From assembly GCF_022809315.2 (NCBI RefSeq), contig NZ_JAKZJU020000001.1:1525001-1589000 (forward strand): a stretch of DNA of 64,000 nt, in the 5' to 3' direction. Under the pieces are notes generated by a model. That model had not been told where the DNA came from. It ran no database searches and worked only from the letters and a program-made list of their open reading frames with translations. The DNA is from Mesosutterella faecium. Its GTDB lineage: Bacteria > Pseudomonadota > Gammaproteobacteria > Burkholderiales > Burkholderiaceae_F. This document shows, piece by piece, positions 1-64,000 of the stretch; position 1 is the first letter of the stretch, and each line of letters begins with the position of its first letter. Both the position numbers and the translations under genes were made by a program.

Positions 1-1518
<1,518 letters not shown>

Positions 1519-1676
1519 TATAACCGTGCTGCTTGAAGAAAGAAGCTGCAGAGGTTTTGAAAAGGGAAAAGCAAGGCGTGAAGAAAAGCAGTCGCGCCCT
1601 AGAAAGTCTCATTCCTTCCGAAAGCCATTCGGTTCGTGCCTGCGTAATCATTTCCGCAGACAGGAGCCAAAGCCTT

Positions 1677-1794
1677 TGCCTGACGGCCACAGCAGGGCGG
1701 CCCCACTCCTTCCCATTCCGAACAGGACAGTGAAACGCCTTCGCGCCGATGATAGTCAGTTGTATTTCTGGTGAAAGTAGGTCACCGTCAGGCT
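1677..1794 (+). rRNA. rrf: 5S ribosomal RNA
   Basis: About 118 nt with complementary ends (GCCTGACGGCC at the 5' end, CGTCAGGC at the 3' end) and the typical internal CCATTCCGAACAGGACAGTG and GATGATAGT segments. It follows 23S by about 160 bp with no tRNA between, the usual rRNA operon tail. Confidence 0.96.
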
Positions 1795-1802
1795 CCTCCA
1801 TC

Positions 1803-1840
1803 AAGCCCCTCCGGACATCCGCCCGGAGGGGCTTTTCCTT
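1803..1840 (+). terminator. rRNA operon terminator
   Basis: Inverted repeat AAGCCCCTCCGG / CCGGAGGGGCTT with a short loop, followed by TTTTCCTT. It lies directly after 5S rRNA and closes the operon. Confidence 0.9.
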
Positions 1841-2194
1841 ATCCTCCACATAGAAGCGGCATCGGTTTTGGGCGGCTGCAGAGCCTAAAGCTGTCTCTGT
1901 CAGACAGAAGCCGGCAGCATGACGCCGGATCCATTGAATCTTTGACCAGGACCTGAGCTTTTGCTCTTCATGAGACCTGCGGGCCTGTTGGTTTTTCGAC
2001 TTTTTCGTCCCGTCTGGCCGGCTCGGTTCTTATCCCGCCGTTGTCGACTTGTCTATAGCAGATTTCCCTTGTCTTATTCTTCTTTTATTGAAAATTTAAA
2101 TAGAAAGAGTAGAGTGTCTGACCGATTGGGGCCATTATTCAATCTGGCCTCGTCACCTTTACAGGTTGCACTGTATTAATTTTGGGAGAGAATA
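1841..2194 (+). other. Gene-free stretch between rRNA operon and flavoprotein gene
   Basis: No tRNA or convincing reading frame is seen on either strand. The second half becomes AT-rich (around 2080-2120), as expected for the promoter of the flavoprotein gene, but no clear -35/-10 pair can be assigned. A ribosome-binding site GGGAGAG sits at about 2183-2189, just before the ATG at 2195. Confidence 0.5.
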
Positions 2195-3688
2195 ATGCAG
2201 AATCAATCCAGAAGAAGTTTCTTTAAAACGGCTGCGCTGTCTGCAGTCGGCGCTGCTGCTCTGACGAGCGGCGCTGCTGAGGCCGCCGGCAAAAAGGCTG
2301 CTAAAAAGGCTGAGGGCGGCCGCTACGACATGATTATTGTCGGCGCTGGCTGCGGCGGCCTTGTCTGCGCCGTCAGGGCCGCTCAGATTGGCCTGAAGCC
2401 TATTCTTCTTGAAAAGATGGGAGATTCTGCCGGCAACACGATTTACGCCGCCGGATTCATGCTTGGCACGAACACCAAGATGCAGAAGGAAGCCGGCATC
2501 TCCGGCGACTCTGCCGACAAGTTCTACGACGACATGATCAAGGTTTCCAAGGGACACGGTGACCCTGCCTTGACCCGCTATCTCGTCGACAACTGCGACA
2601 AGACTCTTGAGTGGATGTCTGATTACTGCGGCGTGAAGTTCAAGGCCGGCATGAAGCTCGTTTTCCCGATGCTCACCCGTGCTCACCTCGTTGTTGGACC
2701 GACGCAGCCTGGCGGCAGCCAGCTCGCCCTGTATCTCCAGGCCAAGGCGAAGAGCCTCGGCGTTCCGATGCTCTTCAACACCAAGGTTGTCAAGCTCCTG
2801 CAGAATTCCAAGGGCGTGATTGACGGCGTCAAGGTCAAGACGAAGACCGGTTATTCCGAGATCCATTCCCGTGCGGGCGTCATTCTCGCCACCGGCGGCT
2901 ATTCCGCCAACCAGGCGATGGTGACGATGTACGCCGGCTCTGCAGCGGCCAAGATGCCGATCCGCGGATCCCGCATCATCGCCGGTGAGAACATCGTCCT
3001 CACCCAGCCCTTCATGCCGAAGATTGTGAACGTCGACCAGTATCACTGCGGCCCGATTCACGGTCCTACCGGTGCCAACCCGCTTAACATCGTGAACAAG
3101 GGCATCTGCGTTTCGAAGGAAAAGACCGAGCGCTTCACGGATGAAGGCCAGACTTATGTGCAGATGTCCCGCGATACCGCTGCCATGACGAAGGACAACT
3201 GGGCTTTCATGATTGTGGACGATGATGTCCATAACCTGAAGATGCTTGCCAACGACTGGAATTCTTACGCCCGCAACCGCGCCCCTGTCTACAAGGCTGA
3301 CACGATTGAAGAGCTCGCTAAGAAGGCCGGTCTCGATCCGAAGAAGCTCGTGAAGATCGTCAAGGATTACAACGCTGCGAACGACAACAACACCCGCGGC
3401 AAGCTGGTTCCGCCGAATACTCTCCCGAAGGCCTATCCTGTCAAGAAGGCTCCGTTCTATGCGGTTCCGTTCCAGGGCGGCATGACGGCGACTTTCGGCG
3501 GCCCGCTCGTCAACACGAACGCCCAGGTGCTCGATACCGAAAATCAGCCCATCCCCGGACTTTTTGCTATCGGCAATGCGGCCGGCGGTCTGTTCTATGA
3601 CGACTACGTGGGCGGTGCACAGCTGACGAACGCTGCTGTATACGGCTACCACGTCGCCGACTACATCAAGGCTCAGCTGAAGAAGTAA
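2195..3688 (+). CDS. Tat-exported FAD-dependent oxidoreductase, fumarate-reductase flavoprotein-like
   Basis: A 497-residue flavoprotein of the flavocytochrome c / fumarate reductase A family. The N-terminus carries a twin-arginine signal (RRSFFKTAAL, about residues 6-15) ending near AEA, so it should act in the periplasm. A dinucleotide-binding motif IIVGAGCGGL follows at about residues 46-55, with the FAD-contacting ATGGYSAN in the middle and GLFAIGNAAGG near the C-terminus. No heme-binding CxxCH motif is present, so electrons must come from a separate cytochrome or quinone partner, which is not encoded next door. Substrate is unknown; family members reduce fumarate, urocanate, methacrylate and similar enoates as anaerobic electron acceptors. 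Start is supported by GGGAGAG seven bases upstream. Confidence 0.88.
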   Translation: MQNQSRRSFFKTAALSAVGAAALTSGAAEAAGKKAAKKAEGGRYDMIIVGAGCGGLVCAVRAAQIGLKPILLEKMGDSAGNTIYAAGFMLGTNTKMQKEAGISGDSADKFYDDMIKVSKGHGDPALTRYLVDNCDKTLEWMSDYCGVKFKAGMKLVFPMLTRAHLVVGPTQPGGSQLALYLQAKAKSLGVPMLFNTKVVKLLQNSKGVIDGVKVKTKTGYSEIHSRAGVILATGGYSANQAMVTMYAGSAAAKMPIRGSRIIAGENIVLTQPFMPKIVNVDQYHCGPIHGPTGANPLNIVNKGICVSKEKTERFTDEGQTYVQMSRDTAAMTKDNWAFMIVDDDVHNLKMLANDWNSYARNRAPVYKADTIEELAKKAGLDPKKLVKIVKDYNAANDNNTRGKLVPPNTLPKAYPVKKAPFYAVPFQGGMTATFGGPLVNTNAQVLDTENQPIPGLFAIGNAAGGLFYDDYVGGAQLTNAAVYGYHVADYIKAQLKK

Positions 3689-3701
3689 TTTCTCCAGTTT
3701 T

Positions 3702-3774
3702 CCCTTTCCGCCTTCGGACGGAAAGGGGGGCTTGTCCGGAATCCCTGAAAATTTCTGTTTTCAGGGATTTTTTA
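3702..3774 (+). terminator. Tandem terminators after the flavoprotein gene
   Basis: Two hairpins in a row. The first is CCCTTTCCG / CGGAAAGGG (3702-3727) without a T-run. The second is ATCCCTGAAAA / TTTTCAGGGAT followed by T6 (about 3741-3774), a strong intrinsic terminator. They separate this gene from the convergent exporter gene. Confidence 0.85.
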
Positions 3775-3801
3775 GTGTCTCGGTCCTGCCAATCCCTCCC
3801 G

Positions 3802-4116
3802 TCATCCCAGCAGTCTCAGGCCGACAATGCCGCCCACGATCATCACGAGGCAGCCTATTTGCCCCAGTGTCAGTTCATCCCCGAAGAGGAGTACGCTCAC
3901 GACAATGGTGCCGACGCTTCCAATGCCGGTCCAAATTGCATAGGCGATTCCCAGTGGCAGCGTCTTTACTGCGCCCGACAGAAAATAAAAGCTTGCGATC
4001 ATGCCGACGATTGTGACCGCGCTCGGCACGAGCTTAGTGAATCCCTCGGTGAACTTCAGTCCAACCGCCCACCAGATTTCGCACAGTCCCGCGATGAAAA
4101 GATAGGCCCAGCTCAT
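3802..4116 (-). CDS. sugE: Small multidrug resistance family exporter, guanidinium (Gdx/SugE) subtype
   Basis: A 104-residue, four-helix membrane protein of the SMR family. The essential glutamate is at position 13, followed by Trp16 (CEIWWAVGLK), and the second helix region GIAYAIWTGIGSVGT is typical of the SugE/Gdx subgroup, which exports guanidinium in exchange for protons, rather than the EmrE multidrug subgroup. A longer GTG-start frame reaches 4152, but that start lies inside a terminator hairpin. The ATG at 4114-4116 has a purine-rich GCGGAG before it and gives the normal family length, so it is chosen. The leader (4117-4247) is structured and is described separately. It is divergent from guaB. 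Confidence 0.9.
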   Translation of the reverse strand: MSWAYLFIAGLCEIWWAVGLKFTEGFTKLVPSAVTIVGMIASFYFLSGAVKTLPLGIAYAIWTGIGSVGTIVVSVLLFGDELTLGQIGCLVMIVGGIVGLRLLG

Positions 4117-4148
4117 AGTCTCCGCTTCTTCAGAAAAGTAAAAAAAAA

Positions 4149-4204
4149 GCACCCGAAACCATGCTTCGTGCCCAACGGCACTGCCTGCGCATGATTTCAG
4201 GTGC
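4149..4204 (-). promoter_or_regulatory. Attenuator-like terminator hairpin in the sugE leader
   Basis: On the minus strand, 4204-4189 (GCACCTGAAATCATGC) pairs with 4164-4149 (GCATGGTTTCGGGTGC) over all 16 positions with two G-U wobbles. It encloses a small GTGCC-GTTG-GGCAC hairpin and is followed at once by nine T residues (4148-4140). The sugE start codon comes only 24 bases later. A terminator placed there, downstream of the likely promoter, should block sugE unless relieved. Confidence 0.7.
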
Positions 4205-4206
4205 CT

Positions 4207-4228
4207 GCGTTCATCCGGCGATGAACGC
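4207..4228 (-). promoter_or_regulatory. Leader hairpin upstream of the sugE attenuator
   Basis: Perfect 9-bp inverted repeat GCGTTCATC / GATGAACGC around a 4-nt loop, two bases before the attenuator hairpin. With it, it makes a compact two-stem leader of the kind seen in riboswitches. It lacks the ACGR loops of guanidine-II and I do not recognise guanidine-I or -III consensus sequence. Confidence 0.5.
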
Positions 4229-4246
4229 TCCTGTCATAGAAGGCGA

Positions 4247-4276
4247 ATTTTCTCCCAACTGCTCCTGCTTTGTCAA
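4247..4276 (-). promoter_or_regulatory. Probable sigma-70 promoter of sugE
   Basis: On the minus strand a perfect TTGACA (4276-4271) is followed after 18 bases by GAAAAT (4252-4247), four of six matches to the -10 consensus. Transcription would start near 4240 and give a leader of about 120 nt containing both hairpins. Confidence 0.45.
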
Positions 4277-4280
4277 AAGG

Positions 4281-4313
4281 GAGTCCTGCCGGCTGTCCTT
4301 GCCGGACTTTTTT
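4281..4313 (+). terminator. Hairpin with T-run upstream of the guaB promoter
   Basis: AGTCCTGCCGGC and GCCGGACT form a stem around TGTCCTT, followed by six T residues on the plus strand. It has no obvious plus-strand gene to end. It may insulate guaB from upstream transcription, or form part of the minus-strand sugE upstream region. Confidence 0.45.
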
Positions 4314-4349
4314 CTTCATTTCCGAGTATCTCGGCCTCTACTTTTGAAC

Positions 4350-4377
4350 TTGACAAACTAAAAGTTTTCAATATAAA
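4350..4377 (+). promoter_or_regulatory. Sigma-70 promoter of guaB
   Basis: TTGACA at 4350-4355 and TATAAA at 4372-4377 with a 16-bp spacer, close to consensus. The predicted start near 4384 leaves a leader of about 100 nt before the guaB ATG. Confidence 0.7.
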
Positions 4378-4383
4378 ATACAC

Positions 4384-5954
<1,571 letters not shown>

Positions 5955-5984
5955 TCTGATCACAGGTCTGATAGGCTAAAATGA

Positions 5985-6042
5985 CGGGCATCCAGGGCTC
6001 TTGGAACATTGGGTTCAAGGGCTGCGGGATGCCCGCTTTTTT
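5985..6042 (+). terminator. Hairpin with T-run between guaB and guaA
   Basis: CGGGCATCC (5985-5993) pairs with GGGATGCCCG (6026-6035), with an inner stem CTTGGAAC / GTTCAAG, followed by TTTTTT. It resembles an intrinsic terminator 33 bases before the guaA start, so guaA expression may be reduced or conditionally attenuated relative to guaB. Confidence 0.65.
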
Positions 6043-6074
6043 GTTTGTGCAACAGCCTCATTGAAAGAGAATTC

Positions 6075-7640
6075 ATGAACCACGACCGCATTTTGATTCT
6101 TGACTTCGGCAGTCAGGTGACCCAGCTGATCGCCAGACGCGTGCGCGAAGCCCATGTGTATTGCGAAGTTCACGCCAATGACGTCGGCGAGGATTTCATC
6201 CGGAAATTCAATCCGAGCGGCATCATTCTTTCCGGCTCCTATATGAGCGCCTATGAGGAGTCGACGGATCAGGTCAGCCCGGCAGTGTTTAATGCCGGGG
6301 TCCCTGTGCTGGGCATCTGCTACGGCATGCAGACGATGGCGGAGCAGCTGGGCGGAAAAGTTGAGCCCGGAACCAAGCGCGAATTCGGTTACGCGGAGGT
6401 CCGCGCCCGCAATCACACGAAGCTTCTCGAGGGGATTGAAGACTTCAAGGGGCCGAACGGCGAAGGGATGCTGAAGGTCTGGATGAGCCACGGCGACCGG
6501 GTGTCGGAGCTCCCTAAGGGGTTTGTGGTCATGGCTTCGACGCCTTCCTGCCCGATTGCAGCAATGGCTGACGAGTCCCGGCGCTTTTACGGAGTTCAGT
6601 TCCATCCAGAGGTGACCCATACCGAAAAAGGGCGCGAAATCCTGCAGCGGTTTGTTTTGGATATCTGCGGATGCAAGCCTGACTGGGAAATGGGCAATTT
6701 TGCCAAAGAGGCGATTGAGGAAATTCGCCGCAAGGTGGGCAAGGATGAGGTGATCCTCGGTCTTTCCGGCGGCGTGGATTCGTCTGTAACGGCGGCCCTC
6801 ATTCACCGCGCGATCGGCAACCAGCTCACCTGCGTCTTTGTCGATCACGGGCTGCTTCGGCTCAACGAGGCCGAGCAGGTGCGCGAGACGTTTGAAAAGA
6901 ACATGGGCATGAAGCTCGTGATGGTGGATGCCTCTGAAAAGTTCCTTTCTGATCTCAAGGGAGTGACGGACCCGGAGAAGAAGCGCAAGATCATCGGCCG
7001 CGATTTCGTGGAATGCTTCCAGGCCGAAGCGAAGAAACTGACCGGCGCCAGGTGGCTTGCTCAGGGGACCATCTATCCTGACGTGATCGAGTCCGCAGCT
7101 GCCAACACGAAGAAGGCGAAGGTCATTAAGTCGCATCACAATGTAGGCGGCCTTCCCCCCGATATGCACCTCCAGCTGCTTGAGCCCATCCGTGGACTTT
7201 TCAAGGACGAGGTGCGCGAACTGGGTCTTCAGCTCGGGCTTCCGCGCGAGATGGTTTTCCGCCATCCTTTCCCGGGGCCGGGGCTTGGCGTGCGCATTCT
7301 GGGCGAGGTGAAGCGCGAATATGCAGACCTCCTGAAGCGCGCCGACGCCATCTTTATTGATGAGCTGCGTGCGGCAGGCTGGTATGACAAGGTTTCTCAG
7401 GCCTTTGCGGTGTTTCTGCCTGTTCGTTCCGTCGGCGTGATGGGCGACGGGCGCACTTACGATTATGTTGTGGCGCTGAGGTCAGTCGAGACGACGGACT
7501 TTATGACTGCCAAATGGTCGCAGCTTCCCTATGATCTGCTCGGCAAGGTTTCCAACCGCATCATCAACGAGGTGAAGGGAATTAACCGGGTTTGCTACGA
7601 CATCTCCGGAAAGCCGCCGGCGACGATTGAGTGGGAATGA
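6075..7640 (+). CDS. guaA: GMP synthase (glutamine-hydrolysing)
   Basis: A 521-residue bifunctional enzyme that converts XMP to GMP using glutamine and ATP. The N-terminal class I glutaminase has its nucleophile Cys82 in GICYGMQ and the His/Glu pair in FHPEVTHT. The ATP-pyrophosphatase domain has the loop SGGVDSS from residue 231, and the C-terminal dimerisation domain ends in the conserved [10 protein letters not shown] longer frame opens at 6009, but the extra residues are unlike the family; ATG 6075 with GAAAGAGA upstream gives the standard beginning [14 protein letters not shown]. It completes the guanine nucleotide branch with guaB. Confidence 0.97.
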
Positions 7641-7670
7641 TCATTTATTCTCATGATTGAATAAAAAAAT

Positions 7671-7697
7671 TGGAGGCTTAGGCCTCCAGTTTTTTTC
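7671..7697 (+). terminator. guaA terminator
   Basis: Stem TGGAGGC / GCCTCCA with a TTAG loop, flanked by an A-run upstream and seven or more T residues downstream. Confidence 0.9.
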
Positions 7698-7713
7698 TAT
7701 AAGAACAGCAAAC

Positions 7714-7980
7714 GTGACTGTTGCCACTGGTTTGGCTAAAGAGACCGGCGCGAAATGGCTGTTGGGTGAGAGGTGCCTGGAATTCTGGGCTTTCTGCTCG
7801 ATGAGAGCAGCCTGGTGCTCAGCTGCGAGATGGTTTCGCTGACCGTCCCGATCTTCATGACCTCTTTCCTTCCGAATCTCGGGGGGCCGCAGCGCGATTC
7901 TCTCCGCTTTTAAAAAGAACCTGCTCCTTTCCGTGGCCGCGGTGGTTGTGACCGTTGCTCTGTTTGTGCAGGTAGCCTGA
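7714..7980 (+). pseudogene. Decayed C-terminal fragment of a probable membrane protein
   Basis: Three consecutive segments in different frames read as one hydrophobic protein end. They are VTVATGLAKETGAKWLLGE from 7714, then LGFLLDESSLVLSCEMVSLT from 7785, then, after a run of six G residues near 7881, an AILSAFKKNLLLSVAAVVV-type helix ending in a stop at 7978-7980. Two frameshifts and no start codon indicate a broken gene. The hydrophobic pattern suggests a transporter, but I cannot name the family. It sits between the guaA terminator and an insertion sequence. Confidence 0.4.
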
Positions 7981-8066
7981 GAGTCTGGCTGCCGTCCAGG
8001 CCGGGGGTGCCGAAAAAGTGGTGGCCCGGGCTTGAGGACAAGGCGCCTTGCCTCTTTTCCAGGACG

Positions 8067-8083
8067 AATGTGAAGGGGAGCTC
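8067..8083 (+). repeat. Left 17-bp target-site duplication of the IS1202-like element
   Basis: AATGTGAAGGGGAGCTC is repeated exactly at 9888-9904 on the other side of the element. A T following each copy makes the true length 17 or 18 bp. Confidence 0.85.
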
Positions 8084-8090
8084 TGTTAGA

Positions 8091-8158
8091 GCAAAGGGAA
8101 AATGTCACATGCCAGCACAACGGGACTATGTCACACCCTAGCAAAGCGATTATGACAC
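8091..8158 (+). repeat. Left-end array of subterminal IS sites
   Basis: Three related sites: GCAAAGGGAAAATGTCAC (8091-8108), CAACGGGACTATGTCAC (ending 8134) and GCAAAGCGATTATGACAC (8141-8158). The TGTCAC/TGACAC ends are 26 and 24 bp apart. These are probable transposase-binding sites. Confidence 0.7.
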
Positions 8159-8227
8159 CAAAAATTCTCCGCCAAAGACAGAAATTGAGAGCCCCCTGGG
8201 GCCCTTTATCGTCTTCATGGAGAACAC

Positions 8228-8291
8228 CCTGCCCACGCTCTGTCGGGCGCTCGCCTCAAATGGGCTGAAGCCCGTGCGGGCTGTGGGCAGG
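8228..8291 (+). other. Inverted repeat downstream of the IS transposase
   Basis: CCTGCCCAC (8228-8236) and GTGGGCAGG (8283-8291) form a 9-bp stem enclosing a smaller GGGCT-GAA-GCCC hairpin. It lies inside the element, between its left end and the transposase stop codon. It may be a transcription barrier or folded RNA; a 31-codon plus-strand frame also crosses it, with no recognisable product. Confidence 0.35.
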
Positions 8292-8330
8292 TTGGGAAAA
8301 AAGATCTTCTGAGAGCCTGTGTTGATTTCA

Positions 8331-9731
8331 TTATTTGCCAGATCTGTTTTTCCGCTGCTTCAGCTTTTCTTCGAGTTCACGGGCCTTTTGGTCACGCTCT
8401 TTTCTCTGGGCCTGCCGTTGCTTCGCTTCAGCCATTTCGCATTCCAGCTTCATGACGAAGCCGTTGGGTCGCAAATCTTCCTTCTCAATGATTCGATCCA
8501 GGCATGCGTCTATGGTCTTCGATGACTCAAGGTATTCCGTGCGCTCGAGCGTTTTTCTTTTCCGGGCTTCAAAGCAGAGCAGATGTTCTTTGCCCCGTGC
8601 ATCCCGGTAGACCATTTCCGGCGCACGGCCATCCGGGTACTCGATGACGCTGACTTTCTTGCCCATCAGCTCAAACTTCCGAGCGCTCGCATTCTTGAGC
8701 TGCAGGATCGACCCCCCGAAGGAGACGCTCAGAGATTTGCTCAGAACGCGTTCGTGCCACCAGGCGCATATGCGTTCAATCTCGGGCATACTTTCTTCAG
8801 CCACCGCACAGTTTGCGCTCAGGGGTTCTCTTGGGTCGATTCCAAACCGCTGATTGAAATCCCTGATCAGTTCGTCCATGCGCTGATTGGCGGTGGCCAT
8901 GTCTTCGATTCCCATGACCCTGAACTCATGCGGCCAGCGCCCCTGCAGCGTCTTGAACAGGCGTTCTATCCGGCCTTTTGCCTGCGGGCTCTGAGCGAAT
9001 ATCTGCTCGATCTGAAGCTTGTCGCAGACTCTCTGAAACTGTGTGCCCTCTACATTTTTGGACCGGCCCTGAGCCAACGCGCGGAAAGTGCCGTGCCGAT
9101 CGCTGTATAGCGCAAGGGGGATTCCGTGCGCCCTGATGTATTGGAGCAGCACGGTCATATAGCCCGCCGCGGTCTCCGAGGGAAAGAACCCGGCAGCGGC
9201 GATTCTGCCGGTCGCATCGTCAATGAACGCGATTAATGAGCACTCTTTCTGACCGGGGCCGAACCATCTGTGCGGGCTGCCGTCGATCTGAACCAGCTCG
9301 CCGAACCTTGACCTTCTGCGCCTCAGAAAATGACCGGCTCTTCTGAGCCCCTGCTCTGAGGCCTGAGGGCTGAGTTCTCTCAGAATCTTTCGAACAGTTT
9401 CCTTCGACACTTTGATCCCTTCGTTTTTCACAAGGTACTGAGTCAGGAGCGTCGGAGGGAAATCCTGATATTTTGTAACTGCCAGTTCTATGATTTTTAA
9501 ACGAATATCGTCTGGCAGGCGGTTGCTCGGGGGCCGCCCTTTGTTGCCATGGGGCGGATCTGCGGCTTCGCCCCTTTTCCAGGCGGCCAGCCTGCGATAG
9601 AACTGGCGAATGCTCAGCTTCATCGCTTTGGCTGCCTCCGGCACCGAGAGCAGGCCGTAGGCGACCTGTTCGAAAATCTCCTCTGTGCCGGTCTGGGACT
9701 TCGGGGCTCTTTCAGGAAGCGAGTTTTTCAT
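8331..9731 (-). CDS. IS1202-like family transposase (DDE integrase fold)
   Basis: A 466-residue transposase. The N-terminus holds helix-turn-helix segments (LSIRQFYRRLAAWKRGE). The rve-type catalytic core shows the first Asp in ELVQIDGSPHRWF, the second in ALYSDRHGTF and the Glu in KGRIERLFKTLQ, a DDE triad in the expected order. The C-terminal region is lysine- and arginine-rich and ends in a coiled-coil-like stretch. The ATG at 9731 is preceded on its strand by TTAGGAGTCGCAC, a good ribosome-binding site. No frameshift is seen, so the enzyme is probably functional. Confidence 0.88.
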   Translation of the reverse strand: MKNSLPERAPKSQTGTEEIFEQVAYGLLSVPEAAKAMKLSIRQFYRRLAAWKRGEAADPPHGNKGRPPSNRLPDDIRLKIIELAVTKYQDFPPTLLTQYLVKNEGIKVSKETVRKILRELSPQASEQGLRRAGHFLRRRRSRFGELVQIDGSPHRWFGPGQKECSLIAFIDDATGRIAAAGFFPSETAAGYMTVLLQYIRAHGIPLALYSDRHGTFRALAQGRSKNVEGTQFQRVCDKLQIEQIFAQSPQAKGRIERLFKTLQGRWPHEFRVMGIEDMATANQRMDELIRDFNQRFGIDPREPLSANCAVAEESMPEIERICAWWHERVLSKSLSVSFGGSILQLKNASARKFELMGKKVSVIEYPDGRAPEMVYRDARGKEHLLCFEARKRKTLERTEYLESSKTIDACLDRIIEKEDLRPNGFVMKLECEMAEAKQRQAQRKERDQKARELEEKLKQRKNRSGK

Positions 9732-9770
9732 GTGCGACTCCTAAAAAACAGGCTCTCTGAAGTGATTGTG

Positions 9771-9881
9771 TGACAAAATCGCTTTGCCGGGGGCTGTCAT
9801 GCAGATTGCCGGCTTATGACAGAGTCGCGTTGCCGGACCATGACATAGTCCCGTAGTTTTCCGTGACATTATCGCGTTGCT
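9771..9881 (+). repeat. Right-end array of subterminal IS sites
   Basis: Plus-strand copies TGACAAAATCGCTTTGCC (9771), TGACAGAGTCGCGTTGCC (9817), TGACATAGTCCCGTAGTT (9841) and TGACATTATCGCGTTGCT (9864), plus one degenerate site near 9795. Spacing is 23-24 bp, about two helical turns. They are the inverse of the left-end sites. Confidence 0.7.
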
Positions 9882-9887
9882 CTAACA

Positions 9888-9904
9888 AATGTGAAGGGGA
9901 GCTC
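9888..9904 (+). repeat. Right 17-bp target-site duplication of the IS1202-like element
   Basis: Exact second copy of AATGTGAAGGGGAGCTC, adjacent to the right end of the element. Confidence 0.85.
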
Positions 9905-10009
9905 TCTGAGCGGCCGCAAAAACGTTTATATTTCTGCAGGTGTCCATGTGTCGTTACGCCCTGTTCGTGAATCCGGGGTGATTCAATTTTTAAGAGTCTA
10001 GGAAAACAT

Positions 10010-11341
10010 ATGACGGAAAAACAGGCAGGCTGGGGATCGAGGCTTGGTTTTATTCTGGCCAGCGCCGGATCCGCGGTGGGGCTTGGAGCCATTTGGAAGT
10101 TCCCCTATATGGCAGGCACGAACGGCGGTTCGGTTTTTATGCTCCCTTATATCTTTTTCACGCTGACGGTCGGCGTTTCGCTGCTGATGGCTGAATTTGC
10201 CATGGGAAGGGCGGGGCGGGCCGGGCCAATGGAAAGCCTGAACCGGGTCTGCGGACGGGGCTGGGGTATTTTCGGCGGCATAGGCGTTTTCACCGTATTT
10301 TTGATTCTGTCCTTTTATTCCTGTGTGGGAGGCTGGTGCCTTAAGTATTTGATTGACGCTTTGTCGGGACGGGGGCTGATCAGCGATGCGTCGCTGCTGG
10401 GATCGTATTTCGGTGATTTTGTCTCCAACGCGCCTGAGAGCTATCTGTTTCTTCTGGCTTTCCTCGGAGCCACAGCTCTGGTGGTTCTTAGAGGCATTCA
10501 GTCAGGAATAGAACGCGTTGCGAAAATCCTGATGCCGGCGCTTTTTATTCTCATGCTGATTCTTATTGTCCGGGGCGTCACGCTTCCTGGCGGGCTGGAA
10601 GGAGTCAAATATTTGTTTGCTCCCCGGTGGTCAGACTTCAATGCCTCGGCGCTTTTCAATGCCATGGGCTTCTGCTTCTTTTCCCTCTCGCTCGGAGCAG
10701 GCACGATGATCACCTACGGCTCATACCTGGACCCCAAGGCCGACCTGCCTAATTCCGTAGCCTGGGTTGCCACGCTGGCGATCGCATCGGCCATCCTGGG
10801 CGGCCTGATGATTCTGCCGGCTGTTTTTGCCTTTCATCTGGATCCGACGGCAGGCCCCGGGCTGACATTTGTGACCATGCCTGCTATTTTCGCCCAGATG
10901 CCGTTTGGTCATTTTTTCGCAGTTTTCTTTTATATCTGCCTGTTTGTAGCAGCGCTGACTTCATCGGTGTCCATGCTTGAAGCGTGTACGGCGCTGATGA
11001 CGCGGCGCTTTGAGCTTTCCCGCCGAAGGGCCATTTTGATCACCCTGGCAGGGTGCGCCGCTGTCGGGCTTTGCGCCACGCTTTCCTTCGGACCCTGGAG
11101 CGAGGTCAAGCTTTTCGGAAAGAATATCTTCGATCTCCTGGATTACGTGACCAGCAATATCGGCATGCCTCTCTCGAGCTTTGGCATCGCCATAGCGGCG
11201 GCATGGGCCGGCTGGAAATCCATGAAGCAGGAGCTGCAGAGCGCCCGCCCGATGAGCAGGGGCGCGCTTTTGTTTGTCCGAATCATGATTGGCGTGGTCA
11301 GCCCGCTGTTTGTTCTTATCGTCGCAGCCGGCAGCCTTTGA
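10010..11341 (+). CDS. Sodium-dependent transporter, NSS (neurotransmitter:sodium symporter) family
   Basis: A 443-residue inner-membrane protein with about 11-12 hydrophobic helices. The first helix has the NSS signature GSAVGLGAIWKFPYMAGTNG, which forms the sodium and substrate sites in LeuT-type transporters, and the second has FFTLTVGVSLLMAEFAMGR. Bacterial members import amino acids with sodium; this one's substrate cannot be read from sequence. The ATG at 10010 follows TAGGAAAACAT. The IS1202-like element ends about 120 bp upstream and may have changed its promoter region. A convergent hydrolase gene follows. Confidence 0.92.
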   Translation: MTEKQAGWGSRLGFILASAGSAVGLGAIWKFPYMAGTNGGSVFMLPYIFFTLTVGVSLLMAEFAMGRAGRAGPMESLNRVCGRGWGIFGGIGVFTVFLILSFYSCVGGWCLKYLIDALSGRGLISDASLLGSYFGDFVSNAPESYLFLLAFLGATALVVLRGIQSGIERVAKILMPALFILMLILIVRGVTLPGGLEGVKYLFAPRWSDFNASALFNAMGFCFFSLSLGAGTMITYGSYLDPKADLPNSVAWVATLAIASAILGGLMILPAVFAFHLDPTAGPGLTFVTMPAIFAQMPFGHFFAVFFYICLFVAALTSSVSMLEACTALMTRRFELSRRRAILITLAGCAAVGLCATLSFGPWSEVKLFGKNIFDLLDYVTSNIGMPLSSFGIAIAAAWAGWKSMKQELQSARPMSRGALLFVRIMIGVVSPLFVLIVAAGSL

Positions 11342-11420
11342 AGGCGCTTTCCCTCTGCAGCCCTGCGGACGCGGTCCCTTTCTGAACTCTCAGGTACGGC
11401 TTTCGTCAAAAAATAGAAAA

Positions 11421-11444
11421 GCTCCCTTCCGGCAGGAAGGGAGC
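11421..11444 (-). terminator. Terminator of the alpha/beta hydrolase gene
   Basis: GCTCCCTTCC / GGAAGGGAGC hairpin. On the minus strand it is followed by TTTTCTATTTTTTG, so it ends the hydrolase transcript coming from the right. Confidence 0.8.
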
Positions 11445-11457
11445 GGGGCCGGTTCAA

Positions 11458-12543
11458 TCAGAGATGCTTCTTGTAGAAATCATTGAGCTTTGCCACAGCC
11501 TGATCAACGTAGCGCGGCACCCAGTAGGTCTCGATATGAGAAGCGCCGGGAATCAGGTAAAGCTCCTTGTCCTTCGCGCCGGTCGCCATTGAAAAGACCT
11601 CTTTGGACATGTACAGCGTGTCAGCGCCGCTGCCGGCAATCATGAGGAGGGGAGCCGTGATGAGATTGACCTGATCGCGGGCATCCCAGGTCATCAGGTC
11701 CATGAGGCTTTCGGTCGTATAGCGGAAGCTGGAGCCTTCGGCCCGGTGAGTGAAGCCGTAGTAGACGATGCCTTCACGGTAAAGGTCCGTAGGAACGGAC
11801 TTCAGCGACTCATTGGTGACCTTGGAGTAGTCCACTTCGCCGCTGTAGAGCACTTTGCCGGTCGTAGCCATCAGTGCTCGTGCGTCGCTTGCCTGCTTCA
11901 TGCGCTCATTGATCGTTTTCACCGCTGAGTTCATGAAGCCGTTTCGGCGGACCTCGCCGGAATTGAACATGGACAGCGTGGCGACGGCCTTGAACCTCTT
12001 GTCGGATTTGGCAGCGTTGATGGTGTAGCCGCCTCCGCCGCAGATTCCAAGGGCGCCAAGACGGCTGGGGTCAACTCCGGGATACTTGGACAGGTAATCG
12101 GCCATGCCGTGGATATCTTCCGTGCGGAACTGGGGCTTGTCGGTATTGCGCGGCTCGCCTTCGCTGTGTCCCTGATAGGAGGCGTCTGCGGCAATTGTGA
12201 TATAGCCCAGCTCGGCCAGACGCTGCGCGTAAAGACCGGCCACCTGCTCCTTGACGCCCCCGTTCGGATGAGCGACCGTAATGGCAGGGTAGGTCTTTTT
12301 GGGATCATAGCCGGCCGGGGTATAGACGTTTGCCGAGATGGTGAGGCCATGAAGCTTGTAAGTGACGGGATGTATGTTTACGCGGCCTTCCATGTTGCGG
12401 GTGATGGCTCCGCGGTAAACCAGTCCGAAAGGATTGGCCTTGGGGGTGTCGGTAAGGTCAAAGGTCTTGTTGGGGCTGGCGGCCAGCGCGGCTCCCGTAA
12501 TCAGGCAGGCGGCGACCGCGGTTAAAGTTTTTCCCTTGTTCAT
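11458..12543 (-). CDS. Exported alpha/beta hydrolase, dienelactone-hydrolase/YcjY-like, with cysteine at the nucleophile position
   Basis: A 361-residue alpha/beta hydrolase with a Sec signal peptide (MNKGKTLTAVAACLITGAALAA-like N-terminus, cleaved after ALA). The nucleophile elbow is GICGGGG, placing Cys168 where most relatives have serine. Asp in AGSGADT and His in PGASHIETY complete a likely triad. Related proteins include YcjY and dienelactone hydrolases, and cysteine in this position is known from the latter. The substrate is unknown; an ester or peptide-like compound in the periplasm is an inference. It is divergent from the flavodoxin gene. Confidence 0.82.
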   Translation of the reverse strand: MNKGKTLTAVAACLITGAALAASPNKTFDLTDTPKANPFGLVYRGAITRNMEGRVNIHPVTYKLHGLTISANVYTPAGYDPKKTYPAITVAHPNGGVKEQVAGLYAQRLAELGYITIAADASYQGHSEGEPRNTDKPQFRTEDIHGMADYLSKYPGVDPSRLGALGICGGGGYTINAAKSDKRFKAVATLSMFNSGEVRRNGFMNSAVKTINERMKQASDARALMATTGKVLYSGEVDYSKVTNESLKSVPTDLYREGIVYYGFTHRAEGSSFRYTTESLMDLMTWDARDQVNLITAPLLMIAGSGADTLYMSKEVFSMATGAKDKELYLIPGASHIETYWVPRYVDQAVAKLNDFYKKHL

Positions 12544-12962
12544 AGCATCTTCCTTTTATAAAAATTCAAAGCGGGGGGATTCAAATGCTTTTCATGTCCG
12601 GCGCTGATGAGGAAATGCTAGGAGAAGGCGTGATTTTCAGTCAGTACGATTCAACCTCATTTTTTGCACATTCCTGCGGCATCGAAATAAGACCATCGGC
12701 AGACCTCCGGAAAAAGATAATATAAATCTATATGAAATCAAATATATAAATCAGGATATTTTCCCTTTCCGCTTTGAGGTGTTTCTTTGCGCCCGCATTT
12801 TTTTTGTCAGGTTGTCCATTGCCGTTGAATGGAGCATGCATGGAGTTTTAGGCAATAACTGAGTCGTCCCTGTGCAAATCTGTTCCGCGCTCATCCTTAA
12901 GATGGCTTCATGACAAGAGCCGGACAAGCGGCTCAGTGTGAAATTTGAGAAAGGAGCAGGTC
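12544..12962 (+). other. AT-rich divergent promoter region
   Basis: No gene is seen. The region between the hydrolase and flavodoxin genes is AT-rich, especially 12715-12765 (runs such as ATATAAATCTATATGAAATC), and should hold the promoters of both genes. No operator or consensus promoter stands out. Confidence 0.45.
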
Positions 12963-13520
12963 ATGACGAATCGCCGGATGTTTTTAGGCTTCATGGCGCT
13001 CGGCGGGGTCTCCTGGCTTAGGCCGGCGCTCGGCGCGGCCGCCAGGCGCCGTGTCGCAGTGATTTATTTTTCCAAGACAGGGCACACCAGAAGCCTGGCA
13101 GAATCCGTCCGCCACTTTACTGGCGCTGATCTTTATCAGGTAGAAACCAAGAAACCCTACCCAGCCGACTACACCCCGACTACTAAGATCGTGAAGGAGG
13201 AAATGGAAAAGGGCATTGTGAGGGAGATCAAGCCGTTTGCTTTCGATCCCTCGCGCTACGACGTCATTGTCCTTGCAACGCCCACCTGGTGGCATCACGT
13301 TTCCGCGCCGCTGCAGACCTGGATCCGGGGGCAGAAGCTGGACGGCCGCTTCGTCCTCACCGCCAACACGCATGGTGGCGGCGGCCTTATGCATACCAGA
13401 GAGGACTTTGAGAAGCTGCTTGCCGGGAGCAGGCTTGGGACGCACCTGACGGTTTTTGGAGCTGTTTCAGAAACCAGTTCCGAAGTTCAGAGCTGGCTCA
13501 AAACGAACGGCGTGATCTGA
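12963..13520 (+). CDS. Exported flavodoxin-fold protein
   Basis: A 185-residue protein with a twin-arginine-like signal (TNRRMFLGFMALGG) followed by a flavodoxin_4-type domain. The FMN phosphate loop is YFSKTGHTRSLAE, and APTWWHHVSAPLQTWI-like residues form the second flavin loop (LATPTWWHHVSAP). The ATG at 12963 is used because AAAGGAG lies seven bases upstream; an in-frame TTG at 12945 lies on that site. It probably carries electrons or reduces a substrate outside the cytoplasm. The AraC-type regulator gene follows 49 bp downstream, so the two may be co-regulated. Confidence 0.82.
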   Translation: MTNRRMFLGFMALGGVSWLRPALGAAARRRVAVIYFSKTGHTRSLAESVRHFTGADLYQVETKKPYPADYTPTTKIVKEEMEKGIVREIKPFAFDPSRYDVIVLATPTWWHHVSAPLQTWIRGQKLDGRFVLTANTHGGGGLMHTREDFEKLLAGSRLGTHLTVFGAVSETSSEVQSWLKTNGVI

Positions 13521-13569
13521 TGCCGGGATCTGTGCGGGCCTCGGGCCCTGCGGGCACAGGGAGTCTAGG

Positions 13570-14493
13570 ATGGAAAAAGAAGAGCTTGAGTTTTGGAGCC
13601 GGCAACTGAAGCAGGAGATTTTAAGCCGCCATAAGGCCGGGAACCGGAGCTGGACCGTGATACCGGGGCTGAATCTGAGCTGCCTCACTGAAGACACGAT
13701 CAACATGAACTGCTTCTATACCCTGTCGGCGGCTTTGATCCTGCAGGGGGAAAAGCGTGTCCGCGTGGGCGACAGGACCTACGCTTACGGGGCCGGAACC
13801 ATGGTCGTGACGTCGGTCGATGTGCCTACGGCGTTCAGCATTGAGGCCGACCCGGAGCATCCTTTTCTCTCCATGTCCCTCAAGCTGGATCCGTTCCTGC
13901 TGGCGGAGCTGATGCCGCAAGTCTCGGGCGAGCCCAGAGTTCAGGCCGGCCAGGATAATGAAGCGGATGCCGGCAGCTTCCTCGTGACCCACAGCACGGC
14001 AGAAATTCTTGAGGAGTTTGCGCACCTTTTAAAGCTGACTGACAGCGAAGCCAAAAGATCGGTCATGCTTCCCGGGGTGCTCAGAAACATTCACTATCTG
14101 GTGCTTTCTCATAACGCCGCCATCAATTTGAGGCAGTTCTGCGATACGCGCCTGCCTGTGGCGAGGATTGCCAAGGCTGTTTCCTGGATCAGAGGCCACT
14201 ACCGGGAGCCCATTTCGGTGGAGTATCTGGCCGGTTTGTCAGCCATGGCGCTGTCGACTTTTCACCAACATTTCCGCAACATCACCTCCATCACTCCCCT
14301 GCAGTACCAGAAGAGGCTCAGGCTCAACGAAGCCCGGCGACTGATGATCAGCGAGGGCCGCAGCGCCTCCGAAGCGGCTTTCGAGGTTGGATATGAAAGC
14401 GTCCAGCAGTTTAACCGGGAGTACAAAAGGCTCTTTGGCGCGCCTCCGGTGAGGGATGCGAAGCAGGCGATCGAGGGGCATAAAGGCCATTGA
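13570..14493 (+). CDS. AraC-family transcriptional regulator
   Basis: A 307-residue regulator. The N-terminal half matches the AraC-type cupin-like domain (LSAALILQGEKRVRVGDRTY, about residues 50-70). The C-terminal half has the two helix-turn-helix motifs: SVEYLAGLSAMALSTFHQHF and SASEAAFEVGYESVQQFNRE, the latter with the GYES-FNREYKR signature. It follows the flavodoxin gene and precedes an MFS transporter gene on the same strand. Regulation of either neighbour is plausible, since this regulator subtype is often next to oxidoreductase genes. Confidence 0.9.
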   Translation: MEKEELEFWSRQLKQEILSRHKAGNRSWTVIPGLNLSCLTEDTINMNCFYTLSAALILQGEKRVRVGDRTYAYGAGTMVVTSVDVPTAFSIEADPEHPFLSMSLKLDPFLLAELMPQVSGEPRVQAGQDNEADAGSFLVTHSTAEILEEFAHLLKLTDSEAKRSVMLPGVLRNIHYLVLSHNAAINLRQFCDTRLPVARIAKAVSWIRGHYREPISVEYLAGLSAMALSTFHQHFRNITSITPLQYQKRLRLNEARRLMISEGRSASEAAFEVGYESVQQFNREYKRLFGAPPVRDAKQAIEGHKGH

Positions 14494-14536
14494 TACTAAA
14501 ATGCCCTGAACGCGCTTTGTCCATAGTGGGCTTCTC

Positions 14537-15802
14537 ATGTCGTCAGGGTTTCCAAAATTTAAGCTTCCTTCAGGCCAGATGAAGGAAAACGGCCCCAGAA
14601 TTCGCCAGCTGCTGCTTTACATGCTCATTTTGCTTTTGGGCGGGACGCTGTATGCCTGGAGCGTCTTCTGCGAGTCCCTCGCAGCCAACCTGAGCGTTCT
14701 GACCGGCAGGCCGGTGACCTCCTCCAGCCTCTCGCTCGCCTTCAGCCTGTCCTTCGTCGGCTCTCCCGCGGGGATGATGCTGGCGGGCGCGGTTCACCGC
14801 AGGGCGGGGCTTCGGGCCGGGATCGCCGCAGGCTCCGTGATGTTTATGATCGGTATGGCCGGCACGGCGTTCAGCCCCCGGCCATGGCTCCTGATTCTGT
14901 TTTACGGCATTTTCTTCGGCATAGGCTCAGGCATGATCTTCTGCAGTGCGCTGGCCGGGGCCGTGGCCTTGTTTCCCGGGCACCGCGGGGTTGCAGGCGG
15001 CCTTGCCTCGATGTCCTGGGGGCTCAGTTCCATGCTCTATGCGCCGCTAGCCTCGGCGCTTGTGCAGGCGGTCGGCATCACGAAAACGATGGCGGGCATT
15101 GCGGTCTGCTCCGGAGGCCTGATTTTGCTTTTGACTTTTCTTCTCCGGGCGGATCTGTGCGGCGGCCCTGCTGCTGCACGAACGGAGAATTCCGCCTCGG
15201 GGCGCGAGGTCGTCTGGAAGGACATGATCCGCACGCCGGAGTTCCGGCTGATGTGGATTTTCATGATGCTCAGCTGCACGGCGAGTCTCATGCTTTTCTC
15301 CAGCTGCGTCCCGATTGCCACCCGGCAGCTGGGCATTTCGGCGATGCAGGCCTCCTTCGTGGTGGCGCTGCTGGCCCTGGCCAGCACCTGCGGGAGATTC
15401 TGCGGCGGCCTCCTTTCTGATTTCCTGGGACGCATCAATACGCTGCTGCTGGCAGTGGTCATTCTGGTCTTTGGGCTGACGGCCATGCTTTTCTCTTCCC
15501 AGGGACAGGTCGCGCTTTTTGCTCTGGGATGCATCGGCCTGGGCGGCGCCTACGGCGCCATCAATGCGATCTATCCCAGCTTTGTGGCGGATGTGTTCGG
15601 GGCCCGGGAGCTGTCCAGAAACTATGGATTCATGAATCTGGCCTGCTGCGCCGCGAGTTTCGCAGGGCCGGCGCTGCTTGTCCTGACGTCGCGGGAGGGC
15701 GGTTACGCCCTGACGTATGCCTCCGCCATCGCCGTGAGCGCCCTGGGGCTTTGCACAGGCTGGCTGCTTAAAAGGCAGTTAAGGCCGCAGCGGACTCCTT
15801 AA
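14537..15802 (+). CDS. MFS transporter, oxalate/formate antiporter (OFA)-like
   Basis: A 421-residue membrane protein with 12 predicted helices in two groups of six, separated by a hydrophilic loop around residues 205-230. The first helix GGTLYAWSVFCESL and the segment SSLSLAFSLSFVGSPAGMML resemble the OFA branch of the major facilitator superfamily, which includes oxalate:formate antiporters and other monocarboxylate carriers. Substrate is not determinable. The ATG at 14537 has no strong ribosome-binding site; a start at 14579 (MKENGPRI) is possible. Confidence 0.85.
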   Translation: MSSGFPKFKLPSGQMKENGPRIRQLLLYMLILLLGGTLYAWSVFCESLAANLSVLTGRPVTSSSLSLAFSLSFVGSPAGMMLAGAVHRRAGLRAGIAAGSVMFMIGMAGTAFSPRPWLLILFYGIFFGIGSGMIFCSALAGAVALFPGHRGVAGGLASMSWGLSSMLYAPLASALVQAVGITKTMAGIAVCSGGLILLLTFLLRADLCGGPAAARTENSASGREVVWKDMIRTPEFRLMWIFMMLSCTASLMLFSSCVPIATRQLGISAMQASFVVALLALASTCGRFCGGLLSDFLGRINTLLLAVVILVFGLTAMLFSSQGQVALFALGCIGLGGAYGAINAIYPSFVADVFGARELSRNYGFMNLACCAASFAGPALLVLTSREGGYALTYASAIAVSALGLCTGWLLKRQLRPQRTP

Positions 15803-15845
15803 GGCCGTTTTCTTCCAGCCTGTGGAATTCAGGCGGCCCGCATCC

Positions 15846-15885
15846 CCGTCATTACTTTGTCATTAATGCTTTATGGGGCTGTCAC
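15846..15885 (+). promoter_or_regulatory. Probable Pho box upstream of the metallophosphoesterase
   Basis: Two 11-bp-spaced repeats, CCGTCATTACT and TTGTCATTAAT (GTCAT at 15848 and 15859), match the PhoB consensus CTGTCATAAAT-CTGTCAC. A third GTCAC half-site lies two turns further on (15881). The site is about 100-140 bp before the ATG at 15985, suggesting phosphate-starvation control. Confidence 0.55.
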
Positions 15886-15984
15886 ACCCTCTCTCTAACA
15901 TTTGGCTCAAGTGAAAAGCGGCCGGTTTGGAAGGCCTTCCAGAACCGGCTCAGCGAAAACCAGGGAAGGCCGTTAGAGAGAAAA

Positions 15985-16941
15985 ATGAAACGTCGTCTGT
16001 TTATCCAGTCTGCTCTGGGCGCCCTGATCGCGCCCGCCGCAGGGCCCCTTTTTGCCAAAACGGTCACTTCTGAGGCGATTCAGCTTCCCCCGAGAAGCGA
16101 AATCGTCTCGCGTTTCGGGTTCGTGACGGATATTCATTACTGCGTCGCTCCCGTGCGCAGGATTCCGAGCGAGGACTCCATCCGCGTTTACCGCGATTCT
16201 CTGGCCAAGCTGCGCCAGGCCACGGATCTCTTTAACGTGAGCGATCTGGACTTCGCCATCGAGCTGGGGGACTTCAAGGACTGCAACGACGATGGCGACC
16301 GGGAAGGGACCCTGCGCTATCTGCAGACGGTCGAGGCGGCCTTCGGCCGGTTTAACGGCCCCCGCTACCATGTCTGCGGCAACCATGACTTTGACAAGAT
16401 CAGCTATCAGGACTTTTTAAGCACGGTGGTTAACCACGGCCCTGCCAACGGGAAGTCCTACTACAGCTTCATCTCCGGCGGCGTGAAATACATCGTTCTT
16501 GACGCCTGCTACAACAACGCCCGCGGCGAGCATTACTCCTGCGGGAACCTGAACTGGAAGGTGGCCGTCATCCCGGATGCGGAGCGTGCGTGGCTGAGCA
16601 AAGAGCTTTCCAGCGGGAAGGAGCCGGTGATCGTCTTCACCCACCAGCTGCTGGATTATTGGGATGTGAATCCGAACCTGCCGGATGATTTCATCATTCG
16701 GGATGCCAAGTCGGTGGTTGAAATGCTCGAAAAGAGCGGCCGCGTGCTGGCGGTCATTTCCGGTCACTACCACCGCGGGTATTACTCCGCCCGCAACGGC
16801 ATTCACTACATCGTGAATCAGGGGATGGTGGAGCGGCCGCTTCCTCGCAACGTGCTGGGCATTGTGAGCGTTGACAAAAACCAGAACGTTTACGTTGAGG
16901 GCATCTACAACGAACGCTCGCACGTCTGCCGCAGGGCCTGA
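15985..16941 (+). CDS. Exported metallophosphoesterase
   Basis: A 318-residue calcineurin-like phosphoesterase. The N-terminus MKRRLFIQSALGALIAPAAG is an export signal of Tat-like character. All metal-binding motifs are present in order: TDIHYC (Asp49, His51), ELGDFKDC, CGNHDFD, FTHQLLD and ISGHYHRGYY. The DIH start and spacing resemble alkaline-phosphatase-like or 3',5'-cAMP phosphodiesterase-type members. With the Pho box upstream, a role in scavenging phosphate from periplasmic phosphoesters is a reasonable inference; the exact substrate is not known. Confidence 0.9.
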   Translation: MKRRLFIQSALGALIAPAAGPLFAKTVTSEAIQLPPRSEIVSRFGFVTDIHYCVAPVRRIPSEDSIRVYRDSLAKLRQATDLFNVSDLDFAIELGDFKDCNDDGDREGTLRYLQTVEAAFGRFNGPRYHVCGNHDFDKISYQDFLSTVVNHGPANGKSYYSFISGGVKYIVLDACYNNARGEHYSCGNLNWKVAVIPDAERAWLSKELSSGKEPVIVFTHQLLDYWDVNPNLPDDFIIRDAKSVVEMLEKSGRVLAVISGHYHRGYYSARNGIHYIVNQGMVERPLPRNVLGIVSVDKNQNVYVEGIYNERSHVCRRA

Positions 16942-17045
16942 GAGCTTTCCGGGACCTCCGGGGACGGGCATGCCTCCGGAGGCGCCTGCAGCAGCCTTGA
17001 GCATGCCCATTTTGTAATCTGTTTCTCCTCCGGTTCATCGGTTTG

Positions 17046-17077
17046 CCGTGCAGGGATCCTCCCGCACGGTTTTTTTC
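17046..17077 (+). terminator. Metallophosphoesterase terminator
   Basis: CCGTGC-AGGGATCCTCCC-GCACGG hairpin followed by eight T residues. The stem contains an inner AGGGATCCTCCC near-palindrome. It faces the convergent thioredoxin gene. Confidence 0.85.
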
Positions 17078-17119
17078 TGCCGCAGACTGCGGCGTCCGGA
17101 CCGAAGGCCGCGGCGGCGC

Positions 17120-17449
17120 TCAGCCCTCTGCGCTCAGCAGCGCGTCCACTTTTCCCTTGAGAACCTCAGGGGCGACGGCTCCCATCACGCTGTCGACCAT
17201 TTTTCCGTCCTTGATGAGCGCGAAGAAAGGGATGCTCCTCACGTTGAACTGGCTGGCAAGCTCCGACTGCTCATCGACATTGACTTTGCCGACTTTAATG
17301 CGTCCCTCGTACTGATCGGCCAGATCCTTTACGGCCGGCATCATGAACTGGCAGGGACCGCACCAGTCTGCATAGAAGTCCACCAGGACAGGAATGCTGC
17401 TGGCCAGGGCTTCAGACTGGAAGTTGTCCTTATCAAATTTGTATTCCAT
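17120..17449 (-). CDS. trxA: Thioredoxin
   Basis: A 109-residue thioredoxin with the redox-active site WCGPC in DFYADWCGPCQFM and the cis-proline segment SIPFF. It reduces protein disulfides in the cytoplasm. An open frame extends to 17581, but the extra part overlaps the divergent regulator promoter and is not thioredoxin-like; ATG at 17447-17449 with AAAGGGAAAAATC before it is used. It is divergent from an HxlR-type regulator, with an inverted repeat between them. This suggests redox-responsive expression and a special-purpose thioredoxin rather than the housekeeping copy. Confidence 0.9.
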   Translation of the reverse strand: MEYKFDKDNFQSEALASSIPVLVDFYADWCGPCQFMMPAVKDLADQYEGRIKVGKVNVDEQSELASQFNVRSIPFFALIKDGKMVDSVMGAVAPEVLKGKVDALLSAEG

Positions 17450-17512
17450 GATTTTTCCCTTTGGAAAGGTGACTTTTGATATTTTTATTGTATATGGTTT
17501 AAAATTTATATC

Positions 17513-17531
17513 AAGTATTAAGAATATACTT
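17513..17531 (+). promoter_or_regulatory. Inverted-repeat operator between trxA and the HxlR regulator
   Basis: AAGTAT-N7-ATACTT (17513-17518 and 17526-17531) in an AT-rich intergenic region. Symmetric AT-rich half-sites of this size are typical for HxlR-family dimers, so it is the likely site for control of both divergent genes. Confidence 0.5.
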
Positions 17532-17562
17532 ACTTGGTCAGAAAAATAGAACTGGAGACGAA

Positions 17563-17904
17563 ATGGGCAGACACATATCACCGTGCGAGAACATGGCGGG
17601 CGAAGGCTGCGGGCTCAAGAGGGTTCTGGATCTCATCGGCGGGAAATGGAAAATCCTGATCCTCTGCGTCATTTACGCCGAGGGGACTGTCCGCTACGGA
17701 GAGCTTCGCCGCCGCATTTACGGCATTACGAATACGATGCTCGCCCACAGCCTGCGCGAGATGGAGCGCGACGGCTTGGTCGAACGGCATCAGTTCGATG
17801 AAATGCCGGTGAGGGTTGAATACAGTCTCACGGCGAGCGCCGGCAGCATGATTCCCATTCTTCTGGAGCTCAAGCGCTGGGGCGAAGAGCACATGAAGCC
17901 ATGA
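17563..17904 (+). CDS. HxlR-family transcriptional regulator
   Basis: A 113-residue winged-helix protein. The family signature CGLKRVLDLIGGKWKILIL is preceded by two cysteines (Cys8 and Cys16), and the recognition region reads LRRRIYGITNTMLAHSLREM, followed by the wing around RVEYSLT. HxlR proteins with an N-terminal cysteine often sense electrophiles or oxidants by thiol modification. Position divergent from thioredoxin supports such a role here. The ATG at 17563 overlaps the upstream non-coding extension of the trxA frame but not trxA itself. Confidence 0.9.
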   Translation: MGRHISPCENMAGEGCGLKRVLDLIGGKWKILILCVIYAEGTVRYGELRRRIYGITNTMLAHSLREMERDGLVERHQFDEMPVRVEYSLTASAGSMIPILLELKRWGEEHMKP

Positions 17905-17999
17905 GGGGCTGCCGCCCGGAGGTACGGCCCCGCCCTGCGTTAGTATATGATTAGCGGTATCTGGATGACACCTTTTACGGTCGCAGAAAGGGCCTTCGA

Positions 18000-18881
18000 A
18001 TGACTCTCAATAACAAGACGCTACGTTTGATTTTCCCGGACTGGCAGAACGGCGCCAGCTCCAGCTCCGGCTTTGTCCCCAGGCTGCTTGCCACGATCGC
18101 GCCTCAGTGCGATCAGTCGGAATCAGTCGAAGTGCCTTTGCCGGAGTCGATGCTCGGACCCCACAGCACGGATCTGATGTCCGCGCAGGCCTCGAACCTG
18201 CTCACGGAGATGGATTTCCGCGGATTCTATGCCGCCACCCGGCGGATCCTTGATGAAAAGAAGCCGGCCCGCGTCATCACCTTCTCAACGGACGGAACGG
18301 TCACCCTGTGCTCGACCGATTATCTGCACGAGCAGTATCAGGATCTCGGCCTGCTCTGGCTGGACCTCCATCAGGAGCACATTACGCCCGAGCGCTTCTG
18401 GCGCAAGCGCGTCATCGTGACAAACGCCCTGACGGGCGGCTGCGAGGAGCTTTCGGGGCTGATCCACAAGCCCATGGACCGCGAGCGGATTCTTTACGTC
18501 TGCCGGCAGGCCGATGAAATTCCGCCGGTAGACCGCCGCGAGTTCCAGCATCAGGGCATCTCCATGGCCGGTTCTGAAGCCCTGGAGGCTGACAGCCGGA
18601 AGATCGCCGACTGGATCCGCAGCCTTGGCCTGCGCCACCTGTCGGTGCATGTTGACCTGGATTCGGTCGGCGCCGCGGACCTTCGCTCCGGCATTCTGCG
18701 GGAGGAGAATCTGCGCAATATCTCCGAGAAGGTTCAGAGCGACGTGGACAAGCTGAAGGTCCTGTTCAAGGAAATTCTGAAGGAGACGGACATCGTCGGC
18801 TTCGATTTGATGGAGTACGAGCTCTTCCAGTCCGAGAAGTTTACGGAGCTGATGAAGGAGCTGCCGATCTTCAATGAATGA
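18000..18881 (+). CDS. Arginase-fold (ureohydrolase superfamily) protein with altered metal motifs
   Basis: A 293-residue protein resembling the arginase/agmatinase superfamily. The second metal motif, normally DAHxD, reads WLDLHQEHITPE, and the third, normally SxDxDxxDP, reads VHVDLDSVGAAD. The first motif (GGDHS) appears as STDGTVTL. Some metal ligands are kept and others changed, so activity on arginine, agmatine or formylated amines is uncertain. Distant arginase-like proteins of this kind occur in several bacteria without assigned substrates. The gene begins at an ATG at 18000, 95 bp after the HxlR gene. BioY follows after a structured gap. Confidence 0.6.
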   Translation: MTLNNKTLRLIFPDWQNGASSSSGFVPRLLATIAPQCDQSESVEVPLPESMLGPHSTDLMSAQASNLLTEMDFRGFYAATRRILDEKKPARVITFSTDGTVTLCSTDYLHEQYQDLGLLWLDLHQEHITPERFWRKRVIVTNALTGGCEELSGLIHKPMDRERILYVCRQADEIPPVDRREFQHQGISMAGSEALEADSRKIADWIRSLGLRHLSVHVDLDSVGAADLRSGILREENLRNISEKVQSDVDKLKVLFKEILKETDIVGFDLMEYELFQSEKFTELMKELPIFNE

Positions 18882-18915
18882 AAACGTCCTGAGCGCCCCG
18901 TTCCCGCAAAGCGGC

Positions 18916-18996
18916 GGGGCCGGGCGTTCGGAAAACGAAATGCCTTTCGTGCCCGGCCCCTGCGTCTTCGGGCTTCCCTGCGGCTGTGGGCAGGGG
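18916..18996 (+). promoter_or_regulatory. Highly structured region before bioY
   Basis: GGGGCCGGGC (18916-18925) pairs perfectly with GCCCGGCCCC (18951-18960), capped by ACGAAA-TGCC-TTTCGT. It is followed by CCCTGC (18976-18981) / GCAGGG (18990-18995). CCCCTGC at 18957-18963 could instead pair with GCAGGGG at 18990-18996, so the two folds compete. A T-run lies at 19010-19016. It may end the upstream gene or act as a bioY leader. Confidence 0.5.
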
Positions 18997-19092
18997 TCGG
19001 GAGATTGGATTTTTTTGCGTCCCGGCGGCGTCTTTGCACTGCTGCAGACTCGCTTCGGGCCGCTTCGCATACCCGGTGGAGAAAATAAAAGA

Positions 19093-19665
19093 ATGGAGCA
19101 TACCAAGCTTGCCTCGACTCGCTGGCTCGAGTCCCAGAATGCGCTCACCAAGGGCGTGGCTGTTTTGTTTGGATCCCTGCTTTTGACTGCGGGCTCCTAC
19201 ATTACGGTGCCCATGGTTCCGGTGCCGATGACCATGCAGACTTTTGCCGTGATGGTGATTGGGGCGCTCTTTGGATGGAGGCTCGGAGGACTCACCGTGG
19301 CCTGCTGGCTGCTGCAGGGAGCGCTGGGGCTGCCGGTGTTCGCTCCCGGGGCGGCGGGCGGAATCGCTCGCTTTTTCGGGCCGACCGGCGGGTACCTGCT
19401 GTCTTTCCCGCTGGCTGCCATGATGACCGGCTGGCTGGTTTCCCGCGGTTGGGACGGCAGCCGCTTTATTAAAGGCTTTGCGGCGATGCTGGCGGGCAAT
19501 CTTTTCGTCCTCGCTTTCGGCGGCCTCTGGCTGGCTGCGCTCATCGGCCTGGAAAAAGGGATGGCCCTTGGCGTGACGCCTTTTATTGCCGGCGCTGTGA
19601 CCAAGTCCGTGCTGGGTGCGGCTGTGCTTCTCGCGGTTTCTGCCAGGCGCTTTGACCGGCGCTGA
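19093..19665 (+). CDS. bioY: Biotin transporter BioY
   Basis: A 190-residue membrane protein, the substrate-binding S component of biotin ECF transporters. Typical BioY features are PVPMTMQTFAVMVIGALFG near residues 38-56, the ALGLPVFA segment and GPTGGYLLSFPLAA, with six helices. No BioM/BioN genes are nearby, so it may work alone or with a shared energising module. The frame is open from 18874, but the extra 73 codons overlap the structured leader and the end of the previous gene. ATG 19093 with GGTGGAG upstream is chosen. Confidence 0.92.
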   Translation: MEHTKLASTRWLESQNALTKGVAVLFGSLLLTAGSYITVPMVPVPMTMQTFAVMVIGALFGWRLGGLTVACWLLQGALGLPVFAPGAAGGIARFFGPTGGYLLSFPLAAMMTGWLVSRGWDGSRFIKGFAAMLAGNLFVLAFGGLWLAALIGLEKGMALGVTPFIAGAVTKSVLGAAVLLAVSARRFDRR

Positions 19666-19708
19666 CAGGCTGCCCGAAGCGGCGCTTTTAAGCTTTCCCT
19701 TTTCTGTA

Positions 19709-19742
19709 ATCCCCGATTTTGGAAACATAGTCGGGGATTCTT
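19709..19742 (+). terminator. bioY terminator
   Basis: ATCCCCGA (19709-19716) pairs with TCGGGGAT (19731-19738), followed by TTCTTC. It is a moderate intrinsic terminator. Confidence 0.65.
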
Positions 19743-20081
19743 CGTGTCCAGGCCGGGGCGGTGAATCCTGAACCATACGGGATCCGGCTCCTGGCCCTGC
19801 GGCAGGGGCAGCTCTGGCGCCTGCCGCAAGAGAGCCTCCGGGAACGAGGGGCTGCCGGGCTGTTTTAGAAGCCGGCCCTGGGCGAATGGAAGCTGCAGGA
19901 GGGCCTGCTGGCGGTCCATGGGCGTGCTGATCGGCCCCCTGTTGAGCGGCGGCTTTTCAGTCTGGGATCTTTTTTGGCAACAAAGCAGCCTCTTCCCCTG
20001 AGGGCAGGGCCGCCTGTCCCCTGACAGCGAATCGGGAGGCCGGCGCTGCTCTCCCTCTCGCTTAAAGGCTGCCAGGGGCAT
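19743..20081 (+). other. Gene-free stretch between bioY and rubrerythrin
   Basis: Long minus-strand frames cross it, but their composition (proline-, arginine- and glutamine-rich, without domains) looks like antisense noise. A plus-strand frame contains a GEWKLQEGLLAVHGR-type stretch but has a stop and no start, so it may be a gene remnant. Nothing firm is seen. Confidence 0.4.
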
Positions 20082-20123
20082 AAAAAATCCCGCAGAAACC
20101 CTTTGGCCAGGGTTTTCTGCGGG
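20082..20123 (-). terminator. Rubrerythrin terminator
   Basis: CCCGCAGAAACCCT (20089-20102) pairs with AGGGTTTTCTGCGGG (20109-20123). On the minus strand it is followed by six T residues. It is a strong terminator for the rubrerythrin gene. Confidence 0.88.
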
Positions 20124-20159
20124 AGGAGAGCTTTAGGCTTTTATGCCTTCAGCAGCCGC

Positions 20160-20702
20160 TCAGTAGTTCTCTTTTCTCACTTCGAAGAAGCTGCGGGGGT
20201 GCATGCAGACGGGGCAGACTTCCGGAGCCTTCGTCCCGATCACAATGTGGCCGCAGTTGCGGCACTCCCAGACAGTGACGCCGCTCTTTTCAAAAACTTT
20301 CTTCTCCTCGACGTTTTTGAGCAGCTTGCGGTAACGCTCTTCATGGTTTTTCTCAATGGCTGCGACGCCGCGGAAGCGGGCGGCCAGCTCCGGGAAGCCT
20401 TCCTCTTCGGCATCGCGCGCCATCCGGTCGTACATGTCGGTCCACTCGTAGTTTTCGCCTTCGGCCGCGGCCTTCAGGTTCTCAGCCGTGTCGCCGAGGC
20501 CCCCGAGCTCCCTGAACCAAAGCTTGGCGTGCGCCATTTCGTTGTCGGCCGTTTTTTGGAAGAGGGCGGCAATCTGCTCATAGCCGGCTTTTTTGGCCAC
20601 GGAAGCGAAATAAGTGTATTTGTTCCGGGCCTGGGATTCTCCCGCAAAAGCCTCAAGAAGGTTCTTTTCAGTCTTGGTGCCTGCATACTTGCTGTTTGTC
20701 AT
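20160..20702 (-). CDS. rbr: Rubrerythrin
   Basis: A 180-residue non-heme iron protein. The ferritin-like di-iron domain shows [17 protein letters not shown] and [10 protein letters not shown] in the first half and [12 protein letters not shown] in the second. The C-terminal rubredoxin domain binds one iron through CRNCGH and CPVCMH. It reduces hydrogen peroxide and is typical of anaerobic and microaerophilic bacteria. The gene stands alone between its strong terminator and the AlaX-type gene. The start at 20702 is preceded on its strand by AAGGATCC. Confidence 0.96.
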
Positions 20703-20785
20703 GCTGGGATCCTTATAAAAGTTAGCGTTTGTGAAAGCAGATACTGCAACTACAACCTCGATAGTCTATTCGAAGCCGCCAAAGC

Positions 20786-21970
20786 TCATGAAGCCTTGAA
20801 CGCCTCAGAGAGCGCGGCCCGAATGGCCTGTTCGCTCGCCCGGTAAGAGCCCTGAACGAAGCCGCCGCTGCCGCCGCCGCGGCCGTTGAGCCGCTGGTTG
20901 AGGGTTTTGCTCACGTTCCGCAGTTCGGGGTCGCCGCTGTGGATCACGTAGTTGAAGGCGGGTCCTTCGGACTGGGGGCCGGAGGGGGAAAGCACTGCGA
21001 CGGCGCCGGACTTGAAGCTTTCGGCGAGAAGGCCGCAGAATTTCCTGCATTCAAGCGGGGACAGCCCTTCCTCCACGTCCACCAGAAGCGGGCCATCGGC
21101 CTGCAGGGTCTCTGCCCGGAGGCGGAAATAGCGCTCGTTGAGAGCCGCGATCCTCTCGTCGCGCTCCTGCACTTCCTTCAGCACCTTGACCACTCCCGCA
21201 GCGGTGGCGTTGGGCTTCACGGAAAGAAGCTGAGAGACCTGGCGCGCCTGCTCGACCTTGAGCGTATAGTCGCGCAGGGCTCTGGCCCCGCAGACGAATT
21301 CGACGCGGGTGCCGCCGCGGTGCTTCATGGCCCCGAGGATCTTGAAGATTCCGACTTCGCTCGTGTTCTTCACATGCGTGCCGCAGCAGGCGCAGCGGTC
21401 AACGCCCGGGATGTCCACGATGCGGACTTTGCCCTTCAGTTCCTTTTTGCTTCTGTAGTCCATCTGCGAAAGCGCTTCCGGGCTGGGAAAGAGCGTCTGA
21501 ACGCTGATTCCGGCGGCAATGGCCTCGTTGGTTTCCTTTTCAAGCTGCCGCAGGTCCTCCTCGCCGATGGGACCGTTGAAATCCACCGTGATGACGTCCT
21601 CGTCCATGTGGAACCCGACATTGTCGTATTTGAAGCGGCGGTGAACCAGACCGGAGAACATATGCTCTCCCGTGTGGTTCTGCATGTTGTCAAAGCGGCG
21701 CGGCCAGTCCAGTTCAGCCTTGACGGTCATTCCGGGCGTGAGCGGGCGGTCTGCAAAGTGAATGATGACGTCGCCGTTGCGGCGGACGTCATTGATCACG
21801 GCCTCGCCGATTTTCCCATGGTCGGCAGGCTGGCCGCCTCCCTCGGGATAAAAGGCGGTGTCGTTCAGGACGATCTCATAGCCCTTGCTGCCCTCGGTGC
21901 AGCTCACGACCTCAGCTGAAAAGGAGCGGCAGTAGGGGTCCCGGTAAAACAGCTCATTCATGCTTTCCAT
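20786..21970 (-). CDS. AlaX-like alanyl-tRNA editing protein with DHHA1 domain
   Basis: A 394-residue stand-alone relative of the alanyl-tRNA synthetase editing half. The zinc-site motifs HTGEHM (HxxxH) and CACCGTHV (CxxxH) are both present, with the AlaRS-type GGGQPADHG near residue 45. The C-terminal glycine-rich GRGGGSGGFVQGS is the DHHA1 domain end. It should hydrolyse Ser-tRNA(Ala) or Gly-tRNA(Ala) made in error. Two starts are possible, ATG 21970 or the ATG nine bases later (MNELFYRD); the first has CAGGGAAG upstream. The LysR gene lies upstream on the same strand. Confidence 0.9.
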   Translation of the reverse strand: MESMNELFYRDPYCRSFSAEVVSCTEGSKGYEIVLNDTAFYPEGGGQPADHGKIGEAVINDVRRNGDVIIHFADRPLTPGMTVKAELDWPRRFDNMQNHTGEHMFSGLVHRRFKYDNVGFHMDEDVITVDFNGPIGEEDLRQLEKETNEAIAAGISVQTLFPSPEALSQMDYRSKKELKGKVRIVDIPGVDRCACCGTHVKNTSEVGIFKILGAMKHRGGTRVEFVCGARALRDYTLKVEQARQVSQLLSVKPNATAAGVVKVLKEVQERDERIAALNERYFRLRAETLQADGPLLVDVEEGLSPLECRKFCGLLAESFKSGAVAVLSPSGPQSEGPAFNYVIHSGDPELRNVSKTLNQRLNGRGGGSGGFVQGSYRASEQAIRAALSEAFKAS

Positions 21971-22065
21971 GTTGCTCAGACTTCCCTGGTAAGAAAAAAC
22001 GTCAGCCGGCGGCGCCGGTCCGGTGCGGCAAGTTTACTGCGCCTGCCAAAGCCCGACGCGGGGCT

Positions 22066-22962
22066 TCAGGCTTTCGGGAGAAGGGCGAGTAATTTTTTTA
22101 AAACGGAGTCGGGGCAGCGCTCGTTCCACGCGGCGCTGATCACGAGCTCGAACCCGCCCTCCGACAAAGGAACGGCGCGGACGGCCCCGGGCAGAGTTCG
22201 CGCGCTGCTTTCGGGCACGAGCGCCACTCCCAGCCTGCAGCACACAAACGCGATCTGGCGCGCGATGGAGTCCACCGTGAAGCGGACTCTGGGAGAAAAG
22301 CCGGCGGCTCGGAAGAACCCGGTGATTCGGTCCCCGTAATCGGGGCTTTTGTCTCTGCCGGTCACAATCCAGTCCCGGTCGGCCAGATCGCTCAGGCGGA
22401 CGGAGGCGGCCCCGCTGGCGGCGTCGGAGGACGGCACGATGAGCACGGGCTTTTCGCGCAGCAGCGCCCGAAGCTTCAAATCCTTGTTTTTGAATCTCTC
22501 GAAACGCCCGATGGCGAGGTGCAGTTCATTTTGGGACAGCTTGTATTCCGCCTCGGATGAATCAATTTCCTCGGTGAAAACGGAGACATCGGGCAAAGCG
22601 GCTGCCGCATCCTGCAGAATGTGCGGGACAATGTCCGTCATGGCCTCGTAGACGGCCCCGATTCGGATCACCCCGCGGGTCTTGTCTGAGATGGTTCTGG
22701 CGGAATAGTCCAGCGCCTCGGCCTGGGAGACCAGCGCTTCAATTTCCGGCATCAGCGCCTCGCCCGCCGGGGTGAGCCTGACCCCGGTGCGGCCGCGGAT
22801 GAGGAAGCGGACCCGCAGCCGGGACTCGAGCTCGTTGATCTGGGAGATGAGCGGCGGCTGCGAAATGGCAAGAAGGCGGGAGGCGCGGCTGAAGCTGCCG
22901 CTGTCGGCAACGGCGGCAAGAATCAGCATCTGGCGAATCAGCCTGTAGTCGAATCGGTGCAT
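22066..22962 (-). CDS. LysR-family regulator divergent from porin
   Basis: A 298-residue LysR-type regulator with the N-terminal winged helix (GSFSRASRLLAISQPPLISQ) and a periplasmic-binding-fold effector domain. It begins with RFDYRLIRQM and is clearly similar along its length to the second LysR protein at 27888-28802, so the two look like paralogues. It is divergently placed to the porin gene, 161 bp away, the classical arrangement for LysR control of the neighbour. The effector is unknown. Confidence 0.9.
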   Translation of the reverse strand: MHRFDYRLIRQMLILAAVADSGSFSRASRLLAISQPPLISQINELESRLRVRFLIRGRTGVRLTPAGEALMPEIEALVSQAEALDYSARTISDKTRGVIRIGAVYEAMTDIVPHILQDAAAALPDVSVFTEEIDSSEAEYKLSQNELHLAIGRFERFKNKDLKLRALLREKPVLIVPSSDAASGAASVRLSDLADRDWIVTGRDKSPDYGDRITGFFRAAGFSPRVRFTVDSIARQIAFVCCRLGVALVPESSARTLPGAVRAVPLSEGGFELVISAAWNERCPDSVLKKLLALLPKA

Positions 22963-23058
22963 AAAGGGGGTTCCGGCAGAAAAAATCGATTCGCTTCATT
23001 GTCAGGCCCGCTCAGCGCACTGGCAAGGGCTTCGTCGGCGTGCCAGAGATCGGTTGAA

Positions 23059-23077
23059 AATGAAAGTAATTTTCATT
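23059..23077 (+). promoter_or_regulatory. Inverted repeat in the LysR/porin intergenic region
   Basis: AATGAAA-GTAAT-TTTCATT, a perfect 7-bp inverted repeat that resembles a Fur-type box (GATAATGATAATCATTATC) in size and base content. It could bind Fur or the divergent LysR regulator. Confidence 0.35.
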
Positions 23078-23123
23078 AATATTTGTTGCGCTGCAATTTT
23101 CGTTTAATAAAAAAGGCAGAAAC

Positions 23124-24251
23124 ATGAAGAAGACTTTGCTAGCCGCAGCGATGCTCGCGGCTTTTTCGGGCGCCGCTTCCGCCGCTTCGGTGACGCTCTA
23201 CGGCACGATCGACACCGGGCTGCAGTATCAGCACCAGAAGGCCGACGGCATGGACTCGACCAATACCGTCAGCATGGAAACGGGGCAGAAAGACACCTCG
23301 CTCTGGGGACTGACGGGCACTGAGAAGATTGGGGATGCCGAAGTGTCCTTCAAGCTCGAGAATTCCTATAACTCGGACGACGGCACCCGCACGGACGACC
23401 GGCTCTTCGACCGCGAGGCTCAGGTTTCCGTCTCCGGACGCTACGGCACTTTGTCGGCGGGCCGCCTGGGCGCGCTCTCGGCCGCCGTGGGCACCTATGA
23501 CATGGTGTATCTCGTGGGCGACGCCTACGACGGCGGCGACGGGGACGCCTTCGGCCTGGCCGCGGCTCCCACTCTGGACAACGCCCTTGTGTACCAGACT
23601 CCTTCGTTCGCCGGCTTCAAGGCGACTCTCATGTATTCCTTTAACGCCGACCAGGTCTCCAACAGCAGCCGCGAGAACACCTCGATGGTGGACCGCTACT
23701 TCGGCGGCGCCCTGAACTACGAGAAGGGCCATTTCCAGGCTGTCCTCGCCTACGAGTACCTCAACCGCGCGAGCGCGGGCGACGCCGCCTCTCCTCTTTC
23801 GAAGAACGGCCAGCTCGTCAATCTGGGCTTCAATTACAACTTTGAAAACGTGGCCCAGGTCTTCCTCCTCGGGCAGTATTTCAAGGGCTGGGATCTGTCG
23901 GCCGCGGGCGGCGAGTCTCTGACCGATGCTTACGGCGTCGATGCCGACGACGTGCTGGGCTCCTACGACAAGGGGCTCGAAGGCTGGGGAGCGCATCTCG
24001 GCGCGATTTTCCCGGTGGCCGGCGGCGACCTCACGGGCGCCCTCTACTACGTGGACTCCAAGGCGAAGTCCACCCAGGGTCTGAAAGACGCGGATCTCAC
24101 CTACTTCGGCGCTTCCGTCCGCTACGCCTATCCGCTTTCGAAGCGGACCTCGGTCTACGCGGGCGCCCGCTACAGCCAGGCCAAGGCGAAGGATTTCGGC
24201 GCCAAGCTGCAGACGACTTCCGTCTACACGGGTCTGTCGCACTCCTTCTGA
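23124..24251 (+). CDS. Gram-negative general porin
   Basis: A 375-residue outer-membrane protein. A signal peptide MKKTLLAAAMLAAFSGAASA is followed by SVTLYGTIDTGLQYQH, the typical first strand of Burkholderiales trimeric porins, and the last residue is phenylalanine in YTGLSHSF, the outer-membrane assembly signal. Alternating strands and acidic loops (GDAYDGGDGDAFG) fit a 16-strand barrel. It should let small hydrophilic solutes diffuse through the outer membrane. The ribosome-binding site is AAAGGCAG. A LysR gene is divergent. Confidence 0.94.
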   Translation: MKKTLLAAAMLAAFSGAASAASVTLYGTIDTGLQYQHQKADGMDSTNTVSMETGQKDTSLWGLTGTEKIGDAEVSFKLENSYNSDDGTRTDDRLFDREAQVSVSGRYGTLSAGRLGALSAAVGTYDMVYLVGDAYDGGDGDAFGLAAAPTLDNALVYQTPSFAGFKATLMYSFNADQVSNSSRENTSMVDRYFGGALNYEKGHFQAVLAYEYLNRASAGDAASPLSKNGQLVNLGFNYNFENVAQVFLLGQYFKGWDLSAAGGESLTDAYGVDADDVLGSYDKGLEGWGAHLGAIFPVAGGDLTGALYYVDSKAKSTQGLKDADLTYFGASVRYAYPLSKRTSVYAGARYSQAKAKDFGAKLQTTSVYTGLSHSF

Positions 24252-24283
24252 CGCAGCCTGAGGCCTGATCAGCAGGCTTTTTG

Positions 24284-24316
24284 AGCCCCCTGCGAAGTTT
24301 TTCCGCAGGGGGCCTT
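24284..24316 (+). terminator. Porin terminator
   Basis: GCCCCCTGCG / CGCAGGGGGC hairpin around AAGTTTTTC, followed by CTTT. Confidence 0.75.
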
Positions 24317-24395
24317 TAAATATGGGAAAATACAGCCGCCCGGCAGTCCGCCGGGATTTTTATTGGCGGTTTGAGCAGCAGTCGCAGGGGGCGGC

Positions 24396-25667
24396 ATGGC
24401 AGAAGGTGCGTTGGAGAGGCTGAAGCAGCGCGATTTTGAGGAGCCGCTGCCGCCCGGCATGCAGATGCCGGTGCCGGAGGCGGACTCGCCCGAGCGCCGC
24501 GCGGTCGTTCAGTCCGTGGCCGCGGGGCCTTCCTACGCAGCCCTCAGCTTCTCGCGGCTTCTCGGCACGGGCGCTCCGCTTGCTTCCTGCGGCAGGGTGC
24601 CGCCCAGCCTCACGGGCATCGAGGATTTTCTTGTGACGCCGGGCGGCGAGCGCATCCCTGTGCGCTACGCCGTGGTCGAGTCCGAAAGGCTCATATCAAG
24701 GCCGGTGTCCGAGGATCTCTTCTCCCCGGGCCGCAGCCTTTACTCCGCTGAGCTGCCGCTTCTCGTGGTTTCCGGTTTCCTCAGAGCCGTGGGGCTTGAT
24801 GAGGCTTACCGCGGGGGCAGGGCGGAGGACTACCGCAGGCGCCTTCTGGAGGATGCGGGATTTCTGGGCGTTTCAGCCCGGCGGATCAGGGCGCTTCACC
24901 GCCCCGTGCTCGTCAGGCTGATGCCTGCCGGGCGGGTGTCTCCGGCGCTTTCCCTTCTGGGCAACGAGCCCGCCTTTCTGCTCGAGACGCAGCCGGAGGA
25001 CCAGACCGCGCCCCTTTCCGTCCAGCCGGAGTTTCCGACGCAGGGCGCGCCGGCCCGCCCCATCCCCACGCTCTGGCTGGAGGACGACGGCCGTCCCTCG
25101 CTCGCTTCCTATCTGGAATTCATACGCCGGCGCGCCGTCGGCGACCAGACCGGCTGCTGGGACTCCGAGGGGCTGCCGCGGACCTGGGTCTGTGAGTCTT
25201 TCCGCAGAACAGAGCTCCTCGCGGCCTTCGGACAGTCGGTGGAGCCGCTGCTTAATGCAGCCGTTAAAAGCGGAGAGCTTTCAAGAGTGGCGGACGCCAT
25301 GCTCGCGGCCGTTCCGCTGGCTCAGGGGCTTGAAAGAGCCGGCGTCACGGCGTTCACGAGCCTGTTTTCGGAGGCGGCCTCCTATGCGGTCTGCGCCACG
25401 GGCCGCGGAGTGCCTTTGCTGGAAAGGCTCCGCCAGGGCGAGCTCACGGTGTCGCTGCCGGCGCAGTACTGGCTGTTTCACGCCGCCTCTTCGGGGCGCG
25501 AGGAAAAAAGGGACTACAGGGCCTGCCTGAGGCGGCTCGAGGAAACCCTGTCCCGGCGCTCAACGAGGCGGGCGAGGCACCTGCTCGCTCAGAAGGTGGC
25601 GGAAAACTTTGCCTTCTGGCTGATCAGCGCAGTCCCGGCCCGGATGCAGGAGTTTTACCGCGGATGA
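24396..25667 (+). CDS. Free-standing DdrB-like / ParB-superfamily domain protein
   Basis: A 423-residue protein not recognised as a housekeeping gene. Residues about 85-215 resemble the ddrB-like ParB-superfamily domain known from very large plasmid and phage methylase/helicase polypeptides. They show IPVRYAVVESERLISRP, then GLDEAYRGGRAEDYRRRLL and RPVLVRLMPAG, followed by a LLGNEP segment. The C-terminal half (LASYLEFIRRRA ... RTELLAAFGQSVEPLLNAA) resembles the region that follows that domain in those proteins. Here it stands alone, without methylase or helicase. The sequence usually seen as ELQPRDRSR is replaced by AELPLLVV. The start is ATG 24396. The next gene begins about 110 bp downstream. 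Function is unknown. Confidence 0.55.
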   Translation: MAEGALERLKQRDFEEPLPPGMQMPVPEADSPERRAVVQSVAAGPSYAALSFSRLLGTGAPLASCGRVPPSLTGIEDFLVTPGGERIPVRYAVVESERLISRPVSEDLFSPGRSLYSAELPLLVVSGFLRAVGLDEAYRGGRAEDYRRRLLEDAGFLGVSARRIRALHRPVLVRLMPAGRVSPALSLLGNEPAFLLETQPEDQTAPLSVQPEFPTQGAPARPIPTLWLEDDGRPSLASYLEFIRRRAVGDQTGCWDSEGLPRTWVCESFRRTELLAAFGQSVEPLLNAAVKSGELSRVADAMLAAVPLAQGLERAGVTAFTSLFSEAASYAVCATGRGVPLLERLRQGELTVSLPAQYWLFHAASSGREEKRDYRACLRRLEETLSRRSTRRARHLLAQKVAENFAFWLISAVPARMQEFYRG

Positions 25668-25703
25668 AGGCCCTGAAGCTCTGCGTCAAGGCCCGAGGGG
25701 GTC

Positions 25704-25745
25704 TTGAAATTCTGCATTTGCATTACTATGTTCTAAGTACTATGC
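25704..25745 (+). promoter_or_regulatory. Promoter with repeated TACTATG boxes before the flavin-binding protein
   Basis: TTGAAA at 25704 could pair with TATGTT at 25728 as -35/-10. The heptamer TACTATG occurs at 25724-25730 and 25738-25744, flanking the expected start site, as an operator would. Confidence 0.35.
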
Positions 25746-25777
25746 ACTACAAGCCTGCTAAGGGCGGAGGGGAAAAA

Positions 25778-26365
25778 ATGGCAAATTACATGAAGCACAT
25801 TAAGCCGATCGATTTGAATGAAGGCACTCTGAGACTGCTCAACCTGGGCGAGACCATTGTGATTTCAGCCACCGACGGGAAGGAGACGGATGCCATGGCC
25901 GCGGCCTGGTGCTGCAATCTGGACATGAATCCCACAAAGCTCACGGTTGTCCTCGACAAGACGCACAAGACGCGCGAGATCCTCGAGCGGCAGCCCAAGG
26001 GGGAGTTCATCATTCAGATCCCGAATGTGAAGACGGCTCCCGTCGCCTTTGCCCTGGGGTCCGTATCCGCCCATGATGATCCGGACAAGCTCGAGCACTG
26101 CGGCGCGAAGTTCTTTGACCCGGAGGGCCTGGGCCGCCCGTTCCTCAAGGGCTGCAACGCCTGGATCGTCTGCCGGCTCATCCCCGAACCTCAGAATCAG
26201 AAAAAATATGATCTGTTCATTGGCGAAGCGGTGGCGGCCTGGGCGGACGACCGGGTGTTTGACGGCCGGCACTGGCATTTCCGGAAGGCCGGCCGCGCCT
26301 GGCGCACGATTCATTATGTGCAGGGCGGGCGCTTCTACATGATCGGCAGGGGCTTTGATCTCTGA
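25778..26365 (+). CDS. Flavin reductase-like / flavoredoxin-type FMN-binding protein
   Basis: A 195-residue protein of the flavin-reductase-like split-barrel family. Visible features are ISATDGKETDAMAAAWCCNL, DKTHKTREILE and the GCNAWIVCRLI strand. Members bind FMN and reduce flavins or act as electron carriers in anaerobes (flavoredoxin group). An open frame runs back to 25664 and overlaps the previous gene by 4 bp, but ATG 25778 with GGCGGAGGGG upstream gives the typical length and is chosen. A hairpin (26380-26412) follows. Confidence 0.85.
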   Translation: MANYMKHIKPIDLNEGTLRLLNLGETIVISATDGKETDAMAAAWCCNLDMNPTKLTVVLDKTHKTREILERQPKGEFIIQIPNVKTAPVAFALGSVSAHDDPDKLEHCGAKFFDPEGLGRPFLKGCNAWIVCRLIPEPQNQKKYDLFIGEAVAAWADDRVFDGRHWHFRKAGRAWRTIHYVQGGRFYMIGRGFDL

Positions 26366-26379
26366 GTGACCGCTTATAG

Positions 26380-26415
26380 CTTCAGCCAGGGTCCGCGCGA
26401 TCCCGGCTGAAGTTT
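26380..26415 (+). terminator. Hairpin after the flavin-binding protein gene
   Basis: CTTCAGCC (26380-26387) pairs with GGCTGAAG (26405-26412), with an inner GGG/CCC pair, followed by TTTC. It is probably a weak terminator. Confidence 0.5.
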
Positions 26416-26490
26416 CAGGGCTTTAATCCAGGCCATTTCATTTTTCTAAGATTTTTCTCCGGAGAAGTCCGTTTCTGAGGATGAATTCTC

Positions 26491-27774
26491 ATGCTGCGCC
26501 GTTTTGCGTTTCGAAATTTCCGTTCCTACAGCAAGGATGCGAAGCTGGTTCTGACCGCGTCCTCCCGGCTGCCGGAGGCCCGGGAAGGGCATGCGCTCAG
26601 CCGCTCTGGCGTGCTGCCTGCTGCGGCCCTGTTCGGAGGCAACGGCAGCGGGAAGTCCAACCTGATTCGGGCGCTTGCCGTGGCCGTTGAGGGAGCCCTC
26701 GGCGAAGGGCGCTTCCAGTACCCGGTGGCCGAGCCCAGCCTTTTGAGCGGAGGGGATGAAGCCGGGGAATCGGGCTTTGAGCTCGAGCTGGCCGATCCCG
26801 CGGGGACCCGCTACCGCTACGGGCTGAGCCTGGATGCGAAGGGCGTCTGCGCTGAGAGCCTGGAGGTGAAGGAGAGCGGCGGCTGGGAGCTTGTTTTCTC
26901 CCGGTCCGACGATGCGCTGGAGCTCACCGGGCTCACGCCGGCCGCGGCCCAGGCGGCGCTTTCCGGCGTGATCCGCCGCGAGACGATGATGTCCGCCCTC
27001 TCTTCCGTCCGGGATCCCAGAATCCGGGGCTTCCGTAATCTGCTGGGAGGCTTCCGATTTGTGAATTCGGAGGAGGGCGCGGAGCTCCCGACGGATTTTG
27101 GGCGGCGTCTGCGCACGCTGCAGGCCCGCTCGAATCTCGCGAATTTCCTCGCTTCTTTCGACGCTTCGGTGACCGGCTGCAGCGTCGAGCCGGCCAAGGC
27201 GGGCCGGAAGGCCGCCCGTCTTCTGATCAGGCACGGCACTGGCGGCTCAGGCCGTGATCTGCAGCTGCCGGTGAGCGAGGAGTCGGCCGGCACCCGCCGC
27301 ATGGTTTCGCTTTACTTTGTGCTGCGCGATGTGCTGCTGCGGGGAGGCGTCCTTGTGGCCGACGGGCTGAACGCCGGCCTTCATCCGCTGCTCACGCGAG
27401 AGATCGTGCGGCTTTTTGCGAGCGCTCAGGACAATCCCCGTGGGGCGCAGCTTTTGTTTTCAACCCAGGACTCCTCGCTGCTGGGCTTCAAGGAGCTCCG
27501 GCGCGATGAAATCTGGCTTGTTGAGAAGTCGTCGAAAGGAGTCTCCTCATTGAAGCGGCTGGTGCGCAGCAGGAGCGGGCGCAAGCCCCGGGCCTCCAAG
27601 CTTGAGAAGGCCTACCTTGAGGGCAGACTCGGAGGAACGCAGGCTGTAAAGGGCCTGCCCGTGCCGGCTCCGCAGGGCAGGCGGCCCGGCAGACCGAATC
27701 CCTCCCCGGAGTTCAAGGACTCGGTCATTCTGGTGGATGAGGACACCTTCCGGAAAATCGCCAGACGTAAATAA
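26491..27774 (+). CDS. AAA-family ATPase, RloA/abortive-infection-like, with altered Walker B
   Basis: A 427-residue P-loop ATPase of the AAA_15/AAA_21 (RloA-like) group. Walker A is FGGNGSGKSN (about residues 48-57) and the ABC-like signature is SEESAGTRR (262-270). The Walker B region reads GVLVADGLNAGLHPLL, where relatives have DE; here Asp291 is followed by Gly292, so the usual catalytic glutamate is absent. Such ATPases are often paired with RloB or a nuclease in defence systems, but no partner follows; downstream is a convergent LysR gene. The C-terminus is basic (RSRSGRKPRASK). ATG 26491 starts MLRRFAFRNFRSY, typical for the family. Confidence 0.8.
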   Translation: MLRRFAFRNFRSYSKDAKLVLTASSRLPEAREGHALSRSGVLPAAALFGGNGSGKSNLIRALAVAVEGALGEGRFQYPVAEPSLLSGGDEAGESGFELELADPAGTRYRYGLSLDAKGVCAESLEVKESGGWELVFSRSDDALELTGLTPAAAQAALSGVIRRETMMSALSSVRDPRIRGFRNLLGGFRFVNSEEGAELPTDFGRRLRTLQARSNLANFLASFDASVTGCSVEPAKAGRKAARLLIRHGTGGSGRDLQLPVSEESAGTRRMVSLYFVLRDVLLRGGVLVADGLNAGLHPLLTREIVRLFASAQDNPRGAQLLFSTQDSSLLGFKELRRDEIWLVEKSSKGVSSLKRLVRSRSGRKPRASKLEKAYLEGRLGGTQAVKGLPVPAPQGRRPGRPNPSPEFKDSVILVDEDTFRKIARRK

Positions 27775-27887
27775 GCCCTGCGGGGCGGACCGCTGCCCGA
27801 GACCCGCGGGTCAGGGCGGCAGGCTGAGGCCCGAAGCGCGGAGCTTCCCTTCCTTTTTCCCTCTCGGGCCTTGCCGCGGCCCGCGGA

Positions 27888-28802
27888 TCAAGGCCTCTCA
27901 GGGGCGGCCTGGATCAGGGCGAGGGCGCGGCGGGAAAGCGGAGTCTGCCGGTCTTCGCACCAGGCGGCCGAGAGCTCTATCACCGGACCCACGTCGGACA
28001 GGTGCACGGCTTTGACCGAAGGGGGCACCATGCGCGTGAAAAAGGCGGGAACCAGCCCGATGCCCTGGCCGCAGCCCACATAGGCCATCTCCCGCATGGT
28101 CGTGCTGACCTCATGGCGGATCCGGGGGTCAAATCCAGCAGTTCTGCAGGCGCCGATGAGCGAGTCTACGAAAAAGGGCGAAATGCTGCGCGCCGGCAGA
28201 ACGAACTCCTCGCCGGAAAGGTCCGCGAGCCGGATGCGGCCCCGGCCTGCCAGACGGTGGTCCAGAGGAAGCAGGGCGACCGGTTTCTCCCTGAACAGAA
28301 GCGCCCTTTGGATGAAAGGGCTGCGGGGACGCCCGAAATAGCCGGACGCGAAGGCGATCCTGCCCGAGAGCAGCTCGGACTCCGCGTCTCCTGAGTCGAT
28401 TTCCTTGGTGTAAAGGGCAAGGCCCGGCATGGCCTTCTTCAGCCGGTAGCGGAACTGAGGCACCCACCCCAGCATGGCCTCCAGAACGGCGCCCGCATTG
28501 AGCACGCCGCACTGGCCCTCGCGGATCTGCCGCACGGAATAGTCGAGCTTCTCCGCCTCGCCGATCAGGCGCAGCACGTCAGGCATCATCGCCTCGCCTG
28601 CCTGAGTCGGGGTGACGCCGCGCGCATTTCTCTGCAGCAGCTTCATGCCGAGCCTCGCCTCGAGCTCGTCGAGCTGGGCCGACAGCGGCGGCTGGGACAT
28701 GGCTAGCCTTTTGGCGGCCCGGCGGATGCTTTTCTCCTCGACGACGACGGCAAAAAGCAGCAGCTGCCTGATCAGGCGGTAGTCGAAGCGTTTGACGATC
28801 AT
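27888..28802 (-). CDS. LysR-family regulator divergent from LysE exporter
   Basis: A 304-residue LysR-type regulator, with helix-turn-helix SIRRAAKRLAMSQPPLSAQ and an effector domain (VLNAGAVLEAMLGWVP onwards). It shares RFDYRLIRQ and many other positions with the regulator at 22066-22962. It is divergent from the LysE-type exporter, with 119 bp between. Inside the gap an inverted repeat GCAATA (28845-28850) / TATTGC (28888-28893) brackets the region and may be its binding site. LysR/LysE pairs usually respond to the exported compound. Confidence 0.9.
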   Translation of the reverse strand: MIVKRFDYRLIRQLLLFAVVVEEKSIRRAAKRLAMSQPPLSAQLDELEARLGMKLLQRNARGVTPTQAGEAMMPDVLRLIGEAEKLDYSVRQIREGQCGVLNAGAVLEAMLGWVPQFRYRLKKAMPGLALYTKEIDSGDAESELLSGRIAFASGYFGRPRSPFIQRALLFREKPVALLPLDHRLAGRGRIRLADLSGEEFVLPARSISPFFVDSLIGACRTAGFDPRIRHEVSTTMREMAYVGCGQGIGLVPAFFTRMVPPSVKAVHLSDVGPVIELSAAWCEDRQTPLSRRALALIQAAPERP

Positions 28803-28921
28803 GGCGTCTCCAGGGGAGGAGTGATTCGGTTTCTTTGCTTATGTGCAATAAATTTTGGTTCACTGTTTATTTTAATGACCAATAAAATATTGCGTATATC
28901 GAATGAAAACGAATCACCAGC

Positions 28922-29566
28922 ATGTCAAACAGTCTTCTGATGTATGCCTTTGTGGCGCTGATCACCTGCCTCACGCCCGGGGCGGGCGTGCTCTACACCG
29001 TGAGCAACGCCTTTCGGTTCGGAAAGAGCAACGCCTGGCGCTCTCCCGTGGGCAATGCGCTCGGCGTGGCCTTCATGTCGGCCGTGTCGGCCACCGGGCT
29101 CGGGGCGGTCATAGCGGCCAACGGCCTTGCCTTCACGGCGATGCAGGCGGGCGGCGCGCTGGTGCTGGTCTGGCTGGGATGGAAAAACTGGAAGGCGCCG
29201 GCGGTGGATCTCGCGCGGCTCGGGCAGGCCGGCAGCCTGTCTGCGGCTTCCCGCCAGAGTCCTGTGCGGCGGGTGATTCCGAGCGCCGCCGTGCTGCAGG
29301 TGTCGAACCCGATGCTGATTGTTTTTCTTCTTTCGCTGATGCCCCCCTTCATCAGCCGCAGCGCGCCCTACGGGCCGCAGGCCGCCCTGCTGTCAGCGCT
29401 TTACGTGCTGATCTGCCTTCTGGTCCATCTTGCCTACAGCTACACCGCCTGCTTTGCGGGCCGCTATCTGAGGGGGCCGCGCTTCAGCTGGTGGCTCAAC
29501 CGCATCAGCGCTGTTTTATTCTGGCTTTGTGCGGCCGGCGTGCTGTGGCACCTGATGCGTCCCTGA
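28922..29566 (+). CDS. LysE/RhtB-family exporter
   Basis: A 214-residue inner-membrane protein with about six helices. The start LLMYAFVALITCLTPGAGVL, with the conserved TPGAGVLYTVSNAFRFG, is typical of the LysE/RhtB family, which exports amino acids or related metabolites. A hydrophilic loop of about 30 residues separates the two halves. ATG 28922 is chosen. The gene lies opposite a LysR regulator. Confidence 0.88.
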   Translation: MSNSLLMYAFVALITCLTPGAGVLYTVSNAFRFGKSNAWRSPVGNALGVAFMSAVSATGLGAVIAANGLAFTAMQAGGALVLVWLGWKNWKAPAVDLARLGQAGSLSAASRQSPVRRVIPSAAVLQVSNPMLIVFLLSLMPPFISRSAPYGPQAALLSALYVLICLLVHLAYSYTACFAGRYLRGPRFSWWLNRISAVLFWLCAAGVLWHLMRP

Positions 29567-29611
29567 CCGTGGAGAGAGCCCGGAAGCCCTTCCGGCGCAC
29601 GGAAAGGTGAG

Positions 29612-29663
29612 TCCCCCCTTCAGAGGAAAGGGGGGGCTTAGACCGCGGCCCGCGCCTGCGGTC
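29612..29663 (+). terminator. Convergent terminator region, two hairpins
   Basis: TCCCCCCTT / AAAGGGGGG hairpin (about 29612-29636), then GACCGC / GCGGTC around GGCCCGCGCCT (29641-29663). Neither has a long T-run. They separate the exporter gene from the convergent binding-protein gene. Confidence 0.5.
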
Positions 29664-30425
29664 TCAGGCGTTTGCGGGGGCGGGCAGGAAGCCGCAGCCC
29701 TGCAGGAGCGTCTGCCCTTCAGGAGAAAGCAGCAGAGCCTCCAGCTCTTTTTTGAGCGATCCGGGCGCCTTGCCTGTTCTGGGGAAGCAGCCCCAGCAGA
29801 CGATCTTCGGGCAGACGCTGTCTGGGATGGGATGCAGCATCAGGCCTTCGGCCTTCATGCGCTCCGAGGCGCTTTCAAACACCACCGCGGCGTCGATGCC
29901 TTCATGGCTGAGCATGAAATGCGCCCCGGTCTCCCGATCGAGCTGCTCGTCGGTGTGGTTGCCCCCGATCAGCGCCACGGCGTGCTGGCCGACAATGCGC
30001 GAGCCCAGCCGCCCGGGGAGCGCCCTGGCGATGTTTTTGAAAAGCAGGGCGGCCCAGTCGCCTTCGGGCGAAACGCGCGGAGTGCTCATGCCGATCGTCG
30101 TGGAAGGATCGCAGAGAATCTCCGCCCAGTCCTGATTCTGGAAACGGCGTTCGCTGCGTGTGGCGACAACCAGCCGGTTGCCTGCAAAGGCAAAGAGCTC
30201 ATGGGCTTTCACGGCTTTCTGAAGCGCGGCCGGAGAGGCTTCGTCCGCGGAGCAGAAGACGTCGCAGGGCATAAGCCCCTCGATGTCAGTCCGGAGGGCG
30301 CCGGACTGACCGAAGGTGAGCTGAAGCGTGCAGCCGCTTTTTTCCTTGAACAGCGGCGCGATTTTTGCAAAAGCGTCCTCGAAGCTGGTGTCGGCGAAAA
30401 CCGCGAGAGTTTCTGGCTGAGTCAT
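29664..30425 (-). CDS. Molybdate-type substrate-binding-fold protein without signal peptide
   Basis: A 253-residue protein with the fold of ModA-type periplasmic binding proteins: LAVFADTSFEDAFAKIAPLF at the N-terminus, FGQSGALRTDIEG, CDVFCSADEASPAAL and FAGNRLVVATRS. Unlike ModA it has no signal peptide, so it should stay in the cytoplasm, and no permease or ATPase gene accompanies it. Its start codon overlaps the glnD stop by 4 bp (ATGA arrangement), so it is translationally coupled to glnD. It may be a cytosolic anion-binding or sensing protein. That is inference; a wrongly called start is unlikely because the frame begins at the overlap. Confidence 0.7.
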   Translation of the reverse strand: MTQPETLAVFADTSFEDAFAKIAPLFKEKSGCTLQLTFGQSGALRTDIEGLMPCDVFCSADEASPAALQKAVKAHELFAFAGNRLVVATRSERRFQNQDWAEILCDPSTTIGMSTPRVSPEGDWAALLFKNIARALPGRLGSRIVGQHAVALIGGNHTDEQLDRETGAHFMLSHEGIDAAVVFESASERMKAEGLMLHPIPDSVCPKIVCWGCFPRTGKAPGSLKKELEALLLSPEGQTLLQGCGFLPAPANA

Positions 30426-33037
30426 GAATGTGGTTCCTCTGGCTGGGGAAAAGAACCGGGCTTTTTCCCCTCCTGCGGGAGCGGCGCCGCGTCGGGCGCA
30501 ATGCTCTCTACAATCTCTCTGCTTATCTTAAGGCATTCGGCAGGATCCTTAAGAGGCGCGCCGTCGATTTGGAAGATGTCCTCGGCCCGCTCGCCCAGCG
30601 TGGAGATCCGGGCGGTCTGCAGATTGACGCCCGAGCGGGAGAGCACGCTCGAGATGGTGTAGAGCAGGCCGGGCCGGTCATTGCAGATGATGGAGAGCAG
30701 CCAGCTGTTGCCCAGGGCGTCGGGCTCGATCAGAACGACCGGGCGGATGGGGAAGTGCCGTGAATGTCTCGAAAGGGGGCCGAGCTTCACCGGCGGCAGA
30801 GGCTTGTCCGAGGCAAGCGCGCGGCTCACGGTCTCGGCAATGGCCTGCGCGGCCTCCTGCGGATCCGGGCGCCGGCCGAGATCCATGACGAGGAAGGTGT
30901 CAAGAGCCCGGCCGTCGCGGGTGGTGTGGATCCGGGCGTCGAGCACCGAGGTGCGGCACCGCTGCAGGCAGCCCACCAGCGTGGTGAAAAGGCCCGCGCG
31001 GTCCGGCGCGCAGACGAGAACTTCGATGCCTGAGAGCCTGGGGGCGGGGCGCGCCCGCACCAGGGCTCCGGCGCCCGTCCAGGACGAAAGCGCCGAGGCG
31101 TGCCAGGCAATGTCCTCGGCCGAGTGCCGCAGGAAGTAGGCCACGTCGAGCGAGGCCCATATTTTTTCGCACTCCTCGGTCGTGACGCCAGCGCCGCGGG
31201 CGAGGTCCAGCGCCGCAGCCTTGCGCAGCTCGAGCAGAGAGCTGCGCGTCGGAAGATTTCCGCCGAGCTGGGCGAGCGTGGCCCGGTAGAGCTGCTCGAG
31301 CAGCGCTCCCTTCCAGTCGTTCCAGACCTTGGGGCCGGTCGCCCGGATGTCGCAGACCGTGAGCAGGTAAAGGGCCTTGAGCCGTTCCGCATTCTTGACG
31401 ACCGAGGCGAAGGCTTTGATGACTTCGGGATCGGCGATGTCCTGCTTCTGCGCGACGCGGCTCATCGTGAGGTGCTCGCGCACGAGAAACGCGATGAATT
31501 CCGTGTCCTCGCGGCTGATTCCGCAGGCCTCGCAGAAGGCGCGGGCATCGGCCTCTCCGAGCAGCGAATGGTTTCCTCCCCGCCCCTTCCCGATGTCGTG
31601 AAAGAGGGCGGCGACAATGATCCGCCAGGTCTCGGGCAGCTCCCCCATGATTTCCGACAGGAGCGGGAACTCGTGGGCATGCTCGGCGTAGACCAGGTGC
31701 CGCAGCCCCCGGATCACCTGTATGGTGTGCTGGTCGACGGTGTAGACATGAAAGAGGTCATGCTGCATCTGGCCTTCGATCCGGCTCCAGGCGGGCAGGA
31801 TGAGCGAGAGCACTCCCCAGGTGTTCATGTCGCGCAGCGTCCGGTAAACCCCGGCGGGCAGCTTCAGAATGCTGAGGAAGACCGAGCGGCTCTGCGCGTC
31901 GGCCGCAAACCGGGCGTGCGGGTTGTGGACGGCGTGCCAGAGCTCGCGCACCAGACCGATGGACGGACGCTGCACGAGAGGGTTCGTCGCGCGCAGATAA
32001 AAGCCCCGGAGGATATTGACGAGGCTGTCGTCCAGGGCGCCCCGTCGGCGCAGGTCGAGCTCCTCGCCCCGGGCCTGGAAGACCTCGTCGATGGGCACCG
32101 CGGGAGCCGAGGAGCGCCCGGCGAACCGGTCCGAGAGCGCCTGCAGCTGGATCAGGCAGAGCTGGATCACGGACTTGGCGTTCCGATAGTAGTCCTTCAT
32201 CAGCATTTCAGAGGGCCGCAGGTCGCCTGAGCCTTCGATGCCCATGGAGCGCGCCACAGCGTTCTGAAGGTCAAAAAGGAGTCGGTCCTCGTGCCGTCCG
32301 GCCGCAAGATGCATCTCGATGCGAAGCCGCTGCAGGAACATCAGGCAGCGGCGCATGGCCTCGGCCTCGCGGGTCGTGATGAGGCCGTTGACGGAAAAAT
32401 CGTAGAGCGAGTCCCCGAAGCCCGAGGCGCGGGCGATCCAGGCGAAGACCTGAAGGTCCCGCAGTCCGCCGGGATTTTCCTTCACGTTGGGCTCGAGGGC
32501 ATACGGGGAGTCGCCCGTGCGCGCGTGCCGCTGGTGCATCTCCAGCATCTTGTCGCGGAAAAAGTCCCGGGGGACGAGCCGCTCGAGGAACTCGCTTTTC
32601 ATCTGCGAGTAGAGCTCGCTGCTGCCTCCGATCAGGCGGGATTCAAGCAGGGCGGTGGCCACGGTGATGTCGCTGCTCGCCTCGAGGCACTCCCGCACCG
32701 TCCTTTCCGTTCCACCCACCGTGAGCCCGAGGTCCCAGAGCGAAGTGAGGAAGACCCCGACCGGCGCGCGCTGCTCCTCGCTCCAGTGCTCGGGCACCAG
32801 CACGAGGATGTCGAGGTCGGAGTAGGGGAACATCTCCGCGCGGCCGTAGCCTCCCACCGCCACCAGGGCCAGAGTCTGGGGCAGCCCCTGGGCGGCGGCC
32901 TGGCGCATGACGGCCTGATCGGTGAGGGACGAGAGCGTGCTCAGCAGGGAAGGCGCGTCCCCGCTGTCTTTGAAAACGCTGAACGCGTGGGCACGTTCCT
33001 GATCAAAACGCCTGCGGTTTTCGGAGAGAATTCTCAT
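30422..33037 (-). CDS. glnD: Bifunctional [protein-PII] uridylyltransferase/uridylyl-removing enzyme
   Basis: An 871-residue nitrogen sensor that adds or removes UMP on PII proteins according to glutamine level. The nucleotidyltransferase motif GGYGRAEMFPYSDLDIL is near residue 62, and the HD hydrolase domain has HTIQVIRGLRHL and ALFHDIGKGRGGNHS in the middle. Two C-terminal ACT domains (VLVCAPDRAGLFTTLVGCLQ and IICNDRPGLLYTISSVLS) bind glutamine. All domains are in the normal order and length. Downstream and overlapping by 4 bp is the cytosolic binding-fold gene. Confidence 0.97.
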   Translation of the reverse strand: MRILSENRRRFDQERAHAFSVFKDSGDAPSLLSTLSSLTDQAVMRQAAAQGLPQTLALVAVGGYGRAEMFPYSDLDILVLVPEHWSEEQRAPVGVFLTSLWDLGLTVGGTERTVRECLEASSDITVATALLESRLIGGSSELYSQMKSEFLERLVPRDFFRDKMLEMHQRHARTGDSPYALEPNVKENPGGLRDLQVFAWIARASGFGDSLYDFSVNGLITTREAEAMRRCLMFLQRLRIEMHLAAGRHEDRLLFDLQNAVARSMGIEGSGDLRPSEMLMKDYYRNAKSVIQLCLIQLQALSDRFAGRSSAPAVPIDEVFQARGEELDLRRRGALDDSLVNILRGFYLRATNPLVQRPSIGLVRELWHAVHNPHARFAADAQSRSVFLSILKLPAGVYRTLRDMNTWGVLSLILPAWSRIEGQMQHDLFHVYTVDQHTIQVIRGLRHLVYAEHAHEFPLLSEIMGELPETWRIIVAALFHDIGKGRGGNHSLLGEADARAFCEACGISREDTEFIAFLVREHLTMSRVAQKQDIADPEVIKAFASVVKNAERLKALYLLTVCDIRATGPKVWNDWKGALLEQLYRATLAQLGGNLPTRSSLLELRKAAALDLARGAGVTTEECEKIWASLDVAYFLRHSAEDIAWHASALSSWTGAGALVRARPAPRLSGIEVLVCAPDRAGLFTTLVGCLQRCRTSVLDARIHTTRDGRALDTFLVMDLGRRPDPQEAAQAIAETVSRALASDKPLPPVKLGPLSRHSRHFPIRPVVLIEPDALGNSWLLSIICNDRPGLLYTISSVLSRSGVNLQTARISTLGERAEDIFQIDGAPLKDPAECLKISREIVESIAPDAAPLPQEGKKPGSFPQPEEPHS

Positions 33038-33400
33038 GGCCGGCTTCCTTGCTGAGACTTTGGGCGGCGAAAGCCGCGCCGCAGCCCCGTGGCGCTTTCC
33101 GGTCCCTTTGACCCGGCCCTTTGCAGAAAATGATTTCCATGGGCTGCCTGCGGGCCGGTTCGGCGCAAATCTGTCATAGCCCGCCCGGGGGCGGGCAAAG
33201 AATGCTTCGCAATGAGATCAAGTGTACTCAAGCCGGCCCCCCGCGGGGGGCTGGAGCGGCGCAGCGGCGTGAGCCGGCGTTTTCTCCCGCGCCGCACCCG
33301 GCTCGGGCGGGCTGGTCCTACAATAAGGACTTTTATTTAGTGCTTCGCTTTTGCTCCGGGAGCCGGCTCTGCGGCTTCCGGACTCTTTCAGACCTTTGCC
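33038..33400 (+). other. Intergenic region between glnD and the EamA gene
   Basis: No gene is seen. It holds two GC-rich hairpins, GCCCGCCC / GGGCGGGC (about 33179-33196) and GCCCCCC / GGGGGGC (about 33236-33252), whose side is uncertain. A probable -10 element TACAAT lies at about 33317 in TCCTACAATAAGG and would serve the EamA gene. Confidence 0.45.
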
Positions 33401-34288
33401 ATGACTAACCATCTCGCCGGCCCCCTCTACATTCTTGTGAGCGCCTTGTTCTTTTCCGTCACAGGCACCCTCCAGGCGCTTGCTCCCTCCGGGGCGACGC
33501 CCTGGGTCGTGGCCGAGGTGCGCATGCTGGGCTCGGCCGTGGTCCTTTTTCTCTGGTGCCTTGCGGCCGGGAGGCTGCCGCGGCTCACGAAGAACCTGCC
33601 CTGGAAGGCCATCGTCATCTGTTCGGCCTGCACCTGCTGCTACCAGATTTTCTTTTTCTACGGGGCTTTGAAGCTCGGGGTCGCGGTGGGCACCGTGGTC
33701 TGCGTCGGCGCAACTCCGGTGATGTCGGCCGTGATTGCACGGATTTTCTTCGGCCAGAAGCCCCGGCCGGTCTGGTATCTGGCCACGCTCATTGCCGTGG
33801 CGGGCATCGCGCTGCTTAATGTGAAGAGCTTTCAGGCCGGCAGCCTCGGGTGGGTGATTTTCCCGCTTCTCGGCGCTTTCGTTTACGGCATTTACATGAA
33901 CGAGAGTCCGCAGGTCTCAGCCGGAATGGAGCCCGAGGCCGGCATCATGATCTCGCTTTTCATCATTTCGATCGCGCTTCTGCCGGCGCTTTTTGTTTTC
34001 CCCGTGGACTGGATCTGGGGCAGCGCCCGCGGACTGGGCGTCTGCGCGGCTTTCGCGCTTGCGGGCGGCATAGGCTTCGGGCTGTTTTTCATGGGCATGA
34101 AGACGACGACGCCCGTTGTTTCCGCGACGCTCTCGCTGGCCGAGCCGATGGGGGCCGCCTGCTGGGGGATTTTTCTGCTGGGCGAGGACTGCAACCTGCC
34201 CACGCTGGCGGGCATTGCGCTCATCCTTGCTTCGATCGTGCTGCTTATCAGGGACGGAGCGAAGGCGCAGAAGCAGGCCTCGTCCTGA
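33401..34288 (+). CDS. EamA-family (drug/metabolite) transporter
   Basis: A 295-residue membrane protein with ten helices and the internal duplication of EamA domains. The first half contains YILVSALFFSVTGTLQALAP and CYQIFFFYGALKLGVAVGTV, and the second contains LAGGIGFGLFFMGMKTTTP and SLAEPMGAACWG, the usual last-domain motif. It probably exports a metabolite or amino acid. No regulator is adjacent. The ribosome-binding site is weak, and the probable promoter TACAAT lies in the upstream gap. Confidence 0.9.
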   Translation: MTNHLAGPLYILVSALFFSVTGTLQALAPSGATPWVVAEVRMLGSAVVLFLWCLAAGRLPRLTKNLPWKAIVICSACTCCYQIFFFYGALKLGVAVGTVVCVGATPVMSAVIARIFFGQKPRPVWYLATLIAVAGIALLNVKSFQAGSLGWVIFPLLGAFVYGIYMNESPQVSAGMEPEAGIMISLFIISIALLPALFVFPVDWIWGSARGLGVCAAFALAGGIGFGLFFMGMKTTTPVVSATLSLAEPMGAACWGIFLLGEDCNLPTLAGIALILASIVLLIRDGAKAQKQASS

Positions 34289-34336
34289 GGCCGGGCCGCT
34301 GTCGGCAAAGGACAGCGGCGCCGTGCGCGCCGGGCT

Positions 34337-35110
34337 TCAGTAGGCGATTTTGAGCGAATTGCCGTCCACGGCGCGCCCCGGGCCGTCCGTGATCGGGAAG
34401 CTTTCGCCCTCTTTCTGGCCGATCGTATCGCCCGCCTTGAGCCTGACGTGATAGTCGAGCATGTAGGTCGCAGCCGTCACCATCAGGTTGAAAATGTCCT
34501 GCGGCTCGTGCAGCGAGCGGATCACCTCCACCTCCCGCGCTCCGAGCCTGGCCAGGCCGAAGGTGTAGCCGTTCATGCATTCCCCGTCCTCGTGGGGATA
34601 GAGCCCGAAGTAGACGAGGTTCATCACGGGCACCCGGCCCCGGCGGCAGTCCGCTTCTGCGTTCGTTTTATAAAAGAGGGGTGACATGAAGGTTCCGGCT
34701 GTGAGGACGCCGCAGGCGGCCGCCTGCTTGAGGGCGCTCGCCGTGAGCTTCACGGCGAGGCAGCCGGCGTCAAGCGGTTCGTGCCCGTTGTGCTGGACGC
34801 TCACCGTCACATAGGCCTGATGGGCTTTCGCCGTCTCCTGGGCCTCGGGCCACAGGTAGTTGGTCTGCGCCTGGCGCTGCGCTCTGCCGTCGGGAACGGG
34901 CACGGGCGTCATAGCGACGCAAACCATCATGCCGTCGATCAGCGTGACGAGCGAGCCGTTTTCTTCTCCTACGTCCGAATCCTCGGTTTCAAAGCCCCAG
35001 TCAGCCTTCAGGTTCTGGGCGTATTGTTTTGCGGAAAACTCGGGTCTTGCAAGCAGGACCACCGTCTGGGTGGCGGGGTTGTCTTTCGGCGCCTTTTTGT
35101 CTTCAGCCAT
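34337..35110 (-). CDS. DUF4261 domain-containing protein
   Basis: A 257-residue soluble protein matching the DUF4261 pattern: VVLLARPEFSAKQYAQNLKA at the N-terminus, GSLVTLIDGMMVCVAMTPVP, and the C-terminal block LGAREVEVIRSLHEPQDIFN with TAATYMLDYHVRLKAGDTIG. No catalytic motif is recognised. The family has no established function; members are often found as single genes, sometimes in type VI secretion or stress contexts. The gene lies between convergent EamA and the DASS transporter unit. Confidence 0.75.
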   Translation of the reverse strand: MAEDKKAPKDNPATQTVVLLARPEFSAKQYAQNLKADWGFETEDSDVGEENGSLVTLIDGMMVCVAMTPVPVPDGRAQRQAQTNYLWPEAQETAKAHQAYVTVSVQHNGHEPLDAGCLAVKLTASALKQAAACGVLTAGTFMSPLFYKTNAEADCRRGRVPVMNLVYFGLYPHEDGECMNGYTFGLARLGAREVEVIRSLHEPQDIFNLMVTAATYMLDYHVRLKAGDTIGQKEGESFPITDGPGRAVDGNSLKIAY

Positions 35111-35206
35111 CAGCTCTCTCGAATACAGGAATGAGGTCAGAAGGGCATTTTGACATTTTCCGCCGCCGCAGGGAAGAGCGCTCCGGGTCCGGGGCGGCTC
35201 GCCGGC

Positions 35207-35240
35207 AAAAAAAGCCGGCCCGCACAGAGGCGGGCCGGCT
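35207..35240 (-). terminator. DASS transporter terminator
   Basis: AGCCGGCCCGC (35213-35223) pairs with GCGGGCCGGCT (35230-35240). The minus strand continues with seven T residues. It is a strong intrinsic terminator. Confidence 0.9.
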
Positions 35241-35259
35241 GAAGATCGTGTTCGCGGGA

Positions 35260-36765
35260 TCAGTCGAGCACGAGCATCACGCCGCCAATCACCAGAATGG
35301 CAACGATATTGATGATGAAGCCCGCCCGCAGCATGTCAATGATGCGGATCTTGCCGGTGCCGAACACAATGGCGTTCGGAGGCGTGGAAATCGGCAGGAT
35401 GAAGGCTGCGGAGGCGGCCAGCGCCGTGCCCATAAGGATCGGCTGAGGCGGCAGCCCCAGGGCCTGGGCCACGGCCGCGAGCAGCGGCATCATCATTGCG
35501 GCCAGCGCGGTGTTGGAGGTGACGCCGGTGGCGAATGTGACGATGGTGATGACGCCAAAGAGCACCGCCGGGAACGGCGAGCCCGCCAGAACGGACACCT
35601 GGGCTCCGATCAGCTGTGCCACGCCGGTGTGCTGGATGGCGGAGGCGAGGGACAGGCCGCCGCCGAAGAGCAGGAGCACGTCCCAGGACACGGCCTCATT
35701 GGCGGTCTTCCAGTCCATGGCCATGGTGCCCTTGCGGTCGACCGGAATCATGAAGGTGAGAACGCCCATGCCCATCGCGATGACCGCGTCGGTAAGGTAC
35801 TTGAAGGGGCGGAACCCGTCAATGTCGATCGCACGCAGGGTGCTGCCGGAGAACCACAGAATGGCGGCAACGAGGAAGCACGCCCCGACGGCGATCTCGC
35901 CGTGGGAGAGGCGGCCCATGCTGCGCAGCTCGTTTTTCACCCAGGCCTTTCCGCCGGGAATCTCACCGCCGATGTCGCGGAACATGACGCTGGTGAGAAT
36001 GAAGAATGCTGCGAGGAACATGATCAGTGTGACTGGAACGCCCACCTTCATCCAGTCCATGATGCTCACGGTCTGGCCGTACGTCTGCTCCATGAAGCGC
36101 ATGTAGATGCCGTTAGGGGGAGAGCCGATCAGGGTGGCCATGCCGCCGATGGAGGCGCCGTAGGCGAGGCTGAGCAGGATGCACAGCGAAAAGTTATGCT
36201 CCTGGCGGGCACTGTGAGGGTCATTGCCGCTTCTTGTGGAATGAACGAGCGCGATCAGGGCCATCGCCACAGGAACCATCATGGCCGCCGTCGCCGTGTT
36301 GCTCATGAAGGCTGACAGGAAGGTCGTTGTGAACATGAGCCCGAAAGTCATCTTTCTGGGAGTGGTCCCGATGATGCTCATGACGAACAGGGCAATCCGG
36401 CGATCGAGCCCCCAGCGCATGACGCCGCCGGCGAGCAGGAATGCCCCCATGAATAGAAACACCGTATCGGATGCGTAGGGGGCCATGGCGGCCGATACTT
36501 TGGAAATCTGGAAGAGCGGGAAAAGCACCATCGGGAGCATCGAGGTGACTGCGATAGGCACCGTTTCAAAGCACCACCAGATGGCCATCCAGACCAGAAC
36601 GCCGAGACAGGCGCGGCCGGCTGAGGAAAAAGTTGCGATGCTGCCGTCAGCCATCGTGTAGGTCGACGGCATCGAGAAGTAGATCAAGGCGCACAGCAGA
36701 GGCCCGGCGATCATCGACCCATATCGCATCAACAGATATCGCTGCTGGGCGGTTGTGTCAGACAT
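35260..36765 (-). CDS. DASS (SLC13) family anion:sodium symporter
   Basis: A 501-residue membrane transporter of the divalent anion:sodium symporter family, probably for C4-dicarboxylates. The first conserved SNT motif is seen in FLSAFMSNTATAAMMVPVAM and the second in TGVTSNTALAAMMMPLLAAV, the paired sodium and carboxylate sites. GGMATLIGSPPNGI and PISTPPNAIVFGTG are the matching PP-N loops. A longer frame reaches 36858, but ATG 36763-36765 with CAGGACTACAAA upstream starts MSDTTAQQ and is chosen. An FNR-type box lies about 120 bp upstream. Confidence 0.92.
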   Translation of the reverse strand: MSDTTAQQRYLLMRYGSMIAGPLLCALIYFSMPSTYTMADGSIATFSSAGRACLGVLVWMAIWWCFETVPIAVTSMLPMVLFPLFQISKVSAAMAPYASDTVFLFMGAFLLAGGVMRWGLDRRIALFVMSIIGTTPRKMTFGLMFTTTFLSAFMSNTATAAMMVPVAMALIALVHSTRSGNDPHSARQEHNFSLCILLSLAYGASIGGMATLIGSPPNGIYMRFMEQTYGQTVSIMDWMKVGVPVTLIMFLAAFFILTSVMFRDIGGEIPGGKAWVKNELRSMGRLSHGEIAVGACFLVAAILWFSGSTLRAIDIDGFRPFKYLTDAVIAMGMGVLTFMIPVDRKGTMAMDWKTANEAVSWDVLLLFGGGLSLASAIQHTGVAQLIGAQVSVLAGSPFPAVLFGVITIVTFATGVTSNTALAAMMMPLLAAVAQALGLPPQPILMGTALAASAAFILPISTPPNAIVFGTGKIRIIDMLRAGFIINIVAILVIGGVMLVLD

Positions 36766-36882
36766 TTTTGTAGTCCTGTAAATAATGAGGGGCAGGAAGG
36801 ATTTCCCGTTGAAAGCCGGCTGGACGGCCGTGAATCGGGGGAAACTCAGATACATCATCCCTCATCGTCAGGCCTTTATTCT

Positions 36883-36896
36883 TTGATTTGGATCAA
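36883..36896 (-). promoter_or_regulatory. FNR-type box upstream of the DASS transporter
   Basis: TTGAT-TTGG-ATCAA matches the FNR consensus TTGAT-N4-ATCAA exactly. It is 118 bp before the transporter start and would fit activation under anaerobic conditions. Confidence 0.55.
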
Positions 36897-37033
36897 AACA
36901 AAAAGAAAGTCTTTACATAATTTCATGGGTAACCTGAAAAGGCTAGGCGGTGCTGCTCAGAAAGATTGATCAAAATAAAGGGGGCTTCCAGCGCATTGCT
37001 TTGGAACTGAATGAATAATATATTGATACAGCC

Positions 37034-37882
37034 ATGAAATCATTCACCATTTTCATGATCAGCGCTGCCGTGCTCGTGCTCGGAGTCTTTATACTGGCCG
37101 GGCGGAACCGCGACAGCGGTCCTTCCATTGAGAAGGCGCAGGTCCTGGTCGAAAAGGCGAACCAGGGCGGCGCCGAGGAGGCGCTGGAGCTCGCCCGCCG
37201 CTACGGGTTCGGCAACCGGGACCTCAACCAGGACTGGAAGGAGGCGAGGCAGTGGGCGGAGCGGGCCGCGGGGCTCGGCAGCGCCTCGGCGAAGACTGCG
37301 GTGGCCGCCATGCAGATCCGGGGGCTCGGGGGGCTCGCGGATCCCGCCGCCGGAGAGCGGGAGCTTCGCTCCGAAATTCAGGGCGGCAGCGTTGAGGCGG
37401 CCTATGTTCTGGGGCGGCTCGGACTCACTCCGGCCTCGGCGCAGAGCAGGCGCCTCGAAGGCCTTGCGCTCGTCCGCCGGGCTGCCCGCGGGGGCTTTCA
37501 CCGCGCCCAGTACACCCTGGGGTGCCTGTATCTGTCGGGCGCGCCCGCCCTGTCGATTGAAAAGGACCCGGCCAAAGCCATGAGCTGGTTTGAAAAGGCG
37601 GCCCGACAGGCGGATTCGGACGCCTGCGGGGAACTCGGCCGCGGCTATCTTTACGGGACCGGGGTGGACATGAACTATCAGGAGGCCTACGCGTGGCTGT
37701 GCGCCGCCACGGACGCCGATTCCGGCTGGGATGCGCTCCGGGTGGAGGCCCGCCGCAAGCTGAGCTCCTTTGACGAACAGGACTACCGGGAGGCTGTCAC
37801 CTACACCCGGCGGGAATACGGCCCCAGGCGATACCATCCGAGTCTCGCCGCCCGCGTGGCGGAAGCCGAAAGCGTCTTCTGA
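37034..37882 (+). CDS. Sel1-repeat (TPR-like) protein, membrane-anchored
   Basis: A 282-residue protein beginning with a single hydrophobic segment (FTIFMISAAVLVLGVFILAG), which should anchor it in the inner membrane with the rest outside. Several Sel1-like repeats follow, for example ALELARRYGFG, GFHRAQYTLGCLYLSGA and DACGELGRGYLYGTGVDMN with EAYAWLCAA. Sel1 repeats mediate protein binding. No enzyme domain is seen. It is 267 bp from the divergent transporter gene and is a single-gene unit. Confidence 0.85.
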   Translation: MKSFTIFMISAAVLVLGVFILAGRNRDSGPSIEKAQVLVEKANQGGAEEALELARRYGFGNRDLNQDWKEARQWAERAAGLGSASAKTAVAAMQIRGLGGLADPAAGERELRSEIQGGSVEAAYVLGRLGLTPASAQSRRLEGLALVRRAARGGFHRAQYTLGCLYLSGAPALSIEKDPAKAMSWFEKAARQADSDACGELGRGYLYGTGVDMNYQEAYAWLCAATDADSGWDALRVEARRKLSSFDEQDYREAVTYTRREYGPRRYHPSLAARVAEAESVF

Positions 37883-37922
37883 CTGGTTTGCCCGGGGCAG
37901 AACGGCGCTTTTGCTGCTGTTT

Positions 37923-37941
37923 CCCCCGGAAGAAACGGGGG
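37923..37941 (+). terminator. Hairpin after the Sel1-repeat gene
   Basis: CCCCCG-GAAGAAA-CGGGGG. A T-run is only loosely present downstream (CCTCCTTTTC), so this is a weak terminator. Confidence 0.5.
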
Positions 37942-38702
37942 AGCCTCCTTTTCTCTGCGTTCCTACAAAAGCTTTTTTGTGTTTCCGGCCTGCGGGAAGC
38001 CGCGTGTTTCGGCGGGGGCCCGCGCCCAAAGAACGGCGATTTTATTTTTCAGCGGCTTTTCCTGAAGCTTTTCTTTTCTGGGGCTTCCGGCGGCAGGCCT
38101 TCGCTATTTTCTTCCGGCTCATGGGCCCGTCAGCCTTCGCAATCCAAGGCCGCGGGCTGAATGCGGCCTGCCTCTTCCGGTCTTTGAAGCGGGACTGTGT
38201 GTTTTATCTTAAATTCAGCGGTCGGGCGGCCTTGAGCTTTATCTTTACAATTCCTTCCAAAAAAATACGGAGAGGTTTCTTCCCTTTGAAATTCCCGTGT
38301 GAAACTTTTCTGCCGTTCAATATTAAAGAGTGGTCTAATGAGTTTTACGTACACTGTTTAGATTAGCCTGATTAAAAGAATAATAAAAATAAATGTTTTG
38401 AAATAAGCAAAGACGGAATAAAGTTATTATCTATATGTTTTATTGATGTAAATGATAGCGCTGGGCAGGCAAAGGAGGCCTGACGGCGGTAATTTTCCTG
38501 TTTTCGTTAGGGCTGCCTCCGGTTTGGCCATTCGAATTTAGTAATTATCAGCAGGCTGATTTTTTCTAATCGGCAGGAAAGATAATGAAAAAGAGGGCCT
38601 TTAATTTGCAATTTTTGTCTTTTACCTATTAAAATCCTTTTCAAAGATTGAATAAACCTATTTGATAAATGATTTATTCATTAGAAAAAGAGGATTAAAT
38701 TA
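37942..38702 (+). other. Gene-free stretch upstream of the H-NS gene
   Basis: About 760 bp without a convincing gene. The second half (38330-38700) is strongly AT-rich, unlike the surroundings, as expected for a region bound by H-NS itself. A GC-richer patch at 38456-38520 can fold (CAGGC-AAAGGAG-GCCTG and a GGGCTGCCTCC tail) and is followed by ATCAG-CAGG-CTGAT with six T residues near 38560, which could be a small RNA and its terminator. The H-NS promoter probably lies at about 38606-38635 (TTGCAA, TATTAAAAT). Confidence 0.4.
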
Positions 38703-39056
38703 ATGCTTGCTGAAAACAAGAAGCTTGACGCCAAAATCCAGGAAGCCCGCGAATTGAAGCGGCAGACGGAATCGATCATGAAGCAGATCCGCAAGTCTGC
38801 GATCCGCGAAATCCGTCAGTACATGCAGCGCTATGAAATTACTCTTGAGGATCTGAGCGCCGCCCAGACGCCCAGGGAAAAGGCCGCCTCAGCGGCCTCT
38901 GAAACGAAGAAAGCCAAGAAAAGCTCCATTAAGGCGAAATACAGAAGCGATGACGGGAAGCTCACCTGGACCGGCCGCGGGCTGAAGCCGAAATGGCTCA
39001 CCGAAGAGCTGAAGAAGGGTCGTAAGCTGGAAGAGTTCCTGATCGACAAAAACTAA
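38703..39056 (+). CDS. hns: H-NS family histone-like nucleoid protein
   Basis: A 117-residue nucleoid-structuring protein. The N-terminal half is a coiled-coil oligomerisation segment (LDAKIQEARELKRQTESIMK). A lysine-rich linker (TKKAKKSSIKAKYRS) leads to the C-terminal DNA-binding domain KLTWTGRGLKPKWLTEELKK, close to the betaproteobacterial H-NS core with its TGRGLKPKW loop. It silences AT-rich and foreign DNA. The ATG at 38703 follows AAGAGGATTAAATTA. Its last five bases are the first bases of the 201-bp duplicated target of the downstream transposon, so the gene remains intact. Confidence 0.92.
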   Translation: MLAENKKLDAKIQEARELKRQTESIMKQIRKSAIREIRQYMQRYEITLEDLSAAQTPREKAASAASETKKAKKSSIKAKYRSDDGKLTWTGRGLKPKWLTEELKKGRKLEEFLIDKN

Positions 39057-39252
39057 GATCCAGCGCGTTTCCCGTGATTTGAAAGGCTTCGGCATCCTGC
39101 GGATGAACCGAAGCCTTTATTTTGTCCGCAGAAAGCAGACTGAAATGAGAGGGAAGACCCCATAGGGGTTGAGCCAGCGGAGGCAGGGCGCGGGGAAACA
39201 AAATGAAGCCCGGCGGCCGTCCGGCTCCCTGAGCCTCAGGCGCGGCGGCGCT
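39052..39252 (+). repeat. Left 201-bp direct repeat flanking the IS1634-like element
   Basis: This copy starts ACTAAGATCC (including the hns stop codon) and ends GGCGCGGCGGCGCT. It is repeated at 42659-42859 and no mismatch was found on reading both copies. It abuts the left end of the element and is read as a very long target-site duplication. Confidence 0.88.
39083..39122 (+). terminator. hns terminator (duplicated)
   Basis: AAAGGCTTCGG / CCGAAGCCTTT hairpin around CATCCTGCGGATGAA, followed by ATTTTG. A second copy lies in the right repeat at about 42690-42729. Confidence 0.75.
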
Positions 39253-40624
39253 CCTGACTTTTACCTAAAAAGCCGTCCTCAACAAGGATAAATATCAATA
39301 CAAACATAAATTTGTGAGGCGTTGATGTTTATCAAGCTTTGTCGTAATTATGTAGTTAGATTAGTGTTAATCATGATATGATGTAAATGTCTGACAGGAG
39401 CTTTCCCATGGCCATCTCCGTTTCAATCAAGAAGTTCAAGGGTGTGGAATACGTTTACATTTGCGAAAGCTTCCGAGACCCGCTTACCCGCAAACCCACC
39501 AGCCGTGTGCTGGCCAGCTACGGGAACAAAAAGAAGCTGCTTGAAAAAGACCCGGACGCCATGGAGAAGATCCAGAAACACGCCGAGCAGCTCAGGGCGG
39601 ATTCTTCGCTGTACAGCCAGACGATCCAGGAAACAGTATTGTCGCGGGTCGCTGCGCCAAGCGCGGCAGACCGGCGGCCCGACTGCAGGACCTGTAAGCC
39701 GGCACCCTACAGGCTTCTGTGGGAGCAGCTGGGAATTTCAAATTATTTTCAGAACTATCGTCACAACTACCGGATCGGCTGGGACGTGGACAAGACGATT
39801 TTCTTTTCCGTCGTTTCACGGCTGATCGCCCCTTCCTCGAAGCGCTCCTCCTGGCTCAACAAGGAAAGATTCGTCTTCGACTTCAGCGACCTGCGCCTCG
39901 ATCAGATTTACGACAGCCTGGACATTTTGGCCGACCGCAAGGAAGCTATCGTCAAAAAGCTCAATGACGGCATTGGGCGGCTCTACAAGCGCGACCTGAC
40001 AATTGCGCTTTATGACGTGACCACACTGTATTTCGAGAGTTTTATTGAAGACGGCCTGCGCCGCCGGGGGATGAGCAAGGAGCATCGGACCCAGGAGACC
40101 CAGGTGGTGCTGGGGCTTCTGGTGGATGCAGACGGCATTCCGTTCAATTACGAAATCTTCCCCGGAAACACAGCCGAAGTTCACACCCTGATGGAGGTCG
40201 TGAAGAAATTCAGCCGGGATTACGGAGTCCAGAATGTCACGGTGGTTGCTGACAGCGGGCTGAACCAGTACATCAATCTCGAGGCGCTGCAGGAATCCAA
40301 TTTCAACTTCATTGTGGGCTTCCCTCCCTACATCAAGCTGTCTGTGTCGGACCAGCAGAAATTACTGGACTGCGACGGCTGGCACTGGAGTTCCAGTCCG
40401 GATGACCCTCGGTGGGGAATCAAGGAAATGCCTTTGTCCATTGAGCGCACGGTCGTGGACAAAAGCACCGGCCAGCGAAGACCGGTCAGCCTCAAGGCCA
40501 CCTGCATAGCCACCTATTCCGCCAAACGCTTTGAACACGACAGCCAGGAGCTTGAACTCAAGTGGCAGCGTGCTTCCGACCTTGTGGCAAGAGGCCCCGC
40601 CGCTGTGAAAGCGGCGGGGCGAAG

Positions 40625-40632
40625 CGGCTACA
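40625..40632 (+). repeat. Left 8-bp target duplication of the IS256-family element
   Basis: CGGCTACA, repeated at 41974-41981. Eight or nine bases is normal for the family. Confidence 0.9.
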
Positions 40633-41973
40633 GAGGGTATGGAAATTCTTGTGGGCGCCCCCTTTAGGTTAATCGAAGAAAGGTGCGATCCTGTCTCCGA
40701 ACTCAATGGTTAATTCTCGCATGGCAGTTTTCCAATAAGGTGATGGCCTCACCCATCTCCTCTCCACCTTTCGGATCGCCAGGTAAAGCAGCTTCAGCGC
40801 AGCGGTCTCGCTTGGGAAAGAAGCTCTTGTCTTGACAACCTTTCGCAGGTCCCGGTTCAAGCTTTCAATGGCGTTGGTGGTGTAGATCAACCGCCTGACG
40901 GCGGGTGAGAACTCAAAGAAAGGAATCACGCGATCCCATGCGTCCAGCCAGATTTTTTCGATGTAGGAATATTTTTTCCCAAGTTCCGACTGGGCAAAAT
41001 CGTTCAGCGCCTGACGTGCTTCCTCGGCGTTGACAGCACGGTAAACAGGCTTCAGCGCAGCAACAACCGCCTTGTAATCCTTGTAGTTGACCATTTTGAG
41101 GCTGTTGCGGATCAAATGGACGATGCAGGTCTGCAGCATCGTTTTCGGAAAAGCCGTCTCCAAAGCCTCCTGCATCCCTTTAAGCCCGTCCGTGACGGCG
41201 ATAAGAATGTCGTTGACGCCTCGATTCTTCAGCTCGTTAAAGACTTTAAGCCAGTATTTGGCACTTTCATTTTCGGCCATCCAAAGACCCAGGACATCCT
41301 TCTTTCCATCGGTATCCACGCCCAGGGCGATATGGACTGCCCGGGGAGTGACCACCCCGTTTTCGCCCCTTGTCTTGATCCTGATGGCGTCAAAGAAAAT
41401 CACCGGATAGACAGGGCTGAGAGGACGGTCCTGCCATTTCTGAAGCTCGGGAAGTATGGCGTCGGTCACATCGCTGATGAACTCGGCGCTGGTTTCCATC
41501 CCATATTCGTCGTAAAGATAGCCCTGGATTTCCCGTGTCGTCAGGCCTCGGGCATAAAGGGCCAAAATTTTTTCGTCGAACCCATCCAGCGTCCTTTTGT
41601 GCTTCGGAACAATCCGGGGTGTGAAGCGGCCTTTGCGGTCCCGGGGTACGTCCACATGGATGGTTCCAAGCTTGGGAGACTTCAGGGTTTTGGAGCTGTG
41701 GCCATTGCGCTCATTGTCACCCGGACGTGCCTGGCCCTTTTCATAACCCAGATGATGGGTCATTTCGCCCTCCAGCATTTTCGTCAGCAGCCGCCCCAGC
41801 AGGTGGGCCATGAAATCATCCGCTTCCCCGGAGGATTTGATTTCCCGGCCGGACTTCTTCAGGTCTTCCAGAATCTGTTCCGCGAGTTTGTCAAAAGGAT
41901 CAGGTGTGCGTCTCATATTTAGGCTCTCCAAGAAGCATTATCTCAGAGCGCCCACAAAATTCTTTACACCCTC
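40633..41973 (-). mobile_element. IS256-family insertion sequence, 1341 bp
   Basis: The terminal inverted repeats are about 26 bp: GAGGGTATGGAAATTCTTGT on the left and GAGGGTGTAAAGAATTTTGT on the right read inward, both then continuing GGGCGC. It is flanked by the 8-bp duplication CGGCTACA and carries one intact transposase on the minus strand. It inserted into the IS1634-like transposase gene, so it arrived later. Confidence 0.93.
40669..41916 (-). CDS. IS256-family (mutator-type) transposase
   Basis: A 415-residue DDE transposase. The N-terminal domain includes HHLGYEKGQARPGDNERNGH, typical of IS256 proteins. The catalytic residues are in VIFFDAIRIKTR (first Asp), DILIAVTDGLKGMQEALE (second Asp) and TTNAIESLNRDLRK (Glu), with the family CxxH in QTCIVHLIRNS. 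The frame is open from a TTG at 41931, but ATG 41916 follows TGGAGAGCCTAAAT at a good distance and is used. It appears intact and may be active. Confidence 0.93.
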   Translation of the reverse strand: MRRTPDPFDKLAEQILEDLKKSGREIKSSGEADDFMAHLLGRLLTKMLEGEMTHHLGYEKGQARPGDNERNGHSSKTLKSPKLGTIHVDVPRDRKGRFTPRIVPKHKRTLDGFDEKILALYARGLTTREIQGYLYDEYGMETSAEFISDVTDAILPELQKWQDRPLSPVYPVIFFDAIRIKTRGENGVVTPRAVHIALGVDTDGKKDVLGLWMAENESAKYWLKVFNELKNRGVNDILIAVTDGLKGMQEALETAFPKTMLQTCIVHLIRNSLKMVNYKDYKAVVAALKPVYRAVNAEEARQALNDFAQSELGKKYSYIEKIWLDAWDRVIPFFEFSPAVRRLIYTTNAIESLNRDLRKVVKTRASFPSETAALKLLYLAIRKVERRWVRPSPYWKTAMRELTIEFGDRIAPFFD

Positions 41974-41981
41974 CGGCTACA
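41974..41981 (+). repeat. Right 8-bp target duplication of the IS256-family element
   Basis: Second copy of CGGCTACA, next to the right inverted repeat. Confidence 0.9.
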
Positions 41982-42658
41982 AAGCTTTTATCAAGCCGGG
42001 GACCACTAAAGTTGAGCTGAACTCAGCCCTTTACGACAAACGCCGCAAGTGGTGTGGATACATGGCGCTGCTCACCAATCTTGATTTGCAGAAGCACAAG
42101 CCCGCCGAAATCTACGGCCTTCTGCGGCAGCTCTGGCGCATTGAGAACAACTTTCGGATGCTCAAGACCGATCTTAGGGCCAGACCTGTGTTCGTTTGGA
42201 CAGACCAGCATATCCGTGGGCATTTCGTCCTCAACTACATCGGCCTGGTTCTCCAGCGGCTTTTAATGAAGAAGCTGCGCGAGTCCGGTCTTGATGTTTC
42301 AGGCGCGGAACTCATTCGGGCGCTGGAATCAATGAAGATCAGCAGGCTGAAGGGGCTGAAGAAGGCTCAGTCTTTCCTCTACTGCTGCAGCAATGAGAAC
42401 GCGGAGTCGCTCAGCGTCAGGAATGAAAAAGGAGATCTTCTCTCTTTACAGGAACTTTGCGACAAGATCCTTAACGCCTGCGGGATCGAGCCTCTGAAAG
42501 ACCTTGAGACGGCTGAAAGCATCCGCAGGAAATTCCATTCTCGCCTGCCTATGGCTTAAAAATTTACCTACATCGCTGGATAGTTTTAAAAACAGCCGAA
42601 AGCCTTGAGTACCAGGCTTCCGCACAAGGTTTGATAAAGAAATCACGGAAAAGTCAGG

Positions 42659-42859
42659 ACTAAGATCCAGCGCGTTTCCCGTGATTTGAAAGGCTTCGGC
42701 ATCCTGCGGATGAACCGAAGCCTTTATTTTGTCCGCAGAAAGCAGACTGAAATGAGAGGGAAGACCCCATAGGGGTTGAGCCAGCGGAGGCAGGGCGCGG
42801 GGAAACAAAATGAAGCCCGGCGGCCGTCCGGCTCCCTGAGCCTCAGGCGCGGCGGCGCT
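42659..42859 (+). repeat. Right 201-bp direct repeat flanking the IS1634-like element
   Basis: Second copy of the segment at 39052-39252, from ACTAAGATCC to GGCGGCGCT, next to the right end of the element. It carries a spare hns terminator but no gene. Confidence 0.88.
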
Positions 42860-42960
42860 TTTTTTTTGAGCGAAGAGACCGGGCCCGGCCCTCTGCGGAA
42901 AATGAGCGGGGTCTTAAAGAACCACCGGGAGTGAGCCTGCCCCGGGATTAGTGCGCGGCC

Positions 42961-43275
42961 TCAGGGCAGCGCTTTTTCGACCTTGGCAATGCGGGCCTTG
43001 GAGGAGAGAAAGGCCATCATCAGGGTGGGGTGCTTGGCCGCGAAAACCCGCAGGTCTTTCGACCATTCGTCGATCGCCTCCCGGTCCGTCCAGTAAAGAA
43101 TGGTGATCCATTCCTTCTGCCCCTTCGCCTCCTCCAGCCCGAGAAAGCCCCGGGCCTTCGGCGTGGTCTCTTTGACAAACTCGTTGAGCTTGGTGAAGAT
43201 TTCCAAAGTTCCCGGCGAAACGATCGTCGTCAGTGCGAGGCTGTAATAGGGGGGATTGGGAGTCGCTGCGGGCAT
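42961..43275 (-). CDS. Antibiotic biosynthesis monooxygenase-like protein
   Basis: A 104-residue protein of the ABM dimeric ferredoxin-like fold. It shows the strand pattern YYSLALTTIVSPGTLEIFTK, then ARGFLGLEEAKGQKEWITIL and YWTDREAIDEWSKD, where the W(x)D/E(x)AxxEW segment is typical. Members include quinol monooxygenases and heme- or metabolite-binding proteins; the activity of this one is unknown. It is a single gene, convergent with the transposon side and divergent from the HAD gene. Confidence 0.8.
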   Translation of the reverse strand: MPAATPNPPYYSLALTTIVSPGTLEIFTKLNEFVKETTPKARGFLGLEEAKGQKEWITILYWTDREAIDEWSKDLRVFAAKHPTLMMAFLSSKARIAKVEKALP

Positions 43276-43394
43276 GGCCTTTTTCCTTGAAATGGAGTCG
43301 TGGAACCGCCATCATAACCCTGCGGATTTCCGGAAGGGGCGCGGGGGAGTTCTCTCCTACAATAGAAGACTCATTTCAAGTCAGGGGCCGGCAC

Positions 43395-44192
43395 ATGACG
43401 CCAGAGAAGAAAAACCTGGATTTCGTGCGCGCGAAAAGCGCATTTTTCATCGATATGGACGGCGTCATCTACCACGGACGCTTTCTTCTTCCCGGCGTGA
43501 AGGAGTTCATCGCTTGGCTCAGGCGCAGCGGAAAGCTTTACCGCTTTGTCACCAATAATTCGCTTTTCACGCCCGAGGAGCTCTCCGGGCGCCTCAACCG
43601 GATGGGCATTGCCACTGAGCCGCGCGAGTTTTATACGAGCGCGATGGCCGCAGCCGAATTCTGCATTTCCCAGCGCGAATCGCCCAGCGCGTGGGTGATC
43701 GGGGCCAACGGACTGTACGAGGCGCTGGAGAAGGCGGGCGTGAGGATCACGGATGACCACCCCGATTACGTCATTGTGGGCGAGTCGCTCAGCGAGTACA
43801 GCTTCGAGTCGGTGGGCAGGGCCCTCACCCTGGTGCTGGGCGGCTCGCGGCTGATCGCAACCAACGCGGATATTACCGGTCCCGGCTCCTACGGCCTGAT
43901 CCCGGCCACGGGGGCGATGGTCTCCCCCATTGAAATCGCCTCGGGGCAGAAGGCGTATTTCGTGGGAAAGCCCAATCCGCTGATGCTGCGCCGGGTGATG
44001 GACGGCTTCGGAGTGCATGCCTCGCAGTCCGTCATGATCGGCGACTCCATGGGAACCGACATCCGCGGCGGTCTTGAGACGGGCATGTGCACGGTCCTCG
44101 TGCTCTCCGGGCTCACGAAGCGAGAAAGCCTCGCCGCCTATGCCTATCGCCCGGACTTTGTGATTGAGGGCGTGGGGGACCTGGTGCCTTAA
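43395..44192 (+). CDS. HAD-IIA family hydrolase, NagD/phosphoglycolate-phosphatase type
   Basis: A 265-residue phosphatase of HAD subfamily IIA. Motif I is FFIDMDGVIYHG (Asp20, Asp22), motif II YRFVTNNS, motif III lysine in FVGKPNPLML, and motif IV MIGDSMGTDIRGG. The large C2 cap between motifs II and III is present. NagD-type enzymes dephosphorylate nucleoside monophosphates or phosphoglycolate. The open frame extends to 43233, overlapping the divergent gene, but ATG 43395 gives the normal length. A probable -10 TACAAT lies in TCTCCTACAATAGAAG near 43360. Confidence 0.9.
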   Translation: MTPEKKNLDFVRAKSAFFIDMDGVIYHGRFLLPGVKEFIAWLRRSGKLYRFVTNNSLFTPEELSGRLNRMGIATEPREFYTSAMAAAEFCISQRESPSAWVIGANGLYEALEKAGVRITDDHPDYVIVGESLSEYSFESVGRALTLVLGGSRLIATNADITGPGSYGLIPATGAMVSPIEIASGQKAYFVGKPNPLMLRRVMDGFGVHASQSVMIGDSMGTDIRGGLETGMCTVLVLSGLTKRESLAAYAYRPDFVIEGVGDLVP

Positions 44193-44344
44193 GGCCGGCG
44201 CAGCGGGGCAAAGGCGGACATGCTGATAGCAGTATGTGTATATCATGATGCGGTTAACGGCGTCTTTTTAAGCGCAGGCTTTTGCTTTAAGATCAGCGGC
44301 GCGGCCGGGGGATCCGGCCCTCATGCATTACCTAGGTGGAGAAA

Positions 44345-45106
44345 ATGGCAAAAATCCTCGCAGTGGCCAATCAAAAGGGCGGCGTCGGGAAGACCGCAAC
44401 AACGCATGCACTGGCCGCGGGACTGGCGGCCCGCGGCGAGCGGGTGCTGGCCGTCGATCTGGATCCCCAGGGCAACCTGTCCTATTCGCTGGGCCTGTCC
44501 GCGGGCCCGGGCGCCATGGCGCTGTTGCAAAAGAGCGCGGCCGCCCCGGAGGTGATCCAGTCCCCGGCCCTCGGGCTGGATGCCATCGCCTCTTCTCCCG
44601 ACCTTTCGAGCGCGGACATTGCCATTGCCGAAACGGGCAAGGAATACAGGCTGAAGGAAGCCCTCGCGCCGATTGCCAGAAAATACAGCTGGATCCTGAT
44701 CGACACGCCTCCGGCCCTCGGAGTGCTCTCGGTCAACGCCCTGACGGCCGCCTCGAAGGTGCTGATCGTGGCGCAGGCCGATATTTACAGCCTGCACGGC
44801 ATAGAACGCCTGGCCGATACCGTTGCGACGGTCCGCCGCTACTGCAATCCGAAGCTGCGCATCGCGGGAATCGCGCTCACGCGCTTCAACCGCCGGCTGA
44901 TTCTCGCGCAGCAGGCCTCTCAGGCGATCGACGCGCAGGCCCGGGAGCTGGGTACGCGCCTGCTCGCGGCCCGCATCCGCGAATGCTCTGCGGTGAAGGA
45001 GGCCCAGGCCATGAAGCGCGACATTTTTTCCTACGCTCCCCGCAGCAATGCCGCGAAGGACTATCAGGCTCTGCTCGACGAGCTTTTCCCGCCGAAGAGG
45101 GCCTGA
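44345..45106 (+). CDS. ParA-family ATPase (orphan partition-type)
   Basis: A 253-residue ParA/Soj-like ATPase. The deviant Walker A is NQKGGVGKTATTHALA near the N-terminus, with VDLDPQGNLSYSLG (A') and ILIDTPPALGVLSVNAL (Walker B). It moves DNA or protein cargo by ATP-driven gradients. It has no N-terminal helix-turn-helix domain, so it is the short ParA type. The next gene encodes a small ribbon-helix-helix protein 3 bp downstream, the layout of plasmid parA-parG pairs. ATG 44345 with GTGGAG upstream is used; the GTG at 44336 is inside that site. Confidence 0.9.
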   Translation: MAKILAVANQKGGVGKTATTHALAAGLAARGERVLAVDLDPQGNLSYSLGLSAGPGAMALLQKSAAAPEVIQSPALGLDAIASSPDLSSADIAIAETGKEYRLKEALAPIARKYSWILIDTPPALGVLSVNALTAASKVLIVAQADIYSLHGIERLADTVATVRRYCNPKLRIAGIALTRFNRRLILAQQASQAIDAQARELGTRLLAARIRECSAVKEAQAMKRDIFSYAPRSNAAKDYQALLDELFPPKRA

Positions 45107-45109
45107 GCC

Positions 45110-45415
45110 ATGGCAAAAAAGAATTTTCTGAACGCGCTCGAAAGCCCGGCCGCTTCCTTTATTTCTGCTCCTGCGGGCGGAGCGCTCCCGCGCAGGGCTC
45201 TCCCGCAGGAAGATTCCGCCGCCCCGGAGCCTCAGGGCGAGGCTTCAAGATATGTCGAGCGCCGTGAGCTGAAGACCCGGCGCGTGCAGCTTCTGCTGCA
45301 GCCTTCGGTCTACAACCGGCTCAAGGCCCTGGCCCTGCAGCGGGGCGTGAGCGTCAACGAACTGTGCAACGAGTTCCTGTCCCAGGCCTCGCTCAGGGCG
45401 CTCAAGGAGCATTAA
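45110..45415 (+). CDS. Small ribbon-helix-helix (CopG/ParG-like) protein, partner of ParA
   Basis: A 101-residue protein with an unstructured, proline- and alanine-rich first half (about residues 10-45) and a C-terminal ribbon-helix-helix domain TRRVQLLLQPSVYNRLKALA then GVSVNELCNEFLSQ. The mobile N-tail plus RHH fold is the architecture of ParG/Omega-type centromere-binding proteins. It starts 3 bp after parA and is surely co-translated. It may bind a site near the operon. No clear repeat array was seen there. Confidence 0.75.
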   Translation: MAKKNFLNALESPAASFISAPAGGALPRRALPQEDSAAPEPQGEASRYVERRELKTRRVQLLLQPSVYNRLKALALQRGVSVNELCNEFLSQASLRALKEH

Positions 45416-45460
45416 GATCATCTGCGGTTCGGATGGCCGCAGGCAACCGGAGGAAGGAAA

Positions 45461-46252
45461 ATGGCCGAAAACAATAAAGACGAGCAGCACCGCAGCGTCC
45501 TGGAGGAAGTCCAGTCGCAGGAGGCGTCCGGGGAAGGGGCTTCGCCGGATGCCGGCGCCTCTTCCTTAAGCGGATCGAAGGGAGCTTCGGGTTCTGATGC
45601 CGCGCGAAAGGATGAGGGCAGGCCTTCCGAGGCTGCGGCCGAAGAGCCCTCGAGCCTCAGCGGCGAGGCGCAGCCGCCCCGCAGGATAGAAGGCAGCGGC
45701 GGCGCTCTGTTCACGCCGTCGACCGTGTCGGACACGAAGGACGCGGGCGCCTCGGGCTCAGGAAGCGGAGCTGAAGGAGATACGCTGCAGGCGGTCTGGC
45801 AGCTCTTTTGCGATACCTTCAGCCACCGCTACGCCCAGTTCGACGGCCGCGCGAACCGCACGGAATTCTGGGTCTTCTTTGTGGGCTCGATGCTGATCGA
45901 GTGGGTGCTCAATCTGCTCGCGGCGCTGCCTCTGATCGGCTGGATCGCGGGCTTTGGCTCGATAGCCTGGTGGATTGCCTCGCTGGTGCCCAACTGCGCC
46001 GTGGCCGTGAGGCGCCTGCACGACACGGGCCGCTCCGGCGCCTGGATCGCCGCACCGCTCGCGGCGGTGATGATCCTGATGCTGATGATCCCGCTCTCGG
46101 TGGCCTTCGCGCTTTTCTCGCTCATGGCGATCGGCCCCGTGCTCTTCATCTGCGGAATTCTATTCGTGGTGGGACTTTTCTTCTGCGCCCTTGCGGGTCA
46201 GAAGGGCCCCAATGAATGGGGTCCGCAGCCCCGGGATCTGAAGATCTTTTAA
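45461..46252 (+). CDS. DUF805 membrane protein with long disordered N-terminus
   Basis: A 263-residue protein. The first 105 residues are acidic, serine- and alanine-rich and without order. Then comes a DUF805 domain: FSHRYAQFDGRANRTEFWVF, VAVRRLHDTGRSGAWI and GQKGPNEWGP, with four hydrophobic helices. DUF805 proteins are inner-membrane proteins of unknown function. It lies 46 bp after the ParA/RHH pair and may be in the same transcript. The disordered tail is longer than usual for the family. Confidence 0.8.
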   Translation: MAENNKDEQHRSVLEEVQSQEASGEGASPDAGASSLSGSKGASGSDAARKDEGRPSEAAAEEPSSLSGEAQPPRRIEGSGGALFTPSTVSDTKDAGASGSGSGAEGDTLQAVWQLFCDTFSHRYAQFDGRANRTEFWVFFVGSMLIEWVLNLLAALPLIGWIAGFGSIAWWIASLVPNCAVAVRRLHDTGRSGAWIAAPLAAVMILMLMIPLSVAFALFSLMAIGPVLFICGILFVVGLFFCALAGQKGPNEWGPQPRDLKIF

Positions 46253-46358
46253 GCTGCAGGCCGTGCGGGCCGCCAGGGCGGGGAAGGCCCGCAGGCAGCG
46301 TCTAAAATGAGGTCTCCGGCTTCATGTTTTCCCCCGCGCGGCTGCGCTGATTTTTCCT

Positions 46359-47057
46359 ATGCCCTTTACTCGTCCCAAGGCTGTATTTTTCGACTTCGAC
46401 GGCACGCTCATCGACAGCGAGGGCCCGGACGGGCAGCTGCTCGCGGCGATGATGGGCGAGCTCGGCCTTCACTTCACGGCGCTTGACGTGATCAGGATGC
46501 TGCAGGGCATGACGCGCGACCTTGTGCCCCAGGTGCTTCGCGAACGCTTCGGAGTGACGGTTCCGGAGGACTGGATGACGCGCTACCGGGCGGGGCGCAG
46601 AGTGCTGGAAGACCGGGCCCTGGTTCCTGCCGGGACGCTGCAGAGCCTGCGCAGGCTCAAATGCGCCGGCGTTCCCCTCAGCCTCGTTTCAAACAGCCGC
46701 GCCTCGCGGCTCGAGCGCATGGTGAAGAGCTCCGGCGCGCAGGGCCTTTTCGAAGACCGGCTTTTTCACCTCGCGCCGGGCATTCGCCCGAAGCCGGAGC
46801 CGGATCTGTACCTGGCGGCGCTTCGTTCCGCGGGACTGAGCCCCAAGGAAGCGCTGGCGGTCGAGGACTCGGTGGTTGGAGTGCGGGCTGCGCGGGCTGC
46901 GGGCATTCCCTGCGTGGGATTTACCGGCTTCAACCGCCTGGGGCTTGAGGAGGAATCGGCGCTGAAGGACGCCGGGGCCTTTCTTCTTGTCCCCCGGATG
47001 AGCGATGTTGCAGCCCTGGCTTTGGGCATCCCCCCGGCAAAGGAGGAGCGGTCATGA
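46359..47057 (+). CDS. HAD-family phosphatase (phosphoglycolate phosphatase-like)
   Basis: A 232-residue HAD hydrolase of subfamily IA. Motif I is FFDFDGTLIDSEG (Asp residues about 11 and 13), motif II LSLVSNSRASRLE, motif III KPEPDLYLAALRS and motif IV AVEDSVVGVRAARAAG. Probably acts on sugar phosphates or phosphoglycolate. Its stop codon overlaps the start of the helicase gene by 4 bp, so the two are co-translated. Why a small phosphatase is coupled to a helicase is not clear. Confidence 0.9.
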   Translation: MPFTRPKAVFFDFDGTLIDSEGPDGQLLAAMMGELGLHFTALDVIRMLQGMTRDLVPQVLRERFGVTVPEDWMTRYRAGRRVLEDRALVPAGTLQSLRRLKCAGVPLSLVSNSRASRLERMVKSSGAQGLFEDRLFHLAPGIRPKPEPDLYLAALRSAGLSPKEALAVEDSVVGVRAARAAGIPCVGFTGFNRLGLEEESALKDAGAFLLVPRMSDVAALALGIPPAKEERS

Positions 47058-49240
47058 AAAGAAAAGGCAAACAGCTGCTCACGGCGGCCTCTCTCATGGA
47101 TGCGATTTACCGCGCAAACATAGAGATCAAAAGCCGGGCCGCCGCCTTTTTTGACGATTTCACGCGCCACGGCCCCGAGAGGCTGGCCAAGTTTGGCCCG
47201 CTCGAGCCGATCGAAGGCGCGGCAGGCTACAGCTGCCTCACGCTCTGGAAAGGCTGGTACGCCGTGCTTTGCAACCCGCTTTCTTCGATCTGGGTTTTCG
47301 CCTGGGTGGCGAAAAGCCGCGAGGAAGCCTGCCGCTGGGCCCGCACGCACCGCATCGAGGCGAACCCCCGCATCCGGGCGATCCAGATGTTCGAAGAGCC
47401 CGAGGAGGCAGTCTCTTCGAGCGCTTCCGGAAAAGGCTCCCCGCTTTTTGGCAAGGTCTCCGACGGCCTGCTGCTCGACCTCGGGGTGCCGGTGAACCGG
47501 CTCGAGCTGGTGCGTTCGCTCTGCTCCGCAGACGAACTGGAGCAGAAAGGGCGCTTTCTGCCCTCCGCAGTCGAAAAGCGGCTTTGGAAAATCGTCCAGG
47601 GCACTCCGGCCTCGGCGCTCGTCTCCCATGGCGTGCGGCCGACGGCAACCGAGGCGGGGTATCTGGGAAGCGCCGCCACGCGCAGCGCCTTTTACGCTCC
47701 CGCCGACAAGGAGGATTTCTCCGAGATCCTGAGGATGCCGCTCGACAAGTGGCGCTGCTACCTCTCCGAGGAGCAGAGGCAGCTTGTGGAGGCCGACCGC
47801 AACGGGCCTTTCATGGTGGTGGGCAGCGCCGGAACCGGGAAAACGGTGGTCGCGCTGCACCGCGCGAAGCGTCTGGTCGAGCTCACCGACTGGGGTCCGA
47901 AGGACCGCCTGCTGTTCACCACTTTCACGCGCAACCTGGCGCTCGACCTGCGCCTGCAGATGGAGAAGCTCCTGCCTGCCAAGGTCATTGAGCGGACCAT
48001 GGAGATCGTGAACCTGGACGAGTGGGTGCGGAATTTTCTCGTTGAGAACCATATGGGCCGGGAGTACCTGCTGCCCGGGCCCGAGCTCGACGCGATCTGG
48101 GCCGGCGCAAGGAGGCTTTTCCCCGCCCGCATCGGCAACAAGCCCCCGATGCCCGAGTCCTTCTACCGAAACGAGTTTGAGCAGGTGGTTCTGCCCGACA
48201 ACATCCGCTCCGAGGCGGCCTATCTCCTCGCCGACCGCAGAGGCCGGGGCGTGACGCTCGGAAAGCGGGAGCGCTCCGCGGTCTGGCCGGTGCTTGCCTA
48301 CGTGCGCCGGGCGATCGACGAAACCGGCAAGCTCACGCCCTCGGACGCGTACAACACGGCCTCGGCCCTGCTGATGTCCGGGCGCTCGACCAAGCAGTAC
48401 CGGGCGGTGATTCTTGACGAGGCTCAGGACTTCGGGCGCGAGGCCTTCAGGCTGCTGCGGCAGCTCACCCCCGACCTGTCGCTCTCGAATACCCCGGGCC
48501 ACCCCAGGCAGGGCGACATCTTCATCGTGGGCGACGAAAACCAGCGCATCTACAGCCGCGGCAGCGGCTACGACCTCAAGCGCTGCGGCATCAACGTGCG
48601 CTCGAAGCGCACGAGAAAGCTCACGATCAACTACCGGACCACGGCCGACATCCGCAGCGCCGCTCTCGTCGTGCTGGAGCACAACCGCGCGAAGGTGCTC
48701 GAGTCGAAGCTGAGCCGGCGGCCTTACCGCGATGAAGAGTGCGTTTCCACGCGCCGCGGGCCCGAGCCTGTGCTTTACGTCGCGCACGGGCTCGAGGACG
48801 AGGCCGGATGGATCGCGGATCGGATTTTTGAGCTTCAGAACCAGGACCGGTCTTACGTTCTGTCTGATTTTGTAGTGGCCGCCCATTCCCGCGAGAGGCG
48901 CGACGAGTACGCCCGGTGCCTGGCCGCGCGGGGCCTCGCCACGGCCGCCATTGAAGCGGCCGAGATGCCGGCCCGGGACGCGGTGAGGGTGTCGACCCTG
49001 CACCGGCTGAAGGGGCTTGAGTTCAAGGTGGTTTTCATCGCGGGCGCCGATGCGGGCAAGATCCCGTCGGACTCGGCTGTCAGCCAGGGCTCCGACAAGG
49101 TGGAAAAAGCCGGCCTTTACAAGCGTCAGCGTTCGCTTTTTTATGTGGCGGTGACCCGGGCGCGCGACAGGCTGTTCATTTCATGCCGCGAGCGGCCCGG
49201 CGCCTTCATGGCCGCCGTGGCGGAGTACCTCAGCCGCTGA
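47054..49240 (+). CDS. UvrD/Rep-type helicase with ParE/RelE-like N-terminal domain
   Basis: A 728-residue superfamily 1A DNA helicase. Walker A is VGSAGTGKTVVALHRAKR (about residue 255), Walker B VILDEAQDFGREAFR, motif III/IV GDENQRIYSRGSGY, motif V VSTLHRLKGLEFKVVF and motif VI YVAVTRARDRLF. Residues about 20-113 resemble the RelE/ParE-like domain that precedes the helicase in a known UvrD-like family (FDDFTRHGPERLAKF, then LTLWKGWYAVLCN and CRWARTHRIEANPRI). Members of this family occur in stress and defence contexts; its job here is unproven. It is translationally coupled to the HAD gene upstream and overlaps the convergent TetR gene by 11 bp. Confidence 0.88.
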   Translation: MKRKGKQLLTAASLMDAIYRANIEIKSRAAAFFDDFTRHGPERLAKFGPLEPIEGAAGYSCLTLWKGWYAVLCNPLSSIWVFAWVAKSREEACRWARTHRIEANPRIRAIQMFEEPEEAVSSSASGKGSPLFGKVSDGLLLDLGVPVNRLELVRSLCSADELEQKGRFLPSAVEKRLWKIVQGTPASALVSHGVRPTATEAGYLGSAATRSAFYAPADKEDFSEILRMPLDKWRCYLSEEQRQLVEADRNGPFMVVGSAGTGKTVVALHRAKRLVELTDWGPKDRLLFTTFTRNLALDLRLQMEKLLPAKVIERTMEIVNLDEWVRNFLVENHMGREYLLPGPELDAIWAGARRLFPARIGNKPPMPESFYRNEFEQVVLPDNIRSEAAYLLADRRGRGVTLGKRERSAVWPVLAYVRRAIDETGKLTPSDAYNTASALLMSGRSTKQYRAVILDEAQDFGREAFRLLRQLTPDLSLSNTPGHPRQGDIFIVGDENQRIYSRGSGYDLKRCGINVRSKRTRKLTINYRTTADIRSAALVVLEHNRAKVLESKLSRRPYRDEECVSTRRGPEPVLYVAHGLEDEAGWIADRIFELQNQDRSYVLSDFVVAAHSRERRDEYARCLAARGLATAAIEAAEMPARDAVRVSTLHRLKGLEFKVVFIAGADAGKIPSDSAVSQGSDKVEKAGLYKRQRSLFYVAVTRARDRLFISCRERPGAFMAAVAEYLSR

Positions 49241-49922
49241 AAGGCGGGGAGGAGGCGGCCTTCGCGCGGTCCGCTTCCTTCCAGCGCCGGCCTTCCTCCC
49301 GAAGCCAGTCGGTCATGTACCGGCCGATGAACTCCGCGGCCTCCTCCGGGGTGTCCTTCTGCAGGGAGTAGAGGTTGTTGGGAAGGCTTTTGCCGAAGGC
49401 CAGCAGCGTAAAGACCGGCGAAACAATGCAGAACATGCAGCGCCTGAGCGCCGGGTCATTCTCCGGAATGCCGGAGACCTCGGAGGCGAGGCGCTGGACG
49501 AGCGCGAATTTGGGCAGGACCTCCGTTTCAAAAAGCGGGCGCAGGCTCGCCTCCTCATCGAGCAGCCCCCTGAACAGCAGCTTCATTTTCCAGCCGTTTT
49601 CACTTGAGGCCTGCTGCAGGATCATCCGGAGAATGCTCTTCACTTTCTGGTCCGCCGGCTGCGGGCTTTCGACAATTTTCCTTATCTCTTCGATTTGGAA
49701 AATGTCATGGTGGGCTTCAATGAGCGCGGCGGCGAAAAGGCCGCGGCGGCTGCCGAAGTGGTAGTTGATGGAGGCGAGGTCGACATGAGCGCGGGCCGCG
49801 ATGTCGCGGCAGGTCACGTTGGCAAAGCCCCTGCGGCTGAGCAGTCGCGAGGCGGTCTGAAGAATCTTTTCCCTGGTGGCGGCACCGTCAGCGCGCTGCC
49901 GGCGCATGGTCTCATGCAGCAT
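49230..49922 (-). CDS. TetR-family regulator (CecR/YbiH-like)
   Basis: A 230-residue TetR repressor. The helix-turn-helix is ANVTCRDIAARAHVDLASIN with the following YHFGSRRGLFAAAL. The C-terminal domain is of the CecR/YbiH type (RMILQQASSENGWKMKLLFRG). It is divergent from the HlyD-ABC efflux operon, an arrangement shared with ybiH-ybhGFSR in E. coli. A 22-bp palindrome lies between. The start may be at 49922 or at the ATG 15 bases later (MRRQRADG). Confidence 0.9.
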   Translation of the reverse strand: MLHETMRRQRADGAATREKILQTASRLLSRRGFANVTCRDIAARAHVDLASINYHFGSRRGLFAAALIEAHHDIFQIEEIRKIVESPQPADQKVKSILRMILQQASSENGWKMKLLFRGLLDEEASLRPLFETEVLPKFALVQRLASEVSGIPENDPALRRCMFCIVSPVFTLLAFGKSLPNNLYSLQKDTPEEAAEFIGRYMTDWLREEGRRWKEADRAKAASSPPFSG

Positions 49923-49955
49923 TGAATTCCCCCTTAGCCGGGGTTATTATAGAGA

Positions 49956-49977
49956 AAATTAAATTTAAATTTAATTT
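49956..49977 (+). promoter_or_regulatory. 22-bp perfect palindrome, probable TetR operator
   Basis: The 22-base segment, consisting only of A and T with core TTTAAATTTAAA-type symmetry, is its own reverse complement. It sits in the gap between the divergent TetR and efflux genes, where a repressor dimer should block both promoters. Confidence 0.6.
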
Positions 49978-50026
49978 AAACTAAGCATCAGGCCATTAAG
50001 CAACCTGTTGTTTTATATAAGCGCAA

Positions 50027-51061
50027 ATGAATAAAAAGATCCTCATTGCGGCAACTGTCCTTGTCGCGGCCGCAGCCGCGGCCGGGTACGTCGTCCATGA
50101 AAAGTTCTTCCAGAAAGCCTCCGATGAAATCGTGCTCTACGGCAACGTCGACATCAGGCAGGTGTCGCTCGCATTCGAGGAGGGCGGGCGCATCAGCGAA
50201 CTGCGGGTCGAGGAGGGCGATCAGGTGAAGAAAGGGCAGGTGCTGGCGGTTCTCGACACCCGCACGCTCGAGCTTGAAGCCGAGCAGGCCTCGGCCCAGG
50301 TCCGTGCGGGCGAGCAGGCGCTTTTGAGGCTTCGCCATGGCAACCGCCCCCAGGAAATCGCCCAGGCGCGGGCTAAGTACCGGGCGGCTCAGGCCGATGC
50401 CGAGCGGGCCTCGCTCGACCTCAAGCGGGCTGAAGCCCTCTGGAACACGCCCCAGGGCCACGCGGTGAGCCGCCAGAGCTATGACCAGGCGGTCAGCGCC
50501 GAGCGCGTGGCGAGGCAAAACGAGCAGCAGGCGAAGGAGGCGCTGCAGCTCCAGGTGATCGGCCCGCGGGTGGAGGACATCCGGGAGTCCGAGGCGTCGC
50601 TTGAGGCCTCGAAGGCGAACCTGGCCGTGCTGCGGCACCGCATCGAGCTCGGGACGCTGCGTGCGCCCCAGAATGCCGTGGTCCGCAGCCGCCTGCTTGA
50701 GAAGGGCGACATGGCCTCGGCTTCAAGCCCTGTGTTCACGCTTGCGCTCACGGATCCCAAGTGGGTCCGGGCGTACCTGAGCGAAAAGGACCTGGGGCGC
50801 GTGAAGCCCGGGGACCCGGCCGAGATCACCACGGATTCGAACCCCGGGGAAAAGGTCCCCGGGCGGGTGGGGTTCATCTCCTCGGTGGCTGAATTCACGC
50901 CTAAGAACGTGCAGACCGAGGAGCTGCGCACGAGCCTCGTCTACGAAGTGCGCATTCTCTTTGACGATCCCGGCTCGAAGCTGCGGCTCGGGCAGCCTGC
51001 GACCGTCAGGCTCCGCCCGGCCTCCGGCGCCGCCTCCGGGGCCTCAGCCGGCGGGGTGTGA
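50027..51061 (+). CDS. HlyD-family membrane fusion protein (YbhG-like)
   Basis: A 344-residue adaptor with an N-terminal membrane anchor (KILIAATVLVAAAAAAGYVV). The biotinyl-lipoyl halves GGRISELRVEEGDQVKKGQVL and FTLALTDPKWVRAYL flank a long coiled-coil hairpin (about residues 75-195, rich in Ala, Glu, Arg and Gln). It links an inner-membrane ABC transporter to an outer-membrane channel such as TolC. It is the first gene of the efflux operon, 105 bp from the TetR gene. The next gene follows within 5 bp. Confidence 0.92.
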   Translation: MNKKILIAATVLVAAAAAAGYVVHEKFFQKASDEIVLYGNVDIRQVSLAFEEGGRISELRVEEGDQVKKGQVLAVLDTRTLELEAEQASAQVRAGEQALLRLRHGNRPQEIAQARAKYRAAQADAERASLDLKRAEALWNTPQGHAVSRQSYDQAVSAERVARQNEQQAKEALQLQVIGPRVEDIRESEASLEASKANLAVLRHRIELGTLRAPQNAVVRSRLLEKGDMASASSPVFTLALTDPKWVRAYLSEKDLGRVKPGDPAEITTDSNPGEKVPGRVGFISSVAEFTPKNVQTEELRTSLVYEVRILFDDPGSKLRLGQPATVRLRPASGAASGASAGGV

Positions 51062-51065
51062 GGCG

Positions 51066-52817
51066 ATGGCAGAGCAGGCCGTGGCCATCCGGGCCGAGGG
51101 CCTCGGGATGGCTTTCAGGGACAGCGGCGGCGACCGGGTTCAGGCTCTCTCGGAGCTCAATTTCGACGTGCCGGCCGGCCGCCTCGTCACCCTGGTGGGG
51201 GCTGACGGAGCGGGCAAGACGACGCTGATGCGGCTTGTCTGCGGACTGCTTGCGCCCTCCTCGGGCAGGATCGAGGTTCTGGGCAGGGACGTGGCCGCGC
51301 AGACCCAGTGGGTGCAGGACCAGATCAGCTATATGCCCCAGAAGTTCGCGCTCTACGAGGATCTTTCCGTCCAGGAGAACCTCGACCTCTATGCTGATCT
51401 TCACGGAGTGCCCCCTGCCGTGCGCGCGAAGCGCTACGAGCGGCTGCTTGCGATGTCTGATCTGGGCCGCTTCACCGGGCGGCCGGCCGGGAAGCTCTCC
51501 GGCGGCATGAAGCAGAAGCTCGGGCTGATCTGCACGCTCGTGCGCACGCCGAGGCTGCTGCTGCTCGACGAGCCTTCCATCGGGGTCGACCCGCTCTCGC
51601 GCCGGGACCTTTGGGAAATCGTGCGGCAGCAGGTGCAGCTTGAGCATATCTCGGTGGTCTGGAGCACTTCCTACATGGACGAGGCCGAGCGTTCGGACTA
51701 TGTTTTTGCGCTGCACGAAGGCCGGCTGGTGGCCCAGGGGCGTCCCGCCGAGCTCGTGCGGCGCGCCGAGGGCCTCACCGGCACGGCCTGGCCGCGCGGG
51801 GGCGAGCCGGCACGGGACCTTCAGGCCGCCTTGTACGACCGGGGCGATCTCGTGCTCGACGCGGTGCCCTCGGGGGGCGCCGTGCGCTTCATCCGCAGGC
51901 CGGGGTCGGACGCCCCGGCGCTCGTCTCGCTTCTGGCCGGGCGGCGCATGGAAAGCCGCCGCCCGGACTTTGAGGACGCCTTCATGCTGATGATTTCGGG
52001 CAGCGGGGAGGGCCGCAGGGCGCCCCGCGCCGGCCAGCAGCCCGTTGCTGCCAGGAGGCCGGCTTCTTCCGGGCCGGTCATCCATGTCCGGAACCTCGTG
52101 CGTCGGTTCGGCGACTTCACGGCGGTCGCCAGCACGAGCTTTGATGTGAAGGAAGGCGAGATATTCGGCCTTCTCGGCCCCAACGGAGCAGGGAAGACCA
52201 CCACTTTCCGCATGCTCTGCGGGCTGCTGCCCGCCACGAGCGGCGTGATCGAGGTGGCGGGGTTCAACCTCCGCAAGGCCCGGGCGGAAGCCCGCGGGCG
52301 CATCGGCTATGTGGCCCAGAAATTCGCGCTCTACGGACTGCTCACGAACAAGGAGAATCTGGAGTTCTTTGCCGGCGCCTACGGACTTTACGGCAGCAGG
52401 CTCCGCGAGCGGGTGCAGGCGATGCTGCAGCAGTTCGACCTCCGGCCCGGGGATGTCTCCGGCCGGCTGCCCATGGGCCCCAAGCGCAGGCTGGCGATGG
52501 CGGCCGCGCTGCTGCACGAGCCAAGAATCCTGTTTCTCGACGAGCCCACAAGCGGCATTGACCCGACCACTAGGCGCAGCTTCTGGCGCACCATCACGGA
52601 GCTATCCCGCACCGGCGTCACGGTCATCGTGACAACCCACTTCATGGAGGAGGCCGAGTACTGCGACCGAATCGCGATTCAGGACGCGGGGCGGTTCCTC
52701 GCCCTGGGCACTCCGGGCGAAGTCCGCCGCCTCGCCGGAGAGGACTGCGCCGACATGAACAGCGCCTTCGTCCGGATCGTGGAAAAGGGCCGGGCCGGGG
52801 GAGGAAGGGAAAAATGA
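51066..52817 (+). CDS. ABC transporter, two fused ATP-binding domains (YbhF-like)
   Basis: A 583-residue protein with two nucleotide-binding domains in tandem. Domain 1 has Walker A GADGAGKTTLMRL, signature LSGGMKQKLGL and Walker B LLLLDEPSIGVDP. Domain 2 has Walker A GPNGAGKTTTFRM and Walker B ILFLDEPTSGIDP, but its signature is LPMGPKRRLAM, a non-standard form also seen in YbhF. The frame is open from 50961, but ATG 51066 after GTGTGAGGCG starts MAEQAVAIRAEGLG and is chosen. It powers the permeases encoded next, whose first gene overlaps it by 4 bp. Confidence 0.93.
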   Translation: MAEQAVAIRAEGLGMAFRDSGGDRVQALSELNFDVPAGRLVTLVGADGAGKTTLMRLVCGLLAPSSGRIEVLGRDVAAQTQWVQDQISYMPQKFALYEDLSVQENLDLYADLHGVPPAVRAKRYERLLAMSDLGRFTGRPAGKLSGGMKQKLGLICTLVRTPRLLLLDEPSIGVDPLSRRDLWEIVRQQVQLEHISVVWSTSYMDEAERSDYVFALHEGRLVAQGRPAELVRRAEGLTGTAWPRGGEPARDLQAALYDRGDLVLDAVPSGGAVRFIRRPGSDAPALVSLLAGRRMESRRPDFEDAFMLMISGSGEGRRAPRAGQQPVAARRPASSGPVIHVRNLVRRFGDFTAVASTSFDVKEGEIFGLLGPNGAGKTTTFRMLCGLLPATSGVIEVAGFNLRKARAEARGRIGYVAQKFALYGLLTNKENLEFFAGAYGLYGSRLRERVQAMLQQFDLRPGDVSGRLPMGPKRRLAMAAALLHEPRILFLDEPTSGIDPTTRRSFWRTITELSRTGVTVIVTTHFMEEAEYCDRIAIQDAGRFLALGTPGEVRRLAGEDCADMNSAFVRIVEKGRAGGGREK

Positions 52818-53956
52818 AGCAGGACCGCGCTTTTTCTGATTCCCTCGGCGCAGCGACCCGGCTGCGGGCCCTCGCCATGAAGGAGCTCCGGCAGATGCTG
52901 CGCGACCGCAGCACGCTCCTGCTCGGGCTCCTGCTGCCTGTCATCCTCATCCTTCTGCTCGGCTACGGCCTGTCGTTCGACGTGGAGCATGCGCCGCTTG
53001 CCGTCGTCGACGAATCCTCTTCCGTGCAGGGCGAGCACCTGGTCCGGGCGCTGTCGGGCAACCGGTATCTGAGGATCAGCCGCAAGGCCGGCATGGGCGA
53101 GGCGGTGGAGGCGATGCGGCAGGGCGCTGCAATGGGCATTGTGCGCATCCCCTCGGATTACGCTCGGCGCTCGGAGTCGGGAAGCGCTCCGGTGCAGCTC
53201 ATCTTGAACGGGGTCGACTCCCAGACCGTAAGGACGGTGGAGGCGTATGTGTCGGCGGCTCTGAGCACTGCGCTCCAGAAACAGGCCGACCGCAGCACCG
53301 CCCGCGGCGCAGGCCTCGAGATTGTGCAGCGGACCTGGTACAACGAGGCGGGCCAGAGCACCTGGTTTCTGGTGCCCGGCATCATCGTGATTGTCCTCAC
53401 GCTGGTCGGCGCGTTTCTCGCCTCGCTGCTGATTGCCCGAGAGTGGGAGAGGGGGACCTTCGAGTCGCTTTTCGTGACCCCGGTGCGTCCTTTCGAGATC
53501 GTGATCACGAAGACGGCGCCCTACCTGCTGATCGGCATCGTGGACATCGCCATCTGCCTTTTTGCCGCTCGCTATCTTTTCGATGTCCCGATCCGCGGGT
53601 CGCTTGCTGCCATAGCCGGCGTGTCGTTTCTCTACCTTTTGGTGTCCCTGCAGATGGGGCTGATGATCTCGGGGCTTGCGCGCAGCCAGTTTCTGGCGAG
53701 CCAGGTCGCGCTTATTGTCAGTTTCCTGCCTGCCGCGATGCTCTCCGGCTTTGTCTTTGACCTGCGCAATATGCCCGGCTGGCTCACCCCGATCTGCAAC
53801 ATCCTGCCCGCGACGCATTTTGTGAAAATTGTGCGCGAGCTCTTTCTTGTAGGCACGAGGCCGTGGGACCTCGCGGCTTCGGTCCTGATTCTCTGCGCCT
53901 ACAGCGTCCTGTTTGTATCGGTGACCACCAGGACCGTGCGCAAGAGGCTGAGGTAA
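52814..53956 (+). CDS. ABC-2 type permease (YbhS-like)
   Basis: A 380-residue inner-membrane permease. It begins with a cytoplasmic helix (LRALAMKELRQMLRDRSTLL), a first transmembrane helix, then a large periplasmic domain, and five helices in the C-terminal half including GAFLASLLIAREWERGTFESL, the conserved coupling-helix region. The start ATG overlaps the ATPase stop (ATGA), so translation is coupled. It forms a heterodimer with the next permease. The operon resembles ybhGFSR, which exports cationic and antibiotic compounds, so a drug-efflux role is likely. Confidence 0.93.
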   Translation: MKQDRAFSDSLGAATRLRALAMKELRQMLRDRSTLLLGLLLPVILILLLGYGLSFDVEHAPLAVVDESSSVQGEHLVRALSGNRYLRISRKAGMGEAVEAMRQGAAMGIVRIPSDYARRSESGSAPVQLILNGVDSQTVRTVEAYVSAALSTALQKQADRSTARGAGLEIVQRTWYNEAGQSTWFLVPGIIVIVLTLVGAFLASLLIAREWERGTFESLFVTPVRPFEIVITKTAPYLLIGIVDIAICLFAARYLFDVPIRGSLAAIAGVSFLYLLVSLQMGLMISGLARSQFLASQVALIVSFLPAAMLSGFVFDLRNMPGWLTPICNILPATHFVKIVRELFLVGTRPWDLAASVLILCAYSVLFVSVTTRTVRKRLR

Positions 53957-53961
53957 ATGAC

Positions 53962-55086
53962 ATGGTGATTAGCCCTGAGGTGCGCCTCTGGCTGGTGCGG
54001 GTGCGGTGTCTGATCCGCAAGGAACTCCAGGTCCTTTTGAAGGACCCGAGGAGCCGGGCGATTCTCATAGTTCCGGTTTTCCTGCAGGCGCTGCTGTTCG
54101 GCTACGCCGCGAACTACGAGCTTTCGTACGCTCCCTACGTCCTGCTCGACGAATGCCACAGCAAGGCCTCGGACGAACTGCTCGCCCGCATCGACAGCTC
54201 CGGCATTTTCGTGCGCAGGCTCACCGTGAGCTCGCAGCGCGAGATGGGCGAGGCGGTCGAAAGCGGGGCGGTTGCGCTCGCGATCAGGATCCCGCCGGAC
54301 TTCCCCTCGCGCCTTTTCAGCGGCAGGACCGCCCCGCTGCAGGTCGTGCTCGACGGGCGCAACACCATCACCTCGGGGCTGGCGGGAGCGTACCTCGGCA
54401 GCATCGTGTCCTCCTACGCCTCAGAGCTCTCCGGCAGAGCCGGCAGCGTCGAGCTCGTGCGGCGCGCCTGGTACAACACGAACCTGGATTCCCGCTGGAA
54501 TATTCTGGTCGCCCTGATCGCGGCTCTCGCGCTCATCCAGACTCAGCTCACCGCGGCCTTCACCGTGGCGCGCGAGCGCGAGCAGGGGACCTTCGACCAG
54601 CTGCTCGTCACCCCGCTCACGCCTGTGGAAATTCTGGTAGGAAAGGCGCTGCCCCCCATTTTCGTCGGCCTCGCGCAGTCGAGCTTCATTCTGCTCGTGA
54701 TCCGCTTCTGGTTTGGGATTCCCTTCTCGGGCAGCCTGATCACCCTGTATCTGGGGCTTCTCGCGTTTAATATCGCGGCCGTCGGCTTCGGCCTGTCCGT
54801 TTCCGCGCTGTCGCTGTCGATGCAGCAGGCGATGCTCTACAACTTCCTCTGCCTGGTGCCCACGGTCATGCTCTCGGGCTTTTTCACCCCGGTGAGCAAT
54901 ATGGCGCCGGCGCTGCAGTACCTCACCTATGTGAATCCTCTGCGCTTTGGCATCGACATCGTGAAGCGGGTGTATCTCGAGGGGGCGGGGCTCGCGCAGG
55001 TCTGGCCGGATTTCATTCCGCTCGCGCTGATCGCCTCGGTCTGTCTGCCGGCTGCGGGCTGGCTGTTCAGAAACAAGCTGTCGTGA
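53962..55086 (+). CDS. ABC-2 type permease (YbhR-like)
   Basis: A 374-residue partner permease with the same layout as the previous one: cytoplasmic VRCLIRKELQVLLKDPRSRA, first helix, a periplasmic domain with LDECHSKASDELLARID, and C-terminal helices around TVAREREQGTFDQLLVTPLT. A longer frame opens at 53863, overlapping the previous gene, but ATG 53962 (MVISPEVRLW), five bases after the previous stop codon, is chosen. It closes the operon. Confidence 0.92.
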   Translation: MVISPEVRLWLVRVRCLIRKELQVLLKDPRSRAILIVPVFLQALLFGYAANYELSYAPYVLLDECHSKASDELLARIDSSGIFVRRLTVSSQREMGEAVESGAVALAIRIPPDFPSRLFSGRTAPLQVVLDGRNTITSGLAGAYLGSIVSSYASELSGRAGSVELVRRAWYNTNLDSRWNILVALIAALALIQTQLTAAFTVAREREQGTFDQLLVTPLTPVEILVGKALPPIFVGLAQSSFILLVIRFWFGIPFSGSLITLYLGLLAFNIAAVGFGLSVSALSLSMQQAMLYNFLCLVPTVMLSGFFTPVSNMAPALQYLTYVNPLRFGIDIVKRVYLEGAGLAQVWPDFIPLALIASVCLPAAGWLFRNKLS

Positions 55087-55113
55087 CAGCCCGCGGCCGC
55101 GCCCCGGGAGCTT

Positions 55114-56034
55114 TCAGCGCCCGGAGTCCCGGCCGAGCCGGCCGTACAAGGTCTCGCCCGGGCTGTCGAGGCTGGCCGAGCCGAAGGTGTTGCAGGCCTG
55201 CGGCCGCCCGGTGTCGTAGCCCCGCTTGAACCACCGGTAGCGCTGCTCTGAAGTCCCGTGCGTGAAGCTGTCGGGAACGACGCGGCCGGTGCTTTCGCGC
55301 TGCAGGCGGTCGTCGCCGATGGCCGAGGCGGTGCGAAGCGCCTTCTCAAGGTCTCCCTTTTCCAGCACGCCGTCGCGCTTCATGAAGTTTCCCCAGACGC
55401 CTGCGAAGCAGTCGGCCTGCAGCTCCAGCCGGACCGAAAGGCGGTTGGCGCCGGCCTGGTCGGTGCGGCTCTGCGCCTCGCGCACCTTGTCGCTGATGCC
55501 CAGCAGGTTCTGAACGTGATGCCCGACCTCGTGGGCGAGGACGTAGCCCAGGGCGAAGTCGCCTCCGCCGCCCAGCCGGGTTTTCATGTCCTCATAAAAG
55601 GAGAGGTCGATGTAGACGCGGCGGTCGGGAGGGCAGTAAAAGGGGCCCATGGCGGACTGGCCGTAGCCGCAGGCCGTCCGGGTGCTGCCCCTGTAGAGCA
55701 CGAGGGTCGGGGGCGTATAGGTGGAGCCGGCCTTTTTGAAGATCTCCGACCAGGTCTCCTCGGTGGTCTTCAGGGCGACGCCCGTGAACTGCGCGAGCTC
55801 CTGCTCTTCGGCCGAAGGCTTGTAGGCGCCCGCCGAAGCCTGGGTCTGGGCGGCTTCGCCGCCGGTCAGCAGCGGCGTGAGATCGATGCCGTAGTAGCCC
55901 GCCACGATCACGATGATGAGAATCAGCACCCCGCCCTTGCCGCGGATCGGGATCAGGCCGCCCGGGCCGCCTCCCGCGGACTCGCCGCGGCGGTCTTCGA
56001 TGTTCGTGCTCGATTGTCGGTTTCTCCACAGCAT
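55114..56034 (-). CDS. ypfJ: Neutral zinc metallopeptidase (YpfJ/KPN_02809 family)
   Basis: A 306-residue membrane-anchored peptidase-like protein. One transmembrane helix ([19 protein letters not shown], about residues 34-52) follows a short cytoplasmic part. The zinc-binding HEVGHH motif is in [18 protein letters not shown], and a further ligand is expected in [13 protein letters not shown]. The C-terminal [15 protein letters not shown] is typical of the YpfJ family. Its substrate is unknown. Frame extends to 56085, but ATG 56032-56034 (MLWRNRQSS) is the usual family start. Convergent to the efflux operon. Confidence 0.9.
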
Positions 56035-56210
56035 GGGGGCCTCTGTCGGTAAGCGGCGGGCGGGGGGACGGCAGCCGCCGCGCAAAGAAAAAACGCTTCG
56101 CCGCTCATTTTAGCGGCCGCGCCCGGCAGGGGCCGGCTATCTTTGAATTGCTGTAGTGCATTGCGTAAAATACAGGCAATCAACTTTGCTGATCCTGACG
56201 GAACCTTGCA

Positions 56211-57182
56211 ATGAACTTCCTTTCGATGAAGTACTTCACGACGGTGGCCCGGATGCGCAGCTTCACGCGGGCCGCGGCCGAGCTGCACATCACCCAGCAG
56301 ACGCTGTCGGCGCACATCGCAGGAGTGGAAAAGGAGCTGGGCTGCGCGCTGCTGATCAGGCACGTGCCGCTGGAGCTGACCTATGCGGGCGAGGTGTTCC
56401 TGCGGTACGCCTCCGACTTTGAGAAAAACTACAAGCGGATGATGGTCGAGCTGGGCGACATCAGCGACAATCACAGGGGCGTGCTCAAGATCGGCGTCGC
56501 CTTTACCCGCGGGCGGGCCATCATGCCGCTGCTGATCGAGGAATTCCAGAAGGACTGGCCCCGCTACGAGATACAGCTGGTCGAGGACACGAACGACAGG
56601 CTCCGCAAGTTTCTGGCTGACGGAGACATTGATCTGGCGATAGCCTCGTTCCCGAACAATGCGCCCGACATTGAGCTCAAGCCCTTTTACCGCGAGAACA
56701 TTGTGCTGGCTGTCTCGCGCACTCTGCTTAAGCGGCTTTTCCCGGACAGCCTCGAGGCGTCGCTTGAAAAAATCCGCGGCGGCGATCTTTCTCCGCTGGC
56801 GCTCTGCCCTTTCGTCATGGGAAAGCCCGAGGACATCTCCGGGCGGGTCGCGCAGGAGTTCATCCGGCGCTTTGACCTGCATCCGTTCGTGAGCGCGCGC
56901 TCGGACAACATCGGCACGCTCCTGTCGCTGTGCCTGAGGGGCGTCGGGGCCTGCTTCTGCCAGGAAAACTTCGTGCGCATGACGCTGCCCGACGAGGCCC
57001 TGAAGCAGCTGGAGATTTTCCGCCTCCCCAAGGGCTCGAGCTACGAGATCCTTTTCGGCACGCCGCGCCAGGCTTATCAGAGAAAGGCGGTGTCGGCCTT
57101 CATGCAGACCGCTCTTCGGGTGATCCCCGCCTCCGAGGAGAAGGCCGAGGAGGAGCTCAAGCGGGTCGTGAAACTTAAATAA
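56211..57182 (+). CDS. LysR-family regulator
   Basis: A 323-residue LysR-type regulator with the helix-turn-helix MRSFTRAAAELHITQQTLSA and a substrate-binding-like effector domain. The C-terminus is longer than usual and basic (EEKAEEELKRVVKLK). It is not a close relative of the two paralogous LysR proteins earlier in the window. A 40-codon membrane peptide gene follows after 14 bp, possibly in the same transcript; a direct target cannot be assigned. Confidence 0.9.
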   Translation: MNFLSMKYFTTVARMRSFTRAAAELHITQQTLSAHIAGVEKELGCALLIRHVPLELTYAGEVFLRYASDFEKNYKRMMVELGDISDNHRGVLKIGVAFTRGRAIMPLLIEEFQKDWPRYEIQLVEDTNDRLRKFLADGDIDLAIASFPNNAPDIELKPFYRENIVLAVSRTLLKRLFPDSLEASLEKIRGGDLSPLALCPFVMGKPEDISGRVAQEFIRRFDLHPFVSARSDNIGTLLSLCLRGVGACFCQENFVRMTLPDEALKQLEIFRLPKGSSYEILFGTPRQAYQRKAVSAFMQTALRVIPASEEKAEEELKRVVKLK

Positions 57183-57196
57183 AGAGGGGCCGTGCG

Positions 57197-57319
57197 ATGT
57201 GGAAGGCGCTGCTTTACCAGACCGTTTGCGTGGTAACCTGCTTCCTGCTGGGATATGTGGCCGTGCGCGTGCTTGACGCCCTTGGCGCGGCGGCCTGGAT
57301 CGAAAGGCTGCTCCGATAG
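57197..57319 (+). CDS. Small membrane protein, 40 residues
   Basis: A short reading frame starting at ATG 57197 with AAAGAGGGG seven bases upstream. The product has one hydrophobic segment (TVCVVTCFLLGYVAVRVLDA) flanked by charged or aromatic residues (MWKALLYQ and WIERLLR), like a single-pass membrane peptide. No family is recognised. It lies between the LysR gene and the polysaccharide operon. Confidence 0.45.
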   Translation: MWKALLYQTVCVVTCFLLGYVAVRVLDALGAAAWIERLLR

Positions 57320-57401
57320 GCGCGCCCGGGGGCTTGTCCCGTTTTTCCCTAATGAAGACCGCTCCGGGCACCCCGGCGGCCGCAGCAGGAGTCACCAGGC
57401 T

Positions 57402-58634
57402 TTGAACAGTGAGAAAAAATCAGCGGGGCCCCGCGTTGTCGCTCTTGGCCGCGGCAGCACGCGCCTGCCGCTTGCGAGGCGCTACTTCGATTCGATCGAG
57501 GTGCTTGACGGCTTTGACAGCGTCCCGCTCTCCGATATTCTTCTGAGGCGCATCCGGCTGGTCGCCGTCCCGTCGCGCCGGGAGACCCGCGGGCGCACCG
57601 CCCGGGCGAAGCGCAGCCTCGCGAAGGCCCTGGGGCTCTCGCTCAGCTCCGAGATCGCCCGCAGGAACCTGGCGGAGTGCTTTTTCGACGACCACGGCTC
57701 GAAAGTGCTCTTCGCTCCTTCAGAAACCGCGGCAGCCGTCTACCGGACGCATCTGAGTCCGCTCGGTTTCCAGGTGCTCGAGCTCAAGGATGAAACGAGC
57801 CCGGTCCGGCTCGGGGCCTTTTTCCGGCGCGCGGCAAAGCGGCTCGCCTCCTGCGGCCCCGATCCCGCCGAAGGGCTCACGGTCTTCACCGACATGCACG
57901 AGGCGCCGCTGCTGCGCCTCTACCGGAAGCTGCACCCGGCGCGGCGGATCGTGCTGCGCTTCCACGACCGGATCGAGGGAGGGCTGGGCGGCCGGGCTCC
58001 CAGCGCGCAGAGGGTGATCCTCAGCGCGAGGGCGCTGCGCGCCGAGGGGGTGGTCGACGCTCTGGAGTCCTACAGCCGCTCCGATGCCGCCGCGCTGGGC
58101 GGACTTTACCGCCCCAACGGCGTGAACCCGGATGTGATGGCCGGCTACGACCGGCCGAGCAGGGACTGCCTGTGGTTTTTCATGGGCAGCCGGGGGCAGG
58201 GCCTGGAAAGGACGAAGGTCCTCGGGGCTCTGCGCGGGGCGCTGCTGGCCGCCCGCCCGGGGCTTGGCCGCTGGCTGGTCGAGAAAACACCCGGTGAGTC
58301 CTCGCAGTGGCTGGCTTACCCGGACTACCTGCGGCTCTGCGCGGGAGCCGAAGCGGTGGTCGACCTGGTTCGGATCGGTCAGGATGAAGGCTATTCCTTC
58401 CGAATGGCGGAGGCGCTTTTCCTGAACCGAAAGATCATCACCAACCGCAGCTCGGCCGCCGGCGAGCCCTTCGACAGGCCCGGCCGGCTCTTTCTGATCG
58501 GCCGCGACAGACCCGAAACGCTCTTGTCATTTCTTCAGACAGAGCCGCAGCCCCTTGAGCCTGAGGCCCTCAGGCTCTTCGACGCCCGGCTCTGGTGGAC
58601 GCCGGAAGACCCGGCAGAGGCAGGCAGGCAATGA
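57402..58634 (+). CDS. Putative polysaccharide biosynthesis protein, GT-B-like glycosyltransferase
   Basis: A protein of about 410 residues if the TTG at 57402 is the start; CAGGAG lies ten bases upstream. The frame is open from 57255, but that part lacks protein-like character. The C-terminal half has YLRLCAGAEAVVDLVRIGQDE, then SFRMAEALFLNRKIITNRSS and GRLFLIGRDRPE. This pattern occurs in proteins of capsule and O-antigen clusters thought to be GT-B-fold transferases. The stop overlaps the rmlA start (ATGA), so it is co-translated with the rhamnose genes. Confidence 0.6.
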   Translation: MNSEKKSAGPRVVALGRGSTRLPLARRYFDSIEVLDGFDSVPLSDILLRRIRLVAVPSRRETRGRTARAKRSLAKALGLSLSSEIARRNLAECFFDDHGSKVLFAPSETAAAVYRTHLSPLGFQVLELKDETSPVRLGAFFRRAAKRLASCGPDPAEGLTVFTDMHEAPLLRLYRKLHPARRIVLRFHDRIEGGLGGRAPSAQRVILSARALRAEGVVDALESYSRSDAAALGGLYRPNGVNPDVMAGYDRPSRDCLWFFMGSRGQGLERTKVLGALRGALLAARPGLGRWLVEKTPGESSQWLAYPDYLRLCAGAEAVVDLVRIGQDEGYSFRMAEALFLNRKIITNRSSAAGEPFDRPGRLFLIGRDRPETLLSFLQTEPQPLEPEALRLFDARLWWTPEDPAEAGRQ

Positions 58635-59515
58635 AAGGCATTCTTCTCGCCGGCGGCAGCGGCAGCCGGCTCTATCCCATGACCCGGACCACCTCCAAGC
58701 AGCTGCTCCCGGTCTATGACAAGCCGCTGATCTACTATCCGCTCTCCACATTAATGGATCTGGGCATCACCGAGATTGTCGTCATTTCAACGCCGCGGGA
58801 CCTTCCGGGCATCAGGTCGCTGCTGGGCGACGGCGCGGAATTCGGGCTGCGGCTTTCCTACCGGGTGCAGAACAGGCCCGAAGGCATCGCGCAGAGCCTG
58901 CTGATCGCCTCGGACTTCATCGACGAGGACATCTGCCTCATCCTGGGGGACAATCTTTTCATGCTGAACGGGGAGCTTGCCCGGCTGCGCTCACTTGCCT
59001 CCGGGCCGGCTCTGAAATCGGCCGCGGTGGTGCTCTGCCCCGTGAAGGACCCGGAGCGTTTCGGCGTGGCAGACTGCGATGCCGGGGGGCGGGTGCTCAG
59101 GCTGGTTGAAAAGCCGAAGCTGCCGACTTCAAATCTGGCGGTGACGGGGCTGTACTTCTACCCGTCCGACGCGGCGGGCCTTGCGGCAACGCTTCGGCCT
59201 TCGGCGCGGGGGGAGCTTGAAATCACGGACCTCAACAACCTTTATCTGGCGCAGGGACGGCTGCGCGCGCTGCGGCTCGAAAGGGAGTCGAGGTGGCTTG
59301 ACGCCGGCACTCCCGACGCTCTGCTCGAGGCTTCGGAGCTTGCGGCCAGGGCCTGGCGCGACGAAAGGAACCCTGCGGGCTATCCGGAGGAAATGGCGAG
59401 GCGCCGCGGGCTGATCAGCCAGGACGACTACGAGGCGCTGCTGCGCTCGATCAAGCCCGGCACGCCGTACCTTGAGCATCTCAGGGCGCTTTCGGCCTGC
59501 CTCTGGCGCCGTTAG
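58631..59515 (+). CDS. rmlA: Glucose-1-phosphate thymidylyltransferase
   Basis: A 294-residue nucleotidyltransferase making dTDP-glucose, the first step of dTDP-L-rhamnose synthesis. The signature GILLAGGSGSRLYPMTRTTS is at the N-terminus, with KQLLPVYDKPLIYYPLSTLM next and ICLILGDNLFM for metal binding. VVLCPVKDPERFGVADCD and GELEITDLNNLY follow as in RmlA. ATG 58631 overlaps the previous stop by 4 bp. The family lengths match (about 290 residues). Confidence 0.95.
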   Translation: MKGILLAGGSGSRLYPMTRTTSKQLLPVYDKPLIYYPLSTLMDLGITEIVVISTPRDLPGIRSLLGDGAEFGLRLSYRVQNRPEGIAQSLLIASDFIDEDICLILGDNLFMLNGELARLRSLASGPALKSAAVVLCPVKDPERFGVADCDAGGRVLRLVEKPKLPTSNLAVTGLYFYPSDAAGLAATLRPSARGELEITDLNNLYLAQGRLRALRLERESRWLDAGTPDALLEASELAARAWRDERNPAGYPEEMARRRGLISQDDYEALLRSIKPGTPYLEHLRALSACLWRR

Positions 59516-59544
59516 CCCGCGGTTAGGCAGGAGGAGAGAAGGAA

Positions 59545-60117
59545 ATGGAGAAGCTTGAAACCGCACTGCCGGGGGTGTTTGTTCTGCAGCCCCGGATTTT
59601 CGGCGACGGGCGCGGGTATTTCTGCGAGACCTGGAATGAAAGGACCATGGCTGAGGCGGGGCTCGACGTGCGGTTCGTTCAGGACAACGAGTCCCTGTCG
59701 CACTACGGCGTCATCCGCGGCCTTCATTACCAGAAGGGCGCGGCGTCGCAGGCCAAGCTGGTGAGGGTGATCGAGGGCGAAGTGCTCGATGTGGCGCTTG
59801 ATCTGCGCGCGGGCTCGCCCACCTTCGGGCGCTTCGCGGCGGTGAGGCTCTCGGGCGAAAACCACCGCCAGCTGTTCATCCCGAAGGGGTTCGCGCACGG
59901 CTTTGCGGTCCTTTCGAAAAGGGCGGTCTTCGCCTACAAGTGCGACGCCTTTTACGAGCCCGCGGCCGAAGGCTCGGTGAGCGCCCTCGACCCGGAGCTC
60001 GGGATCGACTGGGGGGTGCCCGCCGCGCAGGCCTCTTTTTCGGAAAAAGACCGGGCCGCGCCGAGCTTCGCGCGCTATCGCTCGAACCCGGATTTCTTTT
60101 TCGGGAGGCAGCCGTGA
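59545..60117 (+). CDS. rmlC: dTDP-4-dehydrorhamnose 3,5-epimerase
   Basis: A 190-residue cupin enzyme for the third step of dTDP-L-rhamnose synthesis. The catalytic His is in SHYGVIRGLHYQKGA and the Tyr is in AVFAYKCDAFYEP; FIPKGFAHGFAVLS is another conserved block. The start ATG follows AGGAGAGAAGGAA. It overlaps the rmlD start by 4 bp, so translation is coupled. Confidence 0.94.
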   Translation: MEKLETALPGVFVLQPRIFGDGRGYFCETWNERTMAEAGLDVRFVQDNESLSHYGVIRGLHYQKGAASQAKLVRVIEGEVLDVALDLRAGSPTFGRFAAVRLSGENHRQLFIPKGFAHGFAVLSKRAVFAYKCDAFYEPAAEGSVSALDPELGIDWGVPAAQASFSEKDRAAPSFARYRSNPDFFFGRQP

Positions 60118-60962
60118 TCGCGGTGACGGGGGCCGGGGGCCAGCTCGGCCAGGCGCTGGTCCGGAGGGCCTCGGGGCTTGGGATCGGCGTGCTCGCGCTC
60201 GGGCGCGCCCAGCTCGATGTGACGGACCCCGCCCGCATTTCGCAGGTGCTCGGCGCAGGCCGCTTCGAGGCCGTCGTCAACTGCGCGGCCTACAACGCGG
60301 TGGACAGGGCCGAGGACTGCCCGGGAGAGGCTTTCGCGGTGAACGCCTATGCGCCCTGGCTGCTCGCGCAGCAGGGCATTCCCCTGGTGCACGTCTCCAC
60401 CGACTATGTCTTCGACGGCGCCTCGGAAAGGCCCTACGAGGCCACGGACGCGCCGAGGCCGCTTTCGGTCTACGGGCTGAGCAAGCGCTCGGGCGAGGAG
60501 GCGCTCCTTGAAAGCGGGGCGCGGGGCGTGATCGTCCGCACGGCCTGGCTCTATTCCAAGCGGGAGGGAACGCGGAATTTTTTTCAAACGATCCGCAGGC
60601 TTGCCCGCGAGCGGCCGGAAATTTCCGTCGTGGACGACCAGGTGGGCTCGCCCACGCTGGCCGACGATCTGGCCGAGGCCATTCTCCTACTCCTGCGCGC
60701 CGGGGCGCACCGCCGCCCGATGAGCCTTTTCCATTTCGCGGGAAAGGGTAGCTGCTCGCGCTTTGAATTCGCCCGGGCGATCGTGCGCTCCGAGGGGCTC
60801 GCCTGCCGCGTCCGCCCGGTGCCCACCGGTGCTTTTCCCGCGCGGGCGCGAAGGCCCGCGCATGCTGTTTTGTCCTGCTCGCGCTTTGAGCGCGCCTGCG
60901 GCGCCGCCCCCAGGGGATGGCTTGAGGCGCTCGAGAGCCGCGAGGCCTGGGAGGTGCTGTGA
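60114..60962 (+). CDS. rmlD: dTDP-4-dehydrorhamnose reductase
   Basis: A 282-residue short-chain dehydrogenase for the last step of dTDP-L-rhamnose synthesis. The NADPH-binding motif VTGAGGQLGQALVRR is at the N-terminus, and the catalytic STDYVFDGA and YGLSKRSGEEALL (YxxxK) are present. A frame is open back to 59940, but the GTG at 60114 overlapping the rmlC stop (GTGA) gives the correct N-terminus. The rmlB start overlaps its stop in the same way. Confidence 0.93.
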   Translation: MIAVTGAGGQLGQALVRRASGLGIGVLALGRAQLDVTDPARISQVLGAGRFEAVVNCAAYNAVDRAEDCPGEAFAVNAYAPWLLAQQGIPLVHVSTDYVFDGASERPYEATDAPRPLSVYGLSKRSGEEALLESGARGVIVRTAWLYSKREGTRNFFQTIRRLARERPEISVVDDQVGSPTLADDLAEAILLLLRAGAHRRPMSLFHFAGKGSCSRFEFARAIVRSEGLACRVRPVPTGAFPARARRPAHAVLSCSRFERACGAAPRGWLEALESREAWEVL

Positions 60963-61984
60963 CCGCTTTTGAAAAAACAATCCTTGTGACCGGAGGCGCG
61001 GGCTTCATCGGCTCGAACTTCATCTTCGGGCTTGCCCGCAGAAGGCCTGAGATCCGGGTGATCGACCTTGATCTTCTCACCTACGCCGCGCACCCGCAGG
61101 TCTGGGAGGCGCAGAAGGCGATGCCCGGCGTCGTGCCTGTGCGCGGGGACATCTGCGACACGGCCCTGGTCGCCTCGCTGCTCGAGCGCTTTGACGCGAC
61201 CGGCATCATCCATTTCGCGGCCGAGAGCCACGTCGACAACTCGATCGCAGACCCCCAGGGCTTCGTCCGCACGAACGTCCTGGGCACGGCCTCGCTGCTC
61301 ACGGCGGCCGTCCGGGTCTGGAGGAAAAAAGGGGTTCTCGGCTCCGCCCGCTTTCACCATGTTTCGACGGACGAGGTCTACGGCGCGCTCGGGCCCGAGG
61401 GCTTCTTCACCGAGTCTTCGCCCTACGCCCCGAGCAGCCCCTATTCAGCGAGCAAGGCCTCGTCGGACCTGCTCGTGCGGGCTTTCGGGCGCACCTACGG
61501 CCTCAACTACACCATTTCCAACTGCTCCAACAATTTCGGCCCCTGGCAGCACGCCGAAAAGCTCATTCCCACGGTGATCCGCAAGGCCCTTGCGGGCGAG
61601 CCCGTGCCGATCTACGGCAGCGGGGGCAACGTCCGCGACTGGCTGTGGGTCGGTGACCACTGCCGCGCGATCGAGCGGATTTTCTTCGACGCGGCCCCCG
61701 GCGAGACCTTCAACGTGGGCGGACACGGCGAGCGCGGGAACCTTGAGATGGCGCGCGGCATCTGCGCGCTGCTCGACCGCCTCAGCCCCCGCCGGGACGG
61801 CAGGCCCTACGCCGCACAGATCGCTTTCGTGGCAGACCGCCCCGGGCACGACTTCCGCTACGCCATTGATCCGTCGAAGATCGAGCGCGGGCTCGGCTGG
61901 CGGCCCGAGCTCTCCTTCGAGGAGGCGCTGGAGCGCACCGTGCGCTGGTACCTGGGGGAAGGCCGCGCGCTGCTCGCGCCTTAG
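60959..61984 (+). CDS. rmlB: dTDP-glucose 4,6-dehydratase
   Basis: A 341-residue SDR-fold enzyme for the second step of dTDP-L-rhamnose synthesis. The NAD motif is LVTGGAGFIGSNFI; catalytic residues are in HHVSTDEVYGALG and YSASKASSDLLV (YxxxK). The sequence NCSNNFGPWQHAEKLIPTVI is diagnostic for RmlB. The GTG start at 60959 overlaps the rmlD stop. The order A-C-D-B differs from the common B-D-A-C order, but all four genes are present. Confidence 0.95.
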   Translation: MTAFEKTILVTGGAGFIGSNFIFGLARRRPEIRVIDLDLLTYAAHPQVWEAQKAMPGVVPVRGDICDTALVASLLERFDATGIIHFAAESHVDNSIADPQGFVRTNVLGTASLLTAAVRVWRKKGVLGSARFHHVSTDEVYGALGPEGFFTESSPYAPSSPYSASKASSDLLVRAFGRTYGLNYTISNCSNNFGPWQHAEKLIPTVIRKALAGEPVPIYGSGGNVRDWLWVGDHCRAIERIFFDAAPGETFNVGGHGERGNLEMARGICALLDRLSPRRDGRPYAAQIAFVADRPGHDFRYAIDPSKIERGLGWRPELSFEEALERTVRWYLGEGRALLAP

Positions 61985-62068
61985 GGGCTGCGCCCTCCGC
62001 AGAGCAGCCTCGCGCCGTCCGCCCGGCGGGCTATGATGTCCGGAGCCTTTTACAAGAGGAAGGATCTC

Positions 62069-63241
62069 ATGGAGTCTTTCAGCTTTCAGAACAAGGGCCG
62101 GCTGCTCTTTGGCGAGGACAGGACGGGCGAGTTCGCGCGGCTTGCGGCCGGGCTTTCGAAGCGCGCTCTCGTCGTCTGCGGGGCGCACTTCTCCCGCAGC
62201 GGCGAGCTGGCCGGGCTCGAGCAGGCGCTTGAGGCCGCCGGCGTGCGCGTCTGGGTGGAGCCCGACCTCAGCAGCCCCAGCATCGAGCAGGCCCGCGCCA
62301 TGATGGAGCTCTGCCGCCGGCAGTCCATCGGGCTTGTGATCGGCGTGGGCGGCGCCACCGTCATGGACTTTGCGAAGATCGTGGCCTACGGGGCGGCGCA
62401 GCAGCGCGACGTCTGGCCCGAGATCGAGCAGCGCGGCGAGCCCCGGGGCGGCAGCAGGCTCGCCCTGGCCACGGTTTCCACCTATCCCTCCTCGGGCTCT
62501 GACATGGACGGGGCGGCCGAGATGGTGGAAAAGGAAACCGGGCGCGCGGGCGGGCTCTACGGCGAGCTTCTGCAGGCCGACCTCTGCTGGCTCAATCCCG
62601 GCTACGCGACCGGCATTCCGGGGCCGATCCTCGCCTACGGCGCGATGACCGCCGTGATTCAGGCCGGCGTCGCGTTCCTGAGCGGCGGGCGCTGCAGCTT
62701 TGCGGAAAACGCGAGCCTTGCCGTCTCCCGCACGATCCTTTCCAGCCTGCCCGCGGCCCTCAGGGGCGAGCGGGAGGCGATCGGCGAGCTGCAGCTCGCG
62801 GCCTGCATGAACGGCTTCGGGCCGACCTCATTCGGGAAGAAAGAGGTCGACTTCAGCCTGTACTTCATCGAGGGCATCGTTGAAAACTACTGGGAAATCC
62901 CGTACGTGCCCGCGATCACGATCCTGTTCCCCCACTGGCTGAAGAGCGTCTGGAGCGACGGCGGAGCCTTCCGCGATTACTTCAGGCTCGCCTGGGGCGC
63001 GGACACCGCGGGGCTCACGGGGCCCGAGGCCCTTCAAAAGGGGCTCGACGCCATTCACCGGGCCTACGATGACTTCGGCATCGCCTGGACGCTCCAGGCC
63101 CTGAAGCCGATGAACCCAGGGCGCGGGAAGCTTCTTCAGTTCGTGCGGGAGCCCGGCCCCTGCGAAAGCTCGTTCAGGACGTTCACGGAAGACGACGTCG
63201 CCTCTCTGATCCTTGAAGCCCAGGGCGCGCGGCTCGATTAA
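62069..63241 (+). CDS. Iron-type alcohol dehydrogenase fold protein lacking the metal-binding residues
   Basis: A 390-residue protein of the BDH/YqhD-like branch of group III alcohol dehydrogenases. The NAD(P) motif is GVGGATVMDFAKIV (residues 92-105), and SSGSDMDGAAEMVEKETG follows as in YqhD-type enzymes. Aligned by eye to YqhD, the metal ligands Asp194, His198, His267 and His281 are Ala192, Val196, Tyr265 and Tyr279 here, so the divalent-metal site is gone. It may be a non-catalytic relative or use another chemistry. ATG 62069 after AGAGGAAGGATC is used instead of the earlier ATG 62033. It lies 84 bp after rmlB. Confidence 0.82.
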   Translation: MESFSFQNKGRLLFGEDRTGEFARLAAGLSKRALVVCGAHFSRSGELAGLEQALEAAGVRVWVEPDLSSPSIEQARAMMELCRRQSIGLVIGVGGATVMDFAKIVAYGAAQQRDVWPEIEQRGEPRGGSRLALATVSTYPSSGSDMDGAAEMVEKETGRAGGLYGELLQADLCWLNPGYATGIPGPILAYGAMTAVIQAGVAFLSGGRCSFAENASLAVSRTILSSLPAALRGEREAIGELQLAACMNGFGPTSFGKKEVDFSLYFIEGIVENYWEIPYVPAITILFPHWLKSVWSDGGAFRDYFRLAWGADTAGLTGPEALQKGLDAIHRAYDDFGIAWTLQALKPMNPGRGKLLQFVREPGPCESSFRTFTEDDVASLILEAQGARLD

Positions 63242-63270
63242 TCCCGCGGTTCATTGAAAGGCAGAACACC

Positions 63271-64000
63271 ATGGCTGATCTTTTGAAGCTCTCGCGGCGC
63301 CGGCTGCTCGCCGGAAGCGCGGCCGCGGCGGCTCTTTCCGCCTCCGGTTGCGCCGCGCCCCGCGGCGGGCAGGAGGCCGATCCCACGCCGCCTCCCGTCT
63401 GGCCGCGGCTCACCGTGGGGGCAGACTGCGCCCGCTCGGTCACGGTCCAGTGGAAGCGGCAGGGACCGGGCGAACTCGTCCTGAGGAGAGCGGATCCTCA
63501 GGGCCCTGAGCGGCGGTTTTCCGCCCCGCAGCGCGACGCCGAGGCCGAAGGCGTGATCTTTCCCCTCCACACGGTGAGGATTGACGGCCTGGAGCCCGGC
63601 CAGGACTACGAGTACCGCGTGGAGCCGGACGGCTCCTGGTTCCGGTTCAGGACCGCGGAAAGCGGCCGCTGCCGGGCGCTCGTCTTCGCCGACAGCCAGT
63701 CGAGCGACCGCTTCAAAACCTGGGCGCGGGTCTACCGCGGGGCGCTCAGGCACTTTCCGAGGCCGGATTTCGCCGCAAACCTCGGCGACCTTGTGGACAT
63801 GGGCAGCCGCCTGTCCTACTGGGCCGACTGGTTCGAGGCCGTGACGCCTGCCATCGCGAGCGTTCCCGAGGCTCCGGTGATGGGAAACCACGAGTGCTAC
63901 CGAAAGAATCCCGGCGACCGGCAGTTCCGCCCGATCATGCCGAAGGCCTATCTCGAGGCCTTCCCGGTGCCGGAAAACGGCGAGGGCGACCTCGAGCGCT
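63271..64000 (+). CDS. Tat-exported purple-acid-phosphatase-like metallophosphoesterase, cut off by window end
   Basis: An incomplete reading frame of at least 243 codons from ATG 63271 to the window edge. The N-terminus has a twin-arginine signal SRRRLLAGSAAAAALSASG and a cysteine that could be lipidated (ASGCAAP). A fibronectin-like N-domain (GVIFPLHTVRIDGLEPGQDY) precedes the metallophosphoesterase domain: LVFADSQSSDR (first Asp), AANLGDLVDMGSR (GDxxD) and VMGNHECYRKN (GNHE). The remaining histidine motifs should lie beyond the window. It is likely to hydrolyse phosphomonoesters outside the cytoplasm. Confidence 0.85.
   Translation, partial: MADLLKLSRRRLLAGSAAAAALSASGCAAPRGGQEADPTPPPVWPRLTVGADCARSVTVQWKRQGPGELVLRRADPQGPERRFSAPQRDAEAEGVIFPLHTVRIDGLEPGQDYEYRVEPDGSWFRFRTAESGRCRALVFADSQSSDRFKTWARVYRGALRHFPRPDFAANLGDLVDMGSRLSYWADWFEAVTPAIASVPEAPVMGNHECYRKNPGDRQFRPIMPKAYLEAFPVPENGEGDLER

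Follow-up and report, generated by a model that had tools for sequence, protein, structure and literature searches.

In most DDE transposition, target duplications have a near-fixed length because both ends of the element attack in one geometry. In the IS1634 family, IS1634 of Mycoplasma mycoides subsp. mycoides SC and IS1549 of Mycobacterium smegmatis, with repeats of 8-514 bp, are described as exceptions to the family's 5-6 bp, and a 2008 review states that a mechanistic model for them had yet to be proposed (PMC2266710). The passages available on two other members record a fixed 6-bp repeat for ISGka5 (PMC8024623) and repeats of 5-6 bp for ISTth3 (PMC6352166), and the available portions of three further papers are silent on how long the repeats of IS1634 elements are (PMC11004492, PMC8944449, PMC9392320). 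The element analysed here lies in a 64-kb stretch of DNA that we call the window. It is like IS1634 and IS1549 in family and in its long, copy-variable repeats, and it shares family and transposase type with ISGka5 and ISTth3, whose repeats, in contrast, are short and fixed. It differs from IS1634 and IS1549 as an element and in its host, and the repeats of its relatives reach 808 bp, or 1318 bp in one rearranged pair; it may belong to one clade with those two elements, which are represented in the tree by relatives.

The site is organised as follows.

38703..39056, + strand: hns-like gene, left whole, with its stop codon in the left repeat copy (ORF of 117 aa; Pfam Histone_HNS, E 1.9e-15)
39052..39252, + strand: left copy of the 201-bp probable target duplication, 100% identical to 42659-42859
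39253..42658, + strand: IS1634-family element, 3406 bp including a nested element, with inverted ends CCTGACTTTT/AAAAGTCAGG (intact siblings are 2057 bp)
39408..40632, + strand: 5' portion of the split IS1634-family transposase (NCBIfam NF033559, 204.3 bits, ORF 39387-40667; start at 39408 from comparison with the intact sibling L021)
40633..41973, - strand: nested IS256-family element, 1341 bp, transposase on the - strand (NCBIfam IS256, 402.6 bits; 8-bp duplication CGGCTACA at 40625-40632 and 41974-41981)
41974..42559, + strand: 3' portion of the split IS1634-family transposase (NCBIfam NF033559, 105.5 bits, ORF 41810-42559)
42659..42859, + strand: right copy of the 201-bp probable target duplication, 100% identical to the left copy; the segment occurs at two genome places only

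The original prediction held that exact 201-bp direct repeats abut the inverted repeats of an IS1634-like element and that the insertion left hns whole, and sequence comparison bears out each of these points. The two copies are 201 nt each, constitute the sole direct repeat of at least 20 bp in the window, and adjoin without a gap the element ends at 39253 and 42658; both of the segment's occurrences in the whole genome are at this site. The hns-like gene, identified by its Histone_HNS match, is intact because its stop codon (39054-39056) falls in the left copy. Direct reading of the sequence reveals a candidate terminator hairpin at 39082-39118, followed by ATTTTG, whose 15-nt loop exceeds the limits of our terminator scan. 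The scan itself found another terminator-like stem at the extreme end of the segment (42845-42860), with a T-run after the right copy only; the element landed between stem and T-run, so that the right copy alone retains both (42845-42868) and the stem in the left copy (39239-39252) has lost its T-run to the element.

Assignment to the IS1634 family, also predicted, rests on both halves of the transposase scoring above 100 bits, the curated cut-off of the NCBIfam IS1634 model. Both ends of the element read CCTGACTT and match the terminal sequence C-----YT tabulated for the family in the portion of the review available, by whose account the 2057 bp of the intact siblings is slightly above the typical 1500-2000 bp and the 201-bp repeat departs from the usual 5-6 bp, a typical rather than a defining trait (PMC2266710). 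The window element reaches 3406 bp because the 1341-bp IS256-family element interrupts its transposase. When the intact sibling L021 was compared with 15 clade sequences, D203 was invariant and D282 and E463 were conserved at 90% or more; across 40 homologues all three residues were invariant. By their position they are the putative DDE catalytic triad. A search for a solved structure matching the transposase by sequence returned a chance match only (E 0.79). Membership of the IS4 family was considered and rejected: the YREK motif, Y(2)R(3)E(6)K, is incomplete, L021 having E463 and K470 but L at the Y and R positions, and in this the element is unlike Tn5 (IS50) and its family, for which the table in the available part of the review gives repeats of about 8-13 bp (PMC2266710).

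Long, variable target duplication, the behaviour originally proposed for this element, recurs in its siblings at unrelated sites. A protein search of the genome recovered five copies of the window IS; a second IS1634-family IS, whose transposase is 33-34% identical to that of the first, is present in six. Repeats of the window IS measure 201 (window), 184, 249 and 95 bp, and the fifth copy, L023, is rearranged and has none; those of the second IS measure 362, 196, 31, 476, 161 and 84 bp. Thus nine of the ten other IS1634-family copies in the genome are flanked by exact repeats of their own, 31-476 bp long, one being rearranged, and the targets are all different. The host can be dismissed as the cause of the long repeats, because the full-length IS256 copies of the same genome (4/4, leaving aside three degenerate fragments on contig C2) all have repeats of exactly 8 bp. 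The transposases of these four copies are 100% identical, and the IS256-family element was therefore recently active.

The repeat derives from the target rather than from the element, and at the site where this could be examined the target was single before insertion. One copy of the window IS (L022, 2917-3166 and 5223-5472) interrupts an IS21-family istB gene (Pfam IstB_IS21) with a 249-bp repeat, and at least four other istB copies exist in the genome. In four of these an alignment running through flank, target and flank contains the target once, three at 86-87% identity over 827 bp and the fourth over 675 bp, this last copy being itself split upstream of the target by something else. The prediction that an empty hns site should contain one copy of the segment was upheld in part. 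The hns region was matched in five of 41 genomes searched, its own included; in the best relative, G004, both flanks align, the element is absent, and the first 79 bp of the 201-bp segment align once, at 75% identity. This comparison agrees but is partial, because the remaining spacer is too diverged to align. That the repeats predate the element, having arisen by tandem duplication or recombination between copies, and that chance or homologous exchange brought the element in between, is scarcely credible. Exchange between copies does occur, as one reciprocal pair in genome G473 illustrates, but the single istB targets refute older repeats at that site, the 201-bp segment is found nowhere else in the genome, and element ends directly border the repeats of no fewer than 52 different targets, with the same motif at the joints. 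We conclude that the 201-bp repeats are very probably a target-site duplication made by an IS1634-family element, of the long-duplication clade described below, that inserted just downstream of hns.

To follow the predicted behaviour beyond this genome, related transposases were sought elsewhere and their flanking repeats measured. IS1634-family matches were found in 82 of 397 genomes of the same phylum (25 above the curated cut-off), 9 of 67 of the same family, 12 of 370 of the same class and 40 of 392 of the G474 phylum; plasmid records with a match numbered 54, 45 and 31, from which 24 stretches were chosen for variety and not at random. The profile search yielded 229 stretches, distributed over 216 loci, with many insertions sampled more than once. 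Measurement by a single rule gave 121 distinct insertions, 108 of which were placed by tree clusters; repeats longer than about 1.3 kb would escape detection in loci with 1.5-kb flanks. Long repeats do recur, and they are confined to one transposase clade: 52 of its 71 insertions had them on the first pass, as against none of at least 12 bp among the 37 insertions outside it, a result that rejects long repeats as a general IS1634-family trait. Outside the clade, 16 insertions have clear repeats of 4-6 bp (13 of 6 bp and three of 4 bp), 11 have none and 10 are uncallable.

The 19 clade insertions not called long include two reciprocal halves in G473, with repeats of 726 and 1318 bp, one insertion with a 193-bp repeat around a nested element, L081 (the copy also sampled as L024) with a 95-bp repeat, and four loci with exact repeats and unparsed ends (L164, L174, L175 and L199; 171, 118, 30 and 100 bp). 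About 10 of the 71 lack a long repeat (L004/L023, L067, L068, L136, L154, L168, L170, L180, L182 and L192), as do two further clade insertions beyond the 71 (L227 and L232), which have no repeat. Named records with long repeats come from Mycoplasmopsis gallopavonis, Persicobacter, Actinomyces oris, Rhodococcus and Aliarcobacter, and others from genomes of the same family, the same class and the G474 phylum. Carnobacterium (L138/L150) has exact repeats of 175 and 144 bp with unparsed ends and is labelled long in the trees; at L138 (2312-2571) a short extra palindrome occupies the left end, together with two overlapping long repeats. Genome G473, of the same family, carries four IS1634-family lineages in 19 copies (L094-L111), all with long repeats of up to 808 bp; the longest, at L110, spans about three quarters of a DUF362-domain gene (270/358 codons). 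The two G473 copies with exchanged flanks (726/1318 bp) join two contigs of a draft assembly and reflect either cellular exchange or misassembly.

A careful transposase tree (IQ-TREE, 68 rows) groups the long-repeat elements in a clade with support of 100/100, whose 39 rows comprise 27 with long repeats, three with 5 bp, four with no repeat and five uncalled; the 29 rows outside it comprise 17 short, seven without a repeat and five uncalled. Within the clade fall two paired IS1634-family elements of Mycoplasmopsis as well as a group from actinobacteria. Long-duplication behaviour follows the transposase, not the host. A strictly single origin without exceptions is rejected, since the clade holds members with 5-bp repeats, in Microbacterium (two copies), in R. 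jostii and in one R. pyridinivorans element; the distribution of long and short repeats needs four changes on the careful tree and two on an earlier one, and gain and loss are indistinguishable because the root was not inferred.

What the joints have in common was analysed in 52 insertions fitting one end pattern, a different 52 from the first-pass set (L150, L158, L161, L164, L166, L174, L175 and L179 were dropped for want of the pattern). On the strand joined by the 3' end of the element, the first duplicated base is A at 81 of 103 ends, against a background of 27% (binomial p ~1e-27), the second is a purine in 84%, positions 4-5 are A-rich, and T is rare (10%) just outside. Each end was thus joined immediately 5' of an A that purines follow; the two joints lie on opposite strands and enclose the duplicated stretch. 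The preference is alike at left and right ends, which suggests that the half-site is selected by each end separately. Obligatory complementarity between the two outermost bases of the repeat was tried and rejected, the 32 of 44 cases observed being what base preference alone predicts.

Repeat lengths in these 52 anchored insertions range from 31 to 808 bp with a median of 139, to which one rearranged pair adds 1318 bp. A shifted exponential fits their distribution, and so does a lognormal, the parameters of each having been estimated on these very lengths, and no length is favoured; helical phasing at periods of 10-11 bp was not detected (smallest p 0.17). Lengths vary by lineage (Kruskal p 0.025 on 29 values, three added by hand). 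By a rough count, many flanks being short, 11 of the 52 repeats lie wholly inside a frame of at least 150 codons at the rejoined site. Within the clade, the repeat of one R. pyridinivorans element is 5 bp long (TCTGG), and that of a copy with a 96% identical transposase is 93 bp (L148; L233, with 94 bp, is possibly the same insertion). A clade element of R. jostii RHA1 also has a 5-bp repeat. These products indicate that the ordinary joint geometry is still available to the clade. The Microbacterium plasmid element (L226 3935-5452, L147) has altered ends, CCTGGATC, and each of its two copies is flanked by a 5-bp repeat.

How such repeats might arise can be approached only from end products, and repeat length alone does not discriminate between mechanism models. 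With about even confidence, we suggest that the two ends were joined in succession, not simultaneously, with DNA synthesis between the joints. The first element end would join the target at an A-purine site; host synthesis from the freed target 3'-OH would then copy and displace the target strand until the second end joined at another A-purine site, and repeat length would be the distance copied between the two joints. Joining of both ends together would give the usual 5-bp duplication. Two observations weigh against sequential joining: some of the clade insertions with no repeat may represent deletions of target DNA, an outcome also expected when the two joints are chosen freely, and plain polymerase run-on does not by itself predict lineage-dependent lengths. 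In a rather unlikely alternative, a single complex would insert both ends in concert into DNA opened by a replication fork or by a transcription or supercoil bubble, with the host filling the long gaps between distant joints. Such insertion would keep the normal polarity of duplication, place an identical motif at both ends and yield 5-bp products where the target was closed, but very long open stretches would be needed for the repeats of 542-808 bp and for the 1318 bp of the rearranged pair, and the lack of a favoured length also speaks against it. We consider it improbable that one end was inserted into each of two sister chromosomes at offset positions and the product resolved by recombination; variable lengths and independent half-sites would follow, yet deletions would then be expected about as often as duplications, whereas at least 52 of the 71 clade insertions have repeats and about 10 have none.

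Building on sequential joining, we propose still more tentatively, and with slightly less than even confidence, that a single branch of the IS1634 family, with members in at least five phyla, abandoned the fixed two-ended joint: its ends would act in sequence at A-purine sites of their own, the target between them would be copied, length would reflect the run of synthesis, and a 5-bp fallback would be kept. Repeats that are long and variable had been described before, in IS1634 and IS1549. The clade rule, the joint motif with matching half-sites, and one element with 5 and 93 bp were not found in the literature searched, a search with most subscription papers and ISfinder outside its scope, and their absence there argues only weakly for novelty.

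With its clear outgroups, its many natural insertion products, its matching half-sites and its nearly identical transposases that leave 5 or 93 bp, the clade makes the mechanism of long duplication testable in the laboratory. For annotation, repeats of hundreds of base pairs beside an IS of this kind should not be read as gene duplications. For the elements themselves, repeats of this length may permit precise loss by recombination.
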